This document shows, one piece after another, positions 1 through 64,000 of a DNA stretch of 64,000 bases (the first letter of the stretch is position 1; each line of letters opens with the position of its first letter). The stretch covers positions 3,798,501-3,862,500 of the forward strand of contig NZ_CP061718.1 in assembly GCF_014764365.1 (NCBI RefSeq), given 5' to 3'. The position numbers and the translations under genes are program-made. The notes beneath the pieces are model-generated. The model saw only the letters and a list, made by a program, of their open reading frames with translations. It was not told the origin of the DNA and made no database searches. The DNA comes from Roseococcus microcysteis (GTDB lineage Bacteria > Pseudomonadota > Alphaproteobacteria > Acetobacterales > Acetobacteraceae).

Positions 1-291
1 GCCGCCGTGCTGCTGGCGGCGGAGGCGCTGCCGCGTGGCGGCGTGGTCCACGTGACCGAATCCGGGGCGGGCGCGCTCGCGCTGCGGCTGGAGGGCCGGC
101 AGACCGAATGGTCGCCCACGCTGCTCGACCTGCTGGCCGGCGGCAGCGTGGAGGCGGCGCTGGAGGAAGGGCCGCGCCGGCTGCTCGCCCCCTGGGTCTT
201 CCTGCTGGCGGCACGGGAACGCCACGCCCTGTCCCTGGCCATGCCGGTCGGCGAGGGCGAGCCCATGCTGTTGTTGCAACCCGAGATGTGA
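1..291 (+). CDS. ChpT-like histidine phosphotransferase, C-terminal part
   Basis: The gene is cut by the left edge of the window; only about 96 codons remain and the true start lies upstream. The visible part looks like the C-terminal, degenerate ATPase-like half of the ChpT/DUF2328 histidine phosphotransferases: a PRGG turn, a strand-rich middle and a short helix before the stop. Such proteins pass phosphoryl groups between a histidine kinase and response regulators. The neighbour 120 bases downstream is cheA, which fits a phosphorelay role. No histidine is visible in the retained part, so the family call rests on weak similarity and context. Confidence 0.5.
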   Translation, partial: AAVLLAAEALPRGGVVHVTESGAGALALRLEGRQTEWSPTLLDLLAGGSVEAALEEGPRRLLAPWVFLLAARERHALSLAMPVGEGEPMLLLQPEM

Positions 292-410
292 AGGGTTCAC
301 CGGCCCGCGCGCACCGGGTCGGCATCCCGCCACCGCTTAACCTTTTCTTCGGTCGGCCCGCGCATTCTGCCCGCTCAATTCCCCGTGATGCCGGAGGAGA
401 AGGGCTGCCC

Positions 411-2978
411 ATGGATGACTTGCTCGCCGACTTCCTGACAGAAACCAATGAGGGGTTGCAAAACCTCGACGGCGCGCTGCTGCAGCTCGAACGCGAACCT
501 GCGAACGGCCCGCTGCTGTCGGAGGTGTTCCGCACCGTCCACACCATCAAGGGCACCTGCGGGTTCCTCGGCCTGTCGCGGCTCGAATCGGTCGCGCATG
601 CCGCGGAAAACGTGCTGGGCCTGTGGCGCGACGGCACGCTGACCGTCACGCCCGCCGGCATCTCCCTGATCCTGAACGCGGTGGACCGCATCAAGCAGAT
701 CGTGGCGGGTCTGGAGGCCTCGGGCCAGGAGCCCAGCGGCGATGACACCGCGCTGAAGGCGGAGCTGGACGCCGTGGCCGCTGGCCAGCTGCCGACCGAG
801 CCCACGCCCCGCGCCCCCGAGGCCCCGGCGCCACAGGCCGCCCTGGCCGAAGCGGCCCCCGCCATCGAGGCCGCGCCCCCCGCGCCCGAGCCCCGCGCCG
901 CCGCCGAGCCGGTGGCGGAGGTGGTGGGCAGCAGCGCGCCCCAGACCATCCGAGTCGCGGTGGACGTGCTCGAGGACCTGATGGTGCTGGTGAGCGAACT
1001 GGTGCTGACGCGCAACCAGCTTCTCCAGCTCGCCCGCTCCGAGGAGAACGCGGCCTTCTCCGTGCCGCTCCAGCGCCTGTCGCAGATCACGTCGGACCTG
1101 CAGGACGGCGTGATGAAGACGCGCATGCAGCCCATCGGCAATGCCTGGCAGAAGCTGCCGCGCCTGGTGCGCGACCTCAGTCAGGAACTGGGCAAGCGCA
1201 TCGTGCTCGACATGCGCGGCGCGGAGACCGAGCTCGATCGCCAGGTGCTCGAACTCATCAAGGACCCGCTGACGCACATGGTCCGCAACAGCGCGGACCA
1301 CGGCCTGGAAAGCCCCGAGCAGCGCCGCGCCGCCGGCAAGAGCGAGACGGGCCGCATCATGCTCAACGCCTTCCATGAGGGCGGGCATATCGTGCTCGAG
1401 ATCGGCGATGACGGGCGCGGCCTGAACACCGAGCGCATCAAGGCCAAGGTGCTGGCCCAGGGCCTGACCACCGAGGCCGAGCTCGCCACCATGAACGAGC
1501 GCGAGATCCACCGCTTCATCTTCCGCGCGGGCTTCTCGACGGCGGCGGCCGTCACCTCCGTCTCGGGCCGCGGCGTGGGCATGGATGTGGTGAAGACCAA
1601 CATCGAGCGCATCGGCGGCGCGGTGGATCTGCGCTCACGCGAGGGCCATGGCAGCACCTTCATCATCAAGATCCCGCTGACGCTCGCCATCGTGGCCGCC
1701 CTCATCGTGGAGGCGGGCGGCGAGCGCTTCGCCATCCCGCAGAACGGCGTGCTGGAGCTGGTGCGCGTGGGCGATGGCGACGGCCCCAAGGTGGAGCGCA
1801 TCAAGGACGCCCAGGTGCTGCGCCTGCGCGACCGGCTGCTGCCGTTGGTGCCGCTGCGCCGCATCCTCAGCCTGTCCGAGGACGCCCCCGCCGCGGATGA
1901 AAGCGAGAGCTTCGTCGTTGTCACGCAGGTCGGCGCGCAGCTCTTCGGCATCGTCGTGGACCGCGTCTTCGACACGGAGGAGATCGTGGTGAAGCCGGTG
2001 GCGCCCATCCTGCGCCACATCACCATGTTCTCCGGCAACACCATCCTGGGCGATGGCAGCGTCATCATGATCCTGGACCCCAACGGGATCGCGCGGGCGA
2101 CGGGCCTCGGCTCCGAGATCGCGGGGGATTCGGCGACGCTGGCCACCCAGACCTCGGCCGTGGCGCGCGGTCCACGCCAGACGGCGCTGCTGCTCTTCCG
2201 CGCCGGCGAGGGCGCGCCCAAGGCCGTGCCGCTCGCACTGGTCGCGCGGCTGGAACACCTGCCGGCCGAACGCGTCGAGCAGGCGGGCGACAGCATGGTG
2301 GTGCAGTACCGCGGCAGCCTGATGCCGCTGCTGCCCATCGCGGGCTATGGCGCGCCGCCCGCCGGCGGTGGCGACCAGCCCGTGCTGGTCTTCGGTGATG
2401 GTGACCGCGCGCTGGGCCTGATGGTGGACGAAATCCTCGACGTGGTGGACGCGGTGCTGGACATCGACCAGGCCGGGCAACGGCCGGGCTTCCTCGGCTC
2501 CTGCGTGGTCAATGGCCGTGTGACGGAAATCCTGGACACCGCGCATTGGCTGCAGCAGGCCAAGGAGGATTGGTTCGGCAACCGCCGCGCCGAGATCGTC
2601 CGCCCCCGCGTGCTGATCGTGGAGGACAGCGCCTTCTTCCGGAACCTGGTGGTGCCGGCCGTCACGGCCGGGGGCTACGAGGTGACGACGGTGTCCAATG
2701 GCCGCGAGGCGCTCGCGCTGCGCGACGCGGACGAGATGTTCGACGTGATCGTCTCCGACATCGAGATGCCCGAGCTTGACGGCTTTGGGCTGGTCAGCGC
2801 CGTGCGCGAAGGCGGCATCTGGGCGGATCTGCCCATGATCGCCCTCTCCGGCCGGTGCGAGCCTGAGGACGTGGCCCGCGGCCGCGGCGCCGGGTTCAGC
2901 GACTACATCGGCAAGTATGACCGCGACGCCCTCCTGGCCAGTTTGCAGGACTGCCTGCAACCCGCAGTCGCACCGTGA
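411..2978 (+). CDS. cheA: Chemotaxis histidine kinase CheA, hybrid with two CheW-like domains and a receiver
   Basis: CheA autophosphorylates in response to chemoreceptors and passes phosphate to CheY and CheB. The 855-residue protein has an HPt domain (about 1-105, phospho-His44 in HTIKG), a proline/alanine linker, a dimerisation helix pair (about 175-240), an ATPase domain (about 260-420, N-box NSADHG), a CheW-like domain (about 430-560), a second CheW-like domain (about 590-715) and a C-terminal receiver (about 730-850) with Asp783 in SDIEMPELDG. The start at 411 is set by a strong GGAGGAGAAGG site; an in-frame extension further upstream has no such support. It opens a cheA-W-Y-B-R operon. 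The receiver may act as a phosphate sink. Confidence 0.96.
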   Translation: MDDLLADFLTETNEGLQNLDGALLQLEREPANGPLLSEVFRTVHTIKGTCGFLGLSRLESVAHAAENVLGLWRDGTLTVTPAGISLILNAVDRIKQIVAGLEASGQEPSGDDTALKAELDAVAAGQLPTEPTPRAPEAPAPQAALAEAAPAIEAAPPAPEPRAAAEPVAEVVGSSAPQTIRVAVDVLEDLMVLVSELVLTRNQLLQLARSEENAAFSVPLQRLSQITSDLQDGVMKTRMQPIGNAWQKLPRLVRDLSQELGKRIVLDMRGAETELDRQVLELIKDPLTHMVRNSADHGLESPEQRRAAGKSETGRIMLNAFHEGGHIVLEIGDDGRGLNTERIKAKVLAQGLTTEAELATMNEREIHRFIFRAGFSTAAAVTSVSGRGVGMDVVKTNIERIGGAVDLRSREGHGSTFIIKIPLTLAIVAALIVEAGGERFAIPQNGVLELVRVGDGDGPKVERIKDAQVLRLRDRLLPLVPLRRILSLSEDAPAADESESFVVVTQVGAQLFGIVVDRVFDTEEIVVKPVAPILRHITMFSGNTILGDGSVIMILDPNGIARATGLGSEIAGDSATLATQTSAVARGPRQTALLLFRAGEGAPKAVPLALVARLEHLPAERVEQAGDSMVVQYRGSLMPLLPIAGYGAPPAGGGDQPVLVFGDGDRALGLMVDEILDVVDAVLDIDQAGQRPGFLGSCVVNGRVTEILDTAHWLQQAKEDWFGNRRAEIVRPRVLIVEDSAFFRNLVVPAVTAGGYEVTTVSNGREALALRDADEMFDVIVSDIEMPELDGFGLVSAVREGGIWADLPMIALSGRCEPEDVARGRGAGFSDYIGKYDRDALLASLQDCLQPAVAP

Positions 2979-3003
2979 TCCGCCATTCTGAAGGGACACA
3001 GAC

Positions 3004-3492
3004 ATGCAGCAGCCCCAGACCTTGAACACAGGCGGCCCGCCCTCGCGCGCCGCATTGGGCGCGGACGCCGCCCACATGGTTCTCACCCTCGCCGTGGCGG
3101 GCCAGCAATGCGGGGTGCCCGTGCTCTCCGTGCGTGATGTGCTGGGGGTGCAGGTCATCACCCCGATCCCGCTGGCGCCACGCGAGGTGGCTGGCAGCCT
3201 GAACCTGCGCGGACGCATCGTGACGGCGGTGGACCTTCGCGCACGCCTGGGCCTGCCGGCCCGAGAGGCGGGCAAGGGCGCCATGAGCGTGGTGGTGGAG
3301 GTGGGCGGTGAGCTCTACTCCCTGCTGGCCGACGAGGTGGGCGAGGTGCTCTCGCTTTCCTCCGAGGACCGTGCGGCCAACCCGCCCACGCTCGACAATC
3401 TGTGGCGCGACGTCTCGCTCGGCGTGCATCGCCAGGGCGGCAGCCTCCTCGTCATCTTCGACGTGGACAAGCTGCTGGCGCTTTCCGCATGA
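3004..3492 (+). CDS. cheW: Chemotaxis coupling protein CheW
   Basis: This is a single CheW domain of 162 residues that links chemoreceptor tips to CheA at the inner face of the membrane. It shows the usual pattern: VLTLAVAGQQCGVPV near the start, then GSLNLRGRIVTAVDLRARLG, then SLLADEVGEV. A short disordered N-terminus of about 20 residues precedes the domain. It starts 25 bases after cheA, and its TGA overlaps the cheY ATG, so translation is probably coupled. Confidence 0.95.
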   Translation: MQQPQTLNTGGPPSRAALGADAAHMVLTLAVAGQQCGVPVLSVRDVLGVQVITPIPLAPREVAGSLNLRGRIVTAVDLRARLGLPAREAGKGAMSVVVEVGGELYSLLADEVGEVLSLSSEDRAANPPTLDNLWRDVSLGVHRQGGSLLVIFDVDKLLALSA

Positions 3493-3866
3493 GCGCCGGG
3501 ACCTGCCTCGTGGTGGATGACAGCATGGTCGTCCGCAAGGTCGCACGCCGCATCCTCGAGAAGCACGGCTTCACCGTGCGCGAGGCCGAGGACGGGCAGA
3601 AGGCGCTGGACGCGTGCCGTGCCGAGATGCCGCGCGCCGTGCTGCTGGACCGCAACATGCCGGTGCTGGACGGCATCGGCTTCCTCAAGGCGCTGCGCGC
3701 CGAGTTCGGCCCCGATGATCCCGTGGTGGTCATGTGCACGACCGAGGCCGCGATGGAACGCATCATCGAGGGGATCGAGGCCGGCGCGCAGGAATATGTG
3801 ATGAAGCCCTTCGACGAGGAGATCCTGCTGGACAAGCTGACCCAGGCAGGGCTGCTGCCGGCATGA
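3489..3866 (+). CDS. cheY: Single-domain response regulator CheY
   Basis: A 125-residue stand-alone receiver domain. It has the acidic pair in VVDDSMVVRK, the phospho-acceptor Asp in LLDRNMPVLDG, a Thr in CTTEAA and the conserved Lys in VMKPFDE. Phosphorylated CheY acts on the flagellar motor switch. The ATG at 3489 overlaps the cheW stop as ATGA, and the stop overlaps cheB in the same way, which fixes both ends. A longer upstream reading of the frame lies inside cheW and is not needed. Confidence 0.95.
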   Translation: MSAGTCLVVDDSMVVRKVARRILEKHGFTVREAEDGQKALDACRAEMPRAVLLDRNMPVLDGIGFLKALRAEFGPDDPVVVMCTTEAAMERIIEGIEAGAQEYVMKPFDEEILLDKLTQAGLLPA

Positions 3867-4954
3867 GCACCGCCCCGACCGGCGCGCCGGTGCGCGTGAT
3901 GCTGTGCGATGACAGCGCGACCGCGCGCGGCGCGCTCGCCCGCGTGCTGGAGACCGACCCCGGGCTGCGCGTGGTCGCCCGCGTCGGCGACGGCCGCCAG
4001 GCGCTGGAGGCGCTCGACAAGGCGCCCCCGCATGAGCGCGCCGAGGTCATCCTGCTCGACCTCGAAATGCCGCAGATGGACGGGATGACGGCGCTGCCGC
4101 TGCTGCTCCAGCGTGAGCCGCGGCCCATCGTCATCGTCGCCTCGGCGCTGACGCAGCGCGGCGCCACGGCCACCATGGCGGCGCTGAAGGCGGGCGCCTC
4201 GGACTATGTGCCCAAGCCGGGTGCCGCTGGCGGCGGCCTGCAGGACCCCGCCTTCCGCGCGGAACTGCTGGCGAAGGTGAAGGGCTGGGGCAGGCTGCGC
4301 CAGAAGCCGGTCAGCACCTCCGCGCCACGGTCCGCGCCAACCCTCCGCGCCGCGCCGCGCGGCAAGCTGGGGCCAGGGGCGCGGGTGCTGTGCATCGGCA
4401 GCTCCACGGGCGGGCCGCAAGCCTTGGCTGCCCTGGTGCGCCGCCTGCCGCGCAAGCTGGCCATTCCCTGCGTCATCGTGCAGCACATGCCGGCGGGCTT
4501 CACCGCCATGCTGGCGCAGCACCTCGACGGGCTGGGCGGGCCGCGCGTGTCCGAAGCGAAGGAGGGCCAGCCGCTGCTGCCGGGCGAAATCCTGGTGGCG
4601 CCCGGTGACCGCCATTTGCTGCTGCGCGCGGAGGGCGACCGCTTCCTGGCGCAGCTCTCGGACGGCCCGCCCGAGAATTTCTGCCGCCCCGCGGTGGACC
4701 CCACGTTGCGAAGCCTCATCGCCGCCTTTGGCAGCCGGGTGCACGCCGTGATCCTGACCGGCATGGGCCATGACGGCCTGGCTGGCTGCCGCGCACTCAG
4801 CGAGGCGGGCGGGACGGTCTGGGCGCAGGACGAGGCCTCCTCGGTCGTCTGGGGCATGCCGGGCGCCGTCGCCCGCGCGGGCCTCGCCACGGAACAAGGA
4901 ACGCCGGAGGCGCTGGGCGAAGCGCTGTCCACGCTGATCGGACGCACCGCATGA
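3863..4954 (+). CDS. cheB: Chemoreceptor methylesterase/deamidase CheB
   Basis: CheB removes methyl groups from chemoreceptors during adaptation. The 363-residue protein has an N-terminal receiver (about 10-130, Asp in LLDLEMPQMDG) and a C-terminal esterase domain with all three catalytic elements: Ser in GSSTGGPQAL, His in QHMPAGF and Asp in LTGMGHDG. The ATG overlaps the cheY stop and the end overlaps the cheR start. No CheD deamidase gene is in the visible operon. Confidence 0.95.
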   Translation: MSTAPTGAPVRVMLCDDSATARGALARVLETDPGLRVVARVGDGRQALEALDKAPPHERAEVILLDLEMPQMDGMTALPLLLQREPRPIVIVASALTQRGATATMAALKAGASDYVPKPGAAGGGLQDPAFRAELLAKVKGWGRLRQKPVSTSAPRSAPTLRAAPRGKLGPGARVLCIGSSTGGPQALAALVRRLPRKLAIPCVIVQHMPAGFTAMLAQHLDGLGGPRVSEAKEGQPLLPGEILVAPGDRHLLLRAEGDRFLAQLSDGPPENFCRPAVDPTLRSLIAAFGSRVHAVILTGMGHDGLAGCRALSEAGGTVWAQDEASSVVWGMPGAVARAGLATEQGTPEALGEALSTLIGRTA

Positions 4955-5796
4955 CCCCCGCGACCTTCACCTTCCTCACCGGCATCGTCCGCGCGCGTTC
5001 GGGCGGCGTGATCGGCGCCGACCAGGGCTACATGCTGGAGACGCGGCTGACCCCGCTTCTCAAGCGCGAGAACCTGCCCAGCCTCGACGCCCTGGCCGAG
5101 CGGCTGAAGCAGCCGCGCACCGAGGCGCTGGCCCAGGACATGACGGAGCTGCTGACCACGAACGAAAGCAGCTTCTTCCGCGACGGCAAGCCCTTCGAGC
5201 ATCTGCGGGGCCTCATCCCCAAGCTGCACGCCGCGCGTCCGCCCGGGCAGAAGATCCGCATCTGGTCCGCCGCCTGCTCCACGGGGCAGGAGGCCTATTC
5301 CATCTCCATCCTGCTGGCGGAGCTGGCGGAGGCGGACCCGGGCCTCAAGACGCGGCCCTTCGAAATCCTGGGCACGGACATCACCACGGCCGTGCTCGAC
5401 CGCGCGCGGGCGGGCGTCTTCACCCAGTTCGAGGTGCAGCGCGGCCTGCCCATCCGCACGCTGATGAAGCGCTTCACCCAGGAGGAAGGGCGCTGGCGCA
5501 TCAAGCCGGAGCTTTCCGCCATCTGCCGGTTCGAGAAGTTGAACCTGCTCGGTGATCTGCGCGGCCTGGGGCGCTTTGACATCATCTTTTGCCGCAACGT
5601 CCTCATCTACTTCGACGTGCCCACCAAGGCGCGCGTGCTGGATCAGATCGCGGCGCTGATGACGCCCGATGGCGCGCTCTATCTGGGGGCGGCGGAGACC
5701 GCCATCGGCGTCACCCGCGCGCTGGTTCCCCTGCCGGGTGAGCGCGCGGTCTATGGCCCCGCGACGGGCCAGGAACCGGGGCGGTTGCGGGCCTGA
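4951..5796 (+). CDS. cheR: Chemoreceptor glutamate methyltransferase CheR
   Basis: CheR methylates receptor glutamates using S-adenosylmethionine. The 281-residue length is typical. An N-terminal helical CheR_N domain covers about residues 1-80. The SAM site appears as RIWSAACSTGQEAYS, with a later acidic loop in LGTDITTAVLDRA, and the FDIIFCRNVLIYFD strand is typical of the family. The ATG overlaps the cheB stop by four bases. It is the last gene of the che operon; the next gene starts 15 bases on but belongs to another pathway. Confidence 0.95.
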   Translation: MTPATFTFLTGIVRARSGGVIGADQGYMLETRLTPLLKRENLPSLDALAERLKQPRTEALAQDMTELLTTNESSFFRDGKPFEHLRGLIPKLHAARPPGQKIRIWSAACSTGQEAYSISILLAELAEADPGLKTRPFEILGTDITTAVLDRARAGVFTQFEVQRGLPIRTLMKRFTQEEGRWRIKPELSAICRFEKLNLLGDLRGLGRFDIIFCRNVLIYFDVPTKARVLDQIAALMTPDGALYLGAAETAIGVTRALVPLPGERAVYGPATGQEPGRLRA

Positions 5797-5811
5797 GGGG
5801 CCGGGCGCAGC

Positions 5812-7158
5812 ATGGCGCCCATGCCCCGAGAGATTCGCCTCAACGCCTTCGACATGGCCTGTGTGGGCCACCTCCAGCATGGGATGTGGACCCACCCGGC
5901 CGACCAATCCGCGAACTACAAGCGCCTCGATCACTGGCTGGGAATGGCCCGGCTGCTGGAACGTGGCCTCTTCGACGGGCTGTTCCTGGCCGATGTGCTG
6001 GGCGTCTATGACGTGTTGGATGGCAGCCCGGACGCGGCCCTTCGCAGCGCCGCCCAGGTGCCCCTGCTGGACCCCGCGGTGCTGGTGCCGGCCATGGCGG
6101 CCGTCACCACGCAACTGGGCTTTGGCATCACCGCCAATCTCTCCTACGAGGCGCCCTATCTCTTCGCCCGGCGGATGAGCAGCCTGGACCACATCACCGG
6201 CGGCCGCGTGGGGTGGAACATCGTCACCGGCTATCTCGACAGCGCGGCCCGCGCCATGGGCCTGCCCGCCCAGGGCGCCCATGACGACCGCTATGACGCG
6301 GCCGAGGAATACATGGAGGTGGTCTATCGGCTCTGGGAGGAGAGCTGGGCCGATGACGCGGTGCGCGCCGACCGCACGGCCGGAATCTATGCCGACCCCG
6401 CGCGCGTGCGCCGCATCCGCCACGAGGGCCGGCAGCACCGGCTGGACGCGCTGCATCTGGTCGAGCCCTCGCCGCAGCGCACGCCCGTGCTCTACCAGGC
6501 CGGCGCCTCCGCGCGTGGCCAGGCCTTTGCCGCGCGGCATGCGGAATGCGTGTTCCTCAATGGTGGGCCGGCGCCGGCGGTGGCGCAGCAGGTGGCGGCC
6601 TTGCGCGCTGCCACGCCGCGTCCCATCCGCGTCTTCGTGGGGGCCACGCTGGTGCTGGGCCGAAGTGACGCCGAAGCCCAGGCCAAGCTCGACGACTGGC
6701 GCGCCCATGCCAGCGTGGAGGGGGCGCTGGCACACGCCTCCGCCTCGCTCGGCGTGGATTTCGGCAAGTATGGGCTGGACGAACCCATCACCGCCGAGAG
6801 CAACGCCATCCAGTCCAACCTCGCCGCCCTCGCCCGCGCGGGCGGTGGCGTGGCGACCAAGCGCACCTTGCTCGACCAGTTCATCCTGGGCAGCCGGCAG
6901 CGGCCCATGGTTGGCGCCGCCGGGCGCATCGCGGAGGAGCTCATCGCCTATGTGGAAGCCACGGGCGTGGACGGATTCAACCTCTCCCGCACGGTGACGC
7001 CCGCCTGCCTCGAGGATGTCGTGGAACTGCTGGTGCCGGAGCTGCAATCGCGCGGCGCCTACAAGACCGCCTATGGCCCCGGCACCTACCGGGAAAAGCT
7101 GTTCGGCGCCGGCCCGCGCCTCGCACCTCCACATCCGGCGGCTTTGCTGCGGCGCTGA
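5812..7158 (+). CDS. LLM-class flavin-dependent monooxygenase (NtaA/SnaA/DszA type)
   Basis: A two-component FMNH2-dependent monooxygenase of 448 residues, the usual size for the nitrilotriacetate/desulfurisation branch of bacterial luciferase-like enzymes. Family features are an early LNAFDMACVGHLQHGMW, the FLADVLGVYDV loop, SSLDHITGGRVGWNIVT and DRYDAAEEYMEVVYRLW. It needs a separate flavin reductase, not seen here. The start at 5812 has a weak ribosome site; an in-frame ATG at 5821 is equally possible. A Bug-type binding protein follows 65 bases downstream. The substrate cannot be told from sequence. Confidence 0.85.
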   Translation: MAPMPREIRLNAFDMACVGHLQHGMWTHPADQSANYKRLDHWLGMARLLERGLFDGLFLADVLGVYDVLDGSPDAALRSAAQVPLLDPAVLVPAMAAVTTQLGFGITANLSYEAPYLFARRMSSLDHITGGRVGWNIVTGYLDSAARAMGLPAQGAHDDRYDAAEEYMEVVYRLWEESWADDAVRADRTAGIYADPARVRRIRHEGRQHRLDALHLVEPSPQRTPVLYQAGASARGQAFAARHAECVFLNGGPAPAVAQQVAALRAATPRPIRVFVGATLVLGRSDAEAQAKLDDWRAHASVEGALAHASASLGVDFGKYGLDEPITAESNAIQSNLAALARAGGGVATKRTLLDQFILGSRQRPMVGAAGRIAEELIAYVEATGVDGFNLSRTVTPACLEDVVELLVPELQSRGAYKTAYGPGTYREKLFGAGPRLAPPHPAALLRR

Positions 7159-7223
7159 AGCGTCTGGCGTGCACCGGGCGTCGCGTGCCAGCCTGTGGCC
7201 AACAACCACGGGAGAAAACGTCC

Positions 7224-8174
7224 ATGAGCCAGTTCACCCGCCGCGCCGCCTTGGCCGGCGCTGCTCTGCTGCCGGCCGCCGCCGCCGCGCAATCCAGCCG
7301 GCCCATCACCCTTGTCGTGCCCTTCCCGCCGGGTGGCTCCACCGACGTCACGGCCCGGCTCCTTGCGGAGCGCATGGCGCCGCTGCTGGGCGGGCCGGTG
7401 AATGTGGAGAACCGGCCGGGTGCGGCCACCGTGGTCGGCGCCGATTACGTGGCGCGCAGCCAGCCCGACGGGCACACGGTGCTGGTGAGTTCGGGCAGCA
7501 CGCTCACCATCAACCCGCATATCCTCCGCAACATTCCCTACAAACGCGAGGATTTCGCGCCGGTCAGCCTGATCTCCACCCTGCCGCTCGCCATCGTGGT
7601 GCGGCCCGATGGCCCGCCCACGCTGGATGCGCTGATCGAACGCGCCCGCGCCCATCCGGGCCGCGTGACCTATGGCACCAACGGGCCTTCCAGCTTCAAC
7701 AACATCGCCTGGGTGCTGGTGACGGAGCAGCTCGGCATCCAGATGCAGGAAGTGTCCTACCGTGGTGACGCCGCGCAGGTGGCGGATTTCCTGGCGGGGC
7801 GGCTCGACATGCTGGTCGTGGGCGGCTCCACCGCCCTGCCCATGCACCGCGACGGGCGCGGCCGCATCCTGGGCTGGACGGGCGATGCGCGCATGCCCAT
7901 CACGCCCGATGTGCCCACCGTCTCCGAACGCGCGCGCGATGCCGTGGCCATCACCTGGTTCGGGCTGCTGGTGCCGGCGCGCACGCCGGCCGCCATGGTG
8001 ACGCGGCTCAGCCAGGCGGCCGTCACCGCCATGCGTCAGGAGGGCTTCGGATCGCGGTTGGAGGCGGAGGGCCAGACGCTGATGGCCAGCACCCCCGAGG
8101 CCTTCGCCGATTTCCTGACGCGGGAGAGCGACCGCTGGGGCCCGGTTCTCCGGCGGATGAATATTGAGATGTGA
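7224..8174 (+). CDS. Bug-family (TctC-like) periplasmic solute-binding protein
   Basis: A 316-residue secreted binding protein of the tripartite tricarboxylate/Bug family. A Tat-like signal (TRRAAL followed by an alanine stretch ending AAAAAQ) covers about the first 24 residues. Family signatures are RPITLVVPFPPGGSTDVTAR and NRPGAATVVGADYVA. The start at 7224 is preceded by GGGAGA. No TctA/TctB membrane genes are nearby, so this is an orphan binding protein, as is common in Acetobacteraceae and Burkholderiales. It may deliver the substrate of the preceding monooxygenase (inference from position). Confidence 0.9.
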   Translation: MSQFTRRAALAGAALLPAAAAAQSSRPITLVVPFPPGGSTDVTARLLAERMAPLLGGPVNVENRPGAATVVGADYVARSQPDGHTVLVSSGSTLTINPHILRNIPYKREDFAPVSLISTLPLAIVVRPDGPPTLDALIERARAHPGRVTYGTNGPSSFNNIAWVLVTEQLGIQMQEVSYRGDAAQVADFLAGRLDMLVVGGSTALPMHRDGRGRILGWTGDARMPITPDVPTVSERARDAVAITWFGLLVPARTPAAMVTRLSQAAVTAMRQEGFGSRLEAEGQTLMASTPEAFADFLTRESDRWGPVLRRMNIEM

Positions 8175-8232
8175 CCTGACAGTCGCTTCACGCAACGGCG
8201 CGCTGGGCGGGCCGTTTCAGGACAAGGGCAAG

Positions 8233-8256
8233 TGAAGGCCGGAAAAACCGCCTTCA
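8233..8256 (+). repeat. Short hairpin after the Bug gene
   Basis: A 7-base inverted repeat (TGAAGGC / GCCTTCA) around a purine-rich loop, 59 bases after the stop at 8174. No T-run follows, so it is at best a weak terminator or mRNA-stabilising stem. Confidence 0.35.
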
Positions 8257-8267
8257 ACCCCGCATGT

Positions 8268-8314
8268 ATTTCTTGTCCGCGACGCATGCCCCAGGTGCGT
8301 GCGGGACAGGAAAT
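8268..8314 (+). promoter_or_regulatory. 47-base imperfect dyad upstream of the manganese catalase
   Basis: Two 19-base arms (8268-8286 and 8296-8314) are complementary at 15 positions plus one G-U, with a 9-base spacer. The outer ATTTC/GAAAT and the TGTCC/GGACA and ACGCA/TGCGT blocks pair; three central bases do not. It lies 38 bases before the catalase ATG, so it could be an operator or a leader hairpin. Function is inferred from position only. Confidence 0.4.
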
Positions 8315-8352
8315 GCAGCCGTCCTGGAAACGCCACCGAAAGGCCGCACGCC

Positions 8353-9276
8353 ATGTTCCTCCGCGTTGACAAGCTGCAAACCGAACTCCCCGCGCCGAAG
8401 AAGGCCGACCCCAATGCCGGCGCCGCCCTGCAGGAATTGCTGGGCGGGAAGTATGGGGAGATGTCCACCCTCGGGAACTACATGTTCCAGAGCTTCAATT
8501 TCCGCAGCAAATCCAAGCTGCGCCCCTTTTACAGCCTGGTGGCCAGCATCACCGCCGAGGAGCTGGGCCATGTCGAGCTGGTGAGCAATGGCGTCGCCAT
8601 GCTCAACAACGGCCCCGACCATGATGCTGACCAGGAGGATGGCGGTGACATCTCCGGCGCGCCCTTCGAGGCGATGAAGGATATCCGCAGCGCGGCCTCC
8701 TTCTTCTCCCATGCCGGGGGTGCCACACCCGTGAACAGCAACTCCATGTCCTGGAACGCGGACATGGTGACGACCACGGGCAACGTGATCACCGACCTGC
8801 TGCACAATTTCCACCTGGAATGCGGCGCGCGGCTGCACAAGCTGCGGGTCTATGAGACGCTGTCCGACCCCACGGGGCGGGAGGTGTGCGGCTACCTGCT
8901 GGTGCGCGGCTCGGTCCACGCCCATGCCTATGCGCTGGCCATCAAGCAGATCACGGGCGTGGACATCGAGAAGATGCTGCCCACGCCCAACATCAACCTC
9001 TCGAACATCCCGGAATGCCAGAAATACTTGGCCGAGGGCTCGCACCGCCGCCTCTACACCTTCAGCCCGGCCGATTACCGCGAGATGTCGGGCATCTGGG
9101 GCAATGGCGAACAGGCTCTGCCGGGTGACCCGCCGGGCGAGCTGATGGTGGTGGAGGGCATGCCGGAAGGCGGGAAGATCCACCAGCTCACGGGCGTGCC
9201 CTCCGCCTTCACCCCCGACTACGCGCCGGAGGAGATGTTCGAGATCGCGGAGAAGCTCACCAAGGCCGCCCGCTGA
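8353..9276 (+). CDS. Manganese catalase
   Basis: A non-haem dimanganese catalase of 307 residues that breaks down hydrogen peroxide. It has the ferritin-like four-helix pattern with metal ligands in AEELGHVELV and HNFHLECGARLHKLRVYE, the N-terminal MFLRVDKLQ start and a C-terminal tail ending near the FTPDYAPEEMFEIAEKL helix, all typical of the family. The ATG at 8353 matches the usual N-terminus; an upstream in-frame start adds residues not found in the family. A long dyad lies just upstream, and a strong hairpin follows the stop. Confidence 0.93.
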   Translation: MFLRVDKLQTELPAPKKADPNAGAALQELLGGKYGEMSTLGNYMFQSFNFRSKSKLRPFYSLVASITAEELGHVELVSNGVAMLNNGPDHDADQEDGGDISGAPFEAMKDIRSAASFFSHAGGATPVNSNSMSWNADMVTTTGNVITDLLHNFHLECGARLHKLRVYETLSDPTGREVCGYLLVRGSVHAHAYALAIKQITGVDIEKMLPTPNINLSNIPECQKYLAEGSHRRLYTFSPADYREMSGIWGNGEQALPGDPPGELMVVEGMPEGGKIHQLTGVPSAFTPDYAPEEMFEIAEKLTKAAR

Positions 9277-9284
9277 CACTCCGC

Positions 9285-9310
9285 GAAGGGGGCGTCAGCG
9301 CGCCCCCTTC
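9285..9310. terminator. Bidirectional hairpin between convergent katN-like and maoC-like genes
   Basis: Perfect 10-base stem (GAAGGGGGCG / CGCCCCCTTC) with a 6-base loop, between the catalase stop at 9276 and the MaoC stop at 9318. There is no T-run, but symmetric GC-rich stems of this kind commonly separate convergent genes in high-GC genomes. Confidence 0.65.
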
Positions 9311-9317
9311 GGAGGCT

Positions 9318-9773
9318 TCAGTCGTAGACCTGGCTCAGCGTCTCCGCCACCAGGGCGGGGCGCGAGCTGCCCTCGACCTCCATCTCATTCTCCATGGTCA
9401 GGCGCACGCCGCCCTGGATGGGCTCGCAGGCCTTCAGCGTCAGGTGCAGCCGCACCCGGCTGCCGGCCGGCACCGGGGCGGTGAAGCGCACCTTGTTGCT
9501 GCCGTAGTTGATCGAGCGGCTGCGATTCACGATGCGATAGACCATCGGAGAAAGGCGCGGCAGCAGCGACAGCGTCAGGAAGCCGTGCGCGATCGTCTTG
9601 CCGCCCGGCATCTCGCGCGCGGCGCGTTCGGTGTCGAGGTGGATCCATTGGTGGTCGCCCGTCGCCTCGGCGAAGAGGTTGATGGTGGCCTGGTCCACCG
9701 TGATCCATTCGCTGGTGCCCAGCTTCTTGCCGACCCACTCGGCCATGTCCGCGGGCTTCTGGATTTCGAGCAT
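9318..9773 (-). CDS. MaoC-family (R)-hydratase/dehydratase
   Basis: A 151-residue single hot-dog hydratase acting on 2-enoyl-CoA type substrates. The hydratase-2 motif is clear: FAEATGDHQWIHLD followed by GKTIAHGFLTLSLLP, giving the Asp/His dyad. NYGSNKVRFTAPV and the C-terminal strands are also typical. The start at 9773 is chosen because GGGAGG lies about 5 bases upstream; an ATG five codons earlier (9788) overlaps that site. It is alone on the minus strand, convergent with the catalase. Confidence 0.9.
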   Translation of the reverse strand: MLEIQKPADMAEWVGKKLGTSEWITVDQATINLFAEATGDHQWIHLDTERAAREMPGGKTIAHGFLTLSLLPRLSPMVYRIVNRSRSINYGSNKVRFTAPVPAGSRVRLHLTLKACEPIQGGVRLTMENEMEVEGSSRPALVAETLSQVYD

Positions 9774-9942
9774 TTCGCCCTCCCTCATTGATGTGTCGGA
9801 GGATGATGCCCCAGGCCCGTGGCCTGCGGCACCCCGGGGCGCTCAGCTTTCGTTAACCATCGCAACCTTACGCAGGAGAGGGGGCGCAAGAGGCGCCCTC
9901 GCGCGGCCCCCGCCGCATGCGATGGAGAGGAGTTCCTGCCTC

Positions 9943-10446
9943 ATGAGCCTTGCCCTTCTCGATTCCGCCGGCCAAGCGCCGCGCCCTCCTTCCAATCCGA
10001 TGCGCGGATCACCGCAGGTCATGTCCCTGCCGGCGCTGGCTGAAAGCTGCGCCCGCGCATTGCGTTCCTTCGGGGGCAGCCTGAAGGCGCTGGAGGCGGT
10101 GCTCCAGCCCCTGTCCCAGGTGAATCCTGACGGGGTGCAGGCCACCGAAACCCGCGCGGTTCTGGCGGATTCCGTGGCCTTGCTGCAGCGTGAGGGGCCC
10201 TCGCTCCTGCTGCGCGCCCAGGCCTTGAGGCTGCGGCTGCACGCCGCGGGCCTCGCCGCGCCGGATGGCCTCGGCGCCGGGCTGCGCGCCCTGCAGCATC
10301 AGATTGACGCCCTGCCCGAAGTGGTGGACGGCCTGGGCGAAGGCCTTCCCCGCGCGCGTCAGGTGGCTCAGGACCTGGCCGATGCCTTCGACCGGCTCGC
10401 GGCCGGCCAGCCCGCCTCGCTACCGGCCGATCTGCCAGAAACCTGA
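9943..10446 (+). CDS. Hypothetical helical protein
   Basis: I do not recognise this 167-residue protein. It is almost all alpha-helix by composition, rich in Ala and Leu with regularly spaced Arg/Glu, and has no signal peptide or membrane segment. The ATG at 9943 is preceded by GAGAGGAG at good spacing. A longer upstream reading of the frame runs back into the maoC-like gene and is rejected. Its last 27 bases overlap the end of the convergent lipoprotein gene. Confidence 0.65.
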   Translation: MSLALLDSAGQAPRPPSNPMRGSPQVMSLPALAESCARALRSFGGSLKALEAVLQPLSQVNPDGVQATETRAVLADSVALLQREGPSLLLRAQALRLRLHAAGLAAPDGLGAGLRALQHQIDALPEVVDGLGEGLPRARQVAQDLADAFDRLAAGQPASLPADLPET

Positions 10447-10956
10447 GGGCGGCTGGGCGCTGGCGGGCGCCGGCCGCGGTGTTGCGGGCGTACCCGCCGC
10501 GATGGGCGGCAGGGCGCGCATGGCACCAGGCAGCGCGGGCCCGCTTCGCGCCGGCGGGTTGTCCGGCACGGGCGCGGGCATCGAGGCCAGCGGCGCGCCC
10601 GTCACGGCCGAGACGGGAAGGACGGGCGCGGCAGGCGGCGACACGGCGGCGGTGACGGTTCCGGGCGTGCCGGTCTCCAGGCAGCGGAAGCGCAGCTGGT
10701 AGCCGCGCGGTTCGATCTGCGTGCCCTCCACCGCGATCATCCGGTTCTGGGCGGCGCAGTATCCGGTGGCCTGGTTCAGCCCGGCCTCGACGGCGGCCGA
10801 GGCGCTGGGGCCGGTCGTCGCCAGGCGCAGCAGCCCGCCGCCCATCTCCTCCACCACGGCCGGCGCCGGCGGGTCGGCACGCCCGCAGGCGGCAAGCCCG
10901 GCGGCACCCAGCAGCAGGGCGCCCATCAGGGGGGCAATCCGGACGGTCACGCGCAT
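10420..10956 (-). CDS. Hypothetical lipoprotein
   Basis: A 178-residue predicted lipoprotein: basic N-terminus, hydrophobic stretch and a lipobox LAAC at about residues 21-24. A small domain with two further cysteines (YCAAQN and FRCLE) follows, then a long Pro/Ala-rich tail that is probably disordered. The start at 10956 is set by AGGAGAGG just upstream; an earlier start at 11034 would place the signal peptide inside the protein. No known domain is recognised. The C-terminal codons overlap the convergent gene. Confidence 0.7.
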   Translation of the reverse strand: MRVTVRIAPLMGALLLGAAGLAACGRADPPAPAVVEEMGGGLLRLATTGPSASAAVEAGLNQATGYCAAQNRMIAVEGTQIEPRGYQLRFRCLETGTPGTVTAAVSPPAAPVLPVSAVTGAPLASMPAPVPDNPPARSGPALPGAMRALPPIAAGTPATPRPAPASAQPPSGFWQIGR

Positions 10957-11030
10957 GCGCCTCTCCTCGCCCGCCGCGTGGCGGGACGCCAAGGCCATAA
11001 TGGCGAAGCCCCAGCCGCGTAAAGCACCCA

Positions 11031-12293
11031 TCACCCCTCCAGCGCCGGCAGCAGGAAATCGAGGAAGCGGGCGGGGTTCTCGGCGAAGGGAAAATGGCCC
11101 ATCGCGCTCATCCCCTCGAAGCGCGCGCCGGGGATGCGCGCGGCGGTGGCGGCCGAGATTTCCATGGTGCAGGAGAAGTCATACTCCCCCGTCAGCATCA
11201 CCAGCGGGCAGAGCGTCGTATCAATCCGATGCACCCGGTCCCGCGCGTCCCAGCCGCCCGAATAGAACAGGATGTCGCCGGGGAAGGTGCCGCAGCCGCC
11301 CTGGCTGTACTGCCACCACACCTCGGCCGCGCATTCGGCGGGGGAATGCGGTGCCATCAGCCCCTCCACCCATTCGGGGATGAAGATGGCGGCGTTCACG
11401 CGCGGGTGGTCGGCGAAGGGGGTGCGGCGACCGGGGATGTGGTCCGCTCCCTCGCAGGAGATGATGCGGGCGAAGCGGGTGGGGGCGCGCAGCGCGATCT
11501 CCAGGCAGATCTCGCCCGACATGGAGGCGCCGAGCAGCACGGGGTTCTCGGTGAAGCCCCAGGCCTCGCGGAAGGCCAGGATGAGTTCGGCGTAGAGCTC
11601 CGTGTCCAGCGCCCATTCCCCTGGCTGGCCGGGGGCGGGCGAGCGTCCATGGCCCGGCATGTCGAAGGCGGTGATGGCGTAGCCCGCCGCGCGCAGCCGG
11701 GGCTCCGCCGCCAGCCGGTGGAATTGCCGCGCATCCGACCCCGCCGTGTGCAGGCCCAGGATGGGCCGGCCCGTGCCGTGGGTCTCGCCATAGAGAACGT
11801 AATCCCGCCCGCGCGCCCGCACCGTGACGTAGCGGCCCTGGGCGTCCGGGCAGGGGGTGGGCGTGCCGAGGCGCGGCCGCAGCGAAGCCGGCGCCGGCCC
11901 CTGCTTGCCCCAGGATGCCCAGCGCCCGAGGTCCAGCGCGCGGCGCAGGATGTGCGCGTGCTGCGCCCAGGCCAGGTCATCGCCCTCGGCGCTGAATTCC
12001 GGCACGCGCATCCGCAGCGCGAAGAGGTTGTGGTGGTGGCGCGCGGGCAGGGGCTTCATGAATTCTTCCCACACCGCGGCCGGGGCGGTGAAGCGGGTGG
12101 GGGCCTCGGCGCCTTCCGCCAGGGTGATGCGCCCGCCGGCCAGTGTCAGGGTGATGGCACGGCCAGGCTGGACCAGGGCGAAACGCGCCTCCGCGCCGGG
12201 CAGGCGGTGCGCCAGTGTCGCATCGGCGTCCAGCAGCGCCTGCCAGCGCGCGGTGGCGCCCTCGGCCGCGCACCAATCCCAACCCTGGGCCAT
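11031..12293 (-). CDS. Alpha/beta-fold hydrolase with an N-terminal extension
   Basis: A 420-residue protein. The first 140 residues are an extension of unknown fold; the rest is an alpha/beta hydrolase. The nucleophile elbow is LGASMSGE, the acid is probably Asp in LTGEYDFSC, and the His lies in AMGHFPFAE. The oxyanion region and DMPGHGRSP fit the family. The start at 12293 has GGGAGG upstream; the frame stays open far upstream through the opposite strand of the deacetylase genes, which is a GC artefact. It is divergent from the two PuuE-like genes and may act in the same pathway. The substrate is unknown. Confidence 0.85.
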   Translation of the reverse strand: MAQGWDWCAAEGATARWQALLDADATLAHRLPGAEARFALVQPGRAITLTLAGGRITLAEGAEAPTRFTAPAAVWEEFMKPLPARHHHNLFALRMRVPEFSAEGDDLAWAQHAHILRRALDLGRWASWGKQGPAPASLRPRLGTPTPCPDAQGRYVTVRARGRDYVLYGETHGTGRPILGLHTAGSDARQFHRLAAEPRLRAAGYAITAFDMPGHGRSPAPGQPGEWALDTELYAELILAFREAWGFTENPVLLGASMSGEICLEIALRAPTRFARIISCEGADHIPGRRTPFADHPRVNAAIFIPEWVEGLMAPHSPAECAAEVWWQYSQGGCGTFPGDILFYSGGWDARDRVHRIDTTLCPLVMLTGEYDFSCTMEISAATAARIPGARFEGMSAMGHFPFAENPARFLDFLLPALEG

Positions 12294-12410
12294 GAACCCC
12301 GCCTCCCGTCTCGTTGGTTCGCAGCATTGAGCCGACGCGGCGCGCGCGCAACGGGGGCGGTTCACAGGGCGGGAGGGACGCGACACAGTGTTCCCGACAA
12401 GAGGTCGCCC

Positions 12411-13310
12411 ATGAAGCTCCCTGCCCACAACCGCTACGCGCACAGCGCCATTCCGACACGCCCCACCTATGAATGGCCGGGCGGCAAGCGGCTCGCGCTG
12501 CTCGTGGTCAACAACATCGAGCATTTCGCCTATCGCGCCGGCATCGGCTCCGACGTGACGGGCGGCAGCCCGGTGCAGAACCAGCGCGCCTATGCCTGGC
12601 GCGACTACGGCAACCGCGTGGGGCTGTGGAACCTGCTGGACACGCTGGACGCGCTGGACATCCCCGCCGCGCACAACATCAACAGCGCGGCCCTTGAGGC
12701 CTGCCCCGAGATCGCGCCCGCGCTGCGCGCCCGCGGCGATGAGTTCGTCGGTCATGGCCGCAGCAATTCCGAACGCCAGGACGGGATGTGGGAGGAGGAT
12801 GAGCGCCGTCTCATCCTGGAATCCCGCGACGTGCTGGCGCAGCATGCCGGTGTCGCGCCGCGTGGCTGGCTCGGCCCCTATATCGCGCAATCGGCGGTGA
12901 CACTCGATCTGCTGCGCGAGGCGGGCTTCACCTATGTCATGGACTGGCCGGCCGACGACCAGCCCTTCTGGATGGCGACGCGCGCCGGCCCCATCCTGTC
13001 CGTGCCCTATTCCGTTGAGTTGAACGACAGCCCCGCCCTGATCATGCGGCAGCAGACGGGCCGCGACTTCGCCGAGATGATCCGCGACCAGTTCGACGAA
13101 ATGCTGGAGCAATCGGCCCGCCGCCCCCTGGTGATGAGCGTGGTGCTGCACCCCTTCATCCTGGGCCAGCCGCACCGGTTGCGGCCCCTGCGCCAGGCGC
13201 TGCGGCATGTGCTGGCGCATCGCGACCAGCTGTGGGTGACGCGGCCCGGCGAACTCGCGGATTACGTGGCCGGGCTGCCGGCCGGCACCATTCCCGGATC
13301 GGAGGGCTGA
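12411..13310 (+). CDS. Polysaccharide deacetylase-family protein (PuuE-like)
   Basis: A 299-residue NodB-like (beta/alpha)7 barrel of the cytoplasmic PuuE group. It opens with YEWPGGKRLALLVVNNIEHFAY and has GRSNSERQDGM, GWLGPYIAQSAVTLDLLREAG and a late SVVLHPFILGQPHRL loop supplying a His. It has no signal peptide, so it does not act on cell-wall glycans. It lies 3 bases before a second paralogue in the same operon. Amide substrates such as allantoin-like ureides are plausible but not shown. Confidence 0.85.
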   Translation: MKLPAHNRYAHSAIPTRPTYEWPGGKRLALLVVNNIEHFAYRAGIGSDVTGGSPVQNQRAYAWRDYGNRVGLWNLLDTLDALDIPAAHNINSAALEACPEIAPALRARGDEFVGHGRSNSERQDGMWEEDERRLILESRDVLAQHAGVAPRGWLGPYIAQSAVTLDLLREAGFTYVMDWPADDQPFWMATRAGPILSVPYSVELNDSPALIMRQQTGRDFAEMIRDQFDEMLEQSARRPLVMSVVLHPFILGQPHRLRPLRQALRHVLAHRDQLWVTRPGELADYVAGLPAGTIPGSEG

Positions 13311-13313
13311 GCC

Positions 13314-14198
13314 ATGCCTGTCTCCCGCATCTTCGAGCATTACGGCCCCACCCCGCCCGACCCGCGCTGGCCCGGCGGCGCGCGGCTGGCCCTCAACTTC
13401 GTCATCAACCACGAGGAGGGCGGCGAGGAGAGCTTCCCCGATGGCGACCCGCGTTCCGAAACCGGGCTGACGGAAGGCAGCACCGCCGCCGTGAAGGGCC
13501 GCGATCTCGCGGCCGAGAGCATGTTCCAATTCGGCAGCCGCGTGGGCTTCTGGCGCCTGCACCGCCTCTTCACCGAGCGGAACCTGCCCTGCACCGTCTT
13601 CGCCGTGGCCCGCGCCTTGGAGCGCACGCCGCACTGCGTGACCGCCATCAAGGCCGCCGGCTGGGACGTGGCGGCCCATGGCTGGAAATGGGAGATGCAT
13701 GCCGGCATGGACGAGGCCACCGAGCGCCAGCGCATCGCCGACGCCACCGCCATCATCACGCGCGAGATCGGCACGCCGCCGCTCGGCTGGTACACGCGCT
13801 ACGCGCCCAGCGAGAACACGCGCCGCCTGCTGATCGAGCACGGCTACCTCTATGACAGCGACGCCTATGACGACGAGCTGCCCTATTGGCGCGAGGTGGA
13901 TGGCAAGCCGCACCTCGTGCTGCCCTACAACCTGACGCACAATGATGTGCGCTTCGCGCGCCAGGGCATGACCTCGGGCCTGGAATTCTTCGAATACATC
14001 AAGGGCGCGGTCGAGATGATGCTGTCCGAGCCTGGTGGCCGCATGCTGAGCGTGGGTTTGCACAACCGCATCATCGGTCATGCCGGGCGTGCCGCGGGCC
14101 TCGCGCGGCTGCTGGACTGGGTGGCGACGCGGCCGGAAATCTGGGTCTGCCGCCGCGCCGATATCGCCCACCACTGGGTCGCGGAGCACGCGCCTTGA
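13314..14198 (+). CDS. Polysaccharide deacetylase-family protein, allantoinase PuuE-like
   Basis: A 294-residue second member of the PuuE group. It is closer to metal-independent allantoinase PuuE: WPGGARLALNFVINHEEGGEE, the DGDPRSE loop, GWDVAAHGWKWE and HNRIIGHAGRAAGL are all characteristic. PuuE opens allantoin to allantoate in purine degradation, but the same fold also acts on other amides, so the substrate is uncertain. It follows its paralogue by 3 bases and is followed 46 bases later by a 2-hydroxyacid oxidase, so the three probably form one transcript. Confidence 0.85.
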   Translation: MPVSRIFEHYGPTPPDPRWPGGARLALNFVINHEEGGEESFPDGDPRSETGLTEGSTAAVKGRDLAAESMFQFGSRVGFWRLHRLFTERNLPCTVFAVARALERTPHCVTAIKAAGWDVAAHGWKWEMHAGMDEATERQRIADATAIITREIGTPPLGWYTRYAPSENTRRLLIEHGYLYDSDAYDDELPYWREVDGKPHLVLPYNLTHNDVRFARQGMTSGLEFFEYIKGAVEMMLSEPGGRMLSVGLHNRIIGHAGRAAGLARLLDWVATRPEIWVCRRADIAHHWVAEHAP

Positions 14199-14244
14199 GC
14201 CGCCCATCTGGCGCATCCCGCCCCCTGCGCTACAAATCCTCCCC

Positions 14245-15405
14245 ATGAGCGAACGCCGCGCGCAACGCGCCCTGTGCCTCGATGATTTCGAGGCGATGTC
14301 CCGCCGCCATCTGCCGCGGCCCATCTTCGGCTATGTGGCCGGCGCCACCGAGCGCAACGCCGCACTCGACGACAATGCCCGCGCCTATTCCGAATGGGGC
14401 TTCCAACCGCGCGTGCTGGTGGATGTGTCCAAGCGCAGCCCGAAGGCCACGCTGTTCGGCCGCGAATGGGCCGCGCCCTTCGGCCTGGCGCCCATGGGGA
14501 TGAGCGCGCTGGCCGCCTATCGCGGCGACATCGTGCTGACCGCGGCGGCGCGGGCGGCCAATGTCCCGGCCATCCTCTCCGGCTCCTCGCTGATCCGGAT
14601 GGAGGAGGTGATCGCGGCCAACCCCGATGCCTGGTTCCAAGCCTATCTGCCCGGCGATTCGCGGCGCGTGGAGGCGCTGGTGGACCGTGTGGCGCGGGCG
14701 GGCTTCGGCACGCTGATGCTGACGGTGGACACGGCCGTGCTGCCCAACCGCGAGAACAATGTCCGCAACGGCTTCTCCACGCCCTTGAAGCCCTCGCTCC
14801 GCCTGCTGTGGGACGGGATGACGCACCCCGAATGGTCCTTCATGACCTTCCTGCGCACCTGGGCGAAGTTCGGCATGCCGCATTTCGAGAACAGCTTCGC
14901 CGAACGCGGCGCGCCCATCCTGGCCCGCAATGTCGAGCGTGACTTCACCGCCCGCGACCATTTGAACTGGGAACACCTCGCGCTGATCCGCCGCCGATGG
15001 ACGGGCCGGCTGATGATCAAGGGCGTGATCCACCCCGATGACGCCGTGCGCGCGCGCGAGGAAGGCTGCGACGGCGTCATCGTCTCCAACCATGGCGGGC
15101 GGCAGCTGGATGGCACCACCTCGCCGCTGCGCCTGCTGCCGGCCATGCGGGCGGCGGTCGGGGATTTCCCGCTGATTGTGGATGGCGGCATCCGCCGCGG
15201 CACCGACATCCTGAAGGCGCTGGCACTGGGGGCCGACTTCGTGCTGATCGGCCGGCCCATGCTGCACGCGGCCGCCGTGGCGGGCCGCGCCGGGGTGGAC
15301 CGGGCCATCGCGCTCGTGAAGGGCGAGCTGGACCGGAACATGGCGCTGCTGGGGGTCAACAGCCTGGCGGAGATCGGCCCGCACTGCCTGGTGCGAGTGA
15401 AGTAG
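14245..15405 (+). CDS. FMN-dependent alpha-hydroxyacid oxidase/dehydrogenase (LldD family)
   Basis: A 386-residue TIM-barrel flavoprotein that oxidises L-2-hydroxy acids to 2-keto acids. Family marks: FGYVAGATERN near the start, APMGMSALAAY around FMN, LTVDTAVLPNRENN, the catalytic-His region IVSNHGGRQLDG, and the phosphate-binding VDGGIRRGTDILKALALGA with GRPML. The length matches lactate or mandelate dehydrogenases and glycolate oxidase. The context next to amidohydrolase-like genes suggests a 2-hydroxyacid made in the same pathway (inference). A GC-rich hairpin follows the stop. Confidence 0.92.
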   Translation: MSERRAQRALCLDDFEAMSRRHLPRPIFGYVAGATERNAALDDNARAYSEWGFQPRVLVDVSKRSPKATLFGREWAAPFGLAPMGMSALAAYRGDIVLTAAARAANVPAILSGSSLIRMEEVIAANPDAWFQAYLPGDSRRVEALVDRVARAGFGTLMLTVDTAVLPNRENNVRNGFSTPLKPSLRLLWDGMTHPEWSFMTFLRTWAKFGMPHFENSFAERGAPILARNVERDFTARDHLNWEHLALIRRRWTGRLMIKGVIHPDDAVRAREEGCDGVIVSNHGGRQLDGTTSPLRLLPAMRAAVGDFPLIVDGGIRRGTDILKALALGADFVLIGRPMLHAAAVAGRAGVDRAIALVKGELDRNMALLGVNSLAEIGPHCLVRVK

Positions 15406-15413
15406 CGTCCGAT

Positions 15414-15438
15414 CGGCCTGGGCGGATCGCCCAGGCCG
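15414..15438. terminator. Hairpin between the LldD-like and chemoreceptor genes
   Basis: Perfect 11-base stem (CGGCCTGGGCG and its complement) with a GAT loop, 8 bases after the oxidase stop and between convergent genes. No T-run follows. A second GC-rich stem lies just downstream (about 15444-15463). Confidence 0.6.
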
Positions 15439-15463
15439 TTGAATCGGCCGCTCGGTGCGGCCG

Positions 15464-17545
15464 TCAGGCCGCCTTCACATCGGTCAGGAAGCGGCCCACC
15501 TCGGCGCGGGTCGAGGAAGCATGGCGCGCCAATTCGCCGGCCGCCTCATGCACCTGCTCGGCGGCGAGGCCCGTGGCGTGCGCCAGCTCGTTGATGGTGG
15601 CGATGCTGTCGCTGACCGAACGGGTGCTCGTCGCCACCTCCTGCACATTGCCGCTGATGGCGCGCGTCGCCTGTTCCTGCCGCTCGACCGAGGAAGCGAT
15701 GGCGGCCGTGATCTCGTTCACCTGGCCCACCGTCTCCGCGATGCCGCGGATGGCGCTGACCGCGTGCTGGGTCGAGCCCTGGATCTGGCCGATCTGGGCG
15801 CTGATCTCCTCCGTGGCGCGGGCGGTCTGCTCGGCCAGCGTCTTCACCTCGCCCGCCACCACGGCGAAGCCCTTGCCGGCATCCCCGGCGCGGGCGGCCT
15901 CGATGGTGGCGTTCAGCGCCAGCAGGTTGGTCTGGGAGGCGATCTGTCGGATCAGCGTCACCACCTCCGTGATGCGCGCCGCACCCGCGGCGAGGTCCTG
16001 CACGACGCCATCGGTGCGGCGGCTCTCGGCCACCGCCTGCTCGACCACGGAACGCGACTGGCTGATCTGGCGGGCGATCTCGGCGATGGAGCCGGCCAGG
16101 TCCTCGGCGCCGGCGGCCACGGAATCGATGCCCGCCTGGCTGCTCTCCGCGGCACGGGCGATGGAGCCGGCCTGGGCCTCGCCCTGCTCCGCGGTGCTGG
16201 ACATGGCGGCGGCATTGGCCTCCAGCTCGGTCGCGGCGGCGGCGAGGGCGGAGATCAACTCGCTCACCCGGGCTTCGAAGCCGGAGGTGGCGGCGCCAAG
16301 CGCCTCGGCCCGCGCAAGGCGCGTCGCCTGGTCCGCCTGCTGGGCCGCGGCCAGGCGCTCGCCCTCGATCAGGCCCTGCTTGAAGTTCTGCACGGCGCGG
16401 GCGATGGCGCCGATCTCGTTGCGCCGATCCTGGTCGGGGATCTCGACGTTGAGGTCACGTCCGGCCAGACGGTCCATCGCGGCGGTGGCACGGGCCATGG
16501 GGCGCAGCACCAGGCCCTGCGTGGCCAGCAGCCCGCCGATCGCGACCAGGCCGGCCAGGAGGATCAGCACCCCCGAGATCGCCAGCGCCTGGCTGGCGGC
16601 GGCCCGGTTGGCGTGGGCGCGTTCCACCATGGCGTCGAAGGCGGCGACCGGAACGCCGTTCAGCTGGGCCAGGGCCGCCACCTGCGGGTTGCGGAAGGCG
16701 GCCAGGTCGCCCTCGGGCCGCTCGCCCCGCAGCATCGGCGCCATCATGCGCGCGCGGGTTTCCGCCAGGGCGCCGGCGGCCATCGGGGTCGCGGCGTTGA
16801 TGGCGTCGCGCAGGGCGGCGGGCGCGGTGGCCACCGCCGCCTGCAGCCGCGCCCAGGCGGCGTCGGAGCGCCCCGCGGCGCGCAGCGCGGCCTGCGCTTC
16901 CTCGGGCGTCCAGCCGCGGCCCGCATTCATGGCGGAGGACATGGCGAGCGTGACATCGCCGCTGGAACTGCGGACCTGCCAGCCATCGCGCCGCATGGAG
17001 ATGAGCTGGTCCACGCGCGGGTCGCGCAGCATGGCCATGTCCTCGACGGCGTCGGTGATGGCCAGGAGGTCATTCACCAGGGCGATGCTGACATCGGCCC
17101 AACGGCCCAGCAGGTCCTGGGGGCGGCCCTCGCGCGGCAGGCGCAGCGCGGCCTCGGCGGCGGTGCGAAGCCCGGCCACGGCGGTGGCCCCGCGGTCGAG
17201 CCGCGCGGCCTCCTCGGTCAGGCCGGAGGCGCGCAGGGCCGCGATGGCGGCGCTCGTCGCGGCCTCGGTCTCGGCGCGGCGCGGGCGGATGCGGGTCATC
17301 TCTGGGTCGGGCGCGGGGCCGGAAAGCGCGGTCAGCGTCTCGCCACGCTCGATCCGCATGGCGGCGGCGGCGCGGAACAGCTCGCGCCCTGCCTCGGCCA
17401 TCTGGACGATGCGGCCGGCCTCGCCATGGCGGACCCAGGCGCGCAAGGCCTGGTCCGCGGCGAGCCCGATGGTCAGCAACCCCAGAAGGCCGAGCACGCC
17501 CCCGAGAAGGGTGCGAATGGAAAGGCCTTCGAGCGTACGCCGCAT
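15464..17545 (-). CDS. Methyl-accepting chemotaxis protein
   Basis: A 693-residue transmembrane chemoreceptor. Two membrane helices flank a helical periplasmic sensor: about residues 13-33 and about 318-345. A HAMP domain and the cytoplasmic signalling coiled coil follow, with the highly conserved hairpin tip [20 protein letters not shown] and the [21 protein letters not shown] stretch. The sensor domain has no recognised subclass. It ends in a plain helix with no CheB/CheR-docking pentapeptide. It presumably feeds the CheA at 411-2978. It is downstream of, and co-directional with, a hydrolase gene but separated by a terminator-like hairpin. Confidence 0.93.
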
Positions 17546-17620
17546 GATCCGTCATTCCCCTGCTTGTGGTGCGGGGGCTGTAGCGGAGGGCTGCTTACCT
17601 GCCCGTTAAGCGGCCAAGCA

Positions 17621-17652
17621 AAAGGCCGCGCCCCGGGCGGGACGCGGCCTTT
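17621..17652 (-). terminator. Rho-independent-like terminator of the hydrolase gene
   Basis: Perfect 10-base stem (AAAGGCCGCG / CGCGGCCTTT) around a 12-base GC-rich loop, 21 bases after the hydrolase stop when read on the minus strand. The stem ends in a run of four T. It separates the hydrolase from the chemoreceptor gene. Confidence 0.6.
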
Positions 17653-17673
17653 CAGGAGAGCCTGGGGTGGGCC

Positions 17674-18342
17674 TCAGTCGGCGGCGAGGGCCATCCGGCT
17701 GCGGTTCAGCACCGAGAGGACATGGTCCTCGGCCATGTCGGACAGCGTCTCCACCTGCGGCGGCGTGAAGACGTGGCCGGCGTCGCCGATGGTGCGGAAG
17801 TCGATCGCCACACCCTTCTGGGTGTTCAGCTTGTCCACCAGCTTCTGCACGCTGTTCAGCGGCACCAGTTCATCTTCCTCGCCATGGATGATCATGCCCG
17901 AGCAGGGGCAGGGGGCGAGGAAGCCGAAATCATAGTGACTGGCCGGCGCGCTGATGGAGACGAAGCCGCCCATCTCCGGCCGGCGCATCAGCAGCTGCAT
18001 GCCGACATAGGCGCCGAAGGAATAGCCCGCGACCCAGAGCATGGAGGCGTTGGGGTTCACGGCCTGCAGGAAGTCCAGCGCCGCGGCCGCGTCGCTGATC
18101 TCGCCGATGCCACCATCATAGCGGCCCTGCGACTTGCCCACGCCACGGAAGTTGAAGCGCAGCACCGAGAAACCCATGGCCTGGAACCGGCCATAAAGGC
18201 TGTGCACCACGCGGTTGTTCATGGTCCCGCCATGCAGCGGGTGGGGGTGGAGCAGGAGGGCGACGGGCGCGTTGGGCCGCTTCGCGTGGTGGTAGCGACC
18301 TTCGAGGCGGCCATCGGGCCCTGCGAACATGACTTCAGGCAT
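17674..18342 (-). CDS. Alpha/beta hydrolase of the COG2945 type
   Basis: A 222-residue cytoplasmic hydrolase of the small COG2945/dienelactone-hydrolase-like group. It has the oxyanion/cap segment LLLHPHPLHGGTMNN, FNFRGVGKSQGRYDGG, a nucleophile elbow AGYSFGAYV, an acid in HGEEDELVP and a His in GDAGHVF. The start at 18342 has AAGGA upstream; a longer upstream frame is not supported. The physiological substrate is unknown. Confidence 0.85.
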   Translation of the reverse strand: MPEVMFAGPDGRLEGRYHHAKRPNAPVALLLHPHPLHGGTMNNRVVHSLYGRFQAMGFSVLRFNFRGVGKSQGRYDGGIGEISDAAAALDFLQAVNPNASMLWVAGYSFGAYVGMQLLMRRPEMGGFVSISAPASHYDFGFLAPCPCSGMIIHGEEDELVPLNSVQKLVDKLNTQKGVAIDFRTIGDAGHVFTPPQVETLSDMAEDHVLSVLNRSRMALAAD

Positions 18343-18826
18343 CGTGTCCTTGCGTCCATCTCTGTTTTGGGCGCGACGGCAAGCCGCCACACCGAGCGAC
18401 GCCCGTCCTGGCGGCCAGGCGGCCTTGCGCCGCGCCGGCCCGGGATCTGGGCACACATTGCTTGGCTGCGGCTGGTGCGTCCGGTTCTGGCCGGCCCTCC
18501 GCAGCGTAATACCTAAATGCTCAAGCCAGATCGTTTTTTCAACGGCTTGAAGCGATTGATAAAGTCTCAGATCATTCGGCAACCGCACCACCGCCCGGCG
18601 CGGCGTCGCGCACTATACGCAGCCCGAACCTTGTTTCATAACGGATTCACCGTCTCTCGCGCATGGCTGACGTCCGCGCGGCGCATGGCAATCCAGCTTC
18701 AAGGTTTTGCAACACGGGCGCATCCCAATATCGCATAATGGGATGCCCCGATGGTGACGGAGCAACTGTAACCCGGGTTCGGGCTGGCCGCCTCGGTGGT
18801 CGGCCCCAAGTTAGAGGGGCAAGGCG
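18343..18826. other. 484-base intergenic region, divergent promoters of hydrolase and iscR
   Basis: I find no convincing gene here. The stretch from about 18510 to 18740 is clearly poorer in GC than its surroundings, as expected for promoters facing both ways. It holds an inverted repeat TCAAGCC / GGCTTGA (about 18523-18552) around a T-rich loop, and the GCATCCCA dyad described separately. Short reading frames here lack ribosome sites and family resemblance. A small RNA cannot be excluded. Confidence 0.5.
18720..18746 (+). promoter_or_regulatory. Candidate operator upstream of iscR
   Basis: A perfect 8-base inverted repeat, GCATCCCA and TGGGATGC, with an 11-base AT-rich spacer containing CATAAT. 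It lies about 80 bases before the iscR start and could overlap its promoter. It does not resemble the known E. coli IscR sites. Confidence 0.4.
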
Positions 18827-19324
18827 ATGCGCCTTTCCACACGCGGCCGCTACGCCGTGATGGCGATGGTGGAACTCGCGGCGCGGCAGGATGCGATGCC
18901 ACCGGCCGCGTCGGGTCGGCCCAGCCCACCCGTCAGCCTCGCGGAAATCGCCGCGGCGCAGATGCTGTCGCTCGCCTATCTGGAACAGCTCTTCGGGCCG
19001 CTCCGCCGCGCGGGGCTGGTCGCTTCCGCGCGTGGCCCGGGCGGCGGATATCGCCTGGCCCGCCCGGCGCGCGAGATTGCCATCTCCGCCATCGTGGACG
19101 CGGTGGATGAACCCATCCGCGCCACCCGCTGCGAGGAGGGCGCGCCGGGCTGCCTGGCCGGCCGCCGCTGCCTCACACACGACCTCTGGGCCGAGCTGGG
19201 CGAGCAGATCCGTCTCTTCCTGGCCGGCGTCACGCTGGAGGATGTGGTGCGCGGCGAAGTCACGGGCCGCGCGCAGGAACCCGGCTGCGCCATGGCCGCG
19301 CCCAAGGCCTGGACGGGCGCCTGA
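18827..19324 (+). CDS. iscR: Rrf2-family Fe-S cluster regulator IscR
   Basis: A 165-residue winged-helix regulator that senses Fe-S status. The N-terminus MRLSTRGRYAVMAMVELA and the recognition wing RGPGGGYRLAR are typical. Cluster ligands are Cys102, Cys109 and Cys115 with His118, matching the Cys3-His pattern of IscR except that the first gap is one residue longer. It carries a Pro/Ala insertion near residues 24-35. It heads a run of two cysteine desulfurases and a ferredoxin; iscU, iscA and hscBA are absent. Confidence 0.93.
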   Translation: MRLSTRGRYAVMAMVELAARQDAMPPAASGRPSPPVSLAEIAAAQMLSLAYLEQLFGPLRRAGLVASARGPGGGYRLARPAREIAISAIVDAVDEPIRATRCEEGAPGCLAGRRCLTHDLWAELGEQIRLFLAGVTLEDVVRGEVTGRAQEPGCAMAAPKAWTGA

Positions 19325-19346
19325 GCCCGCGGCACATCGCCGCCCC

Positions 19347-20438
19347 ATGACGCCGCTCGATCTCGACGCCAACGCCACCGAACCCCTGCGCCCCGAGGCG
19401 CGGGCGGCGGTGCTGCGCGCGCTGGACCTGGGCGGCAATGCCTCCTCCGTCCATGGCGGCGGGCGGGCGGCGCGCGCCCTGATCGAGGCCGCGCGGGCCG
19501 AGGTGGCGCGCCACGCCGGCGCCGCGCCCGCCGAGGTTGTCTTCACCTCGGGCGGCACCGAGGCCAATGCGATGGCGTTGCACGGCCTGGGCACCGGGCG
19601 CCGGTTGCTCGTGGGCGCCACCGAGCACGCCGCCATCCGCGCGGCCGCCCCGGCCGCCGAGACCATTCCGGTCCGGCATAACGGGACGCTCGACCTCGAC
19701 GCGCTGGCGGTGCTCCTGGCCAATGGCCCGCCCGCCCTGGTCTGCGCCATGGCCGCCAACAATGAGACGGGGGTGCGCCACCCGCTGGAGGCCATCCGCG
19801 CCCTCTGTGCCGAACATGGCGCCCTGCTGCATGTGGACGCGGTGCAGGCGGCGCGGGAGGATGTTCCCCGCGCCGACAGCCTGGCCCTCTCGGCCCACAA
19901 GCTGGGCGGGCCGCCCGGGGCCGGGGCGCTGGTGCTGGCGCCTGGCCTGCATGTGCCGCCCTTGATTGCGGGTGGTGGGCAGGAGCGGGGGCGGCGCGGC
20001 GGCACCGAGGCGCTGCCTGCCATCGCGGGCTTCGGCGCGGCCATCGCCGCCCCCTATGACGCGGCGCGCATTGCGGCGCTGCGCGATGCCATCGAGGCGG
20101 GGCTGCGCGAGATCGCCCCCGAGGCCGTCATCGCGGGCCAAGGGGCGCCCCGCCTGCCCAATACCAGCCTCATCATCCTGCCCGGCGCGCCGGCCGAGAC
20201 GCAGGTCATCGCGCTCGACCTCGCGGGGGTGCGCGTCTCGGCGGGTGCCGCCTGTTCCTCGGGCAAGGTCGCGCGGTCGCATGTGCTGGAGGCGATGGGC
20301 TTCGGCGAGCTGGCCGGCTGCGGCATCCGCGTCTCGCTGCCCTGGAACGCGCCCGATGATGCGCCGCAGCGCTTCCTGGAGGCATGGGCCGCCATGCGGA
20401 ACCGGCTCTCGTCAAGGGCGCGGGCCCGCGCCACATAG
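19347..20438 (+). CDS. Cysteine desulfurase-like aminotransferase (NifS/IscS paralogue 1)
   Basis: A PLP enzyme of 363 residues in the NifS/IscS group. The PLP lysine is Lys185 (LSAHKLGG) and the persulfide-carrying cysteine is Cys303 (AGAACSSGKVARSH). FTSGGTEANAMALHG and AANNETGVRHP are family signatures. It is shorter and more divergent than the next gene: the N-terminal region reads LDLDANATEPL rather than the usual LDHHATTP. It starts 22 bases after iscR. Two desulfurases in tandem suggest separate sulfur acceptors, but which one it serves is unknown. Confidence 0.9.
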   Translation: MTPLDLDANATEPLRPEARAAVLRALDLGGNASSVHGGGRAARALIEAARAEVARHAGAAPAEVVFTSGGTEANAMALHGLGTGRRLLVGATEHAAIRAAAPAAETIPVRHNGTLDLDALAVLLANGPPALVCAMAANNETGVRHPLEAIRALCAEHGALLHVDAVQAAREDVPRADSLALSAHKLGGPPGAGALVLAPGLHVPPLIAGGGQERGRRGGTEALPAIAGFGAAIAAPYDAARIAALRDAIEAGLREIAPEAVIAGQGAPRLPNTSLIILPGAPAETQVIALDLAGVRVSAGAACSSGKVARSHVLEAMGFGELAGCGIRVSLPWNAPDDAPQRFLEAWAAMRNRLSSRARARAT

Positions 20439-20443
20439 AGGGC

Positions 20444-21616
20444 ATGCGCCCGAACCGCCCCATCTACCTCGACCACCACGCGACGACCCCCCTGGACCCC
20501 CGGGTGCTGGCCGCCATGCGCCCCTGGTGGGAGGAGAATTTCGCCAACCCCCACAGCGCCGAACACGCCATGGGCCGCGCCGCCGAGGCGGCGGTGGAGG
20601 AGGCCCGCGAACAGGTCGCCGAACTGCTGGGGGCGGACCCGCGCGAGATCATCCTGACCTCGGGTGCGACCGAGGCGAACAACCTGGCCATCAAGGGTGC
20701 CGCCCGGCAGGCGGGCACGGCTGGGCCGCGCCGCATCATCACCCTCGCCACCGAGCACAAATGCGTCCTGGAATCCGTCCGTGACCTGGCGGCGGAGGGG
20801 TTCGAGCCGGTCATCCTGCCGGTGCTACCCGACGGCTTGCTGGAGCTGGACGCCCTGCGCGAGGCCCTGGCGGTGCCCACCCTGCTGGTTTCCGTCATGG
20901 CGGTGAACAATGAGACGGGGGTGATCCAGCCGCTCGCCGAAATTGGCGCGCTGGTGAAGGAACATGGCGCGCTGTTCCACACCGACGCCGCCCAGGCGGC
21001 CGGGCGCATCGCGCTGGATGTGGAAGAGGTGAGGGCGGACCTGCTCTCCCTCTCCGGCCACAAGATCTACGGGCCCAAGGGCATCGGCGCGCTTTACGTG
21101 CGGCGGCGCCCCCGCGTCCGCCTCGCCCCCCTGTTCAGCGGGGGCGGGCAGGAGCGGGGGCTGCGCTCCGGCACGCTGCCGGCGCCGCTGGTGGTGGGGC
21201 TGGGCGAGGCCGCGCGCATCGCGGGTGGGGAAGGGCTGCTCGACGCCGGGCGCATCGCGGGCCAGCGCGCCATCCTGCTGGAGGGGCTGCGCGCCGCCAT
21301 CCCCGGCCTGCGCGTGAACGCGGAGGCCGCGCCGCGCGTGGCCGGCAACCTTAACCTGACCTTCCCCGGCGTCACCGCCGCCGCCCTGCTGGGCGCGCTG
21401 CCGGACCTCATGCTCTCCACCGGCTCGGCCTGCACCTCGGCCGAGATCAGCCCCTCCCATGTGCTGACCGCCATGGGCATCGGGCCCGAGGAAGCGGCGC
21501 GCACCTTGCGGATTGGGCTGGGGCGCTTTACCTCGCCGCAAGAGATGCAACAGGCGGCGGCGATGATCGGCGCGGCCTGGAAAAGCCTGTCCCAACACGA
21601 AGCCGCCGCGGAGTAG
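20444..21616 (+). CDS. iscS: Cysteine desulfurase IscS
   Basis: A 390-residue PLP-dependent desulfurase supplying persulfide sulfur for Fe-S clusters and tRNA thiolation. It has IYLDHHATTPLDPRV, TSGATEANNLAIKG, Lys207 in SLSGHKIYGPKG and the mobile-loop Cys330 in STGSACTSAEISPSHVL. The start at 20444 overlaps nothing but sits 6 bases after the previous stop, with AGAGGGC as ribosome site. The gene order iscR-desulfurase-iscS-fdx-tenA-mnmA suggests supply to both ferredoxin maturation and MnmA. Confidence 0.93.
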   Translation: MRPNRPIYLDHHATTPLDPRVLAAMRPWWEENFANPHSAEHAMGRAAEAAVEEAREQVAELLGADPREIILTSGATEANNLAIKGAARQAGTAGPRRIITLATEHKCVLESVRDLAAEGFEPVILPVLPDGLLELDALREALAVPTLLVSVMAVNNETGVIQPLAEIGALVKEHGALFHTDAAQAAGRIALDVEEVRADLLSLSGHKIYGPKGIGALYVRRRPRVRLAPLFSGGGQERGLRSGTLPAPLVVGLGEAARIAGGEGLLDAGRIAGQRAILLEGLRAAIPGLRVNAEAAPRVAGNLNLTFPGVTAAALLGALPDLMLSTGSACTSAEISPSHVLTAMGIGPEEAARTLRIGLGRFTSPQEMQQAAAMIGAAWKSLSQHEAAAE

Positions 21617-21625
21617 CCTCGACCC

Positions 21626-21955
21626 ATGCCCAAGATGACCTTCATCGAGCGCGACGGTGCGCGACGCGAGGTCGAGGCCCCGCTGGGCCTGTCCGTGCTC
21701 GAAATCGCCCATCGCCATGGCGTGGACATCGAGGGCGCCTGCGAAGGCAGCCTCGCCTGCTCCACCTGCCACGTCATCGTGGACGGGTCCTGGTTCACCA
21801 AGCTCGACAAGCCGACCGAGGATGAGGAGGACATGCTCGACCTCGCCTTCGATCTGCAGGAAACGAGCCGCCTGGGCTGCCAGATCATCATGACCGAGGC
21901 GCTGGACGGGCTGGTGGTGAAGCTGCCCTCCGGCAGCCGCAACGCGGGCGGCTGA
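21626..21955 (+). CDS. fdx: [2Fe-2S] ferredoxin, adrenodoxin/Isc type
   Basis: A 109-residue soluble electron carrier. The four cluster ligands are Cys39, Cys45 and Cys48 ([10 protein letters not shown]) and Cys85 (RLGCQI), in the spacing of Isc ferredoxins. The acidic segment around residues 64-74 is the usual reductase-docking surface. It begins 10 bases after iscS and ends 1 base before tenA. It probably supplies electrons for Fe-S assembly. Confidence 0.95.
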
Positions 21956-21956
21956 G

Positions 21957-22649
21957 ATGACCGAGGCCCACCAGGAATTCGGCGCGCCGGGCGGGCTGTT
22001 CCGCCGCCTGCGCGACGCCGCCGGCAAGGACTGGACGGGCTATACGTGGCACCCCTTTGTCCAGCGCGTCTCGGACGGCACGCTGCCGCTGCTGTCCTTC
22101 CGGCATTACCTCATCCAGGACTACCTCTTCCTCATCCATTTCGCGCGCGCCAAGGCGCTGGCGGTGGTCAAGGGCGAGAGCCTTTCGGCCATGCGCGAGA
22201 AGGCCGCCGCCGTGCTGGCCATCCTGGACGAGACCAAGCTGCACCTGAAGTATTGCGCCGAATGGGGCTTGTCCGAGGCCGAGGTGGTCAAGATGCCCGA
22301 GACCACCGAGACCGTCAGCTACACCCGCTGGGTGCTGGACCGGGGCCTCTCTGGCGACATCCTGGACCTGGAAATCGCCCTCGCCCCCTGCACGGTGGGC
22401 TATGGCGAGGTGGCGCTGCGCATCCTGGCGGACCCGGCCCGGAAGGTGGAGGGCAACGCCTACCAGTCCTGGATCGACACCTATGCGGATGAGGGCTACC
22501 AGGCCATGGCCCGCGCCGCCGCCGCCCGCATTGATGCCCTTGGCGAGAGTCATGGCGGCGAGGCCCGCTTCGCCCGGCTGGCCGCCGATTTCGCCGAGGC
22601 CGCGCGGCTCGAGCAGCGCTTCTGGCAGCAGGGGCTCGACGCGGGATGA
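21957..22649 (+). CDS. tenA: TenA/thiaminase II family protein
   Basis: A 230-residue helical TenA protein that hydrolyses aminopyrimidine precursors in thiamin salvage. It has the catalytic cysteine Cys145 in [11 protein letters not shown], the acidic residue in [23 protein letters not shown] and a C-terminal Glu in [10 protein letters not shown]. Its place between a ferredoxin and mnmA, both linked to sulfur transfer, is notable because thiamin thiazole synthesis also uses IscS sulfur. No other thiamin genes are nearby. Confidence 0.92.
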
Positions 22650-22659
22650 GGGCCAAGGG

Positions 22660-23742
22660 GTGAGAGTGCTTGTCGCCATGTCGGGCGGCGTGGATTCCTC
22701 CGTCGTCGCCGCCCTCCTGCATGAGCAGGGGCATGAGGTGGTGGGCGCCACGCTCCAGCTCTACGACCATGGCGCCGCGGTGAAGAAGAAGGGCGCCTGC
22801 TGCGCCGGCCAGGACATCCATGACGCGCGCGAGGTCGCGCAGCGCCTGGGCATCCCGCACTATGTGCTGGACCGCGAGCAGCGCTTCCGCCAGGCCGTGA
22901 TCGAGGATTTCGCCGGCGCCTATGCGCGCGGCGAGACGCCCATCCCCTGCATCCGCTGCAACCAGACCGTGAAGTTCCAGGATCTGACCGAGCTGGCCGA
23001 GGATCTGGGCTGCGACATGCTGGCCACCGGCCATTACGCGCAGCGCCTGGACGGGCCGTACGGGGCGGAGCTGCACCGCGCCGCCGACCCCGTGCGCGAC
23101 CAGAGCTATTTCCTGGCGCATACCACCCAGGCGCAGCTCGACCGCGTGCTGTTTCCCCTGGGGCACATGCCCTCCAAGGCCGAGGTCCGCGCCCATGCCG
23201 CGCGCCTGGGCGTGCCGGTCGCGGAAAAGCCGGACAGCCAGGACATCTGCTTCGTGCCCGAGGGCAGCCATGCCGACATCGTGGGCAAGCTTCGCCCCGA
23301 GGCGCTGGAGCCGGGCGAGATCGTGGATCTGGACGGCCGGGTGCTGGGCCAGCACCGGGGCCTGGCGCATTACACGGTGGGGCAGGGCAGGGGGTTGGGC
23401 GTCTCGGCGCCCGAACGCCTTTTCGTGGCGCGCATTGATGCGCCGCGCCGGCGGCTGGTGGTGGCGCATCGCGGTCAGGTGCCGGTGCCGCAGGTGCGGG
23501 TGGCCGAGGTGAACTGGCTGATCGAACCGCCCGCCGGCCCCTTCCAGGCGCGTGCGAAGCTGCGCGGCCGTGAGCAGCCCGCGCCCGTCACCGCGGAGTG
23601 GGATGGCGCCACGCTGACGCTGACGCCCGAAGCCCCCGCCATCGCCGCCCCCGGCCAGGCGGCGGTGCTGTATGACGGCGAGCGCGTGATCGCGGGCGGG
23701 TTTATCCGGAGTGGAGTTGACCCCGCGGCGCCCGCGCCCTAA
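22660..23742 (+). CDS. mnmA: tRNA-specific 2-thiouridylase MnmA
   Basis: MnmA thiolates U34 of tRNAs for Lys, Glu and Gln using persulfide from IscS. I take the GTG at 22660, giving M-R-V-L-V-A-M before the PP-loop SGGVDSS; the ATG at 22678 would start inside the ATP site. Catalytic Cys97 (IPCIRCN) and Cys197 (DSQDICFVP) are both present, as is TGHYAQ. At 360 residues it has normal length. It is preceded by iscS in the same run of genes and followed by tRNA-Met. Confidence 0.95.
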
Positions 23743-23758
23743 ACCGCGCCGCACGCGT

Positions 23759-23835
23759 GGTGGTGTAGCTCAGCTGGTTAGAGCACGGCACTCATAATGC
23801 CGGGGTCGGCGGTTCAAGTCCGCCCACCACTACCA
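23759..23835 (+). tRNA. tRNA-Met (CAU)
   Basis: Full cloverleaf of 77 bases with an encoded CCA. The acceptor stem is GGTGGTG paired with CACCACT (a G-U pair at 1-72), the D stem is GCTC/GAGC, the T stem GGCGG/CCGCC with loop TTCAAGT. The anticodon loop CTCATAA gives CAU. The 1-72 pair and the TTAGAGC D-arm fit elongator Met rather than initiator; tRNA-Ile2 with lysidine cannot be excluded. Confidence 0.93.
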
Positions 23836-23900
23836 TTCCTCATCCCGCAAACTGCCCGCCGGGCCTGGATTTCTTGTAACCAACTCCCCATTTGCCCTTC

Positions 23901-24395
23901 ATGCGGGAGGGGCTTCGCACATCCTGGATCGCGGGCCGGCGTGGCCTGCTCCTCGGCCTGCTGTGGTTCGTCCTTGTGGGGCCGGACCCGGCGGCCCTGC
24001 TGCCCGGGCTTCTGGCCGTGGGGGCGGCCACCTGGCTCAGCCTGCGCCTGCTGCCGCCGGTTTCCGCTCTGCGCGCCTGGCGCCTTGCCCTCATGCTGCC
24101 GCCCTTCCTCTGGCGCTCCCTGGTGGGGGGCGTGGATGTGGCACGGCGGGCCTTCCATCCGCGCCTGCCGCTGAAGCCCGGTTGGGTGGAGGCGCCTTGT
24201 CGTCTTGGAGGTGGCGGGCGGGCCGTGCTGGGCGGCGGCTTCAGCCTGATGCCGGGCACCTTGGTCGCGGGCACGCGGCGGGGGCAGTTGCTGGTGCATT
24301 GCCTGGACACCTCCCAGCCTGTCCTGCGCGCCGTGGCCGATGACGAGGCGGCGCTGGCCCGCGCCATTCCGCCCGCCGAGGCACCCCCGCGATGA
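23901..24395 (+). CDS. mrpE: Na+/H+ antiporter subunit MrpE/MnhE
   Basis: First gene of an antiporter operon of the Mrp/Mbh type; 164 residues. Two or three membrane helices lie at about residues 14-60, and a soluble C-terminal domain has GFSLMPGTLVAGTRRGQLLVHCLD, the signature of subunit E. The ATG at 23901 is preferred to the TTG at 23892. The end overlaps mrpF by four bases. In Mbh nomenclature this is subunit A. Confidence 0.9.
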   Translation: MREGLRTSWIAGRRGLLLGLLWFVLVGPDPAALLPGLLAVGAATWLSLRLLPPVSALRAWRLALMLPPFLWRSLVGGVDVARRAFHPRLPLKPGWVEAPCRLGGGGRAVLGGGFSLMPGTLVAGTRRGQLLVHCLDTSQPVLRAVADDEAALARAIPPAEAPPR

Positions 24396-24688
24396 ACGAC
24401 CTCCTCCTCGCCGCGGCGGCGCTGGTGCTGATCAGCCTCGCCGCGGGGTTCTGGCGCGTCTGGCGCGGCCCCAGCATGGCCGACCGCATGATGGCCGCGC
24501 AGCTGGTGGGCACGGGCGGCGTGGCGGTGGTGATGCTGCTGGCGGCGGCGGGCGGGCACTGGGCCATGCTGGACGCGGCACTGGTGCTGGCGCTGCTTGC
24601 CGCCTTCGCCGCCGTGGCCTTCGTCAAGGCGCGGACCCCCGAGGGCGCGGGCGACCCTGAGGCCGAGGAGCCGCAAGATGGTCGCTGA
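24392..24688 (+). CDS. mrpF: Na+/H+ antiporter subunit MrpF/MnhF
   Basis: A 98-residue protein with three membrane helices. The WRGPSMADRMMAAQLVGTGG segment with its conserved Asp is typical of subunit F, which forms part of the ion-translocation region with MrpA and MrpG. The start overlaps mrpE and the end overlaps mrpG by 11 bases. Confidence 0.92.
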   Translation: MNDLLLAAAALVLISLAAGFWRVWRGPSMADRMMAAQLVGTGGVAVVMLLAAAGGHWAMLDAALVLALLAAFAAVAFVKARTPEGAGDPEAEEPQDGR

Positions 24689-24980
24689 CATCCTGACCGG
24701 GGTGCTGGTCCTGCTGGGCGTCGCCGGCTTCTTCGCGGGCTCGGTCGGGCTGCTGCGTTTTCCCGACACGCACAGCCGCCTGCACGCGCTGACCAAGGCG
24801 GACAATCTGGGCCTTGGCCTCATTGCGCTCGGCCTCGCCTTCCAGGCCGAGGGGGTGGCGGACATCCTCAAGCTCGCCCTCATCTGGGCGCTGGCCATCC
24901 TGGCGGCGGGCACGGCGGCGCAGTTGGTCGCGCGTTCGGCGCTGGAGGACGGCGCCTCGGGCGAGGAGGACGCGCCATGA
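24678..24980 (+). CDS. mrpG: Na+/H+ antiporter subunit MrpG/MnhG
   Basis: A 100-residue, three-helix subunit. The loop LLRFPDTHSRLHALTKADNLG is diagnostic of MrpG/MbhC. The ATG at 24678 begins inside the end of mrpF; a longer upstream frame is rejected because the family starts here. The end overlaps the next gene by four bases. Confidence 0.92.
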   Translation: MVADILTGVLVLLGVAGFFAGSVGLLRFPDTHSRLHALTKADNLGLGLIALGLAFQAEGVADILKLALIWALAILAAGTAAQLVARSALEDGASGEEDAP

Positions 24981-25897
24981 TCTCCACCGCCCTCGACCTG
25001 GTGCTGGTGGCGCTGCTGGTCGCGGCCGCACTCGCCGCCGTGGGGGCGCGGGGGCTTTTCGCGGGCGTGGTGTTCTTCGTGGCCTATGGGGTCTTCGTGG
25101 CTATCGCCTGGCTGCGGCTGGACGCGATCGACGTGGCGTTGGCCGAGGCCGCCATCGGCGCGGGGCTGACCGGCGTGCTGCTGCTGGGCGCGGTGGGGCA
25201 TCTCACCCGCGCGGGGGCCGGGGCGCCGCCGCGCCGCCCGGCCATCCCACTGGCGCTGGCCTGCGCGGGCATTTCCGTGATGCTGGGCTGGGCCTTCCTC
25301 TCCCTGCCGGATGCGCCCGGGCTGCAGGTGCCGGTGGCGGCCGCGCTGCCCGGTTCGGGTTCGACCAATCCCGTCACCTCCGTGCTGCTGAACTTCCGCG
25401 CCTTCGACACGCTGCTGGAGAGCATCGTGCTGCTGGCCGTGCTGGTGGGCGTCTGGGCGCTGGCGCCCGATGCCGCCTGGGGCGGGCGGCCCGGCCTCGT
25501 GCAGCGGGTTCGGCCCGATGGCGTGCTGGCGGGCTTCGGCCGGCTGCTGCCGCCGCTGGGGCTGCTGGTGGGCGTCTATCTGGTCTGGGCGGGCACCAAG
25601 CAGCCGGGCGGCGCCTTTCAGGGTGGCACGGTGCTGGCGGCGGTCTGGCTGCTGGCCGCCATGGCCGGCGTGACGCGGGCGCCGCGCGTGACGAGCCTCG
25701 TGCTGCGCATCGCCCTGGTGGCGGGGCCGGTGCTGTTCCTCGCGGTGGGCATGGCGGGTGCCTTGGGCGGCAGCTTCCTCGGCCTGCGGCCTGACTGGGC
25801 GGCGGCGCTGGTGCTGACCATCGAGGTGGGCCTCACCCTCTCCATCGCCAGCGCGCTGGCCTTGCTCGTGCTCGGCCCTCCGGAGCGCGCGGCATGA
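24977..25897 (+). CDS. Fused antiporter subunit: DUF4040 (MrpA C-terminal/MbhD), MbhE-like and MnhB domains
   Basis: A 306-residue membrane protein joining parts that are separate in other systems. Residues 1-90 resemble DUF4040, the C-terminal end of MrpA (MbhD), including the acidic AIDVALAEAAIG helix. Residues 110-155, with NPVTSVLLNFRAFDTLLE, resemble MbhE. Residues 175-300, with LGLLVGVYLVWAGTKQPGGAFQGGTVLA, are the MnhB domain. The operon has no canonical full-length MrpA; its C-terminal piece is here. Both ends overlap their neighbours by four bases. Confidence 0.85.
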   Translation: MISTALDLVLVALLVAAALAAVGARGLFAGVVFFVAYGVFVAIAWLRLDAIDVALAEAAIGAGLTGVLLLGAVGHLTRAGAGAPPRRPAIPLALACAGISVMLGWAFLSLPDAPGLQVPVAAALPGSGSTNPVTSVLLNFRAFDTLLESIVLLAVLVGVWALAPDAAWGGRPGLVQRVRPDGVLAGFGRLLPPLGLLVGVYLVWAGTKQPGGAFQGGTVLAAVWLLAAMAGVTRAPRVTSLVLRIALVAGPVLFLAVGMAGALGGSFLGLRPDWAAALVLTIEVGLTLSIASALALLVLGPPERAA

Positions 25898-26211
25898 TCC
25901 CGTCGGCGACCCTGTTCGGGCTGGCGGGTGCGGCGCTGGTGGGCATCGGGCTCTATGGCTTCCTGGCGCATGCGCATCTGCTGCGGCGGCTGCTCTCCTT
26001 CAACGTGCTGGGCTCGGGGGTCTTCCTGATGTTCGGCGCGGCCGCCTGGCGCAGCCCCATCCTCGGCGCGGATGCGGTGCCGCATGCGCTGATCATCACG
26101 GGCATCGTGGTCAAGCTCGCGGGGTCCGCGCTTGCGATCGCGCTGCTGGTGCAGCTCGCCCGCGCCACCCGCCGCGCCGCCCTGCCCGAGGATGAGGGCA
26201 GGCCCCCATGA
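25894..26211 (+). CDS. mrpC: Na+/H+ antiporter subunit MrpC/MnhC (NuoK-like)
   Basis: A 105-residue protein with three membrane helices, homologous to NuoK. Signs are the GIGLYGFLAHAHLLRRLLSFNVLGSGVFL segment's core (GSGVFLMF) and the DAVPHALIITGIVVKLAG loop. It overlaps both neighbours by four bases. In complex I, NuoK provides a proton path; here it sits between the MnhB and MrpD-like subunits. Confidence 0.92.
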   Translation: MIPSATLFGLAGAALVGIGLYGFLAHAHLLRRLLSFNVLGSGVFLMFGAAAWRSPILGADAVPHALIITGIVVKLAGSALAIALLVQLARATRRAALPEDEGRPP

Positions 26212-27689
26212 CCACCCTGCTGCTGAGCCTGCCCGTGGCGCTGCCGCTGCTGGCCGCGCTGCTGGCGGTGGCGGCCGCGCGCCAGGCCGCGGGCCTCGCC
26301 ATGGCGACGGGTTTCCTGGTGCTGGGGCTTTCCGTCTGGCTGGCCTTCGAGGTCGCGGCCCTGGGTCCGATCACCATCGCGCTGGGCGGGTGGGAGGCGC
26401 CGCTCGGCATCGTGCTGCGCGCCGATGGGTTGGGGGCCGGTTTCCTGGTCGTCTCCGCCATGGTGATGGCGGTGGTGCTGGTCGCCGCCCAGCCCAGCTT
26501 CGAGGACCAGGGCCAGGAAAGCCGCGCGGGCTTCGCCTTCTGGCCGCTGGCGCTGCTGCTCTTCGCCGGGCTGAACACGGCCTTCCTTTCACGCGACCTG
26601 TTCAACCTCTTCGTGGCGCTGGAACTGCTCACGCTCTCGGCCATTGCGCTGGTGGCCATCGGGGGCAAGGCCGACGCGGTCACGGCGGCGCTGCGCTACA
26701 TGGTCTTCGCGCTGCTCGGCTCCGTGCTGTTCCTGCTGGGGGCGGCGCTGGCCTATGCGGCGCATGCCACGCTCGATATCGGACTCCTGTCTCAAGTCGA
26801 GCCCGGCTGGCCCATGGCGGCGGCGCTGGCGCTGATGACCATGGGCCTCGCCATCAAGACGGCGCTGTTCCCCTTTCACGCCTGGCTGCCGCCCGCCCAT
26901 GCGGGGGCGCCTGCACCGGCGAGCGCCATGCTCTCCGCGCTGGTGCCCAAGGCCTCCTTCGTCATCCTGCTGCGGCTGTGGTTCGACCTGGCGCCGGAAC
27001 TGGCCTCGCCGCTGCTGCTCGCGGTGCTGGGGGGCTTGGGGGCGGTGGCGGTGATTCATGGCTCGCTGCTGGCCATCGGGCAGGATCGGCTGAAGCTCAT
27101 CATCGCCTATTCGACGGTGGCGCAGCTCGGCTACCTGTTCCTGGTGTTTCCGCTGGCGGGCGGCGCGGGGGCGGCGCAGCCCTGGTCCGCCGGGGCCTGG
27201 ACGGCCGCCAGCTTCCACGCCTTCGCCCATATGCTGGCCAAGGCCTCCATGTTCCTCGCGGCCGGGCTGTTCCTGCGCGCCGTGGGGCATGACCGGCTGG
27301 AGGGGCTGCGCGGCCTCGCGCGCGCCATGCCCATCGCCTGCTTCGCCTTCGGGCTTTCCGCCATCTCGCTGATGGGGCTGCCGCTCTCGGGCGGATTCAC
27401 GGCGAAGTATCTCCTGCTGACCTCCGCCTTCGCCTCGGGGCAATGGGGCTGGGGGCTGGTGCTGGTGGCGGGCGGGCTGCTGGCTGCGATCTACCTCTTC
27501 CGGCCGCTGAATCTCATGTTCAGCAAGGAGGGCGCCGCGGCCAGCCTCACCCCCGTGCCTCGCTGGGAGCAGGTGCTGCCGCTGCTGCTGGCGCTGGCCG
27601 CCGTGCTGCTGGGGCTGTTCTCCGCCGGGCCCTTCGCCTTCCTCCAGATCGGGCGGCCGGGGGCCGCGGCGGAGGGGCTGCTGCCATGA
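26208..27689 (+). CDS. mrpD: Antiporter subunit MrpD-like (NuoN/M family)
   Basis: A 493-residue proton-conducting membrane subunit with about 14 helices. The channel glutamate is present (Glu139 in FVALELLTLSA) and so is the lysine-bearing ALFPFHAWLPPAHAGA region. Together with the next two genes it makes three NuoL/M/N-like subunits in one operon. ATGA overlaps tie it to the gene before and after. Confidence 0.92.
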   Translation: MTTLLLSLPVALPLLAALLAVAAARQAAGLAMATGFLVLGLSVWLAFEVAALGPITIALGGWEAPLGIVLRADGLGAGFLVVSAMVMAVVLVAAQPSFEDQGQESRAGFAFWPLALLLFAGLNTAFLSRDLFNLFVALELLTLSAIALVAIGGKADAVTAALRYMVFALLGSVLFLLGAALAYAAHATLDIGLLSQVEPGWPMAAALALMTMGLAIKTALFPFHAWLPPAHAGAPAPASAMLSALVPKASFVILLRLWFDLAPELASPLLLAVLGGLGAVAVIHGSLLAIGQDRLKLIIAYSTVAQLGYLFLVFPLAGGAGAAQPWSAGAWTAASFHAFAHMLAKASMFLAAGLFLRAVGHDRLEGLRGLARAMPIACFAFGLSAISLMGLPLSGGFTAKYLLLTSAFASGQWGWGLVLVAGGLLAAIYLFRPLNLMFSKEGAAASLTPVPRWEQVLPLLLALAAVLLGLFSAGPFAFLQIGRPGAAAEGLLP

Positions 27690-29149
27690 CCGCGGTGCTG
27701 CCCGTCCTGATCCTGGCCACCTCGCTGGTGCCCGCCCTGCTGATCTTCTGGCTGCCCGAGCGCGCCTGGCGCGCCCGTGCCTGGCTGAACCTGGGCGGGG
27801 CGGCGGTGAAGATCCTGCTCGTCGTCTTCCTCATGGTGGAGGTGGCGAATGGCGTGACCCATGAGGCGCGGCTGGACCTCGCCCCCGGCCTCTATCTGCT
27901 GCTGCGCGTGGATGCGCTGACGCTGCTCTTCGTCAGCCTCTCGGCCTTCCTTTGGCTGATGACGACCATCTACGCCATCGCCTATCTGGGCGAAGGGCCG
28001 AACCTCTCGCGCTTCTTCGGCTTCTTCAGCCTGTGTGTGGCGGCGACGACGGGCCTCGCCCTCGCGGGCACGCTCATCACCTTCTTCATCTTCTTCGAGC
28101 TGCTGACGCTGACCACCTGGCCGCTGGTCGTCCACAAGGAGAATGCGAAATCGGTGAAGGCGGGGCGGCTCTACCTTGCCTATTCCCTGCCCGGGAGTGC
28201 CGCGCTGCTGGTCGCGATCATCTGGCTGGAGAGCGCGACGGGCCCGGTCATCTTCGCCGAGCCCGGTGACCTGCGCGTGCTCTCCGATGCCAGCCTCATG
28301 GCCATTTTCGCCCTCTTCGCGTTGGGGGTGGGCGTGAAGGCCGCGCTGTTCCCCTTGCATGGCTGGCTGCCCGAGGCCATGGCCGCCCCGGCGCCCGTCA
28401 GCGCGCTGTTGCATGCGGTGGCGGTGGTGAAGGCGGGCGCCTTCGGCATCGTGCGGCTGATCTATGACGTCTACGGCATCGCGCTGACGGCGGAGCTGGG
28501 GGTGGGCCTGCCGCTCGCGCTGCTGGCCGCCTTCACCATCCTCTGGGGCTCGCTGCGCGCCCTGCAGCAGACGGAGGTGAAGAAGCGCCTCGCCTTCTCC
28601 ACCGTCAGCCAGGTGTCCTACATCGTCCTGGGTGCGGCGCTGGCCGGGCCCTATGCGGTGATCGGCGGGCTGGTGCACCTGGTGCATCAGGGGCTGATGA
28701 AGATCACGCTGTTCTTCTGCGCCGGCCTCTATGACGAGCGCGCGGGGATCACGCGCATCGACCAGCTGGACGGCATCGGCCGGCGCATGCCGCTGACCTC
28801 CATCTGCTTCACCATCGGCGCCATGGGGATGATCGGCATTCCGCCCGTGGCGGGCTTCGTGTCGAAATTCTACCTGGGCCTGGGCGGGCTGCAGGCGGGC
28901 GAGCCCTGGGTGGTGGGCGTGCTGGCGGCCTCGGCGCTGCTGAACGCGGGCTATTTCCTGCCCATGCTCTACCGCATCTGGTTCGGCGTGGCGTCGGTGG
29001 ACGCGCCGGCGGCCGATGAGCGCAGCCCGGGCATGCTGGTGCCCGCGGTGGCGACGGCGGCGGCCTCGCTGGCGGCCGGGCTGTTCGCGGGGGCGGCCAT
29101 CAGCCCGCTGGCCTGGGCCAGCCTGATCGCGGCGGGGTATCTGCCATGA
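27686..29149 (+). CDS. Second NuoL/M/N-like proton-conducting subunit
   Basis: A 487-residue multi-helix membrane protein of the same superfamily. Glu138 in FFIFFELLTLT and the ALFPLHGWLPEAMAAPAPVSA segment with its downstream AVVKAG lysine are intact, and KKRLAFSTVSQVSYIVLG and LVHLVHQGLMKITLFF follow. The start at 27686 overlaps the mrpD stop. It is probably the functional stand-in for the N-terminal, NuoL-like part of MrpA, although it lacks the long lateral helix. Confidence 0.88.
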   Translation: MTAVLPVLILATSLVPALLIFWLPERAWRARAWLNLGGAAVKILLVVFLMVEVANGVTHEARLDLAPGLYLLLRVDALTLLFVSLSAFLWLMTTIYAIAYLGEGPNLSRFFGFFSLCVAATTGLALAGTLITFFIFFELLTLTTWPLVVHKENAKSVKAGRLYLAYSLPGSAALLVAIIWLESATGPVIFAEPGDLRVLSDASLMAIFALFALGVGVKAALFPLHGWLPEAMAAPAPVSALLHAVAVVKAGAFGIVRLIYDVYGIALTAELGVGLPLALLAAFTILWGSLRALQQTEVKKRLAFSTVSQVSYIVLGAALAGPYAVIGGLVHLVHQGLMKITLFFCAGLYDERAGITRIDQLDGIGRRMPLTSICFTIGAMGMIGIPPVAGFVSKFYLGLGGLQAGEPWVVGVLAASALLNAGYFLPMLYRIWFGVASVDAPAADERSPGMLVPAVATAAASLAAGLFAGAAISPLAWASLIAAGYLP

Positions 29150-30792
29150 ACCTCGTCATCGGGCCGCTGCTGCCCTTCGTGGCGCTTGCCTGGCCGCTGC
29201 TGCTGGGGCTGGCCGCCGCCTGGCCGGCCTGGCGCATGCGCGCGCTCTGGGTGCTGCCGGCGGCGCCATTGCCGGCGCTGTTGCTGGCCATCGCTTGGCC
29301 GGAAGGCAGCTCCACCGCCCCCGCGCTGCTGCTGGGGACGGAATTGGTGCTGGACGCCCCGGGGCGTCTGCTGCTGGGGATGGTGGCGCTGATCTGGCTC
29401 GCCGCCGGCATCTTCGCGCTGGGCTATTTCCGCGAGCCCCGGAAGCCCGCCGTCTTCGCCGGCTTCTGGTGCCTGACGCTCTCGGGCAATCTCGGCGTGA
29501 TGCTGGCGGCGGATGTCGCCACCTTCTACGTGGCCTTCGCGGCCGTCTCGCTCGCGGCCTATTGGCTGGTGGTGCATGACGGCAGCGCGAAGGCCCTGGC
29601 GGCCGGGCGGGTCTATCTCGTGCTGGCGCTGCTGGGCGAGGCGTTGCTGCTGGTGGGCCTGCTGCTGGGCGTGGCGGCGGCGGATTCGCTGTCCATCGCG
29701 GCGGTCGCGGCTTCGCTGTCCGAGGCGCCCCTGGCGCTCACCTGCCTCATCCTGGGCTTCGGGCTGAAGGCGGGCATGGTGCCGCTGCACATGTGGCTGC
29801 CGCTGGCGCACCCGGCCGCACCCACACCGGCCTCGGCCGCGCTGTCGGGGGCGATCGTGAAGGCGGGCATCATCGGGCTCATTCGCTTTCTGCCGGAGGA
29901 TACGGGGTTCTGGGCCACGGGCCTCCTCCTGCTGGGGCTGATCGGCGCCTATGGCGGCGTACTAGCCGGGCTGTTGCAGCGCAACGCCAAGGCGGTGCTG
30001 GCCTATTCCACCATCAGCCAGATGGGGCTGGTGCTGGCCACGCTGGGGGTCGGGACGACCACCGAGGCCGCGCTCTACGCCGCCCATCACGGCTTCGCCA
30101 AGGCGGCGCTGTTCCTGGGCGTGGGCGTGTTGGCGGCCACGGGGCGGCGGGCGCTGCCCTGGGTTCTGGCGTTGGCGGCGTTGCCTGCGCTGTCCATCGC
30201 GGGGGCGCCGCTGCTGGGCGGCGCGCTGGTCAAGGCCGCGATCAAGCCGGGGTTCGCAGGCTGGCTGGAATGGGCGGTGGCGCTCTCGGCCACCGGCACC
30301 GCGCTGCTGCTGGCGCGCGCGCTGTGGCTCGCCGCGCAAGGCCGCGCCGAGGCGGAGGAGGCGCGGCCCGAACCCCTGCTCTGGGCGCCCTGGGCGGGGC
30401 TGATCCTGGTGGCGCTGGCGCTGCCCTGGTTGCTGCTGGCGGGCTTCTCCACCCTGACCCCGGGCTATGCGCTGGGCCTCGCCTCACTGTGGGACGCGAC
30501 CTGGCCGCTGCTGCTGGCCGCTTTGCTGGCCGCGCCCTTCCTGTGGCTGCGCCCGCATGTGCCCACCCTGCCGGAGGGGGACCTGATCGTGCCGCTCGGC
30601 GCCGCCGCGGGCGTGGCCGTGCACGCGTTGCGCCGCATTCCGGAGCCCGCCGCACCGCACCTCGCCATTCCCGGCGCGAGGCGGGGGCGTGTGGTGCTGG
30701 CCGCGCTGGAGGCCGCGCTGCTGCCCTGGCGGCGGGGCGGGCTGCTGGCGGCGGTGCTGGTTCTCGCCCTGGCCTGGTCGCTGGCGGGGTAG
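29146..30792 (+). CDS. Third NuoL/M/N-like subunit, channel glutamate replaced
   Basis: A 548-residue membrane protein at the end of the operon. The lysine-containing region KAGMVPLHMWLPLAHPAAP and IVKAGIIG are present, as is LAYSTISQMGLVLA. In the helix-5 position where the family has FELL, this protein reads FAAV, so the conserved glutamate is Ala132. The C-terminal third has extra helices and a basic cytoplasmic loop not seen in the other two. It may be a structural or regulatory paralogue, or move ions differently. The stop lies 80 bases before exbB. Confidence 0.85.
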   Translation: MNLVIGPLLPFVALAWPLLLGLAAAWPAWRMRALWVLPAAPLPALLLAIAWPEGSSTAPALLLGTELVLDAPGRLLLGMVALIWLAAGIFALGYFREPRKPAVFAGFWCLTLSGNLGVMLAADVATFYVAFAAVSLAAYWLVVHDGSAKALAAGRVYLVLALLGEALLLVGLLLGVAAADSLSIAAVAASLSEAPLALTCLILGFGLKAGMVPLHMWLPLAHPAAPTPASAALSGAIVKAGIIGLIRFLPEDTGFWATGLLLLGLIGAYGGVLAGLLQRNAKAVLAYSTISQMGLVLATLGVGTTTEAALYAAHHGFAKAALFLGVGVLAATGRRALPWVLALAALPALSIAGAPLLGGALVKAAIKPGFAGWLEWAVALSATGTALLLARALWLAAQGRAEAEEARPEPLLWAPWAGLILVALALPWLLLAGFSTLTPGYALGLASLWDATWPLLLAALLAAPFLWLRPHVPTLPEGDLIVPLGAAAGVAVHALRRIPEPAAPHLAIPGARRGRVVLAALEAALLPWRRGGLLAAVLVLALAWSLAG

Positions 30793-30808
30793 GTCGCTTC
30801 CTGGCGAA

Positions 30809-30827
30809 TTTGCAACTGACTCGCAGC
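30809..30827 (+). promoter_or_regulatory. Fur-like box, distal, upstream of exbB
   Basis: TTTGCAACTGACTCGCAGC matches the perfect palindrome before hemP at 13 of 19 positions and keeps TGC-N9-GCA symmetry. It lies 46 bases before the exbB ATG. Assignment to Fur is by likeness and context only. Confidence 0.45.
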
Positions 30828-30853
30828 CGCAACCCCCTTGCGGGCGTCCTGCA

Positions 30854-30872
30854 ATTGCGACTAGTTTGCAAT
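30854..30872 (+). promoter_or_regulatory. Fur-like box overlapping the exbB promoter
   Basis: ATTGCGACTAGTTTGCAAT has ATTGC/GCAAT symmetric arms and matches the hemP box at 14 of 19 positions. It abuts the exbB ATG at 30873. A -35-like TTGCGG (30838) and -10-like CTAGTT (30861) would place transcription start at or next to the ATG, so binding here would block the promoter. Confidence 0.6.
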
Positions 30873-31513
30873 ATGCCCAGCCCGGACAACCTGCATGACC
30901 TGAGCCCGCTCGGCCTTTTCCTCATGGCCGACTGGGTGGTGCGTTCCGTCATGATCCTGCTGTTGGTGGCGTCGCTGGCCGTCTGGGCCGTGGCGATCGA
31001 CCGCTGGATGCGCCTGCGCCGCCTGGCGCATGAGGCCGCGCTGCTGGATCGCCACGCGGCCGAGGGGGCCGCGTTCCCTATGGGCGCCTGCCCGACGCCA
31101 TTCTGGGCGCCGCCGCCACCAGCCCCGAATGGCCGGGCGAGAGCGCCGCCGACCGTCGCGCGCGCCTGGCCGACGCCATGCGTCTCGCGCTCGCGGACAC
31201 CATGCGCCCCGCGCAATCGGGCCTGCCACTGCTGGCCAGCGTGGCCTCGGCCGGTCCCTTCATCGGGTTGTTTGGCACGGTCTGGGGCATCATGAACGCC
31301 TTCACCGCCATCGCCCGCAGCGGCGAAAGCAGCCTCGCCACCGTCGCCCCCGGCATCGCGGAGGCGCTGTTTGCCACGGCGCTGGGCCTGTTTGCCGCCA
31401 TTCCCGCCGTGCTGGCCTATAACCGCCTCGCGGCGCTGGCCGCCGAGACGCGGGCGCGCGCCAATGCCGGCATCGCGCGCCTCGCCGCGCGCCTGCCGCG
31501 GGCGGCGGAGTAG
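30873..31513 (+). pseudogene. exbB: exbB, interrupted by a -1 frameshift
   Basis: ExbB, with ExbD, drives TonB using the proton gradient. The first part (LSPLGLFLMADWVVRSVMILLL, one membrane helix) is in one frame up to about 31078; the rest (GRLPDAILG, then [24 protein letters not shown] and two more helices) is in another. Adding one C in the TTCCCTA at 31074-31080 rejoins them as FPYGRLPDA, giving a normal protein of about 213 residues. There is no canonical slippery heptamer. It may be a sequencing error or a true recent mutation. No ribosome site precedes the ATG. Confidence 0.85.
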
Positions 31514-31523
31514 CCCCGTGGCC

Positions 31524-31943
31524 ATGACCCCCACCGGCGGCGGCCCCGAGGAGGACGCGCTCGCGCCGCTGTCCGAGATCAACGTCACGCCCTTCGTGGA
31601 CGTGATGCTCGTGCTGCTGATCGTCTTCATGGTGGCGGCCCCCATGATGGTGGCGGGCGTGCCCGTGAACCTGCCGCGCACCGACGCGCCCCGCCTCGCG
31701 GAACCGCGCGAGCCCCTGGTGGTGACGCTGACGGCCGATGGCGTGGTGCGCGTGGGCGAACAGGCGATGGGCACGGGTCAGGTGGTCTCCACCCTGGCCC
31801 CGATCGCCGCCGAGGCGCCGGACCGCCCCGTGCTGCTGCGCGCCGACCGCAGCCTTTCCTACGGCGAGGCGATGACGGTGCTGGGCGCCCTGTCGCGCGC
31901 GGGGTTCAGCCGCGTCTCCCTGCTGGCCGAGATGCCCCGCTGA
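31524..31943 (+). CDS. exbD: TonB-system energiser ExbD
   Basis: A 139-residue inner-membrane protein with a single N-terminal helix containing the essential Asp26 (NVTPFVDVMLVLLIVFM), followed by a periplasmic domain with VPVNLPRTDA and VLLRADRSLSYG. It forms the proton channel with ExbB. A GTG at 31518 has a better-placed GGAG site and would add two residues. The stop overlaps the tonB ATG by one base. Confidence 0.94.
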   Translation: MTPTGGGPEEDALAPLSEINVTPFVDVMLVLLIVFMVAAPMMVAGVPVNLPRTDAPRLAEPREPLVVTLTADGVVRVGEQAMGTGQVVSTLAPIAAEAPDRPVLLRADRSLSYGEAMTVLGALSRAGFSRVSLLAEMPR

Positions 31944-32923
31944 TGGCCGCGCACGCCGCCCCCGCCACCCACCCCGCCGCCTGGGGCTTCGCGCTCGCGC
32001 TGCATGGCGCGGTGCTGATGGCGCTGTGGCCGCAGCCGAAGCTGGGCGGTGCGCCGCCGGGCTTTGGGGTGGTCTTCGCCGAGATGGGGCAGGGGGGTGG
32101 GCAGGTGGGTGGCACCGCCCTGACCGCCGAAGCCACGCCCGTGGCCGAGGATGACGCCCCGCTGCTGGCCGAGATGCAGCCCGAGACGGCCCCCGTGATG
32201 GACCCCTCGCCGCCGGTCCTGGCCGAGGAACCCCCCGTCGCGGAGCCGCCGCCGGTGGTGGCCGAATTGCCCTCGCCCGAGCCCGTCCCGGAGCCGGAGG
32301 CCATTCCCGAACCCGCCCCCACCCTGGCCGAGGCACCGCCGCCCGAGCCGGTCCCCGAGCCCGAGGTCATCGCGGAGCCGCCCCCGCCCGCACCACCGCC
32401 GCCGCCGGTCGCCGCCCCGCGCCCGACGCCCCCGCCCGTCGCCGCCACGCCGCGCCCCGCGCCGCCGCGCCAGGCGGCGGCCCGTCCGGCCCCCGCGCGC
32501 CCCGCCGCCGCGACCGCACCCACCGGCCCGGCCAGGGCCGCCGCGCCCGCCGGTGACCCCGCGCTCGGCGCGCCCGGCAGCCCCAACCCCCAGGGCGGCG
32601 CCAGCCCCACGCCGCGCGCCGCCCCCGGCGCCCTGCTGCCGGACCATTACCGCGCCGGCCTCTCCGCCGCGCTGCGGCGCCACCTGCGCTATCCCATGCT
32701 GGCGCGCGAGCGCGGGCTGGAGGGCGAGGTGATCGTCCAGTTCAGCGTGGCGCGCGACGGCGCGGTGCGCGGCGTCCGCATCCTGCGCAGCAGCGGCGTG
32801 GGCGCCTTCGACAACGAGGCCGTGGCGTTGCTCGCGCGCGTCTCGCCCCTGCCACCCTTGCCCGGCAGCTGGCCGGCGGAGGAAGCCATGTTCGCCGCCC
32901 CCATCCGGTTCAGCCTGCGATGA
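31943..32923 (+). CDS. tonB: TonB protein
   Basis: A 326-residue TonB that spans the periplasm and drives outer-membrane receptors. It has an N-terminal membrane anchor (GFALALHGAVLMALW), a long Pro/Glu then Pro/Ala region (about residues 75-225) that reaches across the periplasm, and a C-terminal TonB domain with RYPMLARERGLEGEV and VRILRSSGVGAFDNEA. Its low-complexity middle is a normal feature, not a DNA repeat. It is co-transcribed with exbB-exbD for haem uptake. Confidence 0.93.
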   Translation: MAAHAAPATHPAAWGFALALHGAVLMALWPQPKLGGAPPGFGVVFAEMGQGGGQVGGTALTAEATPVAEDDAPLLAEMQPETAPVMDPSPPVLAEEPPVAEPPPVVAELPSPEPVPEPEAIPEPAPTLAEAPPPEPVPEPEVIAEPPPPAPPPPPVAAPRPTPPPVAATPRPAPPRQAAARPAPARPAAATAPTGPARAAAPAGDPALGAPGSPNPQGGASPTPRAAPGALLPDHYRAGLSAALRRHLRYPMLARERGLEGEVIVQFSVARDGAVRGVRILRSSGVGAFDNEAVALLARVSPLPPLPGSWPAEEAMFAAPIRFSLR

Positions 32924-32952
32924 ACGAACGTCCCCGGCACCCGCATCCCTAT

Positions 32953-32971
32953 ATTGCGAACGATTCGCAAT
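32953..32971 (+). promoter_or_regulatory. Fur-like palindrome upstream of hemP
   Basis: Perfect 19-base palindrome ATTGCGAA-CGA-TTCGCAAT, the clearest of three related boxes in this locus. It lies 17 bases before the hemP ATG. A -10-like GATATA at 32975-32980 would put transcription start at about the ATG. A Fur-type iron regulator is the natural candidate. Confidence 0.7.
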
Positions 32972-32988
32972 CGCGATATAGCCACGCC

Positions 32989-33135
32989 ATGCCCAACGAA
33001 TCCCCGCCTCCGCCCGCCCCGCGCATTGACAGCCAGAGCCTGCTGCGCGGCCAGGTGGAGGTGGAAATCATCCACGGCCAGGAAATCTACCGGCTGCGCC
33101 ACACCCGCGCCGGCAAGCTCATCCTGACCAAGTAA
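32989..33135 (+). CDS. hemP: Haemin uptake protein HemP/HmuP
   Basis: A 48-residue small protein that acts in induction or function of haem uptake. The whole conserved core is present: SQSLLRGQVEVEIIHGQ then YRLRHTRAGKLILTK. The N-terminal 13 residues are Pro-rich and variable. The ATG at 32989 lacks a ribosome site, which together with the promoter geometry suggests a leaderless mRNA. A Fur-like palindrome stands upstream and the haem receptor gene follows after 107 bases. Confidence 0.93.
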   Translation: MPNESPPPPAPRIDSQSLLRGQVEVEIIHGQEIYRLRHTRAGKLILTK

Positions 33136-33242
33136 CCGCTTTACAGCGCCAGCGCGCACGCCACTGGGCCCCCGGGCCAAGCGAGCCAGCCAGCCAGCGC
33201 CTCACATCAGCAGCCCCTTGGGGCTTCGAGAGAGGACGCATC

Positions 33243-35288
33243 GTGTCGGGTCTGTTTCGCCTGTGGCTTCTGGCCACTCCCGCCTTCCTGGTTCTTCCCG
33301 CCATGGCCCAGGACGCGCCCGCGCCTGCGCTTGTGCTGACGCCGCTGGACGCGGTCACCACCACCGCCACCCGCACGCCGCAGGTGGCGGGTGACGTGGC
33401 CGCCCCCATCAGCGTCGTGCCGCGCGAGGAATTGCGCCGCCGCCAGCCCACCCAGCTGCAGAACATCCTGGGCGACCTGCCGGGTGTCGAGGCGGATGGC
33501 ATTCCCCGCCCCGGCGTGCAGCAGCCGCAGATCCGCGGCCTGGGCGGTGACCGCGTGATCACCACGCTGGATGGCGTGCGGCAGAACTTCAGCTCCGGCC
33601 ACCGCGGCCGCTTCTTCTTCGAGCCGGAGTTGCTGCGCCAGGTGGACGTGCTGCGCGGCCCGGCCTCCATGCTCTATGGCTCGGGCGCCATCGGCGGCGT
33701 CGTCGCGCTGCGGACGATCGAGGCGGAGGACATCATCCGCCCCGGCCGCGCCACGGGCTTCTTCCTCAGCCAGGGCTACGACACCAATGGCGGGCGCTGG
33801 CGCAGCGCCGCCGCCGCGGCCTTCCGCACCGGCCAGGTGGACGGCCTGGTCGCCTATGCGCGCAACGCCGGCAACAACATCGTGGACGGCGCGGGGCAGA
33901 CCATTCCCTACACCGACCCGACGACGCAGACCTTCCTCGCGCGCCTCGGCTGGAACCCCATGCCCGGCATGCGCTTCGGCGCCAGCTTCATGCACCGCGA
34001 GGAGGACCAGATCATCCCCTCCGCCGCGAACACCCTGGGCACCGCCGACATCACGGACCGTCGCCTGCGCGCGCAGCAATTCGCGTTGAACTTCGACTGG
34101 GCGCCGCCGGACAACCCCTGGATTGACCTGCGCGCCCAGGTCTACCGCAACACGGTGGACATCAATGAGCGGCGCCTGACCGACAACCGCCGCGACCTGA
34201 CGGACCTCGAGACCTGGGGCATGTCGGTGCAGAACACCTCGCGCTTCTCGGTGTTCGGTGCGGAACGCCACGCGCTGACGCTGGGCTTCGACGGCTATCG
34301 CGACACGCAGGAAGGCCGCCGCAACGGCGCCGCCCGCGCGCAATACCCGAATGCCAGCCAGGACGTGATCGGCTTCTTCGTCCAGGACGAGATCACGCTC
34401 GGCCGCGCCACGCTGACCGGCGGGCTGCGCTATGACCGCTACGAGCAAAGCGCCGACGGCCAGCGCAGCGTGACCAATGACCGTCTCTCGCCGCGCGTCT
34501 CCTTCGCCTACCGCGTGACGGACTGGATGCAGCCCTACATCTCCTATGCCGAGGCCTATCGCGCCCCGGGGCTGAGCCAGCTCTACAATTCGGGCGTCCA
34601 CTTCCCCATCAGCTTCTTCCCCTTCCCGCGCTTCAACAACTTCGTGCCGAACCCGAACCTGCGGCCCGAGACCTCGCGCAACCTCGAAGCCGGCGTGAAC
34701 TTCCGCTTCCGCGACACCATCACCGCGGGCGACAGCATCCGCATCCGCGCCTCGGCCTTCCACAACAACCTCGACGACTTCATCGAGACGCTGGTCTTCG
34801 CCACCACCACCGAGCAGCGCAACGTGACCCGCGCGCGCATCCAGGGGCTGGAACTGGAAGGCCAGTATGAGAGCGGGCCCTGGTTCGCGGGCCTGGGCGC
34901 CTCCATCATCCGGGGCGAGAACCGCACGGAAGGGGGGCCGCTCGCCCTCATCCCGGCGCACAAGCTCTCCATGTCGCTGGGCCGCCGCTTCCAGGAGCAG
35001 GGCGTGACGCTGGGCGGCCGCGTGCAGTTGGTGGCCGAGCAGGGCCGCAAGCCCGTGGACCAGCAGACCGGCATCCGCCCGCAGGCCACGCCCGCCTATG
35101 CGCTGACCGACCTCTTCGTGACCTACGCCCCGCCCGAGGGCCCGCTCGCGGGGCTGCGCCTGGATGTGGGCGTGTCGAACCTCTTCGACGTGCGCCACCG
35201 CCGCCTCGCCTGGGACAGCAGCAGCGAGCGTTCTTCCTTCTACGACGTCGGCCGGAACGTGCAGTTCCGCCTCTCCGCCAACTTCTGA
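33243..35288 (+). CDS. TonB-dependent haem/haemoglobin receptor
   Basis: A 681-residue outer-membrane receptor. It begins at GTG with GAGAGGA upstream, has a signal peptide (about 1-22, ending AMA), a plug domain (about 35-150, with PGVEADGIPRPGVQQPQIRGLGG and RQVDVLRGPASMLYGSGAIGG parts) and a 22-strand barrel ending in the terminal Phe of LSANF. The haem-receptor boxes are visible as YRAPGL and NPNLRPE, with a His in the loop between them. It is followed by hmuSTUV. It is likely to be driven by the adjacent TonB-ExbBD. Confidence 0.93.
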   Translation: MSGLFRLWLLATPAFLVLPAMAQDAPAPALVLTPLDAVTTTATRTPQVAGDVAAPISVVPREELRRRQPTQLQNILGDLPGVEADGIPRPGVQQPQIRGLGGDRVITTLDGVRQNFSSGHRGRFFFEPELLRQVDVLRGPASMLYGSGAIGGVVALRTIEAEDIIRPGRATGFFLSQGYDTNGGRWRSAAAAAFRTGQVDGLVAYARNAGNNIVDGAGQTIPYTDPTTQTFLARLGWNPMPGMRFGASFMHREEDQIIPSAANTLGTADITDRRLRAQQFALNFDWAPPDNPWIDLRAQVYRNTVDINERRLTDNRRDLTDLETWGMSVQNTSRFSVFGAERHALTLGFDGYRDTQEGRRNGAARAQYPNASQDVIGFFVQDEITLGRATLTGGLRYDRYEQSADGQRSVTNDRLSPRVSFAYRVTDWMQPYISYAEAYRAPGLSQLYNSGVHFPISFFPFPRFNNFVPNPNLRPETSRNLEAGVNFRFRDTITAGDSIRIRASAFHNNLDDFIETLVFATTTEQRNVTRARIQGLELEGQYESGPWFAGLGASIIRGENRTEGGPLALIPAHKLSMSLGRRFQEQGVTLGGRVQLVAEQGRKPVDQQTGIRPQATPAYALTDLFVTYAPPEGPLAGLRLDVGVSNLFDVRHRRLAWDSSSERSSFYDVGRNVQFRLSANF

Positions 35289-35303
35289 GCCAAAGAGGCC
35301 TTC

Positions 35304-36341
35304 ATGTCCGCGATACTCGAACACGACCACGACCTCGCCACGCGCTGGGCCCGCCTGCGCGAGGAGGAACCCCGGCTGCGCGTGCGCGACGCCGCGCAAC
35401 GCCTCGCGGTGAGCGAGGCCGAGCTGGTGGCGAGCCTGCCCGGCGCCACCCGCCTGCGCCCCGACTGGCTGGCCCTGCTGGAGGCGCTGCACGAAGCGGG
35501 CGAGGTGATGGCGCTGACGCGCAACGACCATTGCGTGCATGAGCGCCATGGCCGCTACGAGCAGGTCTCGGTGAGCGGCCCCATGGGGCTGGTGCTCGGC
35601 GAGGACATTGATCTGCGCCTCTTCCTCCGCAACTGGGTGCATGCGCTGCATGTGCCCGGCGGCAACCCGGGCAGCCCGCGCGGCAGCGTGCAGGTCTTCG
35701 ACGCGGCGGGCGAGGCGGTGCACAAGGTCTTCGCCACCGAAGCCACGCCCGAAGGCGCGCTGGACCGCCTGGCCGACACGCTGCGCGACGAGGCGCCGGC
35801 GGCCATCCGCACCGTGCCCCGCGCCCCGCGCCCCACGCCCCGCCCCGATACGGAGATCGACACCACCGGGCTGCGCGAGGCCTGGGCCGGGCTGCGCGAC
35901 ACGCACGACTTCTTCCCCATGCTGCGCCGCTTCGACGTGGCGCGGCAGCAGGCGCTGCGCCTGGCCGGCCCCCACTGGGCGCGGCGCCTGCCATCCTCGG
36001 CCATCGAGCGCACGCTGACCGCCGCGGGCGCCAGCGCGCTGCCCATCATGATCTTCGTGGGCAACCATGGCTGCATCCAGATCCACACCGGCGAGGTGAA
36101 GCGGCTGGTGCCGATGGGCGAGTGGTTCAACGTGCTCGACCCCAGCTTCAACCTGCACCTGCGCACCACAGGCCTCGCCGAGGCCTGGCTGGTTCGCAAG
36201 CCGACCGAGGATGGCGTCGTCACCTCCATCGAGGGCTTCGACGCCGATGGCGAGGTGGTGCTGATGGTGTTCGGCAAGCGCAAGCCCGGCCAGCCCGAGG
36301 ATCTGGGCTGGCGCGAGCTGGCCGAAGGCATCGCCGCGTGA
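35304..36341 (+). CDS. hmuS: Haem-binding/degrading protein HmuS (HemS/ChuS family)
   Basis: A 345-residue cytoplasmic protein with two repeats of the HemS domain (about 30-170 and 205-340). Typical parts are GEVMALTRNDHCVHERHGRYE, the RLFLRNWVHALHV strand, FVGNHGCIQIHTG, and the closing LVRKPTEDGVVTSIEGFD. It releases iron from haem or stores haem after import. It starts 15 bases after the receptor and its stop overlaps the hmuT GTG. Confidence 0.93.
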   Translation: MSAILEHDHDLATRWARLREEEPRLRVRDAAQRLAVSEAELVASLPGATRLRPDWLALLEALHEAGEVMALTRNDHCVHERHGRYEQVSVSGPMGLVLGEDIDLRLFLRNWVHALHVPGGNPGSPRGSVQVFDAAGEAVHKVFATEATPEGALDRLADTLRDEAPAAIRTVPRAPRPTPRPDTEIDTTGLREAWAGLRDTHDFFPMLRRFDVARQQALRLAGPHWARRLPSSAIERTLTAAGASALPIMIFVGNHGCIQIHTGEVKRLVPMGEWFNVLDPSFNLHLRTTGLAEAWLVRKPTEDGVVTSIEGFDADGEVVLMVFGKRKPGQPEDLGWRELAEGIAA

Positions 36342-37222
36342 GGCGCCGCGCCCTTTTCGCCCTGCCGCTGGGCCTCGCCACGCCGGCGCTGGCCCAGGGC
36401 ATGCCGCGCCTGGTCGTGGCCGGCGGCGGCATCGCCGAGATCGTCTGCGCGCTGGGTGCCCGGGGCGCGATCGTGGGCGCGGACAGCACGAGCCTCTTTC
36501 CCAACGACCTGCGGCAATTGCCGCAGATCGGCTATCTGCGTGCGCTCTCGGCGGAGGGCGTGCTCTCCCTCCAGCCCGGCCTGCTGCTGCTGGCGCATGA
36601 GGCCGGGCCACCGCCCGCGATCGCGCAACTGCGCGCGGCGGGGGTGAACATCATCCGCGCCCCACGCATCGAATCTCCCGAGACGTTGATGCAGGCCGTG
36701 ACGGTGGTGGCCGAGGCCCTGGGCCGCGAGGCACGCGGCCAAGCGTTGAACGCGGCGCTCACCGAGGATTTCGCGGCCCTCGCCGCCAGCCTGCCGCGTC
36801 CCGCCACGCCGCCCAGCGCGCTCTTCCTGCTGGCGGCCGGGGCGGGGGCGCCCATGGCCTCGGGCCGTGGCACCTCGGCCGAGGCGATGCTGCGCCTCGC
36901 GGGCGCGCGCTCGGCCATCCAATCCTATGAGGGCTATCGCGCCGTGACGGCCGAGGCCGCGCTGGCCGCCTCGCCCGACTGGGTGGTGGCGCCTTCGCAC
37001 ACCGTGGACGGCAGTGGCGGCGTCGCCTCCTTCCTGGCCCAGCCGCAGCTCTCCTTGCTGCCGGCCGCGCGGGCGGGGCGGCTCGTCACCTTCGACAGCC
37101 TCTACATGCTGGGCTTCGGCCCGCGCACAGCCCATGCGGCGCGCGACCTGGCCGCGGCCCTGCATGCGCGCCCCGACCTCGCGGCGCTGCCCGAGCGGCC
37201 CTGGCTGCGCGGGGCGGCATGA
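36338..37222 (+). CDS. hmuT: Periplasmic haem-binding protein HmuT
   Basis: A 294-residue ABC-transporter binding protein. A GTG start overlaps the hmuS stop as GTGA, and a short signal peptide (RRRALFALPLGLATPALAQ) follows. The BtuF-like fold shows as RLVVAGGGIAEIVCALG, DLRQLPQIGYLRALSAEG and the long backbone helix. TDs such as GADSTSLFPN fit the HmuT branch, where a Tyr binds haem. It passes haem to HmuUV. Confidence 0.92.
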   Translation: MRRRALFALPLGLATPALAQGMPRLVVAGGGIAEIVCALGARGAIVGADSTSLFPNDLRQLPQIGYLRALSAEGVLSLQPGLLLLAHEAGPPPAIAQLRAAGVNIIRAPRIESPETLMQAVTVVAEALGREARGQALNAALTEDFAALAASLPRPATPPSALFLLAAGAGAPMASGRGTSAEAMLRLAGARSAIQSYEGYRAVTAEAALAASPDWVVAPSHTVDGSGGVASFLAQPQLSLLPAARAGRLVTFDSLYMLGFGPRTAHAARDLAAALHARPDLAALPERPWLRGAA

Positions 37223-38286
37223 GCGAGGCCGCGCTCTCCGTGCCGCGCGCGCGGGCCATGGGCCATGGCATGGCGCTGCTGCTGCTGGCGGGTGCCGCGC
37301 TGTGCGGCCTGCTGGTGGCGCTGGGCATCGGCGCCATCCGCATCCCGCCCGATGGCGTGCTGCGCGAATTGCTGGCGCCGCTGGGCCTCGCCACCTCCGC
37401 GCCGGGGCCCGAGGGCGCCATCATCTGGACGCTGCGCGTGCCGCGCACCCTGCTGGCCATGCTGGCGGGCGGTGTGCTGGGGCTGGCGGGCGCCATCATG
37501 CAGGGGCTGTTCCGCAACCCGCTGGCCGACCCCGGGCTGCTCGGCGTCTCGGCCGGTGGGGCGCTGGGGGCGGTGTTCATGATCGTGGTGGGGCTCACGC
37601 TGCTGCCCGTGCCGCTGCGCCCCTATGCGACGGCGGGCGCGGCCTTCCTGGGCGCCCTGCTGGTCACGCTGCTGGTCATGCGGGTGGCGCAGCATGAGGG
37701 GCGGGTGATGATCGCCTCCATGCTGCTGGCCGGCATCATCTTCAACGCGCTGGCGGGGGCTGCCACCTCGGCGCTGATCTTCGCGGCCGATGACATGCAG
37801 CTGCGCGACATCCTGTTCTGGACCATGGGCTCGGTCGCGGGCGCCACGCCGGCCGTGCTGGGGGCCACGCTGCTGGCCGCGCTGCCGCTGATCATCGCCG
37901 CCCCCTTCCTGGTGCGCGGCCTGAACGCGCTCATTCTGGGCGAGCGCGAGGCGCAGACACTGGGCATCCCGATCGAGCGCCTCAAATGGGGCGCCGTGCT
38001 GCTGGTGGCGCTGGCCGTGGGCGCGGCGGTGGCGGCGAGCGGCATGATCGGCTTCGTGGGCATCGTGGCGCCGCATCTCGCGCGGCTGATGCGCGGGGCG
38101 GATCATCGCTGGGTGCTGCCGGCCTCGGCGCTGATCGGCGCCGCGCTGCTGCCGCTGGCCGATGCCGCGGCGCGCGTGCTGGTGGCGCCGGCCGAACTGC
38201 CCATCGGCCTGCTGACGGCCCTGCTGGGCGGCCCCTTCTTCCTGGCCCTGCTGCTGCGGCAGCGCTTCGCATTGGACGGGCGATGA
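37219..38286 (+). CDS. hmuU: Haem ABC transporter permease HmuU
   Basis: A 355-residue FecCD/BtuC-type permease with about ten membrane helices. RVPRTLLAMLAGGVLGLAGA, GLFRNPLADPGLLGVSAGG and the coupling region GFVGIVAPHLARLMRGADHR are the family marks. The ATG overlaps the hmuT stop and the end overlaps hmuV, so the transporter is made as a translationally coupled unit. Confidence 0.94.
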   Translation: MSEAALSVPRARAMGHGMALLLLAGAALCGLLVALGIGAIRIPPDGVLRELLAPLGLATSAPGPEGAIIWTLRVPRTLLAMLAGGVLGLAGAIMQGLFRNPLADPGLLGVSAGGALGAVFMIVVGLTLLPVPLRPYATAGAAFLGALLVTLLVMRVAQHEGRVMIASMLLAGIIFNALAGAATSALIFAADDMQLRDILFWTMGSVAGATPAVLGATLLAALPLIIAAPFLVRGLNALILGEREAQTLGIPIERLKWGAVLLVALAVGAAVAASGMIGFVGIVAPHLARLMRGADHRWVLPASALIGAALLPLADAAARVLVAPAELPIGLLTALLGGPFFLALLLRQRFALDGR

Positions 38287-39050
38287 TCCGCGCGGACAAT
38301 CTCATCGTCACGCGGGGCGGGCGGCGCATCCTGGACCTGCCCGCGCTGTCCATCGCCCCGGGCGGCGTCTTCGGCATCCTGGGGCCCAATGGGGCGGGCA
38401 AGTCCACCTTGCTGCGCGTGCTGGCGGGCGAGATGGCGCCCGATTCCGGCCGCGCCTTCCTGGATGGCAGGCCGCTCGGCCACTGGCGCGCGGGGGATCT
38501 CGCGCGCCGCCGCGCCGTGCTGCCGCAGCATTCCACCCTCGGCTTTCCGCTGCGCGCGGAGGAGGTGGTGGCGCTCGGCCGGCTGCCCCATGCCGGGCGA
38601 GCGGGCCCGCAGGACAGTGTCCGCGCCGCGATGCGCGAGGCGGGTGTCGCGCATCTGCACGGCCGCAACCACGCTACCCTCTCGGGCGGCGAGCAGCAGC
38701 GCGTGCAGCTGGCCCGCGTGCTGGCGCAACTGGATGGCGTGCCACCGGCCGACAGCGTGCTGTTCCTCGATGAGCCCACCTCGGCGCTCGACCTGCCGCA
38801 CCAGCACGCCATCATGGCGGTGGCGGCGGCGCGCGCCCGGGCGGGGGCGACGGTGGTGGCCGTGCTGCATGACCTCAACCTCGCCGCGCGCCATTGCGGC
38901 CGGCTGCTGTTGATGGCGGGCGGGCGCCGCGTGGCCGAGGGCCGGCCGGAGGAGATGCTGACGCCCGAACTGGTGCACCGCGCCTATGGCTTCGCCATGC
39001 GCCGCGTGCCCGACCCGCAGGGGGGTGATGTGCTGCTGGTGCCGGCCTGA
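38283..39050 (+). CDS. hmuV: Haem ABC transporter ATPase HmuV
   Basis: A 255-residue ABC ATPase: Walker A GPNGAGKST, signature LSGGEQQR, Walker B VLFLDEPTSALD and switch His in AVLHDLNLAARH. This completes the haem importer with HmuT and HmuU. It is the last gene of the haem locus; a 48-base gap separates it from a convergent small gene. Confidence 0.94.
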   Translation: MIRADNLIVTRGGRRILDLPALSIAPGGVFGILGPNGAGKSTLLRVLAGEMAPDSGRAFLDGRPLGHWRAGDLARRRAVLPQHSTLGFPLRAEEVVALGRLPHAGRAGPQDSVRAAMREAGVAHLHGRNHATLSGGEQQRVQLARVLAQLDGVPPADSVLFLDEPTSALDLPHQHAIMAVAAARARAGATVVAVLHDLNLAARHCGRLLLMAGGRRVAEGRPEEMLTPELVHRAYGFAMRRVPDPQGGDVLLVPA

Positions 39051-39098
39051 GCGCAAGCGCCCGCCTCGCGCGAATGGGCGCGGCGGCCCTCCTCCACC

Positions 39099-39458
39099 TC
39101 AGCGCGCCATGGCACCGAGCGCGCGGCGCATCTGCTCGATCATCATGGCGGGCACGTAGATCACCATGATGCCCTCGCCGGTGCCGATACTGAGCGGAAC
39201 GAGGCCGGGGCGCGGCTGCTGCGAGAATATGGCGTCCAGGTGCAGGATGGTGAAGTCCATGCCGCCGGAAGGCTGCGAAACCATCACGCGGCCGCCGCCG
39301 ACCACATTGCCGCGGGCCATCGGGCCATAGTCGATCATGAAGTCCTCCCCGGTTCCCGTCACGCGCGGGTAGCTCTGCGCCGTGGCGGGCGCAGCGAGGG
39401 AGAGGAAGGCCCCGCCCAATGTGAGAGCCAGGAGGGCCGGCCGGAAAAGATGACGCAT
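39099..39458 (-). CDS. Small secreted protein of unknown function
   Basis: A 119-residue protein with a clear Sec signal peptide (about 1-28, ending APATAQ). The mature part is short, strand-rich and Gly-rich with no cysteine and no known domain. It is read toward the haem locus and lies 29 bases downstream of the LysR-type gene on the same strand, so it may be the target or companion of that regulator. I do not recognise its family. Confidence 0.7.
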   Translation of the reverse strand: MRHLFRPALLALTLGGAFLSLAAPATAQSYPRVTGTGEDFMIDYGPMARGNVVGGGRVMVSQPSGGMDFTILHLDAIFSQQPRPGLVPLSIGTGEGIMVIYVPAMMIEQMRRALGAMAR

Positions 39459-39487
39459 CAGGAATCACTCCATCGTGCAGGCCGCCC

Positions 39488-40480
39488 TCAGGCGGCGGGC
39501 TTCACGGCGCCATGTCGCGCCGCCGGACGAAGCTTGAGGGTCGGGAAGGGGCCACATCCAGCGGATGGCCGACATGGATTCCATTCATTTCCCGTATGGG
39601 GAGCCATCGGCAGGCGGGTGGCGCGCAGCGCCTCGATGAAACGGGTCAGCGGCGCCGACCAGCGCCGCCCCGGCACCGTGACGAGGGCGATCCGCCGCGC
39701 CAACGGCGCATCCTCCACCGCGCGCAGCACGAGGCTCGGCTGGGCCGCGCTGTATTCGGGCAGGAAGCACACGCCCATGCCCGCCGCCACCAGCCCCTGG
39801 ATCCAGTCCTCGCGCTCACTGAGGCAGGCGACCCGCAGCTTGGCACCCGCAGCCGTCAGCCCGGCACCCAGCGTCTCGCGATTCTCGCAGTTGATCCGCA
39901 GGAGGTAGGTCTCTCCATGCATGTCGGCCATCGTGATGCTCTCGCGCGCGGCGAAGCGGTGGCCCGCGGCACAGGCCACCATGTATCGTTCCTCGTAGAG
40001 CGGCTCGGCGCTGAAGCGCTCGGCACCGGCGGCCGGCGGGGGCATCAGGGCCGCATCCAGTTCGCCCTGCTGCAGCCGCTCGGTCAGCCGGTCGGGCCGC
40101 GCGTCATGCAGGGTGATGTCGATGCCGGGCTGGGCCGAGCGGAAGGCAGCAAGAAAGCCCGCGAAGACGCCCGGCCCGATGGAGCACAGGATGCCCAGCC
40201 GCAGGTCCGCGCTCTGCAGCCGGTGGTGCAGCGCGGCCTGGTTGCGGATGGCGGCGCTGCGCTCGGCCAGTTCCGACAGGCGCGGCAGGACGAGGCGACC
40301 CAGCGCCGTCAGATGCGTCCGGCCCCGCTCGCGCGCGAAGAGCGGGCCGCCCAGCGTGTGTTCCAGACGCTGGATGGCCCGTGAGAGGCTGGGCTGGCTG
40401 ACGCCGCATTCCTCGGCGGCGCGGGTGAAGTTCAGCGTCCGGGCGGCCGCCAGGAAGAGGGTGATGTCGCGCAGTTCCAT
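39488..40480 (-). CDS. LysR-type transcriptional regulator
   Basis: A 330-residue regulator. The N-terminal winged helix is standard: ELRDITLFLAAARTLNFTRAAEECGVSQPSLSRAIQRLE. The effector domain follows (about 90-290). The last 40 residues are an unusual Pro/Arg-rich tail. It lies between the GMC oxidoreductase gene and a small secreted protein gene, all on the minus strand. The effector and target are unknown; the dyads at 40493 and 42175 are candidates for its binding. Confidence 0.9.
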   Translation of the reverse strand: MELRDITLFLAAARTLNFTRAAEECGVSQPSLSRAIQRLEHTLGGPLFARERGRTHLTALGRLVLPRLSELAERSAAIRNQAALHHRLQSADLRLGILCSIGPGVFAGFLAAFRSAQPGIDITLHDARPDRLTERLQQGELDAALMPPPAAGAERFSAEPLYEERYMVACAAGHRFAARESITMADMHGETYLLRINCENRETLGAGLTAAGAKLRVACLSEREDWIQGLVAAGMGVCFLPEYSAAQPSLVLRAVEDAPLARRIALVTVPGRRWSAPLTRFIEALRATRLPMAPHTGNEWNPCRPSAGCGPFPTLKLRPAARHGAVKPAA

Positions 40481-40492
40481 GGCGGCGGTCTC

Positions 40493-40509
40493 CGGTTTTC
40501 CGGAAACCG
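40493..40509 (-). promoter_or_regulatory. Short palindrome just upstream of the LysR-type gene
   Basis: CGGTTT-TCCGG-AAACCG, a perfect 6-base inverted repeat with a 5-base centre that is itself nearly symmetric, 13 bases before the start. It could be an autoregulatory site or a weak terminator for the GMC gene; there is no T-run. Confidence 0.35.
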
Positions 40510-40532
40510 CTTCGCCACCGCCCGCGCGAAGG

Positions 40533-42128
40533 TTATGCCGCGCGGCGAATGAAATCCGCGCAGCGCTCGCCGATCATGATGCAGCCGGCATTGGTGTTGC
40601 CGCTGACCACGGTGGGCATGATCGAGGCATCGGCGATCCGCAGCCGCTCCACGCCCCGCACGCGCAGTTCCGTGTCCACGATGGCGCCCTCATCGCTGCC
40701 CATGCGGCAGGTGCTGGTGGGGTGGTAGATGGTGCCACCCGTGCGGCGCACGAAGTCCAGCATGGCCTCATCCGTGTCGGGGGCGGCGGCGCCCGGCGCG
40801 TATTCGGCCTCGATGAAGGCGCCCAGCGCCTTGGTGCGGGCAAGCCGCCGCGCGAGCTTGGCGCCCTCCAGCATGCATTGCCGGTCGGTTTCGGTGCTGA
40901 GATAGCGCGCCACCATGCGCGGCTTGGCCATGGGGTCGGGCGAGGCGAGCGTCACCTCGCCCCGGCTTTCGGGCCGCAACTGGCAGACGCTGATGGTGAA
41001 GCCGGGCCATTTATGCAGGCCCTCCTTCACCGTGTCGGCGCTCCAGGGGATGAAGTGGAACTGCACGTCGGGCGTGGCGCTCTGCGGCAGCACGCGGGCG
41101 AACAGCCCCGCCGTGCCGGCGGCGAAGGTCAACGGGCCGCGCCGCGTCAGCGCGTATTGCACGCCCATGGTCGCCATGCCGATCCAGGAATTCACGCGTT
41201 CGTTCATCGAAACGCGCTGGCTCGCGCGGTACATCAGCCGCGCCTGGTAGTGGTCCTGCAGGTTGCGGCCGAGTTCGGGCATGTCGCGCTGCACTTCGAT
41301 GCCCATCTCCGCCAGATGCGCGGCGGGCCCGAAGCCTGAGAGCATCATGATCTGCGGCGAGTTGATGGCGCCGCCGGACAGCACCACCTCACGCGTCGCG
41401 CGGATCTGCCGTTCCTCGTTCCCCACGCGATAGGCCACGCCCACCGCGCGGCCATTCTCGACCAGGATGCGCGTCACATGCGCGTCGGTGATCAGGCGTA
41501 CGCGCCCGGCCTTCACGGCGGGCTTCAGATAGGCCGTCGCGGCCGAGCAGCGGAAGCCGTCGCGCACCGTGACCTGGTACCAGCCCGCCCCTTCCTGCAC
41601 GCGGCCGTTGAAGTCGTCATTGGCGGGGAAGCCCAGCTCCAGCGCCGCATTGATGAAGGCCTGGGACAGCGCGCCCTTGTCGCGCAGATCGGTGGTGGAG
41701 AGCGGGCCATCACCGCCGTGCAGGTCGGACGCGCCACGCTCCTGCCGCTGGGCTCGGCGGAACCAGGGCAGGCAATCCTCGAAGGACCAGCCCGTGCAGC
41801 CCAGCTGCCGCCAATGGTCGTAGTCCTCGGCCTGGCCGCGGATGTAGATCAGCCCGTTGATGGCCGAGCTGCCGCCCAGCACCCGCCCGCGCGGCCAGGG
41901 GATGGAACGGCCGCCGAGTTCCGGCTCAGGCTCGGTCATGTAGTTCCAGGAGAGGGTGGGGTGGTACATGGTCTTGGCGTAGCCCACCGGCACATGCAGC
42001 CAGGGGTTGGTGTCGCGGCTGCCGGCCTCCAGCACCGTCACGCGCAGCCCGGGAATTTCCGAAAGCCGCCCCGCCACCGCGCTGCCGGCCGAGCCGGAGC
42101 CGATGACCACCACATCCGTCTCGTCCAT
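40533..42128 (-). CDS. GMC-family oxidoreductase (choline/alcohol dehydrogenase-like)
   Basis: A 531-residue FAD enzyme that oxidises an alcohol. It has the N-terminal dinucleotide fold VVIGSGSAGSAVAGRLSE, both GMC signatures (RGRVLGGSSAINGLIYIRG and SGGAINSPQIMMLSGFGP) and the C-terminal catalytic region HPTSTCRMG with VSGNTNAGCIMIG. It has no signal peptide. The ATG at 42128 has GGGGGAAAC upstream. It is divergent from an FAD-linked oxidase, with an operator-like dyad between them; the substrate cannot be named. Confidence 0.92.
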   Translation of the reverse strand: MDETDVVVIGSGSAGSAVAGRLSEIPGLRVTVLEAGSRDTNPWLHVPVGYAKTMYHPTLSWNYMTEPEPELGGRSIPWPRGRVLGGSSAINGLIYIRGQAEDYDHWRQLGCTGWSFEDCLPWFRRAQRQERGASDLHGGDGPLSTTDLRDKGALSQAFINAALELGFPANDDFNGRVQEGAGWYQVTVRDGFRCSAATAYLKPAVKAGRVRLITDAHVTRILVENGRAVGVAYRVGNEERQIRATREVVLSGGAINSPQIMMLSGFGPAAHLAEMGIEVQRDMPELGRNLQDHYQARLMYRASQRVSMNERVNSWIGMATMGVQYALTRRGPLTFAAGTAGLFARVLPQSATPDVQFHFIPWSADTVKEGLHKWPGFTISVCQLRPESRGEVTLASPDPMAKPRMVARYLSTETDRQCMLEGAKLARRLARTKALGAFIEAEYAPGAAAPDTDEAMLDFVRRTGGTIYHPTSTCRMGSDEGAIVDTELRVRGVERLRIADASIMPTVVSGNTNAGCIMIGERCADFIRRAA

Positions 42129-42174
42129 GGTTGTTTCCCCCGTTCGCGGCATGCTTGCGCCGTGGCATGAACAG

Positions 42175-42200
42175 GTCAATCGCCATCTGTGGCGCTTGAC
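42175..42200. promoter_or_regulatory. 26-base near-perfect dyad between divergent oxidase genes
   Basis: Arms GTCAATCGCCA and TGGCGCTTGAC flank TCTG; ten of eleven positions pair. It lies 47 bases from each gene start, in the middle of the 118-base divergent gap, where it could control both promoters. Confidence 0.5.
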
Positions 42201-42246
42201 GCGCCGCCCGCCCGGGATTGCCATGCGGGCCGGAAGGAAATGCCCC

Positions 42247-43653
42247 ATGCCCCCGCTCGACATGCTCAGCGCCACCCTCGGCCCCGCCGCCTGCCTCCGC
42301 GCCGAGGAGGACATCGCCCCCTATGCCGTGGATTGGCGCGGCGTCTATCACGGGCGGCCCGTCGCCGTGCTGCGGCCGGCCGACACGGCGCAGGTGAGTG
42401 AGGCGCTGCGCCTCTGCGCCGCGCAGGGCCTGGCCGTGGTGCCGGCGGGCGGGCGCACCTCGCTTTGCGGCGCCGTGGTGCCGGGTGCGGCGGGTCCGCC
42501 CAGCGTGGTACTGAGCCTGGAGCGCATGAACCGCCTGCGCGACGTGGACGCGCTGGACAATTCCCTGGTGGCCGAGGCCGGCTGCACCGTGGAGTCCGTG
42601 CAGAACGCCGCCACCGAGGCCGGCCGCTTCTTCCCGCTGCATTTCGGCGCGCAGGGTTCGGCCATGATCGGCGGCGCGCTTTCCACCAATGCCGGCGGCA
42701 TCCGCACCCTGCGCTACGGCAATGCGCGCGATCTCGTGCTGGGGCTGGAGGTGGTGCTGCCCGATGGCCGCGTGCTGGATGATCTGCGGCGCGTGCGGAA
42801 GGACAATTCCGGCTATGCGCTGCGGCACCTCTTCATCGGCGCCGAGGGCACGCTGGGCGTCATCACCGCCGCCTCGCTCAAGCTCTTCCCGCGGCTGGTG
42901 ACGCGCGAGACGGCGCTGGTCGCCGTGCGCAGCCCGCATGAGGCGCTGCGCCTGCTGGCGCGCTGCCAGGAAAGCGGCGCGGACCTCGTGGCCTTCGAAC
43001 TGATCCGCAAGGTCTGCATCGACATCACGCTGCGGCACGGCACCAACATCCGCCAGCCGATGGAGCTTTCGACCGACTGGTACTGCCTCATCGAGGCCGC
43101 CAGCACCCATGCCGCCATCCCCGTGCGCGAGGCCCTGGAAGGCGCCCTCATGGCCGGGCTGGAGGCCGGCGAGGCCGAGGACGTGGTGCTGTGCGAGAGC
43201 GAGGCGCAACGCCAGAACCTGTGGAACATCCGCGAGACCTTCCCCACCTGCTCGCGCATGGAGGGGCCGGGCCTGCCCACCGACACCTCGGTGCCCGTGT
43301 CGCGCATCCCGGACTTCCTGGACCGGAGTGCCGCGCTGATCGCGGAGAACTGGCCGGAGGGGCGGATGGTGGCGCTGGGGCATATGGGCGATGGCAACAT
43401 CCATCTCTCGCTCCAGGCGCCTGCCGGCATGACCCATGCGGAATGGCACGCGCGCGCGCCGCATTTCGAGGACCGCGTGGGGGAGATCGCGGTGGAACTG
43501 GGCGGCAGCTTCTCGGCCGAGCATGGCATCGGCCAGTCCAAGCGCGGCGCCATGGCCGCGCTGAAATCGCCCGTGGCGCTCGACCTCATGCGGGCCATCA
43601 AGTCCGTGCTGGACCCCGAGGGGATGATGAACCCGGGCAAGGTGCTTCCCTGA
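42247..43653 (+). CDS. FAD-linked oxidase (GlcD/D-lactate dehydrogenase-like)
   Basis: A 468-residue enzyme of the VAO/PCMH flavin family oxidising D-2-hydroxyacids. FAD-binding parts are VVPAGGRTSLCGAVVPG and GAQGSAMIGGALSTNAGG; the C-terminal domain has GHMGDGNIHLSL (metal or substrate site) and SAEHGIGQSKRGAM. AGGAAA precedes the ATG at 42247. There is no GlcE/GlcF partner, so it is a single-subunit type. It may act on the product of the divergent GMC enzyme (inference). Confidence 0.92.
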   Translation: MPPLDMLSATLGPAACLRAEEDIAPYAVDWRGVYHGRPVAVLRPADTAQVSEALRLCAAQGLAVVPAGGRTSLCGAVVPGAAGPPSVVLSLERMNRLRDVDALDNSLVAEAGCTVESVQNAATEAGRFFPLHFGAQGSAMIGGALSTNAGGIRTLRYGNARDLVLGLEVVLPDGRVLDDLRRVRKDNSGYALRHLFIGAEGTLGVITAASLKLFPRLVTRETALVAVRSPHEALRLLARCQESGADLVAFELIRKVCIDITLRHGTNIRQPMELSTDWYCLIEAASTHAAIPVREALEGALMAGLEAGEAEDVVLCESEAQRQNLWNIRETFPTCSRMEGPGLPTDTSVPVSRIPDFLDRSAALIAENWPEGRMVALGHMGDGNIHLSLQAPAGMTHAEWHARAPHFEDRVGEIAVELGGSFSAEHGIGQSKRGAMAALKSPVALDLMRAIKSVLDPEGMMNPGKVLP

Positions 43654-43704
43654 GAAGCCCATAGCCTTGAGTGCCCCGCCCGCTGCGCCTACAACCGGCG
43701 GCGG

Positions 43705-43778
43705 CGGGGCGTAGCACAGCCTGGTAGTGCGTCTGCTTTGGGAGCAGAAGGTCGCTGGTTCGAATCCAGTCGCCCCGA
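43705..43778 (+). tRNA. tRNA-Pro (UGG)
   Basis: Cloverleaf of 74 bases to the discriminator A; no CCA is encoded. Acceptor stem CGGGGCG/CGCCCCG, anticodon loop TTTGGGA giving UGG, and TTCGAAT T loop. The stems pair fully. Confidence 0.95.
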
Positions 43779-43948
43779 TACGCCGCGACAGGGAACGCAC
43801 CTGGCGTGTGGCCCAGGCGGGCAGAACGCCAGGGGCGTCCGCGGGTGTCAGGCTCGATCTTCAGCCGTGCAGGGCCTGCGGTGTTTGGCAAATGCCATGG
43901 CCTCTGCGTGACTTGAAGCATCCAGCTTGGAAAGCGAATTGCCGTGTC

Positions 43949-44422
43949 ATGACAGTCAAGGAGAGGGTGCAGGGGGCGATCCGCATTCTTTTTGGGCGGA
44001 AGGAAAATGTCCCCACTTGCAGTTTTTGTGGGCGCTCCCGCCTGTCGGGCGAGACGATCGTTGCCGGACCCGGCGTCGCTATTTGCGAGTCATGCGCCTT
44101 CATGGCGCTCGACCAGGTGGCGACTCAAAACGATCCTGCGGCCCCGCAGGGCTTGATCGAAATCGGCCTCATGCCGCTCTACGAAGCCGTCTGCCTTTTG
44201 CCAGCGCAGAGAGCCACGCTGGCAGATGATCTTGCTGCGGCAGCCGCAAGGGTGCCCTGCCATCTGCTCGGCTGGTCCTACAGCTGCAGCTCGCGGACAG
44301 GGGATTATCTGGCCGTTCGTGTCGCCTGCACCGAGGACGTGGACAAAGACCTCGTTCCCGAGCGATTCCACGCGGCCCTGTTTTCAAACGACGTCGCTGC
44401 GTCACGAGGCGGAATGCCGTAA
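43949..44422 (+). CDS. Hypothetical protein with a ClpX-type C4 zinc finger
   Basis: A 157-residue protein. Residues about 24-52 form a zinc finger with CSFCGRS and AICESC, the pattern of the ClpX N-terminal zinc domain, but no AAA+ ATPase follows. Instead there is a unique domain of about 100 residues with three more cysteines. The start at 43949 is favoured by the family motif position; upstream codons are possible. It is less GC-rich than its neighbours and lies just after tRNA-Pro, so it may have been acquired. ClpX zinc domains bind adaptors and substrates, so an adaptor-like role is possible. Confidence 0.7.
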   Translation: MTVKERVQGAIRILFGRKENVPTCSFCGRSRLSGETIVAGPGVAICESCAFMALDQVATQNDPAAPQGLIEIGLMPLYEAVCLLPAQRATLADDLAAAAARVPCHLLGWSYSCSSRTGDYLAVRVACTEDVDKDLVPERFHAALFSNDVAASRGGMP

Positions 44423-44532
44423 CAATTTCTACCACAGGTTACAGGTTGGCAAGGCGGGCTTTCCCGTCCATCCTTCCCGGCAAAACAGGTGGGGCGATGT
44501 TTCGCCCGCGCCAAATGCAGGGAGAAATGGAC

Positions 44533-45510
44533 ATGCTCAATCGTCGCCAAGCCCTCAGCCTCGGCGTGCTGGCCGCGCCTGCGCTGCTGCCCGCCGGCGC
44601 CCTTGCCCAGGCCTGGCGCCCCACGCGCCCCATCCGCCTCATCGTGCCCTTCGCGCCGGGTGGGTCCAACGACATCGTCAGCCGGTTGATCGCGGAGCCC
44701 GCCTCCCAGACCCTGGGCCAGCCCATCGTCATCGAATCCCGCGCGGGGGCGGGCAGCGTCATCGGAAGCGAGCATGTCGCGCGTGCCGCGCCCGATGGCT
44801 ACACGCTGCTGATCAACAGCGCGCATGCCACGGTGCCCGCCATCGTCGAGCGCATGCCCTATGACCCGGTGAACGACTTCGTGGGCCTGGCCGTGGCCGG
44901 CTTCTCGCCGCACGCGCTGGTGGTGAACCCGCGCTTCCCCGCCCAGAACGCCCGCGAGATGGTGGAGCGCCTGCGCGCCAACCCCGGCCAGTACAACATC
45001 GCGACCGCGGGCCTCGGCAGCGGCGTGCACCTGGCGGCGGAGCTGCTGCGCTCCACCCAGCGCGTGCAGGCCGAGGTGGTGCATTACCGCGGCGGCGGGC
45101 CGAGCGTGGTGGCGCTGGTGGCGGGCGAGGCGCAGGTGGGCACGCCCACCATGGCCTCTTCCATCGGCCAGATCCGCGGCGGGCAGCTGCGCGCCCTCTG
45201 CGTCCTGGCCGAAAGCCGCACCGCGGCCCTGCCGGACGTGCCCAGCGCGCCCGAGGCCGGAATGACCGGGCTGATCCATGAGGAGTTCTTCCCCATCGTC
45301 GCCCCCGCCGCCACGCCGCCGGAGATCGTGTCGGCGCTGTCCGCGGCGTTCCAGGCCGCCATCCGCCAGAACGCGGCGCGCCTGACGGAGATGGCGGGCG
45401 TGACCCCGCGCGCCGGCTTCGAGACGCCCGACCAGGTCAAGGCGCTGGTGCGCGAGGGTGTGGAGCGCTACTCGGCCATCCTGCGCGAGGCGGGGGTACC
45501 GAAGCAGTAA
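44533..45510 (+). CDS. Bug-family (TctC-like) periplasmic solute-binding protein
   Basis: A 325-residue orphan binding protein. The signal peptide (about 1-26: LNRRQALSLGVLAAPALLPAG to ALAQ) precedes the hallmarks RPIRLIVPFAPGGSNDIV and SRAGAGSVIGSEHVA. The start at 44533 has GGAGA at the right distance; an ATG two codons earlier is too close to it. It has no transporter genes beside it. Confidence 0.9.
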   Translation: MLNRRQALSLGVLAAPALLPAGALAQAWRPTRPIRLIVPFAPGGSNDIVSRLIAEPASQTLGQPIVIESRAGAGSVIGSEHVARAAPDGYTLLINSAHATVPAIVERMPYDPVNDFVGLAVAGFSPHALVVNPRFPAQNAREMVERLRANPGQYNIATAGLGSGVHLAAELLRSTQRVQAEVVHYRGGGPSVVALVAGEAQVGTPTMASSIGQIRGGQLRALCVLAESRTAALPDVPSAPEAGMTGLIHEEFFPIVAPAATPPEIVSALSAAFQAAIRQNAARLTEMAGVTPRAGFETPDQVKALVREGVERYSAILREAGVPKQ

Positions 45511-45522
45511 GGCGGCGGCGCG

Positions 45523-46407
45523 TCAGCGCTCGGCCGGGGGCGTGCGGGCGGCATAGGCCGCCCAATCCGCATGGCGGGTGGCCTTCGCCCGCCAGTCGCC
45601 CTCGGGAATGCGCGGATGGCGCGCGGCCTCGTCCATCACATAGGCATAGGCGCGGACCATGCCGTCCGCGACCCGCACGGGCAGCACCGTGCGCCGATAC
45701 AGCCCGCCAGGCGCGCCGCCGGGTGGGCTGCCCTCCAGCGCGTCCATGGCGGCGAGCCGCGCCAGCGGCAGCTCCAGCACCTCGCCCGCCACCTCGCCGT
45801 CACCGAGGGCCAGGGCGGGGTAGGGGCCGCAATCATGCAGCACGCCCGCCACCCGCCCGGCCTCGCGCGGCAGGCCGTCGAGGTGGTGGGCATTGGCCTC
45901 GCCCGCCATCAGCGTGCCGTAGACGAAAAGGTGCGCGATGGTGAGCGGGGCGGGCGCATCCCGCGCCGCCGCGTCCAACATGCCATGCGCGATGCCATGC
46001 GCGGCCTGACCGCGCCGGACGATGCCGAGATAGTCCGGGTGCGGCGCGCGAAAGCCCTCGCTGCGCGTCACATAGGTCATGGCTTCCACCACGGTGCCAT
46101 CGGGCAGGACGATGTGGCGCGGCGCGCGCCGGTAGGCGAAGGGCGCGCCCTCCTTGGCATCCAGCGCGGCCAGCGCCGCGGCATTGGCGCGGAACACCAC
46201 GCCCTCGGCCGCCTGGCCGGGCCGCGCGCGCAGGTTCAGCACGCCGCCCTGGCGCGTGCGCGAGAAGCAGTCGAAGACGAGTTCATGGTCCAGCAGCAGG
46301 GCGGTGGAAACCGGCTCCAGCCGCGCCGCGCCGAAGCCCCGCCGCGCGCACCAGGCGTTCCAATCCGCGGCGTCCAGATTGGAGCCGTAGCCAAAATAAA
46401 GCGTCAT
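45523..46407 (-). CDS. Two-domain gamma-glutamylcyclotransferase-like protein
   Basis: A 294-residue protein made of two GGCT/AIG2-like domains. The first (about 1-140) begins YFGYGSNLD and has the likely catalytic Glu86 in DAKEGAPFAYRR; the second (about 158-275) begins LFVYGTLMAGEANAHH and has Glu225 in DALEGSPPGG before YRR. Both keep the substrate loop and acidic residue, so both may be active. Known enzymes of this fold release 5-oxoproline from gamma-glutamyl peptides. The start overlaps the ppk2 stop by four bases. Confidence 0.85.
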   Translation of the reverse strand: MTLYFGYGSNLDAADWNAWCARRGFGAARLEPVSTALLLDHELVFDCFSRTRQGGVLNLRARPGQAAEGVVFRANAAALAALDAKEGAPFAYRRAPRHIVLPDGTVVEAMTYVTRSEGFRAPHPDYLGIVRRGQAAHGIAHGMLDAAARDAPAPLTIAHLFVYGTLMAGEANAHHLDGLPREAGRVAGVLHDCGPYPALALGDGEVAGEVLELPLARLAAMDALEGSPPGGAPGGLYRRTVLPVRVADGMVRAYAYVMDEAARHPRIPEGDWRAKATRHADWAAYAARTPPAER

Positions 46408-47282
46408 GACAGGGCGGCGCGGGCCTCGGCGAAGGCCGCGCGGTCGGCCTCGTCCACATGGGGGTAGTGCAGGTCGAGCTTCTCCAGCGCCTCGATGATG
46501 GCGCCCACCACCACCAGCCGCGTGAGCCATTTGCGGTCGGCGGGCACGATGAACCAGGGCGCCTCGGGTGTCGCGGTGGCGCGGATGGCCTCCTCATAGG
46601 CGGCCATGTAGTCGTCCCAGTGGCGGCGCTCGCTGACATCGGCGGCGCGGAATTTCCAGTGCTTCTCCGGCTCGTCCAGGCGGGAGAGGAAGCGGTTCTT
46701 CTGCTCCTCGCGCGAGACGTTGAGGAAGAACTTCAGCACCACCGTCCCCTGCCGCGTGAGGTAGCGTTCGGTGGCCGCGATGTCCTCCAGCCGCTCCTGC
46801 CAGATGTTCTTCGTCACGCAGGCGGGGGGAAGCTGCTGCCTGGCCAGGATGGAGGGGTGGACGCGCACCACCAGCACCTCCTCATACCAGGAGCGGTTGT
46901 GGATGCCGATCTGCCCGCGCGACGGCAGAGCCTGGATGTGGCGACGCAGATAGTCCTGCTCCAGCTCCGTCGTGGTGGGCGCCTTGAAGCTGGTGACGTG
47001 GCAGCCCTGCGGGTTCACGCCCGAAAACACGTGCTTGATGGTGCCGTCCTTGCCCGCCGCGTCCATGGCCTGGAAGAGGCACAGCACCGACCATCGGTTT
47101 TGCGCGTAGAGCATGTCCTGCAATTCGGACAGGCGCTCGATGCCGCGGGCCAGCAGGTCCGGCGCATCGGCCTTGGTGAGGCCGAGGCTGCCCGCGTCGT
47201 CCGGCGCATGGTCCGCGAGGCGGAACCCCTTGCCCGAGGTGATGCGGTAGCGCGCCAGCGCGGCGGGGGTCTTGCGCTTCAT
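46404..47282 (-). CDS. ppk2: Polyphosphate kinase 2 family protein
   Basis: A 292-residue PPK2 that moves phosphate between polyphosphate and nucleotides. It has Walker A in FQAMDAAGKDGTIKHV, FLNVSREEQKNRFLSRLDEP, WKF, and DDYMAAYEEAI with the lid arginines. The start at 47282 matches the family. It shares a four-base overlap at each end, with the MFS gene upstream and the cyclotransferase downstream, so it lies inside an operon. Confidence 0.93.
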   Translation of the reverse strand: MKRKTPAALARYRITSGKGFRLADHAPDDAGSLGLTKADAPDLLARGIERLSELQDMLYAQNRWSVLCLFQAMDAAGKDGTIKHVFSGVNPQGCHVTSFKAPTTTELEQDYLRRHIQALPSRGQIGIHNRSWYEEVLVVRVHPSILARQQLPPACVTKNIWQERLEDIAATERYLTRQGTVVLKFFLNVSREEQKNRFLSRLDEPEKHWKFRAADVSERRHWDDYMAAYEEAIRATATPEAPWFIVPADRKWLTRLVVVGAIIEALEKLDLHYPHVDEADRAAFAEARAALS

Positions 47283-48517
47283 GGGGGCGATGGTCGCAGC
47301 ACGCGCCCGCCGCGCCAAGCCCAAAGCAGCGCGGCCGCCTGCAGGGAAGCCGTCAGCCCCATGGCCCAGCCATAGCCCGCCGTGGCCCAGCCACCCGTCT
47401 CGGTGCGCGGCCAGAGGTCGATGATGGCGCCGATCACGTATTGCAGGATGAAGACCAGCACGAGCATGGCGAAGTTGATGGCGGTGGCGACACGCCCCGC
47501 CAGCTCTGCCCCGAAGCCCTGGCCCACGGCCGCATAGCCCACCGGCCCTGCCGCACCGAACAGCGAGAAGGCGAACCAGACCATTCCCATGGTAAGCAGC
47601 CCCGCCGGCGGGTTCAGGATGAAGACGAGCTGGATGGCGAATTGCGCGCAGACCGCCAGCATCGGCACCAGCATGGCCGGCGCGCCGCGCGCCTGCAGGG
47701 CCGAGGAAAGCTGCCCCATCAGCATGGAGCCCACCGCCATGCCCGCGGCATAGACCAGCAGGATGGTGGCGCGCGGCCCGTCGTCCAGCCCGCCCACGTC
47801 GCGCAGCCAGGGCCCGGCCCATAGCCCCGAATAGACGAAGTTCATGGCCGACAGCACGATGATGGCGGGGACGAAGCGCAGGAAGGTCGGGTGGGTGAAG
47901 ATGGGCCCATAGGCCGCGATCTCGGCCGCCAGGTCACGGCGCGCTGGGCGCGCGGCGCCAGGGGGCGCATCGGCCAGGGAGAACCAGATCCAGGCGGCCA
48001 CCGCCAGCGCCAGCACGCCCAGGATCAGGAAGCCGCCGCGCCAGCCCACGAAGGGCAGGATCGTCGCCAGGGGCAGCGTGGCCGCCACGCCCCCCAGCGC
48101 GCCCACGAACACGCCAGCCCCCGTCATGGCGGCGACCCTATGGCGGGGAAACCACTGCGTGTTGGCCTTGAGCATGGCCATCAGCCCCGCCGCGATGCCG
48201 ATGCCCGTGATGAAGCGCCCCGCCCCCAGCATGATGGGCCCCGTGGCGAAGGCGCAGAGGAAGAAGCCCAGGCCCGCCAGCAGCGTCAGCACCGCCTGCA
48301 CCCGGCGCGGCCCGTAGCGGTCCAGTGCCACGCCCACGGGAAGCTGTGTCGCTGCATAGGCCACGAAGAGCACCGCCGCCAGCAGCCCGAGGTCGCTGGC
48401 CGAGAGCGCGAATTCCAGCGCCAGCAGCGGCCCGATCAGCGCCAGCACCGCGCGGCTCGCCTGGTTCAGGAAGTTCACGGCCGCGAGCGGCAGGGTGATG
48501 CGCAGGAAGGCCCTCAC
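47279..48517 (-). CDS. MFS transporter
   Basis: A 412-residue major-facilitator permease with about twelve helices. LPVGVALDRYGPRRV between helices 2 and 3 and the long central loop near PPGAARPARRD are typical. The GTG at 48517 overlaps the stop of the upstream nuclease-like gene as GTGA, which fixes the start; an upstream frame to 48625 lies inside that gene. The substrate is unknown. Confidence 0.9.
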   Translation of the reverse strand: MRAFLRITLPLAAVNFLNQASRAVLALIGPLLALEFALSASDLGLLAAVLFVAYAATQLPVGVALDRYGPRRVQAVLTLLAGLGFFLCAFATGPIMLGAGRFITGIGIAAGLMAMLKANTQWFPRHRVAAMTGAGVFVGALGGVAATLPLATILPFVGWRGGFLILGVLALAVAAWIWFSLADAPPGAARPARRDLAAEIAAYGPIFTHPTFLRFVPAIIVLSAMNFVYSGLWAGPWLRDVGGLDDGPRATILLVYAAGMAVGSMLMGQLSSALQARGAPAMLVPMLAVCAQFAIQLVFILNPPAGLLTMGMVWFAFSLFGAAGPVGYAAVGQGFGAELAGRVATAINFAMLVLVFILQYVIGAIIDLWPRTETGGWATAGYGWAMGLTASLQAAALLWAWRGGRVLRPSPP

Positions 48518-49380
48518 CGCGGGCGCAGCCGGATGCTGAGGGGGCAATGGTCCGAGATCAGGTCGCGCATCGCGCGGTCGCGCTCGGCATAGACCATGAC
48601 GCGCAGGCTGCCCGGTACCATCCAACCCCGCGCCGGCCCGCCGAGCAGGATGTGGCTGATGAAGGGGCGCCCGCCGCGCGGCCCGGCCCAGCAGGGGTCG
48701 GAGACACCCTCATTGGCGCGCAGCAGCCGGCCGGCCTGTTCCAGGGTGGCACTCATCTCGTCGCGCGGATGGTCCATGCGGCGGTTGAAGTCGCCCAGGA
48801 TGGCGTAGGGGATGCCCTCGCGCTCCCGCGCCGCGACCCAGCCGGCGAGGACGGCGGATTGCTCGGCCAGGTTCGCGCATTGCCTGCTGCGATCGGCATC
48901 CAGCGGGCCGGACTGGCAGCCGGCGGCGAGGTGGATGGAGAGCAGCCTGAGCCGCCCGCCCGCCCATTCCACCGTGATGTCGGTGCCGCGGCGGTGGGAG
49001 AAGCGGGCACCGGGCGCCACGTCCAGCTCGACCAGGTCCGGGTTCTGCGTCACGCGCAGATGGCGGCGGACGGCGAAGCCGGTGCGCTGCACGTCCTCCT
49101 CGTCGGGGAAGAAGAAGGCGTGGTCGCGCGGGGAGAAGACGCGCGCGGCGGCCTCCGGCCCGTCCACCTCCTGCAAGGCCACGATGTCGGCTTCCAGCCG
49201 CTGGGCATAGGCCTGCAGCCGGGCGAAGTCGGCGGGACCACGGCGGTTGATCTCGGCCGGGATCATGGGATCGCCGGCCGGGCGGAGCGAGAGCCAGGCG
49301 ATGTTCCAGCTTGTCAGCCGAAGCTCGGCCGCCTGGAGGGGGGCGGCCACGAGCAGAAGCAACAGGATGAGGAGGCGCAT
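48514..49380 (-). CDS. Secreted endonuclease/exonuclease/phosphatase-family protein
   Basis: A 288-residue protein with a Sec signal peptide (MRLLILLLLLVAAPLQAA). The EEP fold (DNase I/exonuclease III/phosphatase) is shown by SWNIAWL, the metal Glu in ALQEVDG, GDFNRR and the SDHCPL catalytic His. Secretion suggests use of extracellular DNA or phosphoesters. It heads a minus-strand operon with MFS, PPK2 and the cyclotransferase. Confidence 0.9.
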   Translation of the reverse strand: MRLLILLLLLVAAPLQAAELRLTSWNIAWLSLRPAGDPMIPAEINRRGPADFARLQAYAQRLEADIVALQEVDGPEAAARVFSPRDHAFFFPDEEDVQRTGFAVRRHLRVTQNPDLVELDVAPGARFSHRRGTDITVEWAGGRLRLLSIHLAAGCQSGPLDADRSRQCANLAEQSAVLAGWVAAREREGIPYAILGDFNRRMDHPRDEMSATLEQAGRLLRANEGVSDPCWAGPRGGRPFISHILLGGPARGWMVPGSLRVMVYAERDRAMRDLISDHCPLSIRLRPR

Positions 49381-49422
49381 GGGGGCACCATGCCGCGAAA
49401 TGCGCGGCGCGGCGAGGCAGGC

Positions 49423-51462
49423 TCAGAGCAGCAATTCGGCGGGTGTCGCGGCCGGTGCGGGCACAAGGTCGCGCGCGCCGCAGGCGCGGAGGAAGTCCGC
49501 GATGGCGTCCATCTCGGCGGCGGGGCGCGTGGGGTCGTGAAAAGGGTCCTCGGCGGAGCTGCCGGGTGGCACCCAGATCACCGTCTCATAGCGCGCGCGG
49601 GTCAACAGCACGCGGTAGGTGTTCCGGATGAAGTCGCGTTCCTCCATGCCGGCCACCACCTGCCAGCGCGCGCCGGCGAAGGCCCGGCATCGCCAGCCGG
49701 CGCCGTGCCGGATGAAGTCGCCGCCCCAGGCCAGGCCCACCACGTCCAGCTCAAGCCCCTGGCAGGCATATTCGGTGGCGCAGACTTCCAGCGCGTCGGA
49801 GGCGCGGATGTCGGGCCAGCGTTCGAGGAACCAGGAGACGGGCTCATCGGTGCCGGTCAGTTCGGCGCCGAACCCCTCGCCACGCAGGCGCCGCGCGCCC
49901 GAGGAGCGCACGAAGCCCGCGCGCCGCAGCCCCGGCGCTATCCGCCGCAGCGCCGCCCGCGCCTCGGCCAGCGAGCGTGTGACGAAGTAAGGAACCCCGC
50001 CCGCCTCCGCCGCGATGCGCGCGGCCCGCCCCGCCTCGCCCCGCACCACGGCATCCACCCATTCCGCGCCCGCGGGGCTGCGGACGGAGCGGATGGGCAC
50101 CGTGAGATCGAGCGCCGGGTCGAGGCGGAGCCAAGGCCCGGGCATCAGGCGTTGCGCGGCGTCCGGCCCCTCCAGCACGCGCGGCGCGGCGACCGCGTGC
50201 CAGCCGGGCGCCGCGGCGATCACATGGCCCCATTCGGCCAGCCCCGCCTCGCCGGTGTTGATCTCCTGCCCCTGGCCGACCAGGGCGATGATGGCGGCGA
50301 AACCGGCATGGCGGCCCATGATGGCCAGCGCGTGCGCGGGCTCGCTCATGGTCAGCGTGCTCTTGCGGCGCTGTGTGTCGCGGCTCGCCTGGGCGGCGTT
50401 CCAGGCGCGCTGCGCCTCGTCGAAGACGATGACGCGTTCATGCGGGGCGGTGGGTTTGTGGGCATTGTCGCCCAGGAAATTGTGGACGTTCTGCAGCGCC
50501 TGGGCCGTCTCATGCCGGGCCGCGCGGAGGCGCCCGGCACGGCGACGCCGCTCCGGGTCATTGCTCGGGCCGAGTGCCAGGCTGATCCCCGCGCGGTCAC
50601 AGGCCAGGGCCTCGCGCAGCACCGCGACCAGCGGGGCGTTGCCCGTGAGGAAGGCCGTCCCTTCGCGCCGATGCTCGCCGAAGACCACGTTCAGCCCGCA
50701 CAAGGTCTTGCCGGCACCCGGCACGCCGGTGACGAAGACCACCACCCGCTCACCGGCGGCGCGCGCCGCGTCCAGGGCGCGGAGGATGGCCTCGGTGGTC
50801 GCGGTCAGGTTCGCCGTGTCCGCCCGTGCCGCGGCGATGTCGGCCACGGTGTTGCGCGCGAAGAGGCGGGCCGCGGCCTCCACGATGGTGGGCACGGGCG
50901 CATAGGCGGCTTCGAACCAGGTGCCTGGGTCGAGGGGAGGGGCATCGGGCGCCGCGTTGTGCAAGGTGGCGAGGCGTTCGGGCAGGTTCGCGGCGTTGGC
51001 CAGCGCCACGGGCGCCACCCCCGGCACCGGCAGGCCCAATTGCAGCGGCACGGTGCGCGCGCCGGTGGCGACCAGGATGGGAATGACGGGATGCGCGCGG
51101 CTGGCGGCGTGGAAATCATGCAGGTCCTGCGCGTAGTCCTCGACCTGGGCCAAGTCCGCCGCCGCCATTTGCGTCGCGCCCACCTTGAACTCCAGCACCA
51201 GAATGGCGCGCGCGGTCACCAGGACCACGTCTATCCGCCGTTCCAGCCGCAGCATGTCGTATTCGAAGCCGATCCGCGCCTCGGCCCAGCACGGCGCGGC
51301 CAGGGCCGCCTGCAACATCTGGGCCTGCGCTTCCCAGGCGCGCAGCTGCGCCGGCTCCCCTGCCAGCCGGCGCCGCATCTGCGCCGCGGCCAGGCGTGCG
51401 GCGATGGCCGCCGGTGCCGTGGCGAGCAGTTCAGGGACGGTCAGCTCCAGCCAGGCCCTCAT
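49423..51462 (-). CDS. Nuclease-helicase: PD-(D/E)XK-like domain joined to a DUF2075 (Schlafen-like) ATPase
   Basis: A 679-residue protein. Residues about 60-135 look like a PD-(D/E)XK nuclease: Asp78 in RRIDVV, Glu91-x-Lys93 in VLEFKVG. A P-loop follows (GVPGAGKT, 246-253) with Walker B VIVFDEAQ (344-351), and then late SF1-like motifs (TEYACQGLELDVVGLAWG near 585, RNTYRVLLTRAR near 623). This fits COG3410/DUF2075 proteins. Such proteins often accompany DNA defence, but this one is a solitary gene with an EamA gene overlapping its start. The role is not known. Confidence 0.8.
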   Translation of the reverse strand: MRAWLELTVPELLATAPAAIAARLAAAQMRRRLAGEPAQLRAWEAQAQMLQAALAAPCWAEARIGFEYDMLRLERRIDVVLVTARAILVLEFKVGATQMAAADLAQVEDYAQDLHDFHAASRAHPVIPILVATGARTVPLQLGLPVPGVAPVALANAANLPERLATLHNAAPDAPPLDPGTWFEAAYAPVPTIVEAAARLFARNTVADIAAARADTANLTATTEAILRALDAARAAGERVVVFVTGVPGAGKTLCGLNVVFGEHRREGTAFLTGNAPLVAVLREALACDRAGISLALGPSNDPERRRRAGRLRAARHETAQALQNVHNFLGDNAHKPTAPHERVIVFDEAQRAWNAAQASRDTQRRKSTLTMSEPAHALAIMGRHAGFAAIIALVGQGQEINTGEAGLAEWGHVIAAAPGWHAVAAPRVLEGPDAAQRLMPGPWLRLDPALDLTVPIRSVRSPAGAEWVDAVVRGEAGRAARIAAEAGGVPYFVTRSLAEARAALRRIAPGLRRAGFVRSSGARRLRGEGFGAELTGTDEPVSWFLERWPDIRASDALEVCATEYACQGLELDVVGLAWGGDFIRHGAGWRCRAFAGARWQVVAGMEERDFIRNTYRVLLTRARYETVIWVPPGSSAEDPFHDPTRPAAEMDAIADFLRACGARDLVPAPAATPAELLL

Positions 51463-52337
51463 GCCCGTGTCCTGCCAGGCCAGGTCGCCAGCAGCAAACT
51501 CCCCATCATCAGCGCGAAGCCCGCCGCATGGATCAGGCCGAAACGCTCGCCCAGAAACACCACCGCCGTCACCGCCGCGGTCGCCGGCAGGAAGCCCGTG
51601 AAGACGCCCGCCACCCCCGCCGGCACGCGCCGCAGCCCCGCGAACCACAGCACGAGGCACAGCACGCTGGCCGTCAGGGAATGGAACACCAGCAGCCCCA
51701 GCAGCGAGGGGTCGGCCAGCGCCGCCGCCGTGCCGAAGCCGGGGGCGGCGAAGGGCAGCAGCACCAGCGCCGAGAAGCCCTGCATCCAGAGCGAGGCCGT
51801 GAAGACCGGCACCGCGCCCGCGATGCGCTTGGCCAGCAGCACATAGATGGCCTCGCCACAGACACCCACGAAGATCAGCAGGTTCCCCAGCGCCGAGGAC
51901 GCGCCCGCGCCACCCCCCAGCCGCGCCAAGGTGATGGCGGCCATCCCCAACCCGGCCAGCCCCGCCGCCAGCCATTGCCGTGCCGAAAGCCGCTCGCGCA
52001 GCCAGAGGAAGCTGCCCAGCGCCACCACCGCCGGCAGGGTGGCCAGCACCAGCCCGCCCTCCAGCGCCGAGGTCAGCCGCAGCCCGGCCAGCAGCCCCGC
52101 ATTGTAGAGCGCCGTGCCGAAGACCGCCTGGAGGAAGAGGTTGCGCTTCACCGCGCCCGGCACCCGCACCGCGCCATCCAGCCAGCGCGCCAGCGGCCAG
52201 AGCACCGCCACCGCCAGCGCGCAGCGCAGGAAGGCGATGAGCGCGATGGGCAGTGCCTCCGCCAGCAGCTTCGCCACCGCCACATTCGCGCCGACCAGCG
52301 CCATCGCAAGGGCGAGCTGGCTGTAGGCCAGCATCAC
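51459..52337 (-). CDS. EamA-family (DMT) transporter
   Basis: A 292-residue permease with two EamA repeats, about ten membrane helices. Conserved spots are LAFLRCALAVAVLWPL-like in the first half (ALIAFLRCALAV) and VFTGFLPATAAVTAVVFLGE in the second. It probably exports a small metabolite or amino acid. Its stop overlaps the start of the nuclease-helicase gene by four bases, so the two are co-translated although unrelated. Confidence 0.9.
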   Translation of the reverse strand: MMLAYSQLALAMALVGANVAVAKLLAEALPIALIAFLRCALAVAVLWPLARWLDGAVRVPGAVKRNLFLQAVFGTALYNAGLLAGLRLTSALEGGLVLATLPAVVALGSFLWLRERLSARQWLAAGLAGLGMAAITLARLGGGAGASSALGNLLIFVGVCGEAIYVLLAKRIAGAVPVFTASLWMQGFSALVLLPFAAPGFGTAAALADPSLLGLLVFHSLTASVLCLVLWFAGLRRVPAGVAGVFTGFLPATAAVTAVVFLGERFGLIHAAGFALMMGSLLLATWPGRTRA

Positions 52338-52356
52338 GGCAGGGGCGCCACCCGTG

Positions 52357-52710
52357 TCACGCGGGCGGCGTCCGCGCCGGCACGCCGTGCTTCAGCCGGT
52401 CCACATCCACGAGCTGGACGGGGAAGCCCGCGATGTAGCCCTCGGCGTCGAAACCATAGCCCTCGGCCTCCAGCAATGCGCGCTGGGCGGGTTCGGCCAC
52501 GCGGCCATCCACCGCCACCAGGCGGTGCCAGGGCAGGCGGTCACGCTCGGGGCCATCGAGGCTGGCGATGATGTCGGCCACATCGCGGGGCCGTGCGTCC
52601 AGATGGGCGGCCACGGTGGCGAAGGTCACCAGCGCGCCGCGCGGCACATGGGTCGTGATGGCCAGGACATCGGCGCGGAGGCGGTCCACCTCGGGTGGGC
52701 TTGTTGTCAT
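52357..52710 (-). CDS. Alkyltransferase-like (ATL/MGMT-family) protein
   Basis: A 117-residue protein with only the DNA-binding domain of O6-alkylguanine transferases. The active-site motif PCHR is PWHR here (Trp61 in place of Cys), the hallmark of ATL proteins, which bind damaged guanines and flag them for nucleotide-excision repair rather than reversing the damage. FATVAAHLDARPRDVA is the helix-turn-helix region. It overlaps the acyltransferase gene by four bases. Confidence 0.92.
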   Translation of the reverse strand: MTTSPPEVDRLRADVLAITTHVPRGALVTFATVAAHLDARPRDVADIIASLDGPERDRLPWHRLVAVDGRVAEPAQRALLEAEGYGFDAEGYIAGFPVQLVDVDRLKHGVPARTPPA

Positions 52711-53867
52711 GTCTCTCCTCCCTCGCGGCGATAGGGCGAAAGCTCGGCCAGGTCCTGCATGCGTGCCTGCACGGCGGGCCGCTCCGCCTCCAGGAAATTC
52801 GCGACCGCATCCGACAGTCCGCGATGCTGGATGAGATGCGCCGACCAGGTGGGGCTGGGCAGGTAGCCGCGCTGGATCTTGTGCTCGCCCTGCGCGCCGG
52901 CCTCGACGCGGGGCAGCCTGTGCTGGATGGCGAAGTCTATGGCGCGCAGGTAGCAGAGTTCGAAGTGGAGGAAGGGCACCTCCTCCACGCAGCCCCAGTT
53001 GCGGCCATAGAGCGCGTCGTTGCCCAGCAGGTTCAGGGCGCCTGCCACGGGCTCACCGTCGCGCTCGGCCCACATCAGCACCACGCGCTCGCCCAGGCGG
53101 TCGCCCAGCAGGGGCCAGAACTGGGGCGTGAGGTAGGCGCTGCCCCAGCGGGAATCCACCGTGTTGCGGTAGAAGCCGTGGAAGGCGCGCCAATGCTCGC
53201 GCGTGATCTCGTCGCCGCGCAGGGTGCGAAGCGTCAGGCCGCTTTCCGCCACCTCCCGCCGCTCGCGCCGCAGGGCCTTGCGCTTGCGCGAGGAGAGCGC
53301 GCCGAGGAAGTCCTCGAAGGTCTCGTAGCCCCGGTTGTGCCAGTGGAACTGCACGCCCAGGCGTTGCAGCCAGCCCAGCCGGCCGAGTTCCTGCCACTCT
53401 TCCTCCGTGCAGAAGGTGACATGCACCGAGGAGCAGTTCAGCGCCCCCATGGCCTGGCGCAACCCCTCGGCAAGTGCGGCCACCGGCACGCCCGGCCGCC
53501 GCAGCAGGCGCGGCCCGGGCACGGGGCTGAAGGGCACCGCCACCTGGAGCTTGGGATAGTAGCGCCCGCCCGCGCGCTCATAGGCATCGGCCCAGCCATG
53601 GTCGAAGACGTATTCGCCATACGAATTGGCCTTGGCGTAGCAGGGCGCGCAGGCCAGCAGCGCCCCACCCTCGTCGCGCAGCGCCAGGTGTTGCGGCAGC
53701 CAGCCGGTGCGAGGCCCGGTGCTGCCACTGTCCTCCAGAGCCGAGAGGAAGGCATGGCTGACGAAGGGGTTGTCCCCCGCGCAGGCATCCCACTCCGCCA
53801 CCGGGATTTCCGCGATGGCGCGGTGCAGGCTGAGCGTCAGGGGGAGGGGCGAATCCATTCCCCTCAT
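52707..53867 (-). CDS. GNAT-like acyltransferase, COG3146/DUF482
   Basis: A 386-residue protein of the DUF482/COG3146 family, related to FemAB/GNAT acyltransferases. Characteristic parts are NPFVSHAFLSALEDSG near the start, SSRKRKALRRERREV, the FYRNTVDSRWGSAYL region and VEAGAQGEHKIQRGYLP near the end. The precise reaction is not known. Starts at 53867 and 53858 are both possible; neither has a well-placed ribosome site. It follows ridA by 10 bases. Confidence 0.88.
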   Translation of the reverse strand: MRGMDSPLPLTLSLHRAIAEIPVAEWDACAGDNPFVSHAFLSALEDSGSTGPRTGWLPQHLALRDEGGALLACAPCYAKANSYGEYVFDHGWADAYERAGGRYYPKLQVAVPFSPVPGPRLLRRPGVPVAALAEGLRQAMGALNCSSVHVTFCTEEEWQELGRLGWLQRLGVQFHWHNRGYETFEDFLGALSSRKRKALRRERREVAESGLTLRTLRGDEITREHWRAFHGFYRNTVDSRWGSAYLTPQFWPLLGDRLGERVVLMWAERDGEPVAGALNLLGNDALYGRNWGCVEEVPFLHFELCYLRAIDFAIQHRLPRVEAGAQGEHKIQRGYLPSPTWSAHLIQHRGLSDAVANFLEAERPAVQARMQDLAELSPYRREGGET

Positions 53868-53877
53868 GTAATGCAAT

Positions 53878-54339
53878 TCAGGCCAGTTCCAGGATGGCCT
53901 CGACCTCCACGGCCACATTGCCGGGCAGGGCGGAGACACCCACCGCGCTGCGCGCATGCCGACCGGCCTCGCCGAAGACGGCCACGGCGCAGTCGGACGC
54001 CCCATTGATGACCTGTGGCTGGTCGCCGAAGCCGGGGGCGGAGTTCACATAGCCCGTGATCCGCAGCACGCGCTTGACGCCGTTCAGGTCCCCACCCGCC
54101 GCCGCCCGCGCATGGGCGAGGATGGCGAGGAAGCAGTTCTCCGCGGCCGCCTTGGCCTCCTCCACGCTCACTTCGGCGCCCACCTGCCCGATGGGCCAGA
54201 GCTTCCCGTCACGCCGCGGTACCTGGCCCGAGACGTAGAGCGTCTTTCCGGAGATGGTGAAGGGAATGTAGTTCGCGACCGGCGCCGCGGCCGGCGGCAG
54301 GGTCAGGCCGAGTTCGGCCAGGCGGGCTTCGGGGTTCAT
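53878..54339 (-). CDS. RidA/YjgF family enamine/imine deaminase-like protein
   Basis: A 153-residue single RidA-fold subunit, expected to form trimers. ISGKTLYVSGQVPRRDGK and ARSAVGVSALPGNVAVEVEA with its conserved Arg are present. It belongs to the longer YjgF subgroup, so the archetype's 2-aminoacrylate deaminase role is likely but not certain. AAGGA precedes the start at 54339. It is 16 bases downstream of the NrdJ-like gene on the same strand. Confidence 0.9.
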   Translation of the reverse strand: MNPEARLAELGLTLPPAAAPVANYIPFTISGKTLYVSGQVPRRDGKLWPIGQVGAEVSVEEAKAAAENCFLAILAHARAAAGGDLNGVKRVLRITGYVNSAPGFGDQPQVINGASDCAVAVFGEAGRHARSAVGVSALPGNVAVEVEAILELA

Positions 54340-54355
54340 CGGCAATTCCTTGGTT

Positions 54356-55861
54356 TCAGGCCACGACGCGCAGCCGCCCGCGCCGTTCCGCGACAGGGGT
54401 GGCCGGCAGGTCCAGCGGCAGCAGCGGCGCCTGCTCGGTGGCGCGGGCGGTGGCGTCGGGCGCCACATCCTCCATCTCGGGCTGGGGCAGGGCGCCGCCC
54501 AAATAGTCCATGGCCAGGCGCCGGAAGGCCCAGTCCAGCACCGAGGTGGCGCGGGGAATGTCCGGGTCGCCCTCCACCACGCCGGCGGGGCCGAAGCGCG
54601 TATAGGCGAAGGCATCCACATAGGCGGCGAGCGGCACGCCCTGCGCGAGGCCGAGCGACACCGCCTGGGCAAAGCCATCCATCAGGCTGCGATAGGCCGC
54701 CCCCTCCTTGGCGAGGCTGAAGGCGATCTCGCGCAGCTTGCCATCCTCCTCGGAGGTGCGCAGCGCCACCCGATGCCCGCCGATGGCGACATGCAGCGTC
54801 TGGCCCAGTTGCCGGCGCAGGGGCGCGCGGGGCGCGGCGGCCGGGCGGGCCGGGGCGGGCAGGGCCACCGGGGCGGGAGCCGGCGCGCTGAGGAAGGGCG
54901 TCACCGCCTCCAGCATCAGGCGCCGCGGCGCGTCGCCCACCGGGGCCAGCAGGCGGGCCACCTGGTCCGGGGCGGCGCGGCGGGCGGCGGCGGTGGGCAC
55001 GTCCACCACGCCCGAGGGGGTGGAGACGGGCCGGCTGGCCCCCGGGGCGGGGGCGATGCCGGCGGTCTCGGCCCCCAGCAGCGCCTCGGCGGCATCGGCG
55101 GGCGAGAGCGCCACCACACGCGCATGGCGCAGGCCGGGGGCGCCCATGGCGGCGTCCAGCGCGGCACGGGCGGCGGCGGCGAGGCCGGGCACGGGGGTTT
55201 CGGCGGGCGGTTCGGGCCAGATCAGCGCCACCGGTTCCCGCGCGCCCAGCCGCTGGGCGAGGCGCCCGCTTTCGGTCTCGGCGGCACCGCGGGTGATGGC
55301 CGCGATGGCGGCGGCCACCTGCCGCGCGCCCGCGCTGTCATAGGGCAGGCCCAGCCCGGCCAGCAGCCCGGCGAGGTCGGCGAAGCCCAGGCGCAGCTTC
55401 AGGGGCTTGCCGCCCGTGCTGGCGTCGAGGAAGCGCAGGCCCAGCGCGCAGGCCTCGGTGTAGCCTTCCAGGTCGAAACCCCCCTCGGGCTCCAGGAAGG
55501 CGGGCAGGTTCAGCACGAAGCGGGGCTCGCCGCGCACCTCGCCGCGCCAGCTCTCGGCGCCGGGGGCGCCGCGGCGGGTCAGCAGCAGGGCGCGCCAGCC
55601 TTCGGCCAGGGCGCGGGCCTCATCGGCCTCGACCACGCCGGCCTTCTGGCCGCGGCTGAGGGCTCGGGAAATCCAACCCTCGGCCAGGCGGCGCAGCGAG
55701 ACGGGCCCCTGGCCGGGTGCGAGGGCGGCGAGCGCCGTCGCGGCCTCATCCTCCCAGGCCGCGGGCAATGCCACGGCGCGCGGGGCGGCGTCGGGGTCCG
55801 CCCCCGCCCGGGTGCGCCGCAGCGCGAGACCTTCCCACAGCGTGCCGTCATTATGTCCCAT
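54356..55861 (-). CDS. Degenerate B12-dependent ribonucleotide reductase (NrdJ)-like protein with TSCPD domain
   Basis: A 501-residue protein that looks like NrdJ with its catalytic core removed. The N-terminus (WEGLALRR...ALPAAWEDEA) resembles the start of alphaproteobacterial NrdJ. LGFADLAGLLAGLGLPYDS (158-176) matches the NrdJ LGLGYANLG...GIPYDS segment, and HARVVALSPAD...ETAGIAP matches its QVTVIAPTGTI...TTGIEP segment. The C-terminus (350-455: KEGAAYRSLMDGFAQAVS, GVPLAAYVDAFAYTRF) is a full TSCPD domain. The cysteines needed for radical chemistry are absent; full NrdJ is about 1200 residues. Reductase activity is therefore unlikely. The start at 55861 is the likely one but upstream frame remains open. 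Confidence 0.75.
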   Translation of the reverse strand: MGHNDGTLWEGLALRRTRAGADPDAAPRAVALPAAWEDEAATALAALAPGQGPVSLRRLAEGWISRALSRGQKAGVVEADEARALAEGWRALLLTRRGAPGAESWRGEVRGEPRFVLNLPAFLEPEGGFDLEGYTEACALGLRFLDASTGGKPLKLRLGFADLAGLLAGLGLPYDSAGARQVAAAIAAITRGAAETESGRLAQRLGAREPVALIWPEPPAETPVPGLAAAARAALDAAMGAPGLRHARVVALSPADAAEALLGAETAGIAPAPGASRPVSTPSGVVDVPTAAARRAAPDQVARLLAPVGDAPRRLMLEAVTPFLSAPAPAPVALPAPARPAAAPRAPLRRQLGQTLHVAIGGHRVALRTSEEDGKLREIAFSLAKEGAAYRSLMDGFAQAVSLGLAQGVPLAAYVDAFAYTRFGPAGVVEGDPDIPRATSVLDWAFRRLAMDYLGGALPQPEMEDVAPDATARATEQAPLLPLDLPATPVAERRGRLRVVA

Positions 55862-56000
55862 AGGGCGCAGGCTAACCCGCCCCGTCGCCCCAGGGAAGCC
55901 GGATGCGGTGGTCTGGCCATCCCAGGCCCACCATATCTTGTGGAAAAGCCGCGCGGCACTCCGGTTGGACGGCGGGCGCGTTTTGTGGGATGATGCGGTC

Positions 56001-56354
56001 ATGTCCGCCATCCGCCTTTTCTTCGCCCGCCTCACCAGCCGCAAGGTCGGCGCTGATGAGTTCGGCAATGTCTATTACGAGTCGCGCAAGCCCATGCCGG
56101 TCTACAACCGGCCTCGCCGCCTCGTGGCGCTGGCGCGCGGCCTCGACAGCTCCTCGGTGCCGCCCGAGTGGCATGCCTGGCTGCACCACACGACCGATGC
56201 GCCGCTCTCCGGGCCCAAGCATCCCTGGCAGAAGCCCCACCGCCCGAACATGACGGGCACCCCCGGGGCCTGGCGCCCGGCCGGCCATGACTATTCGGGC
56301 GGTCGCCGCCGCATCACGGGCGGCGACTACGAGGCCTGGACGCCGGGCGGCTGA
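56001..56354 (+). CDS. NDUFA12-family complex I accessory subunit
   Basis: A 117-residue member of the NDUFA12/B17.2 family, a supernumerary subunit of NADH:ubiquinone oxidoreductase shared by alphaproteobacteria and mitochondria. VGADEFGNVYYESR and PPEWHAWLHHTTDAPL are diagnostic. The C-terminus is basic and Gly-rich. It heads the group mlaD-small protein-DUF2155, an order common in alphaproteobacteria. Confidence 0.93.
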   Translation: MSAIRLFFARLTSRKVGADEFGNVYYESRKPMPVYNRPRRLVALARGLDSSSVPPEWHAWLHHTTDAPLSGPKHPWQKPHRPNMTGTPGAWRPAGHDYSGGRRRITGGDYEAWTPGG

Positions 56355-56406
56355 GCCGCCACATGGGCGGCGTCGGGCGTCTCCGCTCCGCATAAGGAAT
56401 TATCGC

Positions 56407-56895
56407 ATGAAGGCCCAAAGACTGGCCGAGATCGCGACGGGTGCCGTCGTCATCGCCGTGGCCGTGTTCTTCCTGGCCTATGCCGTCGTGCAGGGCGGCC
56501 GCGCCACCGCCGCCGGCGGCGGCCTGGTGCTGACCGCCGCCTTCGACCGCGTGGACGGGCTGAACAATGGCGCCGATGTCCGCATCGGCGGCGTGCGCGT
56601 GGGCTCCGTCACCGAGATGCGGATTGATCCGCGCACCTTCCTGGCGGAAATCACCCTCAACGTCCGTTCGGACCTGCAATTGCCGCGCGATTCCTCGGCC
56701 GAGATCCAGTCGGAATCCCTGCTGGGCGGCCGCTATGTCGCCATCGTGCCGGGCGGGGCGGAGCAGGTGCTGGCCAGTGGCGGGCGCATCACCGACACCC
56801 AGGGCTCGATCAGCCTGGAAAGCCTGCTGGGCCGCTTCATCTTCTCGGTGACCCAGATGAATCCCGGCGGCGAGGCCGCAGCGGCGCCTCGATGA
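56407..56895 (+). CDS. mlaD: MlaD-like MCE-domain lipid transport protein
   Basis: A 162-residue protein with one N-terminal membrane helix (about 10-29) and one MCE domain (about 38-115; LTAAFDRVDGLNNGADVRIGG core NNGADVRIGG). It is the substrate-binding subunit of the Mla phospholipid system that keeps the outer membrane asymmetric. mlaE, mlaF and mlaC are not beside it. Its stop overlaps the next ATG by four bases. Confidence 0.92.
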   Translation: MKAQRLAEIATGAVVIAVAVFFLAYAVVQGGRATAAGGGLVLTAAFDRVDGLNNGADVRIGGVRVGSVTEMRIDPRTFLAEITLNVRSDLQLPRDSSAEIQSESLLGGRYVAIVPGGAEQVLASGGRITDTQGSISLESLLGRFIFSVTQMNPGGEAAAAPR

Positions 56896-57110
56896 CCGCC
56901 CTGCCCGCCATCTGGCCTGGCGCCGATGGGCAGCCCATCGCATGTCGGGAGAAGCTGAAGGTCCTGGCGGAAAACCACGAAGAGGCGGCCCAGATCCTGC
57001 AGGATACCTTCGAGGACGCACTGCTCATGGGCGTGGACGAGGCCGCGATGCGCGACATCCTGGCCGGGTTGGTCGCCGGGCTGCGCAGCCCGAAGGGGCG
57101 GGGGGCGTGA
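56892..57110 (+). CDS. Small hypothetical protein between mlaD and DUF2155 gene
   Basis: A 72-residue, acidic, mostly helical protein of unknown family. Its ATG overlaps the mlaD stop and its TGA overlaps the next ATG by one base, which together make it a credible translated gene. No signal peptide or membrane segment is visible. Confidence 0.65.
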   Translation: MTALPAIWPGADGQPIACREKLKVLAENHEEAAQILQDTFEDALLMGVDEAAMRDILAGLVAGLRSPKGRGA

Positions 57111-57475
57111 TGCGCCGTCTCTTCCTGGCGGCCCTGCTGGCGCTCATGCTGCCCACGCTTGCTCAAGCCCAGGGCTGGGTCGAGCGCCGCACCGCCGAAC
57201 TCCAGGCGCTGGACAAGGTCACGGCGCGCATCTCCGTGATCCGCGCCACGCTGGGCCAGCCGCTGCAATTCGGCACGCTGACCATCACGCTGCGCGCCTG
57301 CCATGCCCGCCCGCCCGACGAGGTGCCCGATGCCGCCGCCTGGCTCGAGATCACCGATTCGCTCAGCCCGCCCAACAGCGGCCCCGTGTTCCAAGGCTGG
57401 CTCTTCGCCGCGGCCCCCGCGGTGAACATGCTGGAACATCCGGTCTATGACCTGCGCGTTCTGAGCTGCCGCTGA
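57110..57475 (+). CDS. DUF2155 protein, secreted
   Basis: A 121-residue protein with a Sec signal peptide (MRRLFLAALLALMLPTLAQA) and the DUF2155 domain: LDKVTARISVIRATLGQPL, LRACHARPP and FQGWLFAAAPAVNMLEHPVYDL. Two Cys may form a disulfide in the periplasm. Function is unknown, but its place after NDUFA12 and mlaD is conserved in alphaproteobacteria. 6S RNA and a strong terminator follow. Confidence 0.9.
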   Translation: MRRLFLAALLALMLPTLAQAQGWVERRTAELQALDKVTARISVIRATLGQPLQFGTLTITLRACHARPPDEVPDAAAWLEITDSLSPPNSGPVFQGWLFAAAPAVNMLEHPVYDLRVLSCR

Positions 57476-57499
57476 GGCGGCATGCCCCCTTGTTCCGGC

Positions 57500-57683
57500 G
57501 GCCTGTCGGGGCCACTGTCTGGGGGCGAGGCTGCCCGGTGCGTCAGGTACAGACATCCCCAGGGCCAATACGCAACTCCCGGGAACTGGCGCTGGCCGAA
57601 CCGTGGTTCGGCTATCTGGTGCCCACCTGCTTATGGCAGGCCTTGGGAGGATGCAGACGCCAACGGCCAGGGTGGCTTCGCGC
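57500..57683 (+). ncRNA. ssrS: 6S RNA (SsrS), probable
   Basis: The segment folds as one long interrupted hairpin. GGGCCACT near the 5' side can close with GGGTGGC near the 3' end, CGCAACTCCC pairs with GGGAGGATGC, and the apical part holds GGTGCCCACCTGC. The GGGCCAATACGC block resembles the GAGCCGATA of E. coli 6S RNA. 6S RNA commonly lies next to zapA, which is here downstream and convergent. It binds housekeeping RNA polymerase in stationary phase. Ends are approximate. Confidence 0.7.
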
Positions 57684-57731
57684 TAAACCCTGTTCAGCCG
57701 CTTTGCGGCTGAACAGGGTTTAGTTTTTTTT
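57684..57731 (+). terminator. Strong Rho-independent terminator after the 6S RNA
   Basis: Perfect 18-base stem (TAAACCCTGTTCAGCCGC and its complement) with a TTT loop, then G and eight T. It is the strongest terminator in the window and ends the plus-strand 6S RNA/DUF2155 transcript. Confidence 0.9.
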
Positions 57732-57750
57732 ATGCCCTCAAACGCCGGGC

Positions 57751-57838
57751 GCCGCCTCCGGCGGCTTGGCATCCGCGCCTTGCACTGATGCTCTGGGTTC
57801 AATTGTCGGTCTGGGCGCGCCGGCCGCTTTGCGGCCGG
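57751..57838. repeat. Two GC-rich hairpins before the zapA end
   Basis: GCCGCC-TCC-GGCGGC (57751-57765) and CCGGCCGC-TTT-GCGGCCGG (57820-57838). The second shares its CCGC-TTT-GCGG apex with the terminator upstream. They may end the minus-strand zapA transcript, but neither has a T-run there. Confidence 0.45.
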
Positions 57839-57888
57839 AGCGTGGGGAAGGCGTGCCGGTGCTTGCTGAGCTTGTGCCGGCCGTGCCC

Positions 57889-58251
57889 TCAATCCTTCTC
57901 CAAATTCTGCGCGATGCCCTCGATCCGCTCCGCGATCCGCGTCAGCCGCTCGGCCAGCATCGGGTCCTGCTCCTGCGGGGGCAACTGGATCAGGCCGGGG
58001 GGCTGGGCCTGGTGCTGGGCCACCTCGCGGCGCAGCCGCAGCAAATCCATCCGCAGGTCATTCGCTTCATCCGCGAAGAGCAGCGCCACATGCAGCAGCA
58101 TCCGCGATTCGCTGAGCTGCCCGCCCATGGAGCGGATCAGCCGCACCTTCTCCTCGATCTGCGCGATCAGGTCCTGGACATGGCCTTCCTCGCCATCCTT
58201 GCAGCCGATGGTGTGGCTGTAGCCATTCACCCGGACATTCACCTGGCCCAT
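57889..58251 (-). CDS. zapA: Cell division protein ZapA
   Basis: A 120-residue FtsZ-ring stabiliser. The N-terminal globular part (VNVRVNGYSHTIGCKDGEE) and the long C-terminal coiled coil (about 60-118) are both present. The start at 58251 is set by GGAGGG in front; an earlier ATG at 58263 overlaps that site. It lies downstream of a DUF4164 gene on the same strand, as in other alphaproteobacteria. Confidence 0.92.
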   Translation of the reverse strand: MGQVNVRVNGYSHTIGCKDGEEGHVQDLIAQIEEKVRLIRSMGGQLSESRMLLHVALLFADEANDLRMDLLRLRREVAQHQAQPPGLIQLPPQEQDPMLAERLTRIAERIEGIAQNLEKD

Positions 58252-58405
58252 CGGACCCTCCATGCTGCTGGCGGCCCTGGGCGGGGCCGCGTGCTTCTCG
58301 CCGTTTAGAGCGGGATGCGTTGAGGTGGAATCACCGAAAACGCTGAAGCCCGCTCTCAGCAAGGGCTGGAGCAGGCTGTGTGAACGCGTGTGAACGCGGC
58401 ATGCT

Positions 58406-58597
58406 CTAGCCTTCCGGCTCGTCCAGCGCCCCGCGGAGCCGGACCAGCGTGTCGTCCAGCTGGGCCGAGAGCGCTTCCAACTCCGTGCGCGGGACCGTGC
58501 CTTCCGTCTCCGCCTCGCGCAGCCGGGCGGCGCGCCACGTCTCCAGCGCGCTGGCCAGCCGTTCCACCGCGGCTTCAAGTCGTTCGGCCGCCAGCAT
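58406..58597 (-). CDS. DUF4164 small coiled-coil protein
   Basis: A 63-residue helical protein with heptad-like spacing (LAAERLEAAVERLASALETW, then LDDTLVRLRGAL). It matches the DUF4164 proteins found upstream of zapA in alphaproteobacteria and may act with it in division. The start at 58597 has AAGGA at good spacing; ATG at 58603 is too close to that site. Confidence 0.75.
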   Translation of the reverse strand: MLAAERLEAAVERLASALETWRAARLREAETEGTVPRTELEALSAQLDDTLVRLRGALDEPEG

Positions 58598-58725
58598 GTT
58601 CATGTCCTTCGCGGCCAAGCCCGTCTCTCCACGCCCATGCCCCAACGGATTGTATGCCGCTCCGTGGGAAAGCCCTTGCGGAAAGCGTTGACATGCCAGG
58701 GAAGCAGGGTCAACCGCGTTGCAGC

Positions 58726-59157
58726 ATGCTCCCCCCTGCGACCCCTTCCCCCTGCGTCATCATCCACGGCGCGCCTGAGCTGGCCGCCGTGCTGGCGCTC
58801 GCGGGGGACAGGCCGCCCCGGCTGCTCTCGGCGCCCGGGGCCGCCGCCTGGTGGGGGGTGGAGGGGTTCCGCGCGCTGCTGGTGGCGCATGACGCGCTGC
58901 CGCTGGGCATTCTCGACGCGGGTGATGCGCCGGGTCACGCCCTGGCTGCCCTCCGCGCGGGCTTCCAGGCCGTGGTGCTTTCCCGCGCCGTGCCGGTCTT
59001 TCCGGCCCTGGCCGCGCTCTTCGCGGAACAGGGGGTGACGCTGCTGCCCGAGGCCCCGCCGGCGCTCGACCTCGCCCGGGTGCAGCTGCACAAGCCGCAG
59101 GGCCAGAGGCACCTCGCGCGATGGCTCGGGCTTCCCCGCACACCTGATCTGGCCTAA
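58726..59157 (+). CDS. Hypothetical protein upstream of the aldolase
   Basis: A 143-residue protein rich in Ala and Leu, with alternating strands and helices as in a small Rossmann-like fold (VIIHGAPELAAVLALAG, LLVAHDALPLGILDAG, AVVLSRAVPVFPALAALF). I do not recognise the family. An ATG at 58693 with GGAAAG upstream would add 11 residues. It ends 40 bases before the aldolase start and may share its transcript. Confidence 0.6.
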   Translation: MLPPATPSPCVIIHGAPELAAVLALAGDRPPRLLSAPGAAAWWGVEGFRALLVAHDALPLGILDAGDAPGHALAALRAGFQAVVLSRAVPVFPALAALFAEQGVTLLPEAPPALDLARVQLHKPQGQRHLARWLGLPRTPDLA

Positions 59158-59197
59158 CACCCGGCAAACAGGCCGATTGCCCCCGAAAGGACATGCG

Positions 59198-60118
59198 ATG
59201 AAGCTGACCCCGCAGGTGAAGAAGATCCTCTCCTGGTATGAGAGCGACAACCCCGGCACCAAGGCGAACCTCGCCCGAATCCTGATGACGGGCCGCCTGC
59301 GCGGCACCGGTCGCATGGTGATCCTGCCCGTGGACCAGGGCTTCGAGCATGGCCCGGCCCGCAGCTTCGCCTCGAACGCCGCCGCCTATGACCCGCACTA
59401 CCTGTTCGACCTGGCCATCGAGGCCGGGCTGAACGCCTATGCCGCGCCGCTGGGCATGATCGAGGCGGGTGCGGCCACCTATGCCGGCTGCATCCCCACC
59501 ATCCTGAAGGTGAACAGCAGCAACAGCCTCTCCACCACCAAGGACCAGGCCGTGACCGGCACGGTGGCGGACGCGCTGCGGCTGGGCTGCTCGGCCATCG
59601 GCTTCACCATCTATCCCGGCAGCGAATACCAGTTCGAGATGATGGAAGAGCTGCGCGAGCTGGCCGCCGAGGCCAAGGATGCCGGCCTCGCCGTCGTCGT
59701 GTGGTCCTATCCGCGCGGCCCGATGCTGGACAAGACGGGTGAGACCGCGCTCGACATCTGCGCCTATGCCGCGCACATGGCGGCGCTGATGGGCGCGCAC
59801 ATCATCAAGGTGAAGCCGCCCACCGACGCCGTGTTCCTCGACGCCGCCAAGAAGACCTACCAGGACTTCCCGGTGGAGGTCTCGGACGGCGCCGCGCGCA
59901 TCGCCCACATCGTGAAGGCCTGCTTCAACGGCCGGCGCCTCGTGGTGTTCTCGGGCGGCGAGACGGCGGGCGCCGACAGCCTGCTGGCCTCGGCCCGCGC
60001 CATTCATGGCGGCGGCGGCAATGGCTCCATCGTGGGCCGCAACGCCTTCCAGCGCCCGCGCGAGGAAGCGCTGAAGCTGCTGTCCGACATGATCGACATC
60101 TACAAGACCCGGGCCTGA
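59198..60118 (+). CDS. fbaB: Class I fructose-bisphosphate aldolase (FbaB/DeoC-type)
   Basis: A 306-residue Schiff-base aldolase of glycolysis and gluconeogenesis. VILPVDQGFEHGPARSF, the catalytic-lysine strand HIIKVKPP, YPRGPMLDK and VFSGGETAG (phosphate loop, with SIVGRNAFQRP) are the marks of the archaeal-type class I enzyme. AAAGGA precedes the ATG at 59198. A strong terminator follows. Confidence 0.93.
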   Translation: MKLTPQVKKILSWYESDNPGTKANLARILMTGRLRGTGRMVILPVDQGFEHGPARSFASNAAAYDPHYLFDLAIEAGLNAYAAPLGMIEAGAATYAGCIPTILKVNSSNSLSTTKDQAVTGTVADALRLGCSAIGFTIYPGSEYQFEMMEELRELAAEAKDAGLAVVVWSYPRGPMLDKTGETALDICAYAAHMAALMGAHIIKVKPPTDAVFLDAAKKTYQDFPVEVSDGAARIAHIVKACFNGRRLVVFSGGETAGADSLLASARAIHGGGGNGSIVGRNAFQRPREEALKLLSDMIDIYKTRA

Positions 60119-60139
60119 ACCAAGGCCTGGTCAAGGATT

Positions 60140-60167
60140 GGGGGCGCGGGTTCCGCGCCCCCTTTTT
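60140..60167 (+). terminator. Rho-independent terminator after fbaB
   Basis: Perfect 10-base stem GGGGGCGCGG / CCGCGCCCCC with a GTT loop and five T, 22 bases after the aldolase stop. Confidence 0.9.
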
Positions 60168-60174
60168 CATGCCC

Positions 60175-61134
60175 TCATTCGATCCGGATATTCGCCTCCT
60201 GCACCAGCCTTCCCATGGTGGCGCGGCCTTCCTCCACATAGCGCGCGAAGTCGGCCGGGCTGCTGCCCACCGGAACCGCGCCGATCTGCGCGAGGCGCTG
60301 CGCCACCTCGGCATCCTCCAGCGCGTGGCGCAGCGCGGCATGGATGGCGGCGAGGGCGGGCTCGGGCGTGCCGGCGGGCGCGAAGAGGCCCGTCCATTCC
60401 GACAGTTCCACGCCCTGGATGCCCAGCTCGGCGAAGGTGGCCAGTTCCGGCGCAAGTGCGACGCGCTGCGGCGCGGACAGGGCGATGAACCGCGCCCGCC
60501 CGCTCTCCACGATGGGCTTGGCCGAGAGCAGGGTGATGAAGACGCCATCCAGCGTGCCGCCCGCGAGGTCCCGCGCCGCCGCCGCACCGCCGCGATAGGC
60601 CACATGGGTCAGTTCCACCCCCGCCGCGCGCGAGAGCATGGCGAGCCCCAGATGCCCCGCCGTCGCATTGCCCTGGGTGCCGATGTTCAGGGGCTGGCGG
60701 CGGGCCAGCGCCACGAATTCCTCCAGCGTCCGCACCGGCAGGTCCGCCTTCACGGCCAGCACCTGCGGGAAGGTCACGACCTGCGAGATGGGGGTGAAGG
60801 CCGTGTTGTAGTTGAAGGGCAGCCCCTGCAGCAGCGAGGGGTTCACGATGTGGCTGGAGGCATCCATCAGCAGCGTCTGGCCATCGGCCGTGGCACGCGC
60901 CACCTCGCCCGCGCCCAACGAGCCGCCGGCACCGGTGCGGTTCTCGACCGCGATGGGCTGGCCCAGGCGCTCGCCCATGCGGGGGCCGAGGGTGCGGGTG
61001 CTGCTGTCGGCCGCACCGCCGGCCGCGAAGGGCACGATCATGCGGATGGGGCGGTTCGGGCTCCAGCCTTGGGCGCTGGCCGTGCCGGCGGCGAGCAAAG
61101 CGGGCAGGGCGAGGGAAAGGCGGCGGGTCAGCAT
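60175..61134 (-). CDS. Bug-family (TctC-like) periplasmic solute-binding protein
   Basis: A 319-residue orphan binding protein, the third in this window. The signal peptide (LTRRLSLALPALLAAGTASAQ) precedes RPIRMIVPFAAGGAADSSTR and NRTGAGGSLGAGEVA. The start at 61134 is the one that begins the signal peptide; the open frame upstream to 61230 is not needed. It ends just 7 bases from the fbaB terminator and is divergent from a TauE-like permease. Confidence 0.9.
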   Translation of the reverse strand: MLTRRLSLALPALLAAGTASAQGWSPNRPIRMIVPFAAGGAADSSTRTLGPRMGERLGQPIAVENRTGAGGSLGAGEVARATADGQTLLMDASSHIVNPSLLQGLPFNYNTAFTPISQVVTFPQVLAVKADLPVRTLEEFVALARRQPLNIGTQGNATAGHLGLAMLSRAAGVELTHVAYRGGAAAARDLAGGTLDGVFITLLSAKPIVESGRARFIALSAPQRVALAPELATFAELGIQGVELSEWTGLFAPAGTPEPALAAIHAALRHALEDAEVAQRLAQIGAVPVGSSPADFARYVEEGRATMGRLVQEANIRIE

Positions 61135-61256
61135 GGGTGTCCTCCCGGTCATGCAACGGATTACCGGGCAGAAAGCCGCGCGGCCCGGCCCCGTCAAGCC
61201 GCATCGCTTCGCTGTCCGCTGAAACCGCATGGCGCGACGCGCGGTAGCAGGGGGCC

Positions 61257-61970
61257 ATGACCGACCTCATCGCCATCGCCCTCGTCTTTCTCCTCGCCGG
61301 TTTCGTGAAGGGGGTGATCGGGCTTGGCCTGCCCACCATTGCCATGGGGTTGCTGGGGCTGATCCTGGGGCCGGCCCATGCGGCCGCCCTGCTGCTGCTG
61401 CCCTCCTTCGTGACCAACCTGGTGCAGATGGGGCCGCCCGCCGCGGCGCTTTCCATGGCGCGGCGGCTTTGGCCCATGCTGCTGGGCGTGGTGGTGGGCA
61501 CGGCGCTGGGTGGCTGGCTCTGGGGCGGGTTTGGCGGGCGGCTCGGTGCCGTGCTGCTGGGGCTTGCGCTGATGGCCTATGGCGCGCTGGGGCTGCTCGC
61601 CTGGCGGCCCGCCTGGCCGGCGCGGGCGGGGCTGCCCGTGGGCCTCGCCACCGGCGCGCTGACGGCGGCCACGGGCGTTTTCGTCCTGCCGGCGGTGCCC
61701 TGGTTGCAGGCCCAGGGGTTGGGGAAGGAGGGGCTGGTGCGGGCGCTGGGCGTTTCCTTCACCGTCTCGACCCTGGCGCTGGGCGGGCTGCTGGGCGGTT
61801 CGGGGCTGCTGGAGGGTGGGCTTCTGCTGGCCTCGCTGCTGGCGCTGGCCCCGGCATTGGCCGGGCAGTGGCTGGGCGCGCGGCTGCGCCATGCCTTGCC
61901 CGAGGCGCGCTTCCGCCAGGTCTTTTTCCTGGGGCTGGCGGCGCTGGGGGCGGCGATCGCGCTGCGCTGA
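61257..61970 (+). CDS. TauE/SafE-family anion permease
   Basis: A 237-residue membrane protein with about eight helices. FVKGVIGLGLPTIAMGLLG and ALTAATGVFVLPAVPWL are the two inverted-repeat signatures of this family, which exports sulfite, sulfoacetate or related anions. It stands alone between a divergent Bug protein and a chemoreceptor, so its substrate is unknown. Confidence 0.9.
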   Translation: MTDLIAIALVFLLAGFVKGVIGLGLPTIAMGLLGLILGPAHAAALLLLPSFVTNLVQMGPPAAALSMARRLWPMLLGVVVGTALGGWLWGGFGGRLGAVLLGLALMAYGALGLLAWRPAWPARAGLPVGLATGALTAATGVFVLPAVPWLQAQGLGKEGLVRALGVSFTVSTLALGGLLGGSGLLEGGLLLASLLALAPALAGQWLGARLRHALPEARFRQVFFLGLAALGAAIALR

Positions 61971-62036
61971 TTGCGGCTAACACCTACGAATTCTTCATCT
62001 TCCAACGGTCAGGATGGGGTTCGAGGAGAATTTCGC

Positions 62037-64000
62037 ATGCAAAGCTTCGCCCTGTTCCGTTTCAAGAGCCTCGGCACCAGCCTGGCATTGGCCATGACGC
62101 TGGTCGCCTTCCTGGCCTGCGCGGGCTTCGCCGCCGTGCTGCTGGTGAACCAGCGCAACTCGCTCGATGAGGACACCGAACGCCGCCTCGCCAGCGCCCG
62201 CACCGGCTTCGAGACGGCGCTGGCCGCCGAATCGCGCGAGGTGCTGACGGCCTCCGAAATCCTCGCCGCCCTGCCGGCCGTGACCCAGGCCGTCGTCGCG
62301 CGCGACCGCGACGCGCTGCTCGCCCTGCTGCGCGACGGCCAGGTGGCCGCCCAGGCGCGCGGCCAGCGGCTGAACGTGCATCTGCCCCCCGCGGTGAACC
62401 TGCTGCGGGTCTGGCGGCCCGAGCAGCATGGTGATGACATCGCCTCCCGCCGTGGCACCGTGGTCCAGGCCGCCACCACCGGCCGCAGTGTCGCGGGGCT
62501 TGAGGTCGGCGCGGCGGAGGTCTCGCTCTTCGGCGTGGCGCCCATCCGGTCCGGCGGACAGGTGGTGGGCACCATGGACGTGGCGCTGGGCCTGACGCCG
62601 GAGGTGCTGGGCCGCCTGCGCGACGCGGCAGGGCTGGACTTCACCCTCTATCGCCGCACGGCCGAGGGCACGGCGCGCATCGGCGGCGGCCTGCCCGGCG
62701 CGCCCGATGGCACGCTGGACGCCGCCGCGCGCCAATCCATCCTGGGTGGCGCCGAGCTGCGCCGCGAGGCCCAGGCCGGCGGCCGGGACTTCGCCATCCT
62801 GGCCGTGCCGCTGCGCGACTTCGCCGGCCAGCCCATCGGCACGGTGGAATTCGCCTATGACCTCTCCGCGAAGGCGGCCGCCTTCCAGACCGCCCTGCGC
62901 TCGGTGGGGCTGACCGCGCTGGTCATGCTGCTGCTGGCCGCCACCGCCGGTCTGCTCTTCGCGCGCGGTCTGAGCCGCCCGCTCAAGGGCATGACGGTGG
63001 CGCTGGAAGGCCTGGCCGCGGGCCGGCTGGATGCCAGCGCCGCGGGCGCCGACCGCCGCGACGAGATCGGCGGCATGGCCCGTGCCTTCGCCACCCTGCG
63101 CGCCGCGCTGGTGGAGGCCGAGCGCCTGAAGGCCGCCCAAGCCGAGGCCGAGGCGCGCCTCGCCGCCAGCCGGGCCGAGGCCACCGCCGCCACGGCGGCC
63201 GAGGTGGAGGGTTCGCTCTCCGGCGTCACCGGCGCGCTGACCGAGGCCGGCGCCCGGCTCGCGGAGGCGAAGTCGCGGCTGGAGGAGACCTCGCTGCGCT
63301 CGGGCGCGGCCAGCCAGGACGCGGCCCAGGGGGCCGGCATGGCGGCCGAGAATGTCCGCGCCGTCGCCGCCGCCGCCGAGGAGCTGGCCGCCTCCACCAG
63401 CGAGATCGGCCGCCAGGTGAGCGAGGCCGCGCGGGTGGCCTCCGAAGCCAGCCAGCAATCGCGCGAGACGGACGCCAAGGTGCAGACGCTGACCGAGGCC
63501 GCGAGCCGCATCGGCGATGTGGTGCGCCTGATCAACGGCATCGCGGGCCAGACCAACCTGCTGGCGCTGAACGCCACGATCGAGGCCGCGCGCGCCGGCG
63601 ATGCCGGCAAGGGCTTCGCCGTGGTGGCGAGCGAGGTGAAGAACCTGGCCGGCCAGACCGCCCGTGCCACGGAGGAGATCGGCGGGCAGATCACCGCCAT
63701 GCAGGCCGCCATGGAGGCCGCGGTCAGCGCCGTGGCCGACATCGCCGCCACCATCCAGCGGCTGGACGGCATCACCACCGCCATCGCGGGCGCCGTGGAG
63801 GAGCAGGGCAGCGCCACGCGCGAGATCGCGCGCTCGGTGCAGGAAGCGGCGGTGGGCACCTCGCTCGCCTCCACCGCGGCCGAGCGCGTGGCCGGTGAGG
63901 TGGATGCCGCGCGCGGCGCGGTGCAGGGCGTGGGCGAGGCGATCGGCGTCATCGGCGAGCAGTCGGGACGGTTGGACGCCGAGGTGGGGGCGCTGGTGCG
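62037..64000 (+). CDS. Methyl-accepting chemotaxis protein, cut by window end
   Basis: At least 654 codons; the stop lies beyond the window. It has a membrane helix (about 13-37), a periplasmic double-Cache-like sensor (about 40-285, with [19 protein letters not shown] and SVAGLEVG, a common Cache_3 pattern), a second helix (about 292-312), HAMP (about 313-365) and the signalling coiled coil with [29 protein letters not shown] precedes the ATG. It likely signals to the CheA at the start of the window. Confidence 0.93.

Follow-up and report, generated by a model that had tools for sequence, protein, structure and literature searches.

A putative NrdJ-derived pseudoenzyme at the ancestral nrdJ locus of Roseococcus microcysteis, with counterparts in other alphaproteobacterial families

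The window studied here is a 64,000-nucleotide stretch of the Roseococcus microcysteis genome, which consists of one 4.2-Mb contig. On its minus strand, at window:54356-55861, lies an NrdJ-derived gene encoding 501 aa plus a stop codon. Genes for RidA and a FemAB-like protein are found downstream, and those for NDUFA12, an MlaD-domain protein and a DUF2155 protein are divergent. The features of the locus are as follows, with the starts of the five neighbours set by eye.

54356..55861, minus strand: catalytically dead NrdJ descendant (Pfam, NCBIfam, profile-profile alignment, order-wide conservation)
55532..55861, minus strand: residues 1-110, likely NrdJ N-terminal remnant, a weak match (local hhalign P 0.0054; shuffles 0/100)
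54887..55531, minus strand: residues 111-325, fragments of the second barrel half, with GLPYDS, ETAGIAP and PTG changed to PAD (Pfam, alignments)
54482..54805, minus strand: residues 353-460, TSCPD domain, probably IscU-like (Pfam, alignments)
54404..54427, minus strand: residues 479-486, tail motif PLLPLDLP (39/39 aligned members; tail pLDDT <50)
53878..54339, minus strand: RidA/YjgF family neighbour, downstream, 16 bases past the stop (PF14588/PF01042)
52707..53867, minus strand: FemAB-like protein, conserved neighbour (PF04339)
56001..56354, plus strand: NDUFA12, divergent neighbour and marker of the ancestral nrdJ locus (PF05071)
56407..56895, plus strand: MlaD-domain protein, conserved neighbour (PF02470)
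57110..57475, plus strand: DUF2155 protein, conserved neighbour (PF09923)

Codon-position GC in the minus-strand frame was 0.83/0.60/0.92, consistent with a coding frame. The plus-strand open reading frame at 54350-55993 (547 aa) is antisense to the gene. Another very long plus-strand frame, at 48547-51846, is likewise antisense to other open reading frames; such frames are common at 72% GC and are a trap for gene callers.

The protein (P0002) was recognised by Pfam as carrying a TSCPD domain (PF12637; 38.3 bits at residues 361-451, gathering cut-off 22.8) and a Ribonuc_red_lgC match (25.7 bits at 117-271, cut-off 23.9). TSCPD was matched at E<=1 in 39/39 family members. Against the NCBIfam NrdJ model NF005736 the protein scored 152 bits, far below the cut-off of 1737. 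We then compared an alignment of the 39 family members (A3, which took 14 of the 20 loci fetched in the order-wide NrdJ-model survey) with one of 10 intact NrdJ proteins of 1221-1268 aa (A2). The profile-profile match had probability 100 and E 7.4e-57, with colinear pieces spanning NrdJ columns 489-1106. A 30-member set omitted five members without a start-motif match (L012, L014, L016, L033, L038). The original prediction was of a shrunken NrdJ-like protein without a reductase core, in which four pieces keep the order they have in NrdJ. Three of these, GLPYDS (171-176), ETAGIAP (265-271) and TSCPD, all fell inside the A3/A2 alignment, and reductase similarity outside TSCPD is given by the Ribonuc_red_lgC match and the colinear pieces from column 489. 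The fourth, the extreme N-terminus, fared less well. Local hhalign of the N-terminal 110 residues with the NrdJ N-terminus gave a weak match (P 0.0054 over 42 columns) whose score of 22.3 was reached by 0/100 column-shuffled controls (mean 11.6, maximum 21.4), but no match came from aligning these parts globally.

The nearest solved structures by sequence were the class II reductases 7b9p and 7b9q. The structural overlay proposed with the original prediction agreed with this: an AlphaFold2 model of the protein (mean pLDDT 82.6) had 7b9p as its best Foldseek match in the PDB (E 1e-9, TM 0.33 by query length, 250 columns). The protein thus shares with alphaproteobacterial NrdJ (NF005736; 7b9p/7b9q, from Rhodobacter sphaeroides) an ancestral locus, a colinear second barrel half and TSCPD, but is without its catalytic half, finger loop, redox cysteines and C-terminal cysteine array.

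The loss of catalytic parts was extensive. The A3/A2 match begins at NrdJ position 489-491, right after cysteine 487. Reference cysteines 199 and 487, which we take to be the active-site redox pair, are both gaps in P0002, and 0/6 positions of the C-terminal cysteine array are filled; a single cysteine is present in the entire sequence. Where the second barrel half of NrdJ has PTG, presumably its phosphate loop, P0002 has PAD. NxCxE was found in 10/10 intact references and 0/39 family members; the finger-loop passages of PMC9669993 give NPCxE as the motif holding the radical cysteine of class II reductases. The radical and redox cysteines are therefore gone, as predicted, and the known catalytic residues of the 501-aa protein are lost. 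When the 39 members were compared singly with the intact panel, mean identities for the catalytic half and the second half were 8% and 17%, against 53% (46-68) for TSCPD. The predicted TSCPD domain is kept, with only this 53% identity on average in the window's family. Judged from the alignments and the synteny, the protein is of common descent with NrdJ, and it lacks the catalytic core of an AdoCbl-binding class II reductase. Since the allosteric specificity site of the reductase presumably lay in the missing barrel half, a sensor must use another part, for example TSCPD. Sensing through the specificity site itself is not favoured, the first barrel half being absent. The predicted role as a regulator or nucleotide sensor is possible on this analysis.

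We next asked where the gene came from. The five neighbour-gene open reading frames of the window were matched 64 to 77 times in 80 named loci of the family. Among intact nrdJ regions of 17 other families, chosen from 35 genomes above the NF005736 cut-off, NPCSE was present in 17/17. NDUFA12, MlaD and DUF2155 lay beside intact nrdJ in 12/17 regions (one region per family), and RidA and FemAB in 2/17 each; the three marker genes were missing from 5/17, four without any marker and one with RidA alone. These counts come from single-sequence tblastn and are likely undercounts. Other families thus have an NPCSE-bearing nrdJ where the window has the dead gene; the window locus is the nrdJ locus, and the gene is an orthologue decayed in place. 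The original prediction of a paralogue of a working nrdJ is contradicted by this synteny and by the genome, where the searches gave no full NrdJ.

A relative at E<=1e-5 was present in 384/395 genomes of the order, and in 376/384 of the good-quality ones. On this conservation we reject a frameshifted fragment of a full nrdJ, which the original prediction had named as a finding that would refute it. The closest named relatives were from Roseococcus (97-98%). No relative was detected in 11/395 genomes, including all four sampled of one genus, g14 (G019, G065, G073, G112), indicating that the gene is dispensable. Two of these four, G019 and G073, have a larger reductase match, in frames of 827 and 761 aa. 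The NrdJ model found 0/84 order genomes above its cut-off; its TSCPD part matched in 79/84, and no such match was listed for G003, G013, G019, G065 and G073. Against two congeners dN/dS was 0.06 and 0.07 (dS 0.17 and 0.24); for TSCPD alone it was 0.02. In more distant comparisons the whole-gene ratio was 0.27-0.46, with dS near saturation and the ratio less reliable. The dead NrdJ gene is under purifying selection in the window's family. With its catalytic motif lost and the gene kept under selection, it is a pseudoenzyme.

To see which reductases the cell does have, the genome was searched with PF02867. Two matches were returned, the 501-aa gene and a 625-aa protein that is class I subunit alpha by NCBIfam and adjoins a PF00268 small subunit; class Ia NrdA and NrdB are thus present. 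No catalytic partner NrdJa was found, PF02867 giving only NrdA and the dead NrdJ gene, and the suggested role as a NrdJ partner is rejected, the genome having given no full NrdJ. No ATP-cone was detected in the genome's NrdA or NrdB.

Across the class, NrdJ scored above the cut-off in 239/389 genomes at least 95% complete. Following 24 genomes with intermediate scores (23 with intermediate E-values plus G401; we set aside G620, G678 and G730 of f80, along with weaker genomes, G445 and G603 among them), we found new dead NrdJ homologues in 13 families besides the window's, nearly always at the nrdJ locus. At least one marker neighbour was present in 17/18 dead regions fetched, the exception being an 11-kb contig. 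Of these genomes, 22/24 had a further match, whose frame of 620-678 aa is about the size of the window genome's class I alpha, the only one of these frames named by family search, and some genomes with intact NrdJ also show matches in frames of that size. N, C and E stood at the aligned finger-loop positions in 0/24 dead proteins. A regex search found NxCxE in 1/24 dead frames (NTCDE in L191), away from the aligned finger loop. A cysteine aligned to 487 is kept in L174, L176 and L177, and one aligned to 199 in L205/L218.

The dead frames range from 1120 aa (L151) down to 278-301 aa (f8, f80). The longest, L151:1253-4612 (plus strand, family f32), is a full-length NrdJ homologue whose finger loop is replaced and whose C-terminal cysteine array is lost; L169, of the same family, has NDUFA12, MlaD and DUF2155 nearby. 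In f32, f139, f132, f124, f52, f119, f8 and f80, TSCPD was 69-84% identical to the intact panel and the other three regions 41% or below; intact proteins compared with each other averaged 84% in TSCPD (range 78-91) and 70-76% in the other three regions. Loci L179-L184 and L196 had first been cut 1500 bases from the match. Repeating six of the seven (not L182) with longer frames left TSCPD values unchanged and gave N-terminal identities of 3-30%, still under 41%. TSCPD was lost or degenerate (0-28%) in f84, f94, f99 and f144, and 43% identical in f81. In one f84 genome (G623), NrdJ-like pieces at C1:1516676-1517779 and 3615270-3616661 lie far apart on one contig, and this copy looks like a broken gene. 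The near stand-alone TSCPD proteins of about 280 residues belong to two families with small AT-rich genomes: L185, L187, L188 and L192 (f8, f80) encode some 280-300 aa with little beyond TSCPD, next to the former nrdJ neighbours, in regions whose GC content is 27-29%. Those of f8 keep four aligned cysteines and those of f80 no array cysteine.

Mapped onto a tree built from neighbour proteins, the labels dead and intact needed 6 changes (bootstrap range 4-7), of which starred branches force 2; under half of the columns were filled for many rows, which makes the number of changes rough. Seven rows short of neighbours were omitted (L156, L160, L161, L162, L168, L208, L219). Without three long or AT-rich rows (L215, L209, L210) the tree needed 5 changes, and a single dead clade was rejected (p-AU 1.2e-5). 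Dead f99 stood beside intact f9 with support 100/95. These results support loss of activity more than once in Alphaproteobacteria; the direction of change is not given by the tree, and we infer loss. The window gene is a family-wide pseudoenzyme descended from nrdJ, and the class has several of the kind.

TSCPD is often well preserved in the dead proteins. At 25 of its positions, at least 39/41 intact and dead sequences agree (alignment A4; L064, L196, L053 and L034 were dropped, having no motif match), which suggests a shared surface. According to PMC5704485, the C-terminal domain of a class II enzyme is needed for dATP/dGTP-induced tetramers and hexamers and carries electrons via its cysteines; the same account gives hints of a further nucleotide site. 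Section 2.4 of PMC9669993 describes an IscU-like fold in the C-terminal region, proposes oligomerisation and gives the role of the IscU-like domain in class II reductases as unreported in the reductase literature. TSCPD is probably this fold, the two being equated from position and secondary structure. Foldseek of the TSCPD model against the PDB gave no match at E<=0.001 (best 3o6u, E 0.06), the ISCU/IscU chains 5wlw and 2qq4 were not significant (E 0.41 and 0.80), and a TSCPD sequence search of the PDB gave no match. The TSCPD part is thus common to the window protein and the cysteine-rich C-terminal domain in these accounts (PMC5704485; IscU-like plus zinc finger in PMC9669993), but the window protein has no zinc-finger cysteines, and there is no class II reductase for it to act on. 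The known form of electron transfer depends on the lost cysteines and is therefore an unlikely candidate for the retained function, which leaves assembly or ligand binding.

Our preferred reading is that nrdJ would have lost reductase activity in place and then stayed under selection, in a lineage that makes its deoxynucleotides by class Ia NrdAB. TSCPD would be a self-associating or nucleotide-responsive scaffold now binding another protein, and we infer that its function is independent of the reductase. The leading candidate partner would be the class Ia reductase, with no ATP-cone detected in it, and the disordered tail with its conserved PLLPLDLP would form a second contact. We are highly confident in a dead enzyme under selection and consider it probable that TSCPD is the functional module; a class I reductase as partner is a tentative suggestion. 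Taken whole, decay in place followed by retention for a catalysis-independent scaffold role has about an even chance of being right. A broader proposal is that TSCPD is an independent regulator whose nucleotide-dependent assembly acts on the cell's reductase or a replication partner, and that it therefore outlived the enzyme repeatedly, down to the near stand-alone proteins; we regard this as doubtful. TSCPD is not the kept part everywhere, given its loss in f84, f94, f99 and f144, the 43% identity in f81 and the 53% in the window's family, so the barrel may hold a second functional module, or loss may be slow. Inactive R1 homologues of beta-herpesviruses offer a parallel, being homologues of the reductase large subunit that have lost activity and gained other roles. 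They are class I and viral, unlike the window protein, and are not known to carry TSCPD.

Several alternatives were weighed against the scaffold reading. Under neutral decay, the gene would be an nrdJ pseudogene still open by chance. The shrunken protein with its catalytic half gone, the 11 order genomes without a detected relative and the two distant pieces in f84 are what such decay would leave behind. The low dN/dS between congeners, lowest in TSCPD, the presence of a relative across nearly the whole order and a TSCPD that stays close to that of intact enzymes in 8/13 further families all speak against it, and for the window's family we consider it very improbable. Scarcely credible is a split class II reductase, in which the gene is a NrdJb-like half and the catalytic half is encoded elsewhere. 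Its precedent is Pseudomonas aeruginosa, where the C-terminal domain is a separate NrdJb that the passages of PMC4520616 on it report as needed in vivo, and two dead f8 proteins are approximately TSCPD with four aligned cysteines. A domain encoded apart from the catalytic chain is a trait common to both, but NrdJb works by thiol exchange with its own cysteines and with NrdJa (same passages), and neither a cysteine array nor any other class II catalytic subunit was found for the window protein.

The tail motif raises the further alternative that what was kept is a function of the remnant barrel and the tail, for example as a sliding-clamp peptide, with TSCPD only stabilising the fold. P[LMS]LPL[DE][LF]P is present in 39/39 aligned members within a tail of pLDDT <50, and PLLPLDLP (window:54404-54427) looks like a candidate binding peptide. 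DNA polymerase sliding-clamp motifs are of the QxxLL/QLxLxL type. DnaA/Hda searches of the genome gave one suggestive Hda-like frame, in L225 (minus strand), holding QLALPLEL, which resembles the LPLDL core of the tail motif; its Hda match is weak, and Pfam gave nothing at E<=0.01 for the submitted stretch. A glutamine is not kept in the tail, standing at -2 in 19/39 members, elsewhere within -4 in 5 and absent in 15. The motif is also missing from the dead homologue L151, and not all named loci conform, some having variants outside the pattern (a count of 49/79 over the 80 named loci partly picked wrong frames and gives no conservation figure). We consider the clamp-peptide possibility quite unlikely. 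Closer to the scaffold reading is a dNTP-pool sensor, in which TSCPD would bind dATP or dGTP and control class Ia NrdAB, replacing the missing ATP-cone. The nucleotide-driven assembly and hints of a further nucleotide site in the C-terminal domain account of PMC5704485, the lack of a detected ATP-cone and the second 620-678 aa frame in 22/24 dead-NrdJ genomes are consistent with it. Loss of TSCPD in 4 of the 13 families with dead NrdJ, and the frames of that size in some intact-NrdJ genomes, count against it, and we rate it as unlikely.

No account of a dead bacterial NrdJ was found in the literature by titles and the starts of abstracts, with subscription papers mostly outside that scope, and term look-ups in PMC10715153 and PMC3019208 showed none. 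As the scaffold reading has the enzyme removed more than once and TSCPD left, free-living aerobes, and possibly Caulobacter, would allow the domain's job to be examined separately from catalysis. Our Caulobacter vibrioides control genome had a TSCPD match above cut-off and no match above the NF005736 cut-off. CCNA_01966 is named NrdJ or vitamin B12-dependent ribonucleotide reductase where it appears in PMC6538847 and PMC5869019. By its search scores, this Caulobacter gene may be dead; calling a dead gene a B12-dependent reductase would lead to wrong predictions about B12 dependence.
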